Assembly (NCBI GenBank): GCA_003551565.1
Contig: PUMZ01000305.1
Location: 1-35,960 of the forward strand
Length of the DNA stretch: 35,960 nucleotides
Reading direction: 5' to 3'
Origin: Candidatus Brocadiaceae bacterium
GTDB taxonomy: Bacteria; Planctomycetota; Brocadiia; SM23-32
The notes beneath the pieces are model-generated. The model searched no databases and had not been told where the DNA came from. It saw nothing but the letters and a program-made list of their open reading frames with translations. Made by a program: the position numbers and the translations under genes. Numbering within the stretch: the first letter of the stretch is position 1; each line of letters starts with the position of its first letter. Below are positions 1 through 35,960 of the stretch, piece after piece.

Positions 1-105
1 CGCAGAGATCGCAGAGTGCGCAGAGAACGGCTTCTATTACGATTGCGACCTTCTTTAAAATAATTATTCGTCTTTCTCTGCGTTCTCAGCGTGCTCTGCG
101 GTTAG
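1..105. repeat. CGCAGAG-rich imperfect inverted repeat at window edge
   Basis: cgcagagatcgcagagtgcgcagagaacgg at 1-30; the reverse complement of ~76-102 reads ccgcagagcacgctgagaacgcagaga. Truncated by the window start. Confidence 0.55.
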
Positions 106-232
106 TTCTTTGCCTTTCTAGCTCAAAACCTAAACCTTAAACGTCATTCGGACTTACGCAACTAAGCACTATCCGGCCGGGAAGGTACGTTTTCACCAGG
201 TCCCGGCCTGTATGCCGGATGAGGCCATGTGA

Positions 233-901
233 TCAAACATTGCCGGTGCGCAGCATGTCATCGATATCGATGCATTCATAGTCCGTTATGTATTTGTCGG
301 CGCCGGGCGCCGAACGGGGATCTCCCACTCCGACGACGTTCATTCCGGCGGCGCTTGCGGCTTCGATTCCGGCCTGGGCGTCTTCAAAGACCAGGCATTG
401 TTCGGGCTCCACCTCCAATTTGCAGGCGCCCGCCAGAAAGATCTGCGGGTCCGGCTTTGCATGTTCGATATCGTTTCCGGACACGACGGCCTGAAAATAC
501 TTTTCCAGGCGGAGTTTGCGGAGCACGGCGCGGGCGTTTTTGCTGGAGGAACAAAGGGCAAGCCTGATGTTGCGTGCTCGGAGCGCATCGAGAAAGTCCA
601 TAACGCCGCTGTACATATCCGCCCGGTTCAATTCCTCTTGGAGCATTTTCCGGTAGAAATCATTTTTCATCCCGGCATATTCCGCTTTTTCCGAATCGGA
701 GGCTTCAATGCCGTTATGGTCGAGGATGACCTGCAGGGAGGCCAGCCTGGGTATTCCGCGCAGCCTGTGGTTCAGCGTTTCATCGAAGTCCCATCCCATT
801 CGGTCGGCGAGCATTTTCCAGCTCTTATAATGGTATTTGTCCGTAAAAACAATAACCCCGTCGAGGTCAAAGATAACCGCAGTAATGAGATTCTTCGTCA
901 T
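233..901 (-). CDS. pgmB: Beta-phosphoglucomutase-like HAD hydrolase
   Basis: DLDGVI HAD motif I, HYKSW and GIPRLASL cap residues, CSSSKN and FEDAQAGIEAA motifs typical of beta-PGM. Confidence 0.85.
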   Translation of the reverse strand: MTKNLITAVIFDLDGVIVFTDKYHYKSWKMLADRMGWDFDETLNHRLRGIPRLASLQVILDHNGIEASDSEKAEYAGMKNDFYRKMLQEELNRADMYSGVMDFLDALRARNIRLALCSSSKNARAVLRKLRLEKYFQAVVSGNDIEHAKPDPQIFLAGACKLEVEPEQCLVFEDAQAGIEAASAAGMNVVGVGDPRSAPGADKYITDYECIDIDDMLRTGNV

Positions 902-928
902 ATGGTTGTCCTGAGGAAGACCCTGAGG

Positions 929-2626
<1,698 letters not shown>

Positions 2627-2674
2627 AGGACGCTAATGATCCGAAGCTCGTGGAAAAATGACAGTCTTTAACGG

Positions 2675-5371
2675 TTATTGGATATCGGCAAGGTTCTGGA
2701 TAATCTTCTCCAGCTTGCCCCGTAATTCCACAGATCTCTGCTTCTGGCGTCGAACGATTTCCACCGGAGCGTTGGCGAGGAATTCCGGAGTATCGAGTTG
2801 TCTTTCGATCTTGCCGATATGATCCATCACATCGCGGCGCTGTTCTTCCAACCGCTTCTTTTCTTCTTCGAGCTCTATCAGTCCTTCCAGTTTGAAAAAG
2901 ATTTCCGTAGTATGTACGACGCTGGTTGCGGAATGTGCCGGTTTGGCCGCCTCGACGCCGCACTGAAGGTCCTTCAGCACCGCCATTTTGGTCAGGAACG
3001 ATTTGTGGCATTCAACGAGATCGGCCGTTGCTTTATCGGGAGCGGAAACGACGATTTCCAGCGGCATGTTTTCTGCAATCCCTTTTTCTTTCCTGAGGCG
3101 CCTGGCCGCCGAGATGATCTTTTGCATGTAATCCATATGCCTCTCGGTCTCATCGTCATGCCATTCTTCCTCATAATCCGGCCAGCGGGCAGCCATCAGA
3201 GCCTTTCCGTGTCCGGCGTCGGCAGGCGTCTTTTTTCCCGGGTTTTCGTTCAGCTTTTGCCAGAGAATTTCACTCAGAAAGGGGGTAAAGGGGTGCATAA
3301 GTCTCAGGCTGCAGTCGAGGACTTCGGCCAACGTCTCATGTACGGCTTCCGGGTCGGAGCGATCTTTGACGGCCTCAAGGTACCAGTCGCAGAAATCGTG
3401 CCAGAAAAAATCATACAGGCAGTGGGCCGCTTCGTTGACCCTGAAGGCTTCGAGTTCGGCGGTCATACGGCGCACGGTTCCCTGGAGCCTGCTCAGTATC
3501 CACCGGTCTTCAAAACTGCGCTCCGGTCCCCCGTCTCCCGGGACGCCGGGGTTCTCCGGCTCCCGCGCATCAAGGGTCATCAGGGCAAAGCGCGTGGCAT
3601 TCCACACTTTATTGGCAAAATTGCGCCCCATCTGAAACTTCGATTCGCTCAATTTGACGTCCTGACCTTCACTGGTCAGCATGATCAGGCTGAACCGTAC
3701 GGCGTCGGCCCCGTATCTGTCGATCATTTCGATCGGGTCGATTCCGTTACCGAGGGATTTGGACATCTTGCGCCCCAGATCGTCCAGGATCGTGCCGTGA
3801 ATCAGCACATCCCGGAACGGCACTTTGCCGGTCAACTCCAGCCCCGTCATGATCATCCGTGCGACCCAGAAATAGATGATGCCGCGGTCGGTGATAAGCG
3901 TGCTGGTCGGATAGTAACGCTTCAGTTCTTCGGTCTCCTCCGGCCATCCCAGCGTGCTGAACGGCCACAGGGCGCTGGAGAACCAGGTATCCAGCACGTC
4001 CTCGTCCTGTTCGAACCGCTCCCCGCCGCAGTTATCGCATCTTTCGGGGACCTCACGCGCCACGGCTGCACTTTCGCAATCCAGGCAATAATAAACAGGC
4101 AGGCGGTGTCCCCACCATATCTGGCGGCTGATGCACCAGTCCCGCACGTTCTCCAGCCAGCTCTTGTAGAAATCCGTCCATCGCTTCGGGTGGAAACTCA
4201 CGCGCTCATCTTCGGCTGCAGCGATCGCCTTGCGGGCCAGTGGTTCCATCCTGACGAACCACTGGTCCGAGAGGTAGGGTTCAACGACCACATGGCAGCG
4301 GTAGCAGTGGCCGACCGAATGTTCATAGGGCTCCACCCCCTCGAGTTCCTCCCGTTCCCTGAGTTCCTCAACCAGCGCCTCCCTGCACTCGAACCGGTCC
4401 ATGCCTTCATACTTCTCACCGGCCTCGATCGTCATATTCCCCTTTTCCCCGATCACCGGAATGACGGGCAGGTCGTGGCGACGGCCCATTTCGAAATCGT
4501 TGGGGTCATGGGCGGGAGTTACTTTGACGGCTCCCGTCCCGAACTCGGGATCCACCAGGGCGTCGGCGATGATCGGGATTTCCCGGCCGACGACGGGCAG
4601 AACGATCCGGCGTCCTATCAGGTGCCTGTAGCGATGGTCCTCGGGGTGGACGGCCACCGCCGTGTCCCCGAGCATGGTTTCCGGACGCGTGGTGGCAACG
4701 GTAATGTACTCGTGGCCGTCGTCTTTGAAACTGTAACGTATATACCACAGATGCCCCTCATGCTCTTCGTGTTCGACCTCATCGTCGGCAAGAGCGGTTC
4801 CGCATCGGGGGCACCAGTTGATAATATACTTGCCCCTGTAGATCAGCCCTTTGTTGTAGAGAGTTATGAAAGTTTCCAGGACGGCTTCACTCAACCCTTT
4901 GTCCATTGTGAAGCGTTCACGCTCCCAGTCCAGCGAACTGCCCAGACGCCTCAACTGATCGGTGATGCGGTCCCCGTATTGCTCTTTCCACTGCCAGACG
5001 CGTTCGATAAACTTCTCGCGTCCCAGGTCCCAGCGGTGCAGACCCTCTTTCGCAAGCTGTTGTTCGACAACATTCTGCGTGGCTATTCCGGCATGATCGG
5101 TTCCCGGCATCCATAGCGTATTGTAGCCCTGCATGCGTCGCCATCGTATGAATATGTCCTGGAGGGTGTTATTCAGAGCATGTCCCATATGCAGGGCCCC
5201 CGTCACATTCGGGGGCGGGATGACGATCGTGTAGGGTTCTCCTGCATCGGACGGATCGGGGTGGAAGAAGTTCCCGGATTCCCAGAATCTGTAAATCCGT
5301 TCCTCGACCTCCCCGTGCTCGTAACGGGTCCCTATTTCGATTGAATCTTTGCGGTCCGTTTCTGTTGTCAT
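2675..5371 (-). CDS. valS: Valine--tRNA ligase
   Basis: PPPNVTGALHMGHALNNTLQD (HIGH), KMSKSLGNGIDP (KMSKS), coiled-coil C-terminus, 898 aa. Confidence 0.97.
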   Translation of the reverse strand: MTTETDRKDSIEIGTRYEHGEVEERIYRFWESGNFFHPDPSDAGEPYTIVIPPPNVTGALHMGHALNNTLQDIFIRWRRMQGYNTLWMPGTDHAGIATQNVVEQQLAKEGLHRWDLGREKFIERVWQWKEQYGDRITDQLRRLGSSLDWERERFTMDKGLSEAVLETFITLYNKGLIYRGKYIINWCPRCGTALADDEVEHEEHEGHLWYIRYSFKDDGHEYITVATTRPETMLGDTAVAVHPEDHRYRHLIGRRIVLPVVGREIPIIADALVDPEFGTGAVKVTPAHDPNDFEMGRRHDLPVIPVIGEKGNMTIEAGEKYEGMDRFECREALVEELREREELEGVEPYEHSVGHCYRCHVVVEPYLSDQWFVRMEPLARKAIAAAEDERVSFHPKRWTDFYKSWLENVRDWCISRQIWWGHRLPVYYCLDCESAAVAREVPERCDNCGGERFEQDEDVLDTWFSSALWPFSTLGWPEETEELKRYYPTSTLITDRGIIYFWVARMIMTGLELTGKVPFRDVLIHGTILDDLGRKMSKSLGNGIDPIEMIDRYGADAVRFSLIMLTSEGQDVKLSESKFQMGRNFANKVWNATRFALMTLDAREPENPGVPGDGGPERSFEDRWILSRLQGTVRRMTAELEAFRVNEAAHCLYDFFWHDFCDWYLEAVKDRSDPEAVHETLAEVLDCSLRLMHPFTPFLSEILWQKLNENPGKKTPADAGHGKALMAARWPDYEEEWHDDETERHMDYMQKIISAARRLRKEKGIAENMPLEIVVSAPDKATADLVECHKSFLTKMAVLKDLQCGVEAAKPAHSATSVVHTTEIFFKLEGLIELEEEKKRLEEQRRDVMDHIGKIERQLDTPEFLANAPVEIVRRQKQRSVELRGKLEKIIQNLADIQ

Positions 5372-5380
5372 TTTTACATT

Positions 5381-6373
5381 TCAGTCGTCAAAGGCTGCAT
5401 CGAATGCCTGGCTGCCGGGCTCAAAATCGGCATCTTTCACGAATTCACATGCTTCCCGGGCGCCATGTTCCCTGTCCATGCCGCTGTCTTCCCATTCGAC
5501 GGACAGTGGACCGTCGTATCCGATTCTGTTCAGGGCCCTGATGATCTCTTCGAAGTCGACGTCGCCCCGTCCCAGGCTCCGGAAATCCCAGCCCCGGTCC
5601 AGCTCGCCGAAGTTAAGGTGGGAGCTGAGGATGCCGCGGCGTCCATCAAGCGTCACCGCACAGTCTTTCATGTGGACGTGATAGATCCGCTCGGGGAAGG
5701 TTTCGATGAACTTCACCGGATCGATCCCCTGCCAGAGGAGGTGGCTGGGATCGAAATTAAAACCGAACTCCGCCCGCCCGTCCAGCGCGTCCAGGGCCCG
5801 TTCGGCGGTCACGATATCGAATGCTATTTCGGTCGGATGCACTTCCAGCGCGAAGCGGACTCCATGTTCAGCGAATACGTCCAGTATCGGATTCCAGCGT
5901 TCGGCGAGCAATTTGAACCACGCCTCAATCGTATCCTCATCCACCGGCGGAAAAGAATACAGCAATGGCCATATGGAACTTCCGGTGAAACCACAGACGA
6001 CATCGAGACCGAGATTGGCGGCGGATCGTGCACTGTTTTTCAACGATTCGACGGCCCAGTTGCGGATTGCATCGGGATTGCCGGCGCAATCAGGGGGCGC
6101 AAAACCGTCATGGCGCACGTCGATATTGTCGAGCACGCACTGTCCCGCCAGGTGGTTGCTGATCGCCCAGCATTTCAGTCCGTGCTTGGCCAGGAGGGCT
6201 TTTTTTTCGTCGCAGTAATCGACGCTTTCAGCCCCTTTGGCCGGATCGAAGTGATCTCCCCAGCAGGCCAATTCCAGGCCGTCATAACCCCAGTCAGCGG
6301 CCTTCTGAGTGATGTCCTCCACCGGCAGGTCCGCCCATTGTCCTGTAAAAAGTGTAACGTTCCTTGCCATCAT
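5381..6373 (-). CDS. Sugar phosphate isomerase/epimerase (xylose isomerase-like TIM barrel)
   Basis: AP-endonuclease-2 family TIM-barrel pattern (VEWEDSGMDREHG, FEIIRALNRIGYDGPLSVE). Start moved to MMARNVTL (6373): it has a GGGAG SD and avoids overlapping the upstream gene; the longer ORF extends to 6496. Confidence 0.82.
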   Translation of the reverse strand: MMARNVTLFTGQWADLPVEDITQKAADWGYDGLELACWGDHFDPAKGAESVDYCDEKKALLAKHGLKCWAISNHLAGQCVLDNIDVRHDGFAPPDCAGNPDAIRNWAVESLKNSARSAANLGLDVVCGFTGSSIWPLLYSFPPVDEDTIEAWFKLLAERWNPILDVFAEHGVRFALEVHPTEIAFDIVTAERALDALDGRAEFGFNFDPSHLLWQGIDPVKFIETFPERIYHVHMKDCAVTLDGRRGILSSHLNFGELDRGWDFRSLGRGDVDFEEIIRALNRIGYDGPLSVEWEDSGMDREHGAREACEFVKDADFEPGSQAFDAAFDD

Positions 6374-6423
6374 CTGCTCTCCCGTAAAAAGTGAATGTTT
6401 GCCATGCCCTCCGACCGGACCAT

Positions 6424-7587
<1,164 letters not shown>

Positions 7588-7637
7588 AGCCGCACCTCCC
7601 GTCATCTCGAAGATTCATTCCTGTTCACTTGTATGCC

Positions 7638-7665
7638 ATTGTATAGAAATTGCTACGGGTGTCAA
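7638..7665 (-). promoter_or_regulatory. Sigma-70-type promoter for the Gfo/Idh-isomerase-valS-rpoD-pgmB run
   Basis: Minus strand TTGACA-N16-TACAAT, about 50 bp upstream of the 7587 start. Confidence 0.6.
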
Positions 7666-7812
7666 ACGAATCGCCCCCGATCACATCAAGGGGGGTTCGT
7701 CCCCGGGTCCCGGGCGGCCGTTCGTTACCATACAGCGGCAAATTGCGGGCCTTCTGCTGACCGTCGGATCGGCAGGCGGAAATGGAAATTGCTTAAAAAA
7801 CGGGGGCATCAC

Positions 7813-7841
7813 TTGACTGCCGTTCGAGGGAACGTTAAAAT
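7813..7841 (+). promoter_or_regulatory. Sigma-70-type promoter for tRNA-Phe
   Basis: TTGACT-N17-TAAAAT, -10 box 28 nt before the tRNA 5' end. Confidence 0.7.
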
Positions 7842-7869
7842 ATGCAGGGTCGGATACCGTAAGCTCGGT

Positions 7870-7944
7870 GGGCAGGTAGCTCAGGGGTAGAGCACGGCCC
7901 TGAAAAGGCCGGTGTCGTCGGTTCGATTCCGACCCTGCCCACCA
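7870..7944 (+). tRNA. tRNA-Phe (GAA)
   Basis: Cloverleaf: acceptor GGGCAGG/CCTGCCC, anticodon arm CGGCC-CTGAAAA-GGCCG, T arm GTCGG-TTCGATT-CCGAC, encoded CCA. Confidence 0.96.
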
Positions 7945-7960
7945 CCCCATGTTCCGGCAA

Positions 7961-8164
7961 TCACTCGACCGGCTCCGAAGGTCGGATGAGGATAACAGCG
8001 TTAACCATCACCTGCATCTCACCGTCTTCGGTCTGAAGTATCAGGTAATTTTGTCCTGCTTCGTTGAGTTCCCCGGCGATTTGTTTGCCGTTTGAAAGCA
8101 AAACATTGATTTTTTTGCCGAACCATTCCGGCTTAACAGTGTTTTTTGATTGGGCGTGCAACAT
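7961..8164 (-). CDS. Small Sm/Hfq-like protein (67 aa)
   Basis: GKKINVLLSNGKQIAGELNEAGQNYLILQTEDGEMQVMVNAVILIRPSEPVE aligns by eye with the Hfq Sm fold ([25 protein letters not shown]...MVYKHAISTVVPSRPV). Strong SD AAGGAG. Confidence 0.7.
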   Translation of the reverse strand: MLHAQSKNTVKPEWFGKKINVLLSNGKQIAGELNEAGQNYLILQTEDGEMQVMVNAVILIRPSEPVE

Positions 8165-8291
8165 CGTTTTTTCTCCTTAGTTTGCTTGAATTATTAAGAA
8201 ACCGCCTGTCCTGTGAGCAAAGCGTCGTTGTCCTGAAGCTGTTATCGGCTTAAAGAATCGCGGCGCCACAGGCGGGGATGAGGCGGGAAGG

Positions 8292-8368
8292 TGGTGGGCG
8301 GTACTGGACTCGAACCAGTGGCCTCTACCGTGTCGGGGTAGCGCTCTCGCCAGCTGAGCTAACCGCCC
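8292..8368 (-). tRNA. tRNA-Val (GAC), loop CCGACAC
   Basis: Minus strand cloverleaf: acceptor GGGCGGT/ACCGCCC, D arm GCTC..GAGC, anticodon arm CTACC-CCGACAC-GGTAG, T arm ACTGG-TTCGAGT-CCAGT, encoded CCA. Confidence 0.93.
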
Positions 8369-8380
8369 ATTGGATGCATC

Positions 8381-8409
8381 ATTTTAAGCGATTCTGTTTT
8401 GCATGTCAA
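8381..8409 (-). promoter_or_regulatory. Sigma-70-type promoter for tRNA-Val (and possibly the Hfq-like gene)
   Basis: Minus strand TTGACA-N17-TAAAAT, just upstream of the tRNA 5' end. Confidence 0.7.
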
Positions 8410-8474
8410 AAGTATTGTCCGCTGTCGAACATTTTTTCCACAATAAAATCATAAGAATATGACGGTGAAAATTT

Positions 8475-9602
8475 ATGAATGATTACACTATAAGGCCTGC
8501 CGAAGATTGTCAGCTGGACGCTGTTTCTCTGGGAGAAGTCATGCTGCGGATCGACCCCGGCGACGTGCCGTCCGCCCGCGCCCGCAGTGCGCGAATCTGG
8601 CACGGGGGGGGAGAGATCAATGTTGCCGAGGGGCTCAGCTATTGTTTCGATATGCGCACGGCCGCCGTGACGGCGCTTGTGGATGACGGTGTCGGACGCA
8701 ACATCCAGAATCAGCTGCGCGAGGCGGGAGTGGATACCACCGGTATCATATGGTTTATTCCGGGCGGCTCCGGAAAGTTCTCAACCGACAGGAAAGGTAC
8801 GATCTGCAACGGGATCAACTTCACGTGGAGCGGCAAGGGGGTTTTACCCTCGCTGACCGAATATTACCGGGCACACAGCGCCATAGCCCGGATAGAGCCG
8901 GGCGACTTCGATTGGGACAGGATTTTCGGCGGGGGGGTGCGCTGGTTCCACACCGGGGGCATCTACACGTTGCTCTCTTCCTCCTCCGCACCTGTGGCGC
9001 TTGAAGCTTTCAAGGCCGCCGGCGAACACGGCGCCTTCCGTTCCTTCGATCTGAACTACCGTTCGAAGGTCGAGCCGGACAAGGAAAAAGCGCGCGACCA
9101 GAACAGGGAAATAGTTCCTCATACGGACTTTCTTGTGGGCAATCAGGACGACTTCTCCGATGCACTGGGCGAGGAAACAGAGGAAGCTGCCGACGAGTCG
9201 TTCGAGGCCTGGCTTGAGGCATACAAGGACATGCTAAGGCGCGTGTCGAAGAAGTATTCCAATTTGAAGCTTATCGGCACGCAGTTGCGAAGCGCCCTGA
9301 GTGCAGACCGCATCCATTGGGGCGCTGTTCTGTATGAGGTGGGCACCGACACCATGCATGTGGCGCCGGTGAGGCGTAATATCGAGATTGCCGACCGAAC
9401 CGGGGGGGGCGATTCGTTCCTGTCGGGAACGGCAGCGGCGCTGCTCCAGGGCAAGGAACCGGCCGAGGCCGTTCAATGGGGAGCCGCTCACGGCATCTGC
9501 GTGCAGGAGACGGCCGGGGACACCTCCATGGTCAAGCAACGCGACGTCCTGCAGGAAGTGAAACGCGCCGCCACCGGGGGTGGGGTCAGCGCGCTCAGGT
9601 AA
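8475..9602 (+). CDS. PfkB-family sugar kinase (2-keto-3-deoxygluconate kinase-like)
   Basis: VSLGEVMLRIDPG N-terminus, WHGGGEINVAEGLSY, and ADRTGGGDSFLSGTAAALL anion-hole/catalytic motif. Confidence 0.82.
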   Translation: MNDYTIRPAEDCQLDAVSLGEVMLRIDPGDVPSARARSARIWHGGGEINVAEGLSYCFDMRTAAVTALVDDGVGRNIQNQLREAGVDTTGIIWFIPGGSGKFSTDRKGTICNGINFTWSGKGVLPSLTEYYRAHSAIARIEPGDFDWDRIFGGGVRWFHTGGIYTLLSSSSAPVALEAFKAAGEHGAFRSFDLNYRSKVEPDKEKARDQNREIVPHTDFLVGNQDDFSDALGEETEEAADESFEAWLEAYKDMLRRVSKKYSNLKLIGTQLRSALSADRIHWGAVLYEVGTDTMHVAPVRRNIEIADRTGGGDSFLSGTAAALLQGKEPAEAVQWGAAHGICVQETAGDTSMVKQRDVLQEVKRAATGGGVSALR

Positions 9603-9768
9603 GCGCTCAGCATTTCCATATCGACAACACATTGCCGGCGCATTGAAAGGGTGAAGCCGTTTGCCGTTGCCGTAAGTTGTTGCCTTTGTTATTTATCCTT
9701 TTTCAAGTTTTGCTTTGAAAAAAGAATGGGGTTTTTCGTGTTTTGCCCCGTCCGGGGGACAGATCGTT

Positions 9769-10233
9769 ATGCGGGAAAAGGGAGCGAGACTGTACTGGAT
9801 ATTGCCCGGCAGACTTGCCGGTATGGCGCATCCGGGCCAGAGCGATGCTGTGCTGGACGGATTGCGCGAGGCCGGAATCGGTGCGATCGTCACTCTTACG
9901 CAGAGGGCGCTGAGCGGAGAGGCGGTCAATAAATTCGGATTTGAATATTTGCATTTGCCGGTTAAAGATTTTTGCGCGCCCGCCCCCGGTCAGGTGGAGC
10001 GTTTTGTACGTTTTTGCGATGAGCAGACAGCCGCCGGCAGGGCGGTCGCTGTGCATTGCAGGGCCGGGATAGGCCGCACCGGCGTTATGCTGGCATGTTA
10101 TCTGGTGCATCTGGGCGAGGAACCGCGTGCGGCGATACGCAAAGTGCGCAAAGTGCGGCCCGGCGCGCTGGAGAGCGCCGAGCAGGAAAATGCTGTCTAT
10201 GAGTTCGTGGCGGTTGATCACGGTAGTTCTTAG
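9769..10233 (+). CDS. Dual-specificity protein phosphatase, DUSP23-like
   Basis: HCRAGIGRTG (HCX5R) P-loop, WILPGRLAGMAHP N-terminus, VRPGALESAEQENAVYEFV. Start chosen at MREKGARLYW with GGGGGA upstream; longer ORF from 9715. Confidence 0.85.
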   Translation: MREKGARLYWILPGRLAGMAHPGQSDAVLDGLREAGIGAIVTLTQRALSGEAVNKFGFEYLHLPVKDFCAPAPGQVERFVRFCDEQTAAGRAVAVHCRAGIGRTGVMLACYLVHLGEEPRAAIRKVRKVRPGALESAEQENAVYEFVAVDHGSS

Positions 10234-10437
10234 CTTTGATGCAGCAGACGGCCGCCCCCGGAGTTGTTGCGTTCGGCGCCATAAAATGATTGCCCCGGAC
10301 GGGTGTCCGGCCGACTTCTGGAAGGAGGAGCAACTGCCGCGCGGCGTGCGAAGTTCCTGTGTTCTTGAATGATTTGCGGGGCGCTATCGGGCCGGTTTGC
10401 AGTTTTCTGAGGACTTAGCGAACAGGAGAGAAAAGCG

Positions 10438-11274
10438 ATGTATTTTTCGGGCATATCGGATGAAGCCGGCAAGGATATCGATACACAGATCAGGGCGCAC
10501 CGGGAACTGGGATGGAAACACATTGAGCTCCGAAATGTTGATGGTGTGAATGTGACCGACCTTTGCGATGAAACTTTTGAAGTTGTCTCCGGGAAGGTCG
10601 CATCAGCGGGTCTTGCCGTCTCTGATTTTGGTTCCCAGTTATGCAACTGGTCGCGGCCGATTACCAAGCATCCCGGGATCGACGTCCAAGAGTTGAAACG
10701 GGCTGTGCCCAGGATGCATCAACTGGGATGCAAGTACATACGCACGATGAGCTATCCCAATGCCGGATGGCCGGACGAACGGTGGAGGCGCGAGGTGGTC
10801 GAGCGCCTGACGGCGCTTGCGGCGATAGCCGAAGATAACGGTATCGTTCTTGTCCACGAAAACTGTGACGGGTGGGGCGGGCAGGGTCCCGGTCAGACAC
10901 TCGAGTTGCTCGAGTCGGTGGGTTCGGAAAGTTTGAAACTGGTGTGGGATACGGGCAATCCGATTGCACATGATCAGGACGCTTGGGATTATTACAGGCA
11001 GGTCCGGGACCACATCGTGTATGTCCATATCAAGGATGCTGTCAAAGAGCCGGACGGGGGGATACGTTATACTTTTCCGGGTGAAGGAGACGGCCGGGTG
11101 CAAGATGTCCTGTCCGATCTCAAAAGCAGGGGCTATCAGGGGGGGCTGTCGATTGAGCCGCACCTTGCCGCCGTTGTTCACGAGGGCAAAGAGGCCTCTT
11201 CGGAGCAGCGGGCTTACACGACGTATGTTGAGTATGGACGGCGGTTGATGGAGCTGGTGGACCGCATTGATTGA
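10438..11274 (+). CDS. Sugar phosphate isomerase/epimerase (TIM barrel)
   Basis: VLVHENCDGWGGQGPGQTLELLE, LVWDTGNP, VYVHIKDAV and GGLSIEPH patterns; SD AGGAGAG. Confidence 0.85.
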   Translation: MYFSGISDEAGKDIDTQIRAHRELGWKHIELRNVDGVNVTDLCDETFEVVSGKVASAGLAVSDFGSQLCNWSRPITKHPGIDVQELKRAVPRMHQLGCKYIRTMSYPNAGWPDERWRREVVERLTALAAIAEDNGIVLVHENCDGWGGQGPGQTLELLESVGSESLKLVWDTGNPIAHDQDAWDYYRQVRDHIVYVHIKDAVKEPDGGIRYTFPGEGDGRVQDVLSDLKSRGYQGGLSIEPHLAAVVHEGKEASSEQRAYTTYVEYGRRLMELVDRID

Positions 11275-11296
11275 GGCTGTGGCCGGAGGCGATCAA

Positions 11297-12316
11297 GTGA
11301 CCGATGCAATCGATCCCGTAAAGAGCATAGAGAAAATTTATCATGAAGAGATGCGGGAGATTCCATATCCCGTTTTCATGAAATGTTTTGACAGGCTTTT
11401 TGTTGAAACGCCCCATTCCGCCGCCCCTCCCGCCGCCGAATTAAAGAAATATTTTCGGGCGGTTTGTATGGCCGTGGAAAGGGGCATTGCCGATTATGAG
11501 CGGCGTGGCGCCGACAGGGTGAAAGAGTTTTATGAGACGGTTTACCCCGTATGGAAAGATGGCATGCCGGAGGGGGAGTTCAGAGAATTCCAGAACATCC
11601 TTGACGGCAGCGGGGAGGGAACAAGCCGTCAGCGCGAGATCGGTGCTCAGCCGGATATTATCGGGGGCGGGGAGGGGATTGATTATGAATGCGAAGGTGG
11701 CTATCCCGATGAAGTGCACAGGAAGTTCGAGCGTGCTTTCCGGTCTGCGCTCGAGGCGGAAGGACGGAAGGCGGGCGGCGGTGAAGAGGGTCGTGGAGGA
11801 GACTCTGAGGATGGGGAACGTGCCGAAGCGCAACCGCGCAGTGCGGGCGTAACGGGCGAAGATGTGCCGGTATTTTCGTCCGCGAAGCATCTCTCGGAAG
11901 CCGTATCGGCCGGAAAGGTGGCGCTGAGTTATACGGATATGTCACACAAGACTCCGCTTGCCGCATACCGGCACGAGGATACACAGGTCATGGTCCGGCT
12001 GGTGCAGAGCGCGAGAGCTTATTATCTTTCGTTGACTTATCCGGCGGGGTATGCCGGCAGGGAGGATGCGGATCAGCGCATGATTGCGGTGACTTCAAGG
12101 CTGGGCTATACAGAGGTGAAGGATTGTGAATATCAACTGAAGGGGCGCAATTATTCCCTGAACTTGCTGTTTGGCGCCCGGGCCACTTATCTGGCATGCC
12201 GGACGGGGATAGGATTGAGTCCTCAATCGTTTGAAAAAGCCTTGAGCGAACTGGACAGGCATCTTCAGGAGATCGTGGAAGAATTTCGCGTGAAAAAAGG
12301 AAACGGGGGGGCTTAG
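11297..12316 (+). CDS. Uncharacterised two-domain protein with Gly/Glu/Arg-rich linker
   Basis: Open frame with GTG start preceded by GGAGG (TTG at 11267 also possible). No family recognised. Confidence 0.7.
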   Translation: MTDAIDPVKSIEKIYHEEMREIPYPVFMKCFDRLFVETPHSAAPPAAELKKYFRAVCMAVERGIADYERRGADRVKEFYETVYPVWKDGMPEGEFREFQNILDGSGEGTSRQREIGAQPDIIGGGEGIDYECEGGYPDEVHRKFERAFRSALEAEGRKAGGGEEGRGGDSEDGERAEAQPRSAGVTGEDVPVFSSAKHLSEAVSAGKVALSYTDMSHKTPLAAYRHEDTQVMVRLVQSARAYYLSLTYPAGYAGREDADQRMIAVTSRLGYTEVKDCEYQLKGRNYSLNLLFGARATYLACRTGIGLSPQSFEKALSELDRHLQEIVEEFRVKKGNGGA

Positions 12317-12363
12317 ACGACAGGTCTGGTGCGGATATCATCGGGTTAGAGCGAGGAGGGGAT

Positions 12364-13509
12364 ATGCAAAAGAAAGTTATGCTTGCATTTACCGGGGGAC
12401 TTCAATCGTCGGTCTGCTTGCACTGGCTCACCAGAAAACGCGGTGCACTGGTCACGGCGCTTATCGTCGAGCTCGGGCCGGAGACGCGGGCTTACGAACT
12501 TGGGGAAGAGGCTGTCAGGTCGGGCGCGGCGGGGGCACATGTGGAGGATTGCCGTGAGGAGTTCATCCGCGAATACGCTTTCAGGGCACTGCGCGCATCA
12601 GCCATTTATGAAAGGGGATATCTTCTCAGCGGGGCGCTTGCACGTCCTTTAATTGCGGAAGTTTTAACGCGCCTGGCCGATGAGGACGGCTTCCATTCTG
12701 TTGCGCTGGGGACATGCAGAACCAGTAATGATGCGAGCCGGTTCCGTTCCCACGTGCGGAGGCTTGCACCGCATCTGGATATAATAGCTCCGGATCAGAT
12801 CCCGCCGTTGCAGAGCCGTGATGCGGCCCTTGAATATGCCGAAAAACATGGGATTGTTCCGTTTGAAGGCACCTCGGCGGCGCTCAGCTACGATATCAAT
12901 CTGTGGGGAGCGTCGGTTGCGGCGGATCCGTCACTTGGCACATGGGAGTCGTTATCGGAGGATTATTACATTCTTACCGTCAGTGCCGAGGCTGCTCCCG
13001 AACAGCCTGAAGCGCTGACTCTGGAGTTTGAGCGGGGTACTCCCGTACGTGTTGACGGGGAGCCGATGGCCCCGAAAGAGCTGGTCGAACATCTCAATAC
13101 CCGTGCAGGCAGGCACGGGATAGGGCGCGTGGAACTGGTTGAGGACCGGCTATTCGGTTTGAAATCGCGGGAGGTTTATGAGGCGCCCGCTGCGTGTTTG
13201 CTGATGGAAGCCCTGAGGGCACTGGAAGAGCTTTGCCTCGATTATGCGACACTCCAGGTGAAAGGCGATATCGGACGTTTTTATGCCAACCTGATTTACA
13301 GCGGGGGGTGGTTTGAACAGCTGCGCGAGGCGTATGATGCCTTTTTGGAGGTTACCCGCCGGCATTTGAACGGCACCGTCGGAATGGATTTGTACAAGGG
13401 CCGCGCCGTGGTAACGGGGCGCAGTTCACCCGACAGCCTTTTTGACGGGGACGCGCTGGAGGAGTTCAACGGAGCCATCGTGCCTGTCCGCCGGAACTGC
13501 CCCCTGTAA
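12364..13509 (+). CDS. Argininosuccinate synthase-like protein (divergent ArgG paralogue)
   Basis: Alignable with ASS end to end by eye: KVMLAFTGGLQSSVCLHWL, LLSGALARPLIA, GTCRTSNDASRF, GRHGIGRVELVEDRLFGLKSREVYEAPA, TGRSSPDSLFD. SD GAGGAGG. Confidence 0.85.
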   Translation: MQKKVMLAFTGGLQSSVCLHWLTRKRGALVTALIVELGPETRAYELGEEAVRSGAAGAHVEDCREEFIREYAFRALRASAIYERGYLLSGALARPLIAEVLTRLADEDGFHSVALGTCRTSNDASRFRSHVRRLAPHLDIIAPDQIPPLQSRDAALEYAEKHGIVPFEGTSAALSYDINLWGASVAADPSLGTWESLSEDYYILTVSAEAAPEQPEALTLEFERGTPVRVDGEPMAPKELVEHLNTRAGRHGIGRVELVEDRLFGLKSREVYEAPAACLLMEALRALEELCLDYATLQVKGDIGRFYANLIYSGGWFEQLREAYDAFLEVTRRHLNGTVGMDLYKGRAVVTGRSSPDSLFDGDALEEFNGAIVPVRRNCPL

Positions 13510-13636
13510 GGTTCTCGGATGGTTTCCCGCAAATTGTCATTGCACCGCATTGCAGATGTATGGATGAAGGAACACCGATGAACAGTGACGTTTTCTACTT
13601 CTTCACCGGCCGCACTTTCCGATAATACCGCACGCC

Positions 13637-14914
13637 ATGGATATGGATACAGCTCGCCGCGCAACGATTATCAGCACGGGTCGTGAGCTGGTTTCGGGCC
13701 GTGCTGTGGACTCCAATGCCGTTTTCCTGGCCCGTCTTCTGGTTGAAAACGGTTTTCAGGTGGGGAGAATCTGCATTCTGGGGGACAATCCGGACGATAT
13801 CACTTCCGAGATCAAGGCCGCTGCGGGCAGAGACGGCTTCGTTCTTATTACCGGCGGGCTTGGCCCCACGGCCGATGACAGGACACGCGGGGCGGTTGCC
13901 GAGGCGGTCGGAATGGAGCTGGTCCGGCGGGATGAGGCGCTGAGGTGCCTGAAGCGCACGCTCGGCAGGCACGGATTGGATCTTTGCCGGCGGCATATAG
14001 CCCAGGCCTGCACGCCCGGGCACGGCCCGGTGTTCGAAAATGCCGTCGGGACGGCCTGCGGTTTTTGTTGCCATCTGCAGGGAACAAAGGTGATAGCGAT
14101 GCCCGGGGTTCCGCAGGAGATGCGCACGATGTTTTCCGGCCACGTCCTGCCGTTTATGCTGGGAGTCTTGCGACGTTCCGCTTTGCAGGACCGGGTCACT
14201 GCCTCGGAGCGGGGCAACGTGTTCGGCCTCCCGGAGTCCAAAGTCAATTCTTTGATAAGTGATATGATGGAGCCGGGACGCAATCCGGAGCTCGGGCTGT
14301 GCGTGGAGGATGGCAGAATAGTCATTTCCGTGGTTGCCGGGGCGGTGTTGGAAGAGGAGGCCCGGGCTCTTATCGAAAAGGATGTGCTGGAGTTGCGGAA
14401 GAGACTTGGCGATGCCATTTATGGGTATGGAGATACGACTCTTGCGGCTTCACTGGGAGCGTTGCTGAAACGCGGGGGATGGCGTGTTGCTCTGGCGGAA
14501 TCCTGCACCGGCGGCCTGATCGGCGATATGCTGGTTGACGTCCCCGGAATATCTGAATCTTTTCTGCTCGACGTTGTGGCTTACAGCAATGATGCAAAGA
14601 AAACGTTGCTGGGAGTTAAGCCGGAAAGCATCGATGCATATGGTGCAGTAAGCGAGGAGGTTGCGAAGGAGATGGCGTGCGGGGTCAGCCGGATCTGCGG
14701 AGCGGATCTGGGCCTGAGCACCACCGGCATAGCCGGTCCTTCGGGCGGGAGCCCCTCCAAGCCGGTCGGCCTTGTCTATGTCGGGGTTTGTTTCCAGGGC
14801 CAGAGCCACAGTTTCCAACACAATCTCCGGGGCGATCGGAGACAGATACGCCACAGGGCGGCCTGTTATGCGTTGAATCATTTGCGTCGAATTCTTTTTC
14901 AGGACGGAGCTTGA
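13637..14914 (+). CDS. cinA: CinA family protein (nicotinamide-nucleotide amidase type)
   Basis: N-terminal MoaB/MogA-like domain (LITGGLGPTADD) plus C-terminal CinA domain (ALAESCTGGLIGDMLVDVPG...STTGIAGPSGGSPSKPVGLVYVGV). Confidence 0.93.
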   Translation: MDMDTARRATIISTGRELVSGRAVDSNAVFLARLLVENGFQVGRICILGDNPDDITSEIKAAAGRDGFVLITGGLGPTADDRTRGAVAEAVGMELVRRDEALRCLKRTLGRHGLDLCRRHIAQACTPGHGPVFENAVGTACGFCCHLQGTKVIAMPGVPQEMRTMFSGHVLPFMLGVLRRSALQDRVTASERGNVFGLPESKVNSLISDMMEPGRNPELGLCVEDGRIVISVVAGAVLEEEARALIEKDVLELRKRLGDAIYGYGDTTLAASLGALLKRGGWRVALAESCTGGLIGDMLVDVPGISESFLLDVVAYSNDAKKTLLGVKPESIDAYGAVSEEVAKEMACGVSRICGADLGLSTTGIAGPSGGSPSKPVGLVYVGVCFQGQSHSFQHNLRGDRRQIRHRAACYALNHLRRILFQDGA

Positions 14915-14917
14915 AAA

Positions 14918-14952
14918 TAAATCTTTTTCAAAAAAGGACTGAAAAAGATTTA
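14918..14952 (+). repeat. 13-bp perfect inverted repeat just after cinA
   Basis: TAAATCTTTTTCA - 9 nt - TGAAAAAGATTTA, starting 4 nt after the cinA stop. AT-rich, no clear U-tract, so terminator status is unproven. Confidence 0.6.
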
Positions 14953-15065
14953 ATAGAACGACAACGGCATAAGGCCAACGACCTATCACTTTTTTACTTC
15001 GACAATTTGTTGTTAGCGTGAAAACACTAAGCGCCTAACGCGGAAGTTGCTAATTTTTGCATTGT

Positions 15066-15094
15066 TTGACAATGCGTGTGAAAACCATTACTAT
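15066..15094 (+). promoter_or_regulatory. Strong sigma-70-type promoter
   Basis: TTGACA-N17-TACTAT, about 200 bp upstream of the malectin lipoprotein start. Confidence 0.7.
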
Positions 15095-15293
15095 TTTATG
15101 AAAGCCCGTTGGGGAGCGGCTGTATGAGAGCGTGAGTCGTGAGGTGCCTCACTCCGCAGCCCCGGCGTCGCCTGCCATTTTAGCGCACGGGCATCGCAAG
15201 AAGCATTTGAGTGGCGCGAACGGGCATTGGAACGAAGAAGGCGGAATTCCCCCAATTTTTTTCAGGTTCACTGGCTTTTTGGGAGGCGTTATC

Positions 15294-15869
15294 ATGAGAA
15301 AGATGCGGAGCGTCGTTGCGGTGTCGGTTTTGGCGGTACTGTATGTCGTATTCGCCGGTTGCGCGGCCCTGGAACGGGACACCGGTCCTGACTGGGAAAT
15401 CAGGGTCAACGCCGGCAGCGGAGAGGTCTACGTGGACCAGGCGGGCCGCACGTGGCTGGCCGATCAGCGTCTGAACGAAGAGGAGATCTGGGGAGCGGTT
15501 GGAGGAGAGATGGTGGCCAGGGACGATATCGATATTCCGGACACCACCGCTCCCGGTGTTTACCGCACCGCCCGCTCCGGCATGGAAAAATACGTTTTCA
15601 CTGTTATTCCGGGCACCTATACGGTACGCCTGCATTTCACCGAGGCATCCGAGGATGCAGCCGCTCCCGGCGAGCGTGTCTTTGACGTGAAGATCCAGGA
15701 CGAAGTGGTTCTCAAGCAGTTCGATCCCTTCAAGGTATCCGGCGGACTCAACCTGCCTGTTACCGAACAATTCACCGGTATCGAGCCCATCGGCGGTCAA
15801 ATCACCCTTGAGTTCGTGGCGGACGTTCAACAACCGACGATCAACGGCATTGAGATAACGGGTTTTTAA
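15294..15869 (+). CDS. Malectin-domain lipoprotein
   Basis: Signal peptide with lipobox MRKMRSVVAVSVLAVLYVVFAGC; malectin-like IRVNAGSGEVYVDQAGRTWLADQ, GTYTVRLHFTEA, GERVFDVKIQ, INGIEI. SD GGGAGG. Confidence 0.85.
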   Translation: MRKMRSVVAVSVLAVLYVVFAGCAALERDTGPDWEIRVNAGSGEVYVDQAGRTWLADQRLNEEEIWGAVGGEMVARDDIDIPDTTAPGVYRTARSGMEKYVFTVIPGTYTVRLHFTEASEDAAAPGERVFDVKIQDEVVLKQFDPFKVSGGLNLPVTEQFTGIEPIGGQITLEFVADVQQPTINGIEITGF

Positions 15870-18773
15870 ATGAACTGTTGCGGGAAACGAGAGGATCGGC
15901 AAGATATCCCCCTGATAAAGAGTACGGACGTCATCGTGGTGGGGGGGGCCACCGCCGGCGTGGCGGCGGCTTGTTCGGCGGCTCAAACCGGCGCCGGTGT
16001 TTTTCTTGCCTGCAGTGCGACGTATTTGGGAGAGGATATTTGCGCCACCGGCCGGCTGTGGCTGCAGGAGGGCGATGATCTGAATCACCCGCTTTCGGAA
16101 GAAATTTTTACGGACAAGGCGGGCGATATCGTATCACCGCAACGCCCGATGCAAGTGAAGCGTAAGCTTGAAGAAGCACTCCTGAGGGCCGGTGTGGAAT
16201 TTCTGTATGCCGCCCTTCCCGCAGACCTTTTGGTCGATGAGGAGGGGAGCATTGGAGGTGTGGTGTTGACCGGCAAATCCGGCCCCTTTGCCGTGAGCGG
16301 ACGTGTTGTCATCGATGCCACGCCGCCGGCGGCTCTGGCCGGGATGGCGGGGATTCCGTTTTCCTCCTGGCCGGGCGGCACGGTGAGTTTCACGCGCATG
16401 GTCGCCGGCCATCCCGCCGAAGACGGGAGCGGCTGTACAGAACGGCTCCTTCCCGGTCTGCTGCGGGAAGTCGGCGGACCGGGAGCGGAGGGTTGCAGAG
16501 GTTTCGAATACACGGCGGAGCTGGAGCTGGGGGACTGGACCCCCTCATCGCTGGCTGAGGCCGAGCACCTCATGCGGGATCGCACCTGGCATAAGGACCA
16601 GCTGTGGAGCGCGGACAGGTGCCAGGTCACGCCGCCGGTTTGTATCGATCCGGACTCCGTTCGCGAAGGTTTGTCGGTCGGGGAGCTGGATTCCGGCTGT
16701 TTCGCGACCTCGCTCGACGGGCTCTACGTTCTGGGGCCGTGCGCGGCGTTGCCGCGCTCTGTGGCGGCGGCCCTGCAGCGCGCGCCTTTGGCTATCAGTG
16801 CCGGAGACCGGCTCGGGCGCGACGTGGCCCGCAAGTTGAGGAATGCCGGTACAGGGCTGCACCCTCCTCTGAAACCGATGCATTCCGGCCATGCCAACGG
16901 GGACGAAGACGTTTGCGAACCTTTTACCGGTGTACGTTTCCGGCGCGAGGCGCTGGAGCATATTCCGGGTCCCGCCGGCACGGACCTGCAGATTCTGGGT
17001 GAATTTGACGTCGTCGTTGCGGGAGGCGGCACGGGCGGCGCGCCGGCGGCGATCGCCGCCGCCAGGAGCGGAGGACGTGTTCTGCTTCTGGAGAGCCTCC
17101 ACGGCCTGGGCGGGGTTGGCACGCTCGGTTATATTACGCGCTATTACCACGGCTACCGCGGCGGATTTACGGAGGAAATAACCGGCGCAATGGAACGGAT
17201 GTCGGGGGGGGAAGAAGGGTTCAACCCCGGTGAATGGAATCCGGAACACAAATCCGAGTGGCTGCGGGCCGAACTTAGGAAGGCCGGCGGAACGGTGTGG
17301 TATGGTTCGACCGCATCCGGCGCGCTGATGGTGGGAAGCAGGGTCTGCGGCGTCGTCGTCAACACCCCGCTGGGCCGCGGAATGGTCCGGGCGGGGGCTG
17401 TGATCGATGCCACGGGAAACGCGGATGTGGCCGCGGCTGCCGGGGCCGAATGTGGTGTCGTGAGCGACAGCGACCTTGCCGTGCAGGGGAGCGGCTTGCC
17501 TCCGCGTCCGCTTGTGCCGCGCTACTTCAACACCGACTATACGTTCATAGAAGACGGCGATCCCATCGACGTGACACGCGCTTTTGTCGCTTCACGACGC
17601 AAGTTCAAGGATGCATTCGATGCGGCCCAGCTCCCCGACAGCCGTGAGCGGCGCCAGGTCAAGGGCGATGTTACCGTCACCCCTCTGCACGCATACACGG
17701 GCGCCACATGGCATGATACGATCTGCCTCAGCCGCAGCAATTTCGACAGCCACGGATTTACCATACATCCCCTTTTCTTCATCCAGCCTCCCGACCGCAG
17801 AAGCCTGGATGTGTGGCTGCCTTTGAGGGCCTTGATGCCCGCCGGAATTGAAGGTCTGCTTGTCACCGGGCTGGCGATCAGCGCCCACAGGGACGTGATG
17901 CCGGCGCTGCGGATGCAGCCCGACGTCCAGAACCACTCCTATGCCGCCGGCCTGGCGGCGGCCGAAGCAGCCGCGGAGCGCATTGCGCTGCGAGAAATCA
18001 ATATCCGCAGGCTGCAACGGCGTCTGGTTGACGGTGGTTTTATTCCCGCTTCCGTTCTGCTGCACGGGGACGTCCACAACGCCGCCGGAAGCATTGTTCG
18101 TTCGGCAGCCGGGGGGGAGCTGAGGCATCACAGTGAACTTGCCGCTCTTATGTCCCTGCCGGAGGAGGCGCTGCCGGTGCTGAAGAAACGACTTGCGACG
18201 GAACAGGACAGAGAGGCATCGATAAGGTGTGCAAAGCTGCTTGCTTTTATGGGTGACCTTTCCGGTGAGGACATTCTCCTCGGAGCTGTTGGCGCCGGGG
18301 AATGGGACGAGGGATGGAACTTCAGGGGTATGGGCCAGTTCGGCAGGAGCATGAGCCCTACCGACGACTGCGTGGCGGCGCTGGCGCATTTGCGTTCTGA
18401 AAAAGCGCATCCCGTGTTGCTGGAAAAAGCCGGGCGGCTCGGAGCCAGCGATGCTTTTTCTCATTTTCGAGCTATCGCTCTTTATGCCGAGTCCGCGGGC
18501 GGAAACGGGTGGGCCGCGCTGCTCGGCGAGCTTCTTGAAAAACCGGGGATCGGCGGCTTTTCAATCAACAGCCTCGGTGAGGCGCTTTCCGACATACCTG
18601 CGGACAGGAACGATAACAGCCTGCGGAACAGGTCCCTGCGCGAACTTTACCTGGCGCGGGCCCTCTACCGCTGCGGCGACCCGGACGGGGTTGCGGAAGA
18701 TATCCTCCGGCAATACAGCCGTGACATCCGCGGGCATTATGTTCGCCACGCCGCGGTGGTGCTTGGCAGCTGA
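15870..18773 (+). CDS. FAD-dependent oxidoreductase with two tandem FAD_oxidored-like domains and a HEAT-like C-terminus
   Basis: TDVIVVGGATAGVAAACSAAQTG (domain 1) and EFDVVVAGGGTGGAPAAIAAARSGGRVLLLESLHGLGGVGTLG (domain 2). ATG directly follows the upstream stop. Confidence 0.88.
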   Translation: MNCCGKREDRQDIPLIKSTDVIVVGGATAGVAAACSAAQTGAGVFLACSATYLGEDICATGRLWLQEGDDLNHPLSEEIFTDKAGDIVSPQRPMQVKRKLEEALLRAGVEFLYAALPADLLVDEEGSIGGVVLTGKSGPFAVSGRVVIDATPPAALAGMAGIPFSSWPGGTVSFTRMVAGHPAEDGSGCTERLLPGLLREVGGPGAEGCRGFEYTAELELGDWTPSSLAEAEHLMRDRTWHKDQLWSADRCQVTPPVCIDPDSVREGLSVGELDSGCFATSLDGLYVLGPCAALPRSVAAALQRAPLAISAGDRLGRDVARKLRNAGTGLHPPLKPMHSGHANGDEDVCEPFTGVRFRREALEHIPGPAGTDLQILGEFDVVVAGGGTGGAPAAIAAARSGGRVLLLESLHGLGGVGTLGYITRYYHGYRGGFTEEITGAMERMSGGEEGFNPGEWNPEHKSEWLRAELRKAGGTVWYGSTASGALMVGSRVCGVVVNTPLGRGMVRAGAVIDATGNADVAAAAGAECGVVSDSDLAVQGSGLPPRPLVPRYFNTDYTFIEDGDPIDVTRAFVASRRKFKDAFDAAQLPDSRERRQVKGDVTVTPLHAYTGATWHDTICLSRSNFDSHGFTIHPLFFIQPPDRRSLDVWLPLRALMPAGIEGLLVTGLAISAHRDVMPALRMQPDVQNHSYAAGLAAAEAAAERIALREINIRRLQRRLVDGGFIPASVLLHGDVHNAAGSIVRSAAGGELRHHSELAALMSLPEEALPVLKKRLATEQDREASIRCAKLLAFMGDLSGEDILLGAVGAGEWDEGWNFRGMGQFGRSMSPTDDCVAALAHLRSEKAHPVLLEKAGRLGASDAFSHFRAIALYAESAGGNGWAALLGELLEKPGIGGFSINSLGEALSDIPADRNDNSLRNRSLRELYLARALYRCGDPDGVAEDILRQYSRDIRGHYVRHAAVVLGS

Positions 18774-18889
18774 GCTGTGGTCCGGAGGCGGATGGGTGAA
18801 ATCCTCAGCGGACTGTTTGGAAAGTTGCTCCGTGCACCAGTCATCGGCAGAAAAGAATCCGGAAAACGCTTTCCGTGGCAATTCCTGCC

Positions 18890-18960
18890 GTTTTGAATTT
18901 TGATGCGTCATTTTGAACTTCTGATTCCTCATTTTAAAGATCTCATCCCGGAATCCGGCT
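18890..18960. repeat. Degenerate intergenic AAATTCAAAAC-type repeat
   Basis: gttttgaattttgatgcgtc / attttgaacttctgattcctc / attttaaagatctcatc; reverse strand encodes the spurious string KMRNQKFKMTHQNSK. Confidence 0.45.
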
Positions 18961-18978
18961 TGTCCGGGCTTGGAAACC

Positions 18979-20061
18979 ATGAAGAAAAAAATAACAATAG
19001 CCATTGTCGGATGCGGCGTCATAGCGCCGACCCATATCAAGAGCTTTCAGCTGCATAAGGATACAGAGGTTAAATGGGCCTGTGATCTGATGGTAGATAA
19101 AGCCCGCAGGCTGGCCCAAATCCATGCTATAGAATGCACAACGCAGGACTACCGGGAGCTTCTTGACGACAGTGATGTCGACTGCGTTGCGATCTGCACG
19201 GACCATTCCTCCCATTCCCCGATTGCCGTTGACGCACTTGATGCCGGCAAGCACGTGCTTTGCGAGAAGGCGCTGGGGGCGACACGTGAAGGTATGGATG
19301 CAATGTGTGCAGCGCACCAGCGCAATCCCGAACTCGTTTTCAGCGGCGTTTTCCAGCACCGTTTCGATCATTCCATACGAACCCTGCGCCGTGCGGTCAG
19401 CGACGGCGCCCTGGGCACCCTGCTCAATGCTGGCGTGCAACTGCGCTGTCTGCGCACGGACGAGTACTACCATGGCGACGCCTGGAGGGGCACCTGGCAG
19501 GAAGAAGGCGGCTCGGTTCTCATCAATCAATCCATCCATTTTATCGATGCCCTGCTGTGGATAGTGGGCGGAGCTTCGCAGGTCTGCGGTGCGTATGCAA
19601 ATATTACCCATGCCGGGGCCATTGAGACGGAAGACTGTGCGGCGGCGGCGTTGCGTCTGAACTGCGGTGCGCTCGGCACGCTGGAAGCCACCTCGTCATC
19701 ACATCTTGGATGGGAACCAACATTGTCTTTGCACGGGGTGAGAGGCTCGATAGAGTTCCGGAACGGAGAGTTGATCAAATCGCGGTTTGAAAATCCGGAT
19801 GACGCAGAAATGCTGATCCAGGAACTGGAGTGCGGAGAGCAAGCTCAAGGCGTCGCTTGCGGCAAGGACTATTACGGGACGGGTCATCCGGCGCAGATTG
19901 CCGATTTTCTTGACGCGGTGCGCGGGGGCCGAGAGCCGTTCATCAGCGGTGAAGATGCGCGCCATGCCGTCGATGTTGTCCTGGGCATATACGATTCGCA
20001 TGAGAAAAACCGCTGGGTTCCAGTAAGAAAACCAACGGCCGATGCGGTTTCTTGCTGCTGA
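18979..20061 (+). CDS. Gfo/Idh/MocA family oxidoreductase
   Basis: ITIAIVGCGVIAPTHIKSF Rossmann motif, GKHVLCEKALG, GGSVLINQSIHFIDALLWIVG. Confidence 0.9.
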   Translation: MKKKITIAIVGCGVIAPTHIKSFQLHKDTEVKWACDLMVDKARRLAQIHAIECTTQDYRELLDDSDVDCVAICTDHSSHSPIAVDALDAGKHVLCEKALGATREGMDAMCAAHQRNPELVFSGVFQHRFDHSIRTLRRAVSDGALGTLLNAGVQLRCLRTDEYYHGDAWRGTWQEEGGSVLINQSIHFIDALLWIVGGASQVCGAYANITHAGAIETEDCAAAALRLNCGALGTLEATSSSHLGWEPTLSLHGVRGSIEFRNGELIKSRFENPDDAEMLIQELECGEQAQGVACGKDYYGTGHPAQIADFLDAVRGGREPFISGEDARHAVDVVLGIYDSHEKNRWVPVRKPTADAVSCC

Positions 20062-20080
20062 AGCGGATGGCGCGATTTTC

Positions 20081-21094
20081 TCACGGGCAGCCGGTGCAGG
20101 AAAGCTCTCCGGCCCTGACGGCATACTCCCTGAAAAGATCCAGGTATGTCCGATAATCCCTGAACGACACTCCGGGCGGGGTCTGATGGTCGCAGGCGGG
20201 CAGGAATCCGCCCTGCCCGGCTGTTGGAAGCAGACGTTCAAATTCCGCACGCATCGCCTCCTCGCCTGCACCCATCACCATTTTGTCGTAGTGGCCTATA
20301 AACCTCATCTTCGGATGCCGCTCGCGCAGCGTCCCCACATCCACGCCCGATTGGCGTTCCAGCGGCAGCATGCCCTCCACGCCGACGCCTCCAAACCAGC
20401 CCGCAGGCTCGGAAATTTCGCCGTCGGAATCGACCATTGTCAGGATTCCATGCTTCTTCAGATGGGGGACGATGACCGCATAATACGGGCGGATAAACTC
20501 ATCGAACAGATCTTTTGACAGCATGGCCCCATGATTGTAGCTCAGGTCTTCAGCGAAAGTCATGAAGTCCGGCGTGCAGACGGAACATACACGGTCGATA
20601 ACATCGAGAATCCATTCCGTCAAATCGGCATTGATCCGGTGTATCAGTTGCGGACGGTCGTAAAATGCATAGAAGTGCCTCTCGATGCCGAGCAGACGCC
20701 GGGGAAACCAGAACATGCCGTCAACGGTGAACCACAGCACCGAATCTCCCCTCTCCTGTTCCGCCGCCCACCGCGTCCATGTCGCGGGATCCACGCTGTC
20801 TTCAGGGTAAAGAAACTCCCTGACCCTCTCATACTCCGTCTCGCTGCCAAGAATGCCCGCACCGTGCGCCGATGGCTCGGGGCAGGCGGGGCTGCAGACG
20901 GGAAGCCAATCCTGTCGGTAGGTATCCAATCCAAAATACTCGCAGATTTCGTAGCGGTCCGTGATATAAAGAGGCAGGCCTTCACGGTACCAGCGCCCGA
21001 GCGTCTCGTCCCACCATCCGGCCCATTCGATAATGGGGAGGCGGTCGAAGGGCTCGAACTGCATGATCGCATGGAATCGTTCTCTGGTGTTCAT
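20081..21094 (-). CDS. Uroporphyrinogen decarboxylase-superfamily protein (methyltransferase-like)
   Basis: MNTRERFHAIMQFEPFDRLPIIEW N-terminus and PACDHQTPPGVSFRDYRTYLDLFREY C-terminus typical of URO-D/MtaA-like proteins. Start at 21094 behind GGAAGG. Confidence 0.82.
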   Translation of the reverse strand: MNTRERFHAIMQFEPFDRLPIIEWAGWWDETLGRWYREGLPLYITDRYEICEYFGLDTYRQDWLPVCSPACPEPSAHGAGILGSETEYERVREFLYPEDSVDPATWTRWAAEQERGDSVLWFTVDGMFWFPRRLLGIERHFYAFYDRPQLIHRINADLTEWILDVIDRVCSVCTPDFMTFAEDLSYNHGAMLSKDLFDEFIRPYYAVIVPHLKKHGILTMVDSDGEISEPAGWFGGVGVEGMLPLERQSGVDVGTLRERHPKMRFIGHYDKMVMGAGEEAMRAEFERLLPTAGQGGFLPACDHQTPPGVSFRDYRTYLDLFREYAVRAGELSCTGCP

Positions 21095-21303
21095 AACACA
21101 CCTTCCGGTGGAAGTAATGGTAAACAAGCCGCCGGCCAATAATAACCTTTTTGTGCTTCCCGTTCAAACAGACAAAAAGGGGTGTGCGCAGGGGGGGGTG
21201 TATTTTGAGCATGGCATCCCTCCGCGTGATGGAATCGTTTTTGCAACGGTTTATAACTACTGTATACTGCAATGCTGTTCCTGCGGATGATATAGGGGCA
21301 GCA

Positions 21304-21355
21304 CGCTTATTTCACGAGTTCTTGGTGGTCAGATGTGTTGCTGAGGACGCGCCGC
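21304..21355 (+). repeat. Dispersed intergenic repeat, copy A
   Basis: CGCTTATTTCACGAGTTCTTGGTGGTCAGATGTG...GCCGC; closely resembles 25024-25075. Confidence 0.6.
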
Positions 21356-21359
21356 AGGG

Positions 21360-21378
21360 CCTGCCTGCAGCAGGCAGG
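21360..21378. repeat. Perfect palindrome CCTGCCTGC-A-GCAGGCAGG
   Basis: 9-bp arms around one base, adjacent to repeat copy A. Confidence 0.85.
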
Positions 21379-21568
21379 TCAACCGCCGCTTGTCCGGCAC
21401 AGATAATACTGCAGGATCTGAAAACCTGAAGAAAGCTCTACTTGTCATGCTGTTGTTGCATCCGTTATGTTATCTATTATATTTGGCTTATGAAATGTGC
21501 GGATGCCCGACCGGCACGTTGCAGGCGGTTGCGGTTTGTGACGACACCAGGAAAGAGGGGACAGAACA

Positions 21569-22873
21569 TTGTACAGGATAGAAAACCCGGCTGTTTTTGT
21601 GAGTGATCGCGTGCTCCGGGATGAGGAATCCCTGGATCGGCTGAATGCATTTGTGGAAACAACAAAAGCGCCCGGCTGGGAGGTTGTTAAGGACGAAGAG
21701 ATCCCTGCAATGCTCGAGCGGCCGGTGTGGAAGGGCGTGCGGGGAAAGGCGGGCGCCCGGGAGCGAATCGATACGCCGGTTTTCTTCTTTAATACGTTCC
21801 GTTTTGACGGTAAATCTGATGAAGTGCGCCGTCGCATTGCGGCGGCCAACCCCGGTTACGATGCCGATAAACTGCCCGACTACTACCTCGGCTACCGGCA
21901 TTTCGTCTGGTTCAACTCCGGTCAGCCCGCCGACGATATCAAGCCAAATCCCGAACATGTCTGTCGGCCGTGCTGGCGGCTGAACATATCCCCCGGCTGT
22001 CCCCATGAATGCGCCTACTGCTCCATGGCCGGTTTCATGGCTGTGGGGTTGAACGTGAGCGAGTACCTTGCACATCTGGACCGTCTTGTTGAGGCCAATC
22101 CATGGCAACGGACTTATCTTGTTGACGATGCATCCGATGTTCTTGTTCTGGAACCGGAAATGAATTTTTTCAGTGAAATGGTACGCTTTTTCGGGACGAA
22201 ACGTGACCGCTACCTTATAGCCCATACCAAGTCGGCCAATGTCGATTTTCTGCGGTCGCTGGCACATGCCGGCCATACCATCATGTGTTACTCGCTGGCG
22301 GCTGAAACCCAGTCAACACAACTGGAAAGAATGTCCGCCACGACAGATCAGCGTATCGAAGCGGCGCGGAAATGCCAGCAATGGGGAATGCCGATCCGGT
22401 TCAAGTTCAAACCGATCATACCGGTGCGGAACTGGCGCGATGAGGCGCGCGATATGATACGAAAGGTTTTTGAAAAAACCCGGCCGGACAACCTCAGCAT
22501 GACCGCCCTGATGTGGATGAGTTTCGAGGATCTGGAGGCTTGCATGGACCTGGATATGCTCGATCCCGCTTCTGTCGATGCCGCCCGGAAGGCGGCAGAG
22601 AACGGGGCGGACCACGGCCGCCTCCAGCCATTTCCGCACGATGTGCGGCGCGAAATCTACGAGTTTTACCTCCGGGAGGTGCGAGCTCATGACAAGAACA
22701 CCCCCCTGACGCTCTCAACGGAATCGCTGGAGATGTGGAGCGACCTGGGGCCGGCTCTGGGAACTGCGCCTGCAACCTACACCTGTGGCTGCGGTCCGTG
22801 TGCTACTCCCGGACTGAAAGAACTGCCGGAGAATCCCTGGAAAATCGCCCGGCGAAACGTTCCTTCACGGTAA
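21569..22873 (+). CDS. Spore photoproduct lyase-family radical SAM protein
   Basis: CPHECAYC radical SAM CX3CX2C, DDASDVLVLEPE, HTKSANVDFLRSL, SLAAETQSTQLERMSATTDQRIEAA. TTG start. Confidence 0.8.
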   Translation: MYRIENPAVFVSDRVLRDEESLDRLNAFVETTKAPGWEVVKDEEIPAMLERPVWKGVRGKAGARERIDTPVFFFNTFRFDGKSDEVRRRIAAANPGYDADKLPDYYLGYRHFVWFNSGQPADDIKPNPEHVCRPCWRLNISPGCPHECAYCSMAGFMAVGLNVSEYLAHLDRLVEANPWQRTYLVDDASDVLVLEPEMNFFSEMVRFFGTKRDRYLIAHTKSANVDFLRSLAHAGHTIMCYSLAAETQSTQLERMSATTDQRIEAARKCQQWGMPIRFKFKPIIPVRNWRDEARDMIRKVFEKTRPDNLSMTALMWMSFEDLEACMDLDMLDPASVDAARKAAENGADHGRLQPFPHDVRREIYEFYLREVRAHDKNTPLTLSTESLEMWSDLGPALGTAPATYTCGCGPCATPGLKELPENPWKIARRNVPSR

Positions 22874-22912
22874 TATTTGAAAAAGGCCCCCCTTTTCGGA
22901 TATTATTTCCGT

Positions 22913-23632
22913 ATGCTCAAACCAGCGGATTTCTTCACCGACAGTGAATTGTGCAGGAGCCTTTTCTCAGCCGCACAATATGTCTGGGAAGGCCCCGCCG
23001 GGATCGCTTCCTGCATTGCGGCACGGATCAACCCCAACGTCGAAAAGATCGCCAGGAACGGCACGGTGGTGACCGAAGACTGCACCCTCCCAAATGGCGC
23101 CCTGGTGCATGCAGGAGCCTGTTTTGCGGGCAACGATATCGAGATAGGGTGCGGCGCGGTTATCGAACCCGGAGCATACATCAGGGGACCCGCCATCATC
23201 GGTCCGGACTCCGAGGTGCGCCATGGTGCATATATCCGCGGAGATGTCATCACCGGCCACGGCTGCGTTATCGGGCATGCGACCGAAGTGAAGAACTCCG
23301 CACTGCTCGGCGGCAGCAAGGCGGGCCACTTCGCCTATATTGGTGACAGCATACTGGGCGAAGTCAATCTCGGCGCCGGAACAAAACTTGCAAATCTGAA
23401 GATACTGGATTCGGAAATCGTGGTCAGGATCGACGGGGCAACATACAACACCGGCCAGAGGAAGTTCGGCGCCATTATGGGGGACGGATGCAGCACCGGT
23501 TGCAATTCAACAACCGCCCCTGGAACGGTTATGGCCAGAAACGTGCTCCTTTACCCGGGCGTATACGCGAGTGGGTATTACGGCCCGGGAGAGATCGTCA
23601 AGCTGATACAGAATATCGATATACGGAGTTGA
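22913..23632 (+). CDS. Left-handed beta-helix acyl/acetyltransferase (GlmU C-terminal-like)
   Basis: Hexapeptide repeats (IGCGAVIEPGAYIRGPAIIGPDSEVRHGAYIRGDVITG...LGAGTKLANLKI). ATG at 22913 within the longer TTG-start ORF (22877). Confidence 0.82.
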   Translation: MLKPADFFTDSELCRSLFSAAQYVWEGPAGIASCIAARINPNVEKIARNGTVVTEDCTLPNGALVHAGACFAGNDIEIGCGAVIEPGAYIRGPAIIGPDSEVRHGAYIRGDVITGHGCVIGHATEVKNSALLGGSKAGHFAYIGDSILGEVNLGAGTKLANLKILDSEIVVRIDGATYNTGQRKFGAIMGDGCSTGCNSTTAPGTVMARNVLLYPGVYASGYYGPGEIVKLIQNIDIRS

Positions 23633-23638
23633 ACGCCG

Positions 23639-24988
23639 ATGGGAAAGCTTTTCGGAACCGACGGCATCAGGGGCCCCGCCAACCGTCCGCCGCTGACGCC
23701 TGAAACGGCAATCAGGATCGGACAGGCCCTGGCGCTGGTTCTCAGGCGGCATGAGAAACACGGACCGAAAATTCTCATTGGTAAAGACACCCGTCTTTCC
23801 GGATACATGCTCGAGAGCGCCCTTGCCTCGGGTATGTGTTCCATGGGCGCCGATGTCATCCTGGCCGGCCCTATCCCGACTCCCGCCGTGGCGTTCCTCA
23901 CCGGCAACATCAATGCCGATGCAGGCATTGTCATTTCGGCCTCCCACAATCCTTTCCGGGACAACGGCATAAAATTTTTCAGCCGGGAAGGGTATAAGCT
24001 CAATGACGGAAAAGAGAAGGAGATCGAGGACCTTGTGGGAAGCGCCGCATTTCCGGAGAGTCTCCCTCCTGCGGAGCGCATCGGGAAGGCGTTCAGGTGC
24101 GAGGGCGCCCTGGGGCGCTATATGGTCTTTTTGCGCCACGCGCTGCCCGCCGGACTCTCGCTGGAAGGTATGAAGATTGCCGTTGATTGCGCCAACGGGG
24201 CCACGTATAAGGTTGCTCCGGATCTGCTGAAAGAGATGCGTGCCGAGGTGCTGCCCGTCAACATCGCCCCCGATGGAACGAACATTAACGAACATTCCGG
24301 CTCCCTCCACCCCCGCCGCCTCGCCGAAACTGCACGCAGGCGCGGCGCCGATATCGGCCTGGCGTTCGACGGCGACGGCGACCGGCTTGTTGCCGTGGAT
24401 GAAGAAGGGGGCGTTGTCACCGGGGACAGAATAATTGCAATCTGCGCCATCCACATGAAAAACGCCGGAATACTGGACAACAATACCGTCGTCACGACGG
24501 TCATGAGCAACCTCGGACTGCGTGAATGCCTGGCGAAGAACGCGATCAACCATGTGAATGCGCCGGTGGGGGACAGGTATGTTCTGGAGAAAATGCTGGA
24601 TTGCGGCGCCGTGCTGGGTGGAGAAGATTCCGGACATATCATTTTCAGCAATCTGCATACCACCGGCGACGGTCTGCTCTCGGCGCTCTATTTGCTTTCC
24701 GTTATGAAATCCACAGGGAAGAAGCTCTCGGAGCTGGCATCGGTTATGAAAACCTATCCGCAGATACTGCGAAATATACCTGTCAGGGAAAAAATACCGC
24801 TCGAGGAAGCGCCTCAGCTTGCCGGGATGATCAGTGAGGTCGAGCGCCGTCTGGGCGCAAAGGGGCGCGTGCTGGTGCGCTACTCCGGCACCGAGCCGGT
24901 TCTGAGGATCATGGTCGAGGCGCCCACGGTTGATGAGGCGCAGCAGAGTGTAACGCAGATCGCCGCCACCGCAGAAAAAATCCTGTAA
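23639..24988 (+). CDS. glmM: Phosphoglucosamine mutase
   Basis: MGKLFGTDGIRGPAN, GIVISASHNPFRDNGIKFF phosphoserine loop, AFDGDGDRLVAVD, RYSGTEPVLRIMVEA. Confidence 0.95.
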   Translation: MGKLFGTDGIRGPANRPPLTPETAIRIGQALALVLRRHEKHGPKILIGKDTRLSGYMLESALASGMCSMGADVILAGPIPTPAVAFLTGNINADAGIVISASHNPFRDNGIKFFSREGYKLNDGKEKEIEDLVGSAAFPESLPPAERIGKAFRCEGALGRYMVFLRHALPAGLSLEGMKIAVDCANGATYKVAPDLLKEMRAEVLPVNIAPDGTNINEHSGSLHPRRLAETARRRGADIGLAFDGDGDRLVAVDEEGGVVTGDRIIAICAIHMKNAGILDNNTVVTTVMSNLGLRECLAKNAINHVNAPVGDRYVLEKMLDCGAVLGGEDSGHIIFSNLHTTGDGLLSALYLLSVMKSTGKKLSELASVMKTYPQILRNIPVREKIPLEEAPQLAGMISEVERRLGAKGRVLVRYSGTEPVLRIMVEAPTVDEAQQSVTQIAATAEKIL

Positions 24989-25023
24989 CGTCGGGGGAAA
25001 ACCGTTGGTTCAGGCGATTATCG

Positions 25024-25075
25024 CGCTTATTCCACGCGTTCTCGTGGTGCAGATGTGGCAGAAAGCAAACGCCGC
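25024..25075 (+). repeat. Dispersed intergenic repeat, copy B
   Basis: CGCTTATTCCACGCGTTCTCGTGGTGCAGATGTG...GCCGC; contains the hairpin CCACG-cgttct-CGTGG. Confidence 0.6.
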
Positions 25076-25077
25076 TG

Positions 25078-26547
25078 TCAGGAGTATCCATTGGTGTTCT
25101 TTTCCCGTGTCCGCCGCAGACATTCCTTCAGCCGCATCACGGTTTCCGGACGGTCGCCATAGAGGTTCTTTCGCTCGGCGGGATCATCCTTGAGATTATA
25201 CAGTTCACCGGGGAGGCCGTGGCGTTCGTAGCCCCGCTCCGCCTTGAACCAATCGGGTTCGTCATTCTCATCACCGCTCTGATGATCAATCAACACCCAG
25301 TCGCCTTCGCGGACAGCGAATTTGCCGGAGTTGCTGTGATGCACCAGGGAGTTGCGGGTGGCTTCTCCGGTGCGTCCTTCCAGCAGCGGCAGCATGGAAA
25401 TGCTGTCTTCTCCACCGTTTTCCGGCAGTTCGGCGCCGAGGATATCGGCACATGTTCCCATGAGGTCGCCGAGGCCGACGAGCCGGTCGCATGCGGTTCC
25501 GGCGGGTATTGTCCCCGGCCAGGATACGATCAGCGGTTCCCGGTGTCCGCCCTCCCAGACGTCGCGCTTGATGCCGCGCCAGCAGCCCATACTGCTGTGA
25601 CCTTTCCGCCTGAATCTCTCGTAGGCCCCTTCGTCATCCGGCGTCTGGCGCTCGGGGCCGTTGTCGCTTGTGAAAAACATCAGCGTCGTATCGGCGATCC
25701 CCTGCTGTTGAAGGGTTGCGGTTATCTCGCCGACGATCCAGTCGATCTCGCAGATAAAATCACCGTAGGCGCCGATGCCGCTTTTGCCGCGGAACTCCTT
25801 GTTCGGTACAATGGGCGAATGGGGAGAGGTCAGTGGGAAGTAGAGGAAAAATGGCCGGTCGGCGTTGTCGCCCTTCGATCGTTCCTTGATCAGCTCAACC
25901 GCCCGGCGGGTCAATTCCGGTATCATGGCTTCCAGCGACCAGCCGGGCGCCATTTTCCCCGCATGTCCGTACATCTCTCCGGGCTTCTCAACCGTTGGAG
26001 TTGCAACGAGATGATCATTCTCAAACCAGGTATAAGGTGGGAAGTTGGGGACGTCCACCCCGAAATAATAATCGAACCCCCGATCGACGGGACCGCCTCC
26101 GATGCGGCCATTGAAATCAATGTTTTCTCCGAATTTGGCGCGCTGTTTGGAAGCTATTTCACCGAACGGCAGCGTCTCATTGGGATGCCGCCCGTCTTTG
26201 GTCGGCCAGTCCCAACCAAGGTGCCACTTCCCGATACAGGCGGTGAAATAGCCGTTTTCACGCAGGAAACCTGCAACCGTCGGGCAGTCCGGTTCGATTA
26301 AAGCACCGTCCCATGCCCAGGTGATCCCCCGCTTGAGCCGCGACCGCCATGCGTAGCGGCCGGTCAGAATGTTGTAACGGCTCGGCGTGCAAACGCTCGA
26401 ACCGGCATGCGCATCCGTGAAACGCATGCCGCGTTCCGCAAGGCTGTTCAGGTTGGGCGTCGGTATTTTGCAGCCGGCATTATTGCACTGCATGTCGCCG
26501 TAGCCCATGTCATCGCAGAGAATATAAATGATATTTGGCTTTCTCAT
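25078..26547 (-). CDS. Sulfatase (arylsulfatase family), no evident signal peptide
   Basis: CTPSRYNILTGR formylglycine motif, NIIYILCDDMGYGDMQ metal site, FFTSDNGPE. Start MRKPNIIY at 26547 with GGAAGA SD. Confidence 0.9.
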   Translation of the reverse strand: MRKPNIIYILCDDMGYGDMQCNNAGCKIPTPNLNSLAERGMRFTDAHAGSSVCTPSRYNILTGRYAWRSRLKRGITWAWDGALIEPDCPTVAGFLRENGYFTACIGKWHLGWDWPTKDGRHPNETLPFGEIASKQRAKFGENIDFNGRIGGGPVDRGFDYYFGVDVPNFPPYTWFENDHLVATPTVEKPGEMYGHAGKMAPGWSLEAMIPELTRRAVELIKERSKGDNADRPFFLYFPLTSPHSPIVPNKEFRGKSGIGAYGDFICEIDWIVGEITATLQQQGIADTTLMFFTSDNGPERQTPDDEGAYERFRRKGHSSMGCWRGIKRDVWEGGHREPLIVSWPGTIPAGTACDRLVGLGDLMGTCADILGAELPENGGEDSISMLPLLEGRTGEATRNSLVHHSNSGKFAVREGDWVLIDHQSGDENDEPDWFKAERGYERHGLPGELYNLKDDPAERKNLYGDRPETVMRLKECLRRTREKNTNGYS

Positions 26548-26596
26548 AAGATTTCTTCCGTTTGGATTATCGGGCATTTGAATCTTTACGTCCCCT

Positions 26597-26625
26597 AGAT
26601 TAACATACCGTGTTCGCTGTGTCAA
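26597..26625 (-). promoter_or_regulatory. Sigma-70-type promoter for the sulfatase
   Basis: Minus strand TTGACA-N17-TAATCT, about 50 bp upstream of the 26547 start. Confidence 0.6.
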
Positions 26626-26639
26626 CGACCCTGAGGATA

Positions 26640-26760
26640 AGGATAGGGGTGAGATGAGCTGGCGGCCTGCCCGAAAGGGGTGAAACCGGCCCGGTGGAAA
26701 CGAACGGGGCCCACTGATAATAAACTTCGGCCGCAAGTGGCGGTCGCAAACGGCCGAAGA
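26640..26760. other. Structured intergenic segment (several hairpins)
   Basis: CCC-GAAA-GGG hairpin, GGCCCG..CGGGGCC stem, and perfect 9-bp stem CTTCGGCCG (26725-26733) / CGGCCGAAG (26751-26759). Confidence 0.5.
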
Positions 26761-26845
26761 AGGTACTTGTTGCCTGGAACTCAACGTCTGGCCTCAACAT
26801 TGTTCTGATTGATGCTCGCAACCTCCGGTTGTTCCAAAAAATATT

Positions 26846-27892
26846 ATGAGCAAAGAAATAGCATTGAAAAACTTGCGTCTTGAACCGTGCGAACGGTGGG
26901 CCCACACGGAGTTTTCCCTGGGATACCATAACAACTTTTTGGCCCGTCTGGCTGAATGTGGACCGGATGCTCCCTCTTTTGAACAAATATGGTCCGAGCG
27001 TCTGCTGATAGATTTTAAGTGGTATACGGATGACGGCATGATCCGCTGGGCAGATGCGGGGAGGGTAACCGATATGGGCCATGCGACATACGCAAGCGGC
27101 GGTTCCGACATGCGGGAATCCGCACCATGTCCGTTTGCAACCCCGGAGGAAGTTTGGGCCTTCGATGCGGTAAAGGAATACGGGTTGCCGGATAAAGGAG
27201 AACAGATCAATGCGTATGAGAGATCCCATGCGGAGAATATGGAAAACCATACCGGTCAGCTGGTTACCGGCGGAACTTATTGCACCGTTGTTTCCGGAGC
27301 CATCCAGGCCTTTGGTTGGGAAATGCTGCTGACTGCCGCCAGCGACCCCGCCAAAATGGAACGAGTTCTCGATACCTTCTATCAGCGCGCACTGTTTTTT
27401 TACGAGTGCTGGGCCCGGACGAGTGCCGAAGCCATCATAACTCACGACGACTTCGTCTGGACCAGTGGCGCCTTCATGCATCCTGAATTTTACCGCGAGG
27501 TGATCATACCGAGGTACAAAAAACTCTGGGAGATCATCCATCAGGCCGGCAAAATCGTGATCTTCTGCTCCGATGGAAACTACATGGAATTTGCGCGGGA
27601 TGTGGTGGATGCCGGAGCAGACGCTCTGATCTTTGAACCGGTGAATGATTTTGATTTTATGGTCGACAATTTTGGCAGTGAGTGCTGCCTGATCGGTTCG
27701 CATGTCGATTGCAGGGATCTGACCTTCCATAAAAACGATAAGGTTCTGAACGATATCGGCAGAACATTCGCGCGCCTGCAAGATTGCCGCGGAGCGATTG
27801 TGGCCGTCGGTAATCACCTGCCGGCCAATATACCGGATGAAATGATGGGTTTGTATTTTGATGCACTCTTGCCGCAACTGGACCGGCATTGA
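26846..27892 (+). CDS. Uroporphyrinogen decarboxylase-superfamily protein (methyltransferase-like)
   Basis: RYKKLWEIIHQAGKIVIFCSDGNYMEFARDVVDAGADALIFEP and the preceding helical core match URO-D-like/MtaA-like proteins. Confidence 0.8.
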   Translation: MSKEIALKNLRLEPCERWAHTEFSLGYHNNFLARLAECGPDAPSFEQIWSERLLIDFKWYTDDGMIRWADAGRVTDMGHATYASGGSDMRESAPCPFATPEEVWAFDAVKEYGLPDKGEQINAYERSHAENMENHTGQLVTGGTYCTVVSGAIQAFGWEMLLTAASDPAKMERVLDTFYQRALFFYECWARTSAEAIITHDDFVWTSGAFMHPEFYREVIIPRYKKLWEIIHQAGKIVIFCSDGNYMEFARDVVDAGADALIFEPVNDFDFMVDNFGSECCLIGSHVDCRDLTFHKNDKVLNDIGRTFARLQDCRGAIVAVGNHLPANIPDEMMGLYFDALLPQLDRH

Positions 27893-27900
27893 GCGCTTAA

Positions 27901-31089
<3,189 letters not shown>

Positions 31090-31165
31090 GCTTGCACCGA
31101 CCCCGCATTTTCATAAAACAAGGGAAATAATTACTCCGTAAATTTCTTAACCCAAAGGAATGGCA

Positions 31166-32188
31166 TCAGAAGAGCGACGAATTTTTTTGATTGCGCGCCC
31201 GACCCATTCCGGCAAACTCGGATCCCTGTGTTGTCAGCGTGCGGCCTCTGGGGGTTTTTTCCAGCAATCCCTTGCGGATAAGATAAGGTTCATAGACTTC
31301 TTCTATGGTCTCCTCCTGTTCGCCCACGATAACGGCGAGCGTCTTGAGCCCGATGGCGTTGCCCCCTTTTTCCGCTATGGCTCTGAGTATGCGCCGGTCC
31401 ATCTCGCAGAGTCCGTTATCATCGACTCCCAGCATTGCGAGTCCCTTCCGCGCCATTTCTTCGCCGATGACGGCTTCGTTGCGTGCGTGGGCCACATCGC
31501 GGATGCGTCTCAGGTACCTGTTTGCCACGCGGGGTGTCCCTCTTGCGCATTCGGCCATGACCCACGCCGCGTTCTTTTCGACTTTTACGTTCATCTTGCG
31601 GGCGCTGTTCAGTATGATCCGGCGGAGTTCTTCGGAGGGATAATAATCCAGACGTTCGGCGATCTGGAAGCGGGATCGCAGGGGTGCGGTAAGGAGCCCT
31701 TCCCGGGTCGTGGCGCCGACCAGGGTGAAGCGTTTGAGCGGGAGGGTTACAGAGCGGCTATGGGGCCCTGGATCGATCACGATCGATATTTCGTAATCTT
31801 CCATGGCCGTGTAGAGGTATTCTTCGACCCGTGAATCCATCCTGTGGATCTCATCGATGAAAAGGATATCGCCGTGCTGGAGATTTGTCAGGATTCCGAC
31901 AAGGTCTTTCGGTTTGCCCAGCACCGGCCCGCTCGTCGAACGGAGCTCGCATCCCATCTCGTGGGCGAGAATATAGGCCAGGGTTGTTTTCCCCAGCCCC
32001 GGCGGCCCGCTGAGCAGGACATGATCGAGGCTTTCGGAGCGGTTCAGCGCCCCCTGTATCCATATGCAGAGGTTGTCCACGACGGATTGCTGGCCCACGA
32101 AATCATCAAAACAGGCGGGGCGAACCGTAGGCTCGGCGTAGCGATCGTCCGTCTGGGGATAGCCGGAATAAATGGATTCTTCCGCCAT
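31166..32188 (-). CDS. ruvB: Holliday junction branch migration helicase RuvB
   Basis: LLSGPPGLGKTTLAYILAHEMG Walker A, LFIDEIHRM Walker B, TLVGATTREGLLTAPLRSRF, C-terminal winged helix. Confidence 0.97.
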   Translation of the reverse strand: MAEESIYSGYPQTDDRYAEPTVRPACFDDFVGQQSVVDNLCIWIQGALNRSESLDHVLLSGPPGLGKTTLAYILAHEMGCELRSTSGPVLGKPKDLVGILTNLQHGDILFIDEIHRMDSRVEEYLYTAMEDYEISIVIDPGPHSRSVTLPLKRFTLVGATTREGLLTAPLRSRFQIAERLDYYPSEELRRIILNSARKMNVKVEKNAAWVMAECARGTPRVANRYLRRIRDVAHARNEAVIGEEMARKGLAMLGVDDNGLCEMDRRILRAIAEKGGNAIGLKTLAVIVGEQEETIEEVYEPYLIRKGLLEKTPRGRTLTTQGSEFAGMGRARNQKNSSLF

Positions 32189-32438
32189 GTCGCAATGACC
32201 TCTGCGTGGTAAACGCTCAGGTAGCGTCCATCTTACATCGTTAACTGATTAAGGATGCACGACCGTTTTGATTTTCAGGCTTTTGCGTGTCAGGCGCCGG
32301 AAATGCAAAAAAGAAGCGCCGGATAACAAATCAATGAAAAATACAGAATTGCAAATTCAAAACCCCTGATAATGCGCAGTCGTAAGGGGAGAGCGCGACG
32401 TCTTGTTTCTGGCCCTGCCTCCGGCATATCTTCAGCCG

Positions 32439-33023
32439 TCACCTGTTTTGAAAAACCGTGCGCAATATGGTATCGACAGTGACTTCGCTCCCGGTCTTCT
32501 CGATCGCTTTGCTGACTTCTTTCCTGGCGTCCGAAGCCGTGGAGCCCAGTTGCATCAGGGCCTTGACGGCATCGGGAGCAACGGGCGCGTCCCTCAACAC
32601 GCTGTCTTCGGGCGCGAAGTCCCCGATCTTGTCCTTGAGTTCCACGACCATCCGTTCGGCTGTTTTCTTGCCGACCCCTTTCACCATTGAGGCCAAGGTT
32701 GTTATATCCCCGTTGGCCACCATACGACGGAATTCCCCCACCTCACAACTGCTGAGCACCTGCAGAGCCACCGCCGGTCCGATCTTGTTGACTCCGATAA
32801 GGGTGGTGAACAGTTCGCATTCGGCTTCTGTGGCGAAGCCGTACAGCTTGAGCTGATCCTCTCTGATGTAAAGGTAAGTAAAAAGTTGGACAGGAGTTGC
32901 CGGATCGGGCAGTGCGCTGTAAGTCGACAGGGGTATATTGATTGCCAGGCCCACTCCGCCCACCTGTACGGTGAGGAGCGTGGGTTCTTTACAAGTCAGC
33001 GTGCCCTCAACCGATTGAATCAT
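32439..33023 (-). CDS. ruvA: Holliday junction branch migration protein RuvA
   Basis: MIQSVEGTLTCKEPTLLTVQVGGVGLAINIPLSTY, YLYIREDQLKLYGFATEAE, LIGVNKIGPAVALQVLS, VKGVGKKTAERMVVELKDK. Confidence 0.96.
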   Translation of the reverse strand: MIQSVEGTLTCKEPTLLTVQVGGVGLAINIPLSTYSALPDPATPVQLFTYLYIREDQLKLYGFATEAECELFTTLIGVNKIGPAVALQVLSSCEVGEFRRMVANGDITTLASMVKGVGKKTAERMVVELKDKIGDFAPEDSVLRDAPVAPDAVKALMQLGSTASDARKEVSKAIEKTGSEVTVDTILRTVFQNR

Positions 33024-33038
33024 ATGGCGCCGTTAGCC

Positions 33039-34358
33039 TCACTCCTTTAACGTGAGCTCGTATTCCGCCAGCTTGTTTTTGATCTCATCGATATATCCCT
33101 CGTCCAGGTCGTATATTGACTTCAGCTCATCTTCTTCGTATTGCGTCAGCTCCTCAAGCGTGTTGACGTTCATTTCAAGGAGGAACTGGGCAAGATCGTC
33201 GGTCAGGCCCGCATCGTTGATATTCACATCGTTCGGTTCGTTATCCGGGCTCCCCGCTTCTTCCTCCTGCCGGGAGTGTTCCGTGATTTTTGCAGGCGCG
33301 TCCGCGAGTTTTCTCCCGAACCTGGCCAGCAGGTCTTTGATCTCCTGCAGGCTGGATTGACCGAAATTTTTCAGCCCCAGCAGTTCTTCTTCTGAAATCC
33401 CGGTCAGATCGCCGAGGGTTGTGATATCCATTTTATCCAGCGCGTGAAGGCAACGGGTGCTCAGGTCGAAGCCGTCCAGAGGCTGGGCGAGGGTTTTTTG
33501 CTGCTGGGCGAGCATTGATTTCATATCTTCATCAACGGTCATGTGCAGCGCCGCATCGGCGTCTTTAAGGTATAACCTCGCCCGTTTGTGGGCGGGGTCG
33601 ACGGCCAGAACCTTTTCGTAACATTCGATGGCTTTCTCGTATTCGCTTCTGTCTTCGTAAAGGATACCCAGGTTCATCAGGGCGCCCATCGACGCGGGCT
33701 GGAGGGAGGTGCATTTCTGATACAGCTCGATCGCCCTGTCATCGTCCCCGTTCAAGTCGCAATTGAATGCAAGGCGGAAAAGGCTCTTCCGATGGTTTTC
33801 ATCCATTGAGAGCGCCTTCTCATAGCATTCCATCGCTTCGCCGTACTCGCCTTCCGCCTCCCTGACTCTTCCCATACAATAAAGCCAGTCGGGGGTTTGG
33901 GCTTTTGTTTTTTTGTAGTCTTTACAGATTTTTTCCGCCTCTTCAGCCCTGTGCAGGTTGCAGAGCACTTCGACAACCAACCTGTCGGTCTGGAAATCAT
34001 CACCTCCCGAGCGTCCGTTCTCCAGGGCTTCAAGCGCTTCTTCATAGCGGTGCAAATTGGCGAGTGCACGGCCTAAAAAATGCGATGCCTCGGTCCGGTT
34101 TTTTACCTTTTCAAGGAATTCTGCGGCGCTGGAAAACTCGCCCAGAGCGCAAGAGAAGATGCCGGCCTGTTCCACCATTGCGGTGTCGGGCTTTTTTGCA
34201 CCATTTATCTCCGACTCCATCTGTTTCAGTAAATCATGTGCCTGGTCAATACTGCGAAAAGACTCATAGATTTTCTCGACAAGATCGCCGAAATCCTGTC
34301 GTTTGACACCACCCTTAAGGGTCTGCTGAAGTTGCTGCTTTATAGTAGTTTCAGGCAT
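33039..34358 (-). CDS. TPR protein with RNA polymerase alpha-CTD-like and second HhH-like C-terminal modules
   Basis: Multiple TPRs (GEAMECYEKALSMDENHRKSLF, EKAIECYEKVLAVDPAHKRARL), then LAQPLDGFDLSTRCLHALDKMDITTLGDLTGISEEELLGLKNFGQSSLQEIKDLLARFG resembling alpha-CTD. Confidence 0.85.
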   Translation of the reverse strand: MPETTIKQQLQQTLKGGVKRQDFGDLVEKIYESFRSIDQAHDLLKQMESEINGAKKPDTAMVEQAGIFSCALGEFSSAAEFLEKVKNRTEASHFLGRALANLHRYEEALEALENGRSGGDDFQTDRLVVEVLCNLHRAEEAEKICKDYKKTKAQTPDWLYCMGRVREAEGEYGEAMECYEKALSMDENHRKSLFRLAFNCDLNGDDDRAIELYQKCTSLQPASMGALMNLGILYEDRSEYEKAIECYEKVLAVDPAHKRARLYLKDADAALHMTVDEDMKSMLAQQQKTLAQPLDGFDLSTRCLHALDKMDITTLGDLTGISEEELLGLKNFGQSSLQEIKDLLARFGRKLADAPAKITEHSRQEEEAGSPDNEPNDVNINDAGLTDDLAQFLLEMNVNTLEELTQYEEDELKSIYDLDEGYIDEIKNKLAEYELTLKE

Positions 34359-34455
34359 AATTCCACCGCTGTAAAAAATGGAAGAAAGTGAACTGTCCGG
34401 CTCCCCTGAACCGTCTGCTTAAAACCGGTCCGCCGAGCAGCCGGAAGCGTTTATG

Positions 34456-34484
34456 TTGAACTTTAGCGGCCTTCTTTGTACACT
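34456..34484 (+). promoter_or_regulatory. Candidate promoter for kdsA
   Basis: TTGAAC-N17-TACACT. Confidence 0.5.
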
Positions 34485-34503
34485 AATTACCCACGAACAA
34501 TTT

Positions 34504-34532
34504 AGTTTAGCACAAGCCTTATCCAATGTCAA
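34504..34532 (-). promoter_or_regulatory. Candidate promoter for the TPR/alpha-CTD-ruvA-ruvB run
   Basis: Minus strand TTGACA-N17-TAAACT. Confidence 0.6.
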
Positions 34533-34552
34533 CTTTAAGGTGAGGTGTTGCA

Positions 34553-35371
34553 ATGTCCGAGGTCCGGATAAGTCATGGGATAACCGCAGGGGACGGCAGG
34601 ACGCTGCTGGTTATTGCGGGTCCCTGCGTGATAGAATCCGCGCATCTGTGCCGGGAAATCGCCGTTTTTCTCAAGGATCTTTGCACCCGGCTGGAACTCC
34701 CCTTTGTTTTCAAGGCTTCTTTCGATAAAGCCAACCGGACGAGCATGCAGTCGTTTCGGGGGCCGGGTATCGGTAAGGGGCTGGAGGTGCTGGCGGGCGT
34801 GAAGGAGGATATTGGCGTTCCGGTCATTACCGACATCCATCTCCCCGATCAGGCCGCCAGGGCGGCGCAGGTGGTGGATATGCTGCAAATTCCGGCGTTT
34901 TTGTGCCGCCAGACCGACCTCGTGGCGGCCGCCGCCGAGACCGGCCTTCCCGTCAATATCAAGAAAGGACAGTTCATGGCGCCTCTGGATATGAAGGCGG
35001 TGCTGGATAAAGCCTCGCACCGGGGAAACGACCGGCTCCTGCTCTGTGAGAGGGGCACCTGCTTCGGGTACCACGACCTGGTGGCCGATATGCGGTCGAT
35101 CCCCGCGATGAAAGCGCTTGGCTGCCCGGTGATTTTCGATGCATCCCATTCGACGCAGAAACCCGGTGCGCTCGGCGACTCCAGCGGGGGGGAGAGGCAG
35201 TTTGCCCTGCCGCTTGCCAGGGCGGCCGTGGCCGCCGGGGCCGACGGCGTTTTTTTGGAAACCCATCCAAAACCGCAAGAAGGGCTCTCAGATGCCGCTA
35301 CCATGCTCCCGTTGCGCGATATGCCGGAGTTGCTCGGGCAACTCAAGGCGGTCTTCTCCGCTCTCCCGTGA
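34553..35371 (+). CDS. kdsA: 3-deoxy-8-phosphooctulonate synthase
   Basis: LLVIAGPCVIESAHLCREIA, FKASFDKANRTSMQSFRGPGIGKGLEVL, ERGTCFGYHDLVADMRSIPAM, FDASHSTQKPG. Confidence 0.96.
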   Translation: MSEVRISHGITAGDGRTLLVIAGPCVIESAHLCREIAVFLKDLCTRLELPFVFKASFDKANRTSMQSFRGPGIGKGLEVLAGVKEDIGVPVITDIHLPDQAARAAQVVDMLQIPAFLCRQTDLVAAAAETGLPVNIKKGQFMAPLDMKAVLDKASHRGNDRLLLCERGTCFGYHDLVADMRSIPAMKALGCPVIFDASHSTQKPGALGDSSGGERQFALPLARAAVAAGADGVFLETHPKPQEGLSDAATMLPLRDMPELLGQLKAVFSALP

Positions 35372-35422
35372 AGGCCGCGTCCCGCCCGGACCGGCAAACG
35401 TGGAACCTGGGATCGCGTCATG

Positions 35423-35960
35423 CTACACGAATCTGCCGATCTGCGCGAAGTAAGCGAAATACATGCGAAATATGAAGAAAATCATAAACCCCGCCACCAT
35501 GATCCAGATAAGTATGGCGCAGGCCGATGCCAGGACGGACAGCGCCTCTTCCGCCCTCTCGCCGTAATGCCGGGCAAGCCATTGCATCCGTTCCATCACA
35601 CTGCCGCTCTCTTCCGCAACGCCGACCACCGCGATGTATTCATCATCGAACAGGCCGGTTTTTTCCAGGGCCGCTGTGAGGCTCTCGCCTCCGGCTACGG
35701 CCGCCCCGGCCACCGGCGCACGTGCCTGGAATGCCGGATTGCCCGATGCACCGAAAGCCGTACGGAGCGCATCCTTTATATGCATGCCCGTCTCCAAAGT
35801 GAACTTGAAACACAGGCTGAAACGTGCAAGTGCCAGGGGACGCGCCACGCGCCACAGCAGGGGAATGCGCCACAGCAGTTCATGGACCCATCGGCTTCCA
35901 CCGCTGCGGCGGGTCAGCACCCACAGCGAAACAATGATGCCCGCCGGTATGCCGTATCCC
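35423..35960 (-). CDS. Type II secretion/type IV pilus GspF/PilC-family membrane protein, truncated by window edge
   Basis: Frame stays open to the window end (..GYGIPAGIIVSLWVLTRRSG); ARFSLCFKFTLETGMHIKDALRTA, GVAEESGSVMERMQWLARHY and C-terminal TM are typical T2SF. Confidence 0.85.
   Translation of the reverse strand, partial: GYGIPAGIIVSLWVLTRRSGGSRWVHELLWRIPLLWRVARPLALARFSLCFKFTLETGMHIKDALRTAFGASGNPAFQARAPVAGAAVAGGESLTAALEKTGLFDDEYIAVVGVAEESGSVMERMQWLARHYGERAEEALSVLASACAILIWIMVAGFMIFFIFRMYFAYFAQIGRFV

Follow-up and report, generated by a model that had tools for sequence, protein, structure and literature searches.

The argininosuccinate synthase (ASS)-like gene in the window (the whole 35,960-nucleotide stretch analyzed here; Table 1) fairly probably encodes a catalytically dead ASS pseudoenzyme that binds a small ligand or a protein partner and acts with or near CinA. 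The following were computed directly: the gene is a paralogue, its catalytic residues are lost, sister lineages show purifying selection, linkage to cinA recurs, and copies are retained where no arginine pathway can be detected. With both the fold and the pocket on the citrulline side conserved, the protein most likely still binds such a ligand or partner, and gene order suggests functional coupling to CinA. A role other than arginine synthesis is probable because the catalytic residues are gone and copies persist even in genomes that seem to have given up making arginine.

Table 1. Features of the window in and around the ASS-like gene
Feature	Positions	Strand	Basis
Dual-specificity (DSP/PTP) phosphatase	9715..10233	+	Pfam; same position in G002
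Sugar-phosphate isomerase/epimerase-like TIM barrel (AP_endonuc_2)	10438..11274	+	Pfam; same position in G002, G003, G006, G007, G008
Conserved protein, 349 aa, TTG start uncertain	11267..12316	+	No Pfam/NCBIfam match; found only in the window's family
Putative ASS-like pseudoenzyme, 381 aa (P0001)	12364..13509	+	Pfam and NCBIfam ASS models; AF2 model
Degenerate PP-loop TGGLQSS (canonical SGGLDTS)	12391..12411	+	Sequence; Gln14 codon 12403-12405
Rewritten aspartate/ATP loop GTCRTSNDASRFR (canonical GxTGKGNDQVRFE)	12709..12747	+	Sequence comparison
Ala replacing active-site Glu (human E191, T. thermophilus E184)	12919..12921	+	Gap-free alignment S182-W192 (T. thermophilus numbering)
C-domain segment GRHGIGRVELVEDRLFGLKSREVYEAP, Glu and Tyr that bind citrulline retained	13108..13188	+	Sequence comparison
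cinA (NMN deamidase/ADP-ribose pyrophosphatase), signature motifs intact	13637..14914	+	NF001813, 380.1 bits (cut-off 379); motifs

The open reading frame of the ASS-like gene starts with ATG, is free of stops, and has a plausible ribosome-binding site (GAGGAGGGG) upstream. Both ASS domains were matched (Pfam PF00764, 126 bits; PF20979, 190 bits), and full-length sequence and fold homology in Pfam, NCBIfam, and PDB searches place the protein in the ASS family by descent. An AF2 model computed from the window protein and 29 homologues with canonical motifs (pLDDT 87.8, pTM 0.86) aligns with solved ASS structures at TM scores of 0.87 to 0.90. The overall ASS fold recognized in the initial annotation is thus borne out, and the motifs quoted there (TGGLQSS, LSGALARP, GTCRTSNDASRFR, and GRHGIGRVE...KSREVYEAPA) are all present in the frame. 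The protein resembles type I ArgG (EC 6.3.4.5; NF001770/TIGR00032; 1j1z, 2nz2) in fold, in both Pfam domains, in an identity of about 40%, and in keeping Tyr84, Asn120, Arg124, Glu258, and Tyr270 (T. thermophilus numbering), but it lacks the PP-loop Asp, Thr116, Lys118, Glu184, and the C-terminal arm. Its gene, unlike that for type I ArgG, adjoins cinA rather than argH, and the genome encodes its canonical argG elsewhere. NCBI also sets apart a family of ASS paralogues, argG_rel (NF038212), to which the window protein, itself a paralogue, does not belong (167.9 bits, far under the curated cut-off of 425).

Scored against the T. thermophilus and human enzymes with an active-site list from PMC13289927, the window protein carries the substitutions Ser12->Thr, Asp16->Gln, Thr17->Ser, Thr119->Cys, Lys121->Thr, Gly122->Ser, and Glu191->Ala (human numbering). 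In the loop GTCRTSNDASRFR, the Thr, Gly, Lys, Gly, and Gln of the canonical GxTGKGNDQxRFE are replaced, including T119, K121, and G122. The change reported there in the initial annotation is therefore real but partial, because the substrate-contacting Asn-Asp and Arg (human N123, D124, and R127) persist. The motif changes listed in that annotation also stand, but the list had overlooked the catalytic Glu and the C-terminal tetramerization arm: the Pfam match ends at position 190 of 219, and 22 residues are left in the arm region, where full-length canonical proteins have at least 36. The window protein thus has neither the PP-loop SGGLDTS nor the intact GxTGKGNDQxRFE loop, Glu191, or the arm. 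In human ASS1, Asp16, Thr119, Lys121, and Glu191 are among the most substitution-sensitive residues in a deep mutational scan and in patient enzymes (PMC13289927). Since the changes fall on residues whose substitution kills the human enzyme, ASS activity has very probably been lost.

The window protein retains Tyr87, Arg95, Asn123, Asp124, Arg127, Ser180, Asp182, Ser189, Glu270, and Tyr282 (human numbering), among which are all of the citrulline-side residues (Y87, N123, R127, E270, and Y282). Because these residues are kept, the role as a sensor that had been suggested earlier is possible. Gly11 of the PP-loop and Arg94 (window numbering) are also still in place, and given these, residual nucleotide binding is possible. 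Loss of a catalytic motif with conservation of the fold, maintained by selection, is the pattern of pseudoenzymes in general (reviewed in PMC5106787 and PMC10211241), and the window protein has lost the motif and kept the fold; unlike for other known pseudoenzymes, we found no described case from the ASS family in the open-access literature.

The source genome (G000) is a metagenome-assembled genome (MAG), 88% complete with 6.5% contamination. It carries a canonical argG (SGGLDTS, GCTGKGNDQVRFD) on contig C297, which clusters in the tree with argG of the same family, and argH on contig C223, confirming the proposal that the window gene is a paralogue. The nearest named relatives of argG are from Gemmatales and Planctomyces MAGs, which makes Planctomycetota the probable phylum. 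Another species of the same genus (G002) has an orthologue that is 61% identical and shares with the window protein GGLQSS, LSGAL, and GTxxxS(N/D)DAxRFR. Since the same motifs recur in a second species at this distance, the assembly errors that the initial annotation had named as a possible refutation are ruled out as their source. The orthologue goes further, with Asn123->Asp, Thr119->Tyr, Glu191->Ser, and Ser180->Asn (human numbering); the human Ser180Asn variant has little or no activity (PMC13289927). It also lacks the C-terminal arm, and it is flanked, in the same order as in the window, by genes for the phosphatase, the isomerase, the 349-residue protein, and CinA. Contamination is an unlikely source of the contig, as the gene row agrees with that found elsewhere in the genus and the nearest CinA sequences come from members of the same family. 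Apart from this orthologue, the PP-loop Gln was absent from the compared homologues (80 loci from named genomes and 30 from related genomes), and searching 392 genomes from across the phylum turned up no other orthologue above 45% identity.

That search for relatives, in which many of the genomes were incomplete metagenome assemblies, places the window gene in an ASS lineage of 45 members across the phylum, recovered as one lineage in the tree (SH-aLRT 97). Seven members have intact catalytic motifs; the other 38 are degenerate, keep open frames, and come from as many genomes, spread over 23 families. With canonical ASS as the outgroup, the degenerate copies form one group and the intact ones are basal (support 84/85); with the active-site columns masked, the grouping has support of 96/74 and appears in 94% of bootstrap trees. 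With moderate support and long branches, a single origin of the degenerate copies is likely rather than certain. The initial annotation had pointed to a phylogeny of homologues with the QSS motif; the degenerate copies do group together, but among the compared homologues QSS itself is confined to the window protein and its same-genus orthologue. The broken PP-loops of the relatives include GGLHTS, GSLATA, GGLETT, GSLNST, GKLNTA, GGIDDV, GALDNL, GGINTT, GGRGTM, GGIVSS, and GGSFQAD, among others.

In 27 of the 45 lineage members (23 of the 38 degenerate and 4 of the 7 intact), cinA lies directly downstream in the same direction, versus 0 of 60 other ASS genes. Genes for ychF and tatC lie upstream of the ASS-like gene in several lineages, and the cinA linkage is gone in some (f31 and f54). 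An apparent ASS-CinA fusion of 810 residues in G167 was rejected, as a TGA stop separates the two genes. Another ASS is carried by 34 of the 38 genomes with a degenerate copy; these second copies are of several distant types, and argH adjoins another ASS copy in G124, G086, G167, G247, G236, G077, and G188.

A divergent NF003385-like protein is the second ASS in many genomes (L279, L281, L282, L231, L232, L236, and others) and is linked to argH in some. It has neither the Glu nor the Tyr of the citrulline site, suggesting a different form of the substrate. A third type (PRK13820-like, EGSTGKGNDQYRMH; L117, L118, and L221-L225) accompanies the intact CinA-linked ASS in several genomes and adjoins an argH-like gene in G111 and G167. 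As a divergent second ASS of this PRK13820-like type occurs with 5 of the 7 intact members, the rule that a linked copy is intact only where it is the sole ASS is not strict. For two intact CinA-linked copies, arginine genes were not found in the genome (argH for L184 in G012; argB and argF for L136 in G147); divergent enzymes or missing contigs could account for this.

Conservation was tallied in the 38 degenerate proteins at 61 positions that are at least 97% conserved in 138 canonical ASS (T. thermophilus numbering). The PP-loop Asp12, present in 100% of the canonical proteins, is kept in 20 of the 38 (53%). Also reduced are Glu184 (13%), Thr116 (16%), Ser14 (21%), Glu189 (29%), Lys118 (32%), Ser173 (37%), and Arg150 (42%). 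By comparison with these, Arg92, Asp121, and Arg124 are kept in 100%, Asn120 in 97%, Glu258 and Lys265 in 95%, and Tyr84 and Tyr270 in 92%. The seven intact members keep nearly all of the canonical conserved positions. Judged from these residues, the handling of ATP and pyrophosphate appears to have decayed and the citrulline side to have been mostly spared in the degenerate copies.

In nine related pairs of degenerate copies, NG86 dN/dS is 0.10 to 0.32, versus 0.12 to 0.26 in intact-motif pairs. For the window gene and its orthologue in G002, dS is saturated and the ratio is not readable; the relatives and the conservation of motifs in the orthologue suggest that the window gene, too, is under purifying selection. 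Canonical argG, argH, argB, and argF were not found in G226 and G305, nor were canonical argG, argH, and argB in G304 (all MAGs 90 to 93% complete). The sole match to the argF model in G226 and G305 was weak and covered the model only partially, as expected of aspartate carbamoyltransferase. For argH, detection relied on TIGR00838; ASL_C2 (PF14698) was dropped as too narrow after it missed a control genome. The arginine genes are likely to be truly absent from the three genomes, more credibly so for G226 and G305, where the same genes are missing from two species of one genus. All three retain the degenerate gene beside cinA, in G226 and G305 at a dN/dS of 0.10.

The cluster proposed in the initial annotation (10438-13509) recurs in the same order in G002, but its limits were too short, since the row extends to the end of cinA; the neighbor conserved phylum-wide is cinA, outside those limits. 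The 349-residue protein is present in seven genera of the family (f1) beside the sugar isomerase and cinA and was not found in G001. It had no match in Pfam or NCBIfam, and relatives were found in genera of f1 and none outside; being confined to the window's family, it was rejected as a universal partner of the ASS-like gene. Its N- and C-terminal parts are conserved, its middle is acidic and variable, and a single-sequence AF2 model reached a pLDDT of 38. The row of isomerase, 349-residue-type protein, and cinA is retained without the ASS-like gene in G003 and G007. In G005 and G008, the position of the ASS-like gene is occupied by the gene for a membrane protein, about 520 residues long and unrelated to it, and the same protein follows the 349-residue-type protein at a contig end in G006 (L271, L273, and L275, respectively; no Pfam match for L275, the one searched). 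The ASS-like gene is dispensable in the window's family because it is missing from sister genera that keep the rest of the row, and since these have cinA, CinA works without it.

A new ligase had been raised as a possibility in the initial annotation, which argued for either a changed substrate or lost ATP chemistry. Such a neofunctionalized enzyme would be AMP-forming or otherwise ATP-using and act on a new substrate. The ASS family has yielded new chemistry before in ArtA, described as an ASS-like nitrile synthetase with Q146, S197, and D199 as amide-interacting residues (PMC13060819). ArtA (9leh and 9lei) is, like the window protein, an ASS homologue outside arginine synthesis, and the window model aligns with it at a TM score of 0.86. 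Unlike the probably inactive window protein, it is an active ATP-dependent natural-product enzyme, and by the comparison made, of fold and overall identity, the two are 27% identical. A partly retained substrate pocket and the sugar isomerase and phosphatase genes in the same row would also suit a ligase. Against it, a new ligase should have a shared new PP-loop, yet every lineage has its own (QSS, HTS, ATA, NST, DNL, IDD, and SFQAD, among others), with S12, G14, D16, T17, and S18 (human numbering) varying by lineage as under relaxed ATP chemistry, and K118, S173, and E184 (T. thermophilus numbering) are mostly lost too. We therefore regard a new ligase as unlikely and favor loss of the ASS/ATP chemistry. 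The frequent presence of another ASS and the sharing of residues between subunits of ASS tetramers (PMC13289927) would allow a dead subunit in mixed tetramers with canonical ArgG that tunes arginine synthesis, but this is improbable, given that the tetramer-building arm is lost in the window protein and its orthologue, that the second ASS is spread over several distant types, and that the gene persists in three genomes without a detectable active ASS (G226, G305, and G304).

Ordinary isozyme redundancy, in which the window protein is still a weak ASS, is very improbable. It would fit the scores above the cut-off for the NCBIfam equivalogs NF001770 and TIGR00032 and the retention of N123, D124, R127, E270, and Y282 (human numbering), but not the combination of D16Q, T119C, K121T, and E191A with loss of the arm, nor the persistence of relatives in three genomes without detectable argH. 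We give hardly any credence to a decaying pseudogene on its way to loss: the branch is long and the gene is absent from the sister genera G003, G005, G007, and G008, but the frame is open, the motif is identical in two species 61% apart, dN/dS in related degenerate pairs is low, and open-frame degenerate copies recur across 23 families.

For the pseudoenzyme that we prefer, the history may have been as follows. Early in the phylum, an ancestral ASS gene would have been the immediate upstream neighbor of cinA, preceded in several lineages by ychF and tatC, and in most genomes another ASS gene would have served arginine synthesis. The CinA-linked copy could then have shed its ATP-pyrophosphatase chemistry and stayed under purifying selection, with the fold and the citrulline-side pocket preserved, so that it may still bind a protein partner or a small molecule resembling citrulline, arginine, or argininosuccinate. 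CinA is described as a two-domain NMN deamidase/ADP-ribose pyrophosphatase (PMC4246079 and PMC3680494), and the ASS-like protein, instead of being a ligase, might serve with or near it as a regulator or scaffold for the recycling of pyridine nucleotides. More tentatively, the ATP-dead clade as a whole, ancient and phylum-wide, might consist of ligand-binding regulators or subunits of CinA that link an arginine-pathway metabolite to NMN/ADP-ribose recycling. No description of inactive ASS paralogues, of a link between ASS and CinA, or of a CinA-regulator role for the ASS fold was found in the open-access literature.

The NCBI equivalog models accept the window protein, the G002 orthologue, and both further degenerate copies tried (L144 and L182) above their cut-offs, and they would misname all four argininosuccinate synthase. 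Metabolic reconstructions that rely on ASS models would thus credit these bacteria with an enzyme that is probably absent; G226 and G305, for example, have no "argG" besides the degenerate copy. A central metabolic enzyme seems to have become a conserved nonenzyme, probably in a single ancient event, and at least 23 families have kept it, some of their lineages despite having no arginine pathway that could be detected. This raises the question of what use an ASS has without its chemistry and why it lies beside CinA. Elsewhere in the window, a gene at 33039-34358 on the reverse strand encodes tetratricopeptide repeats fused in one protein to regions like the C-terminal domain of the RNA polymerase alpha subunit.
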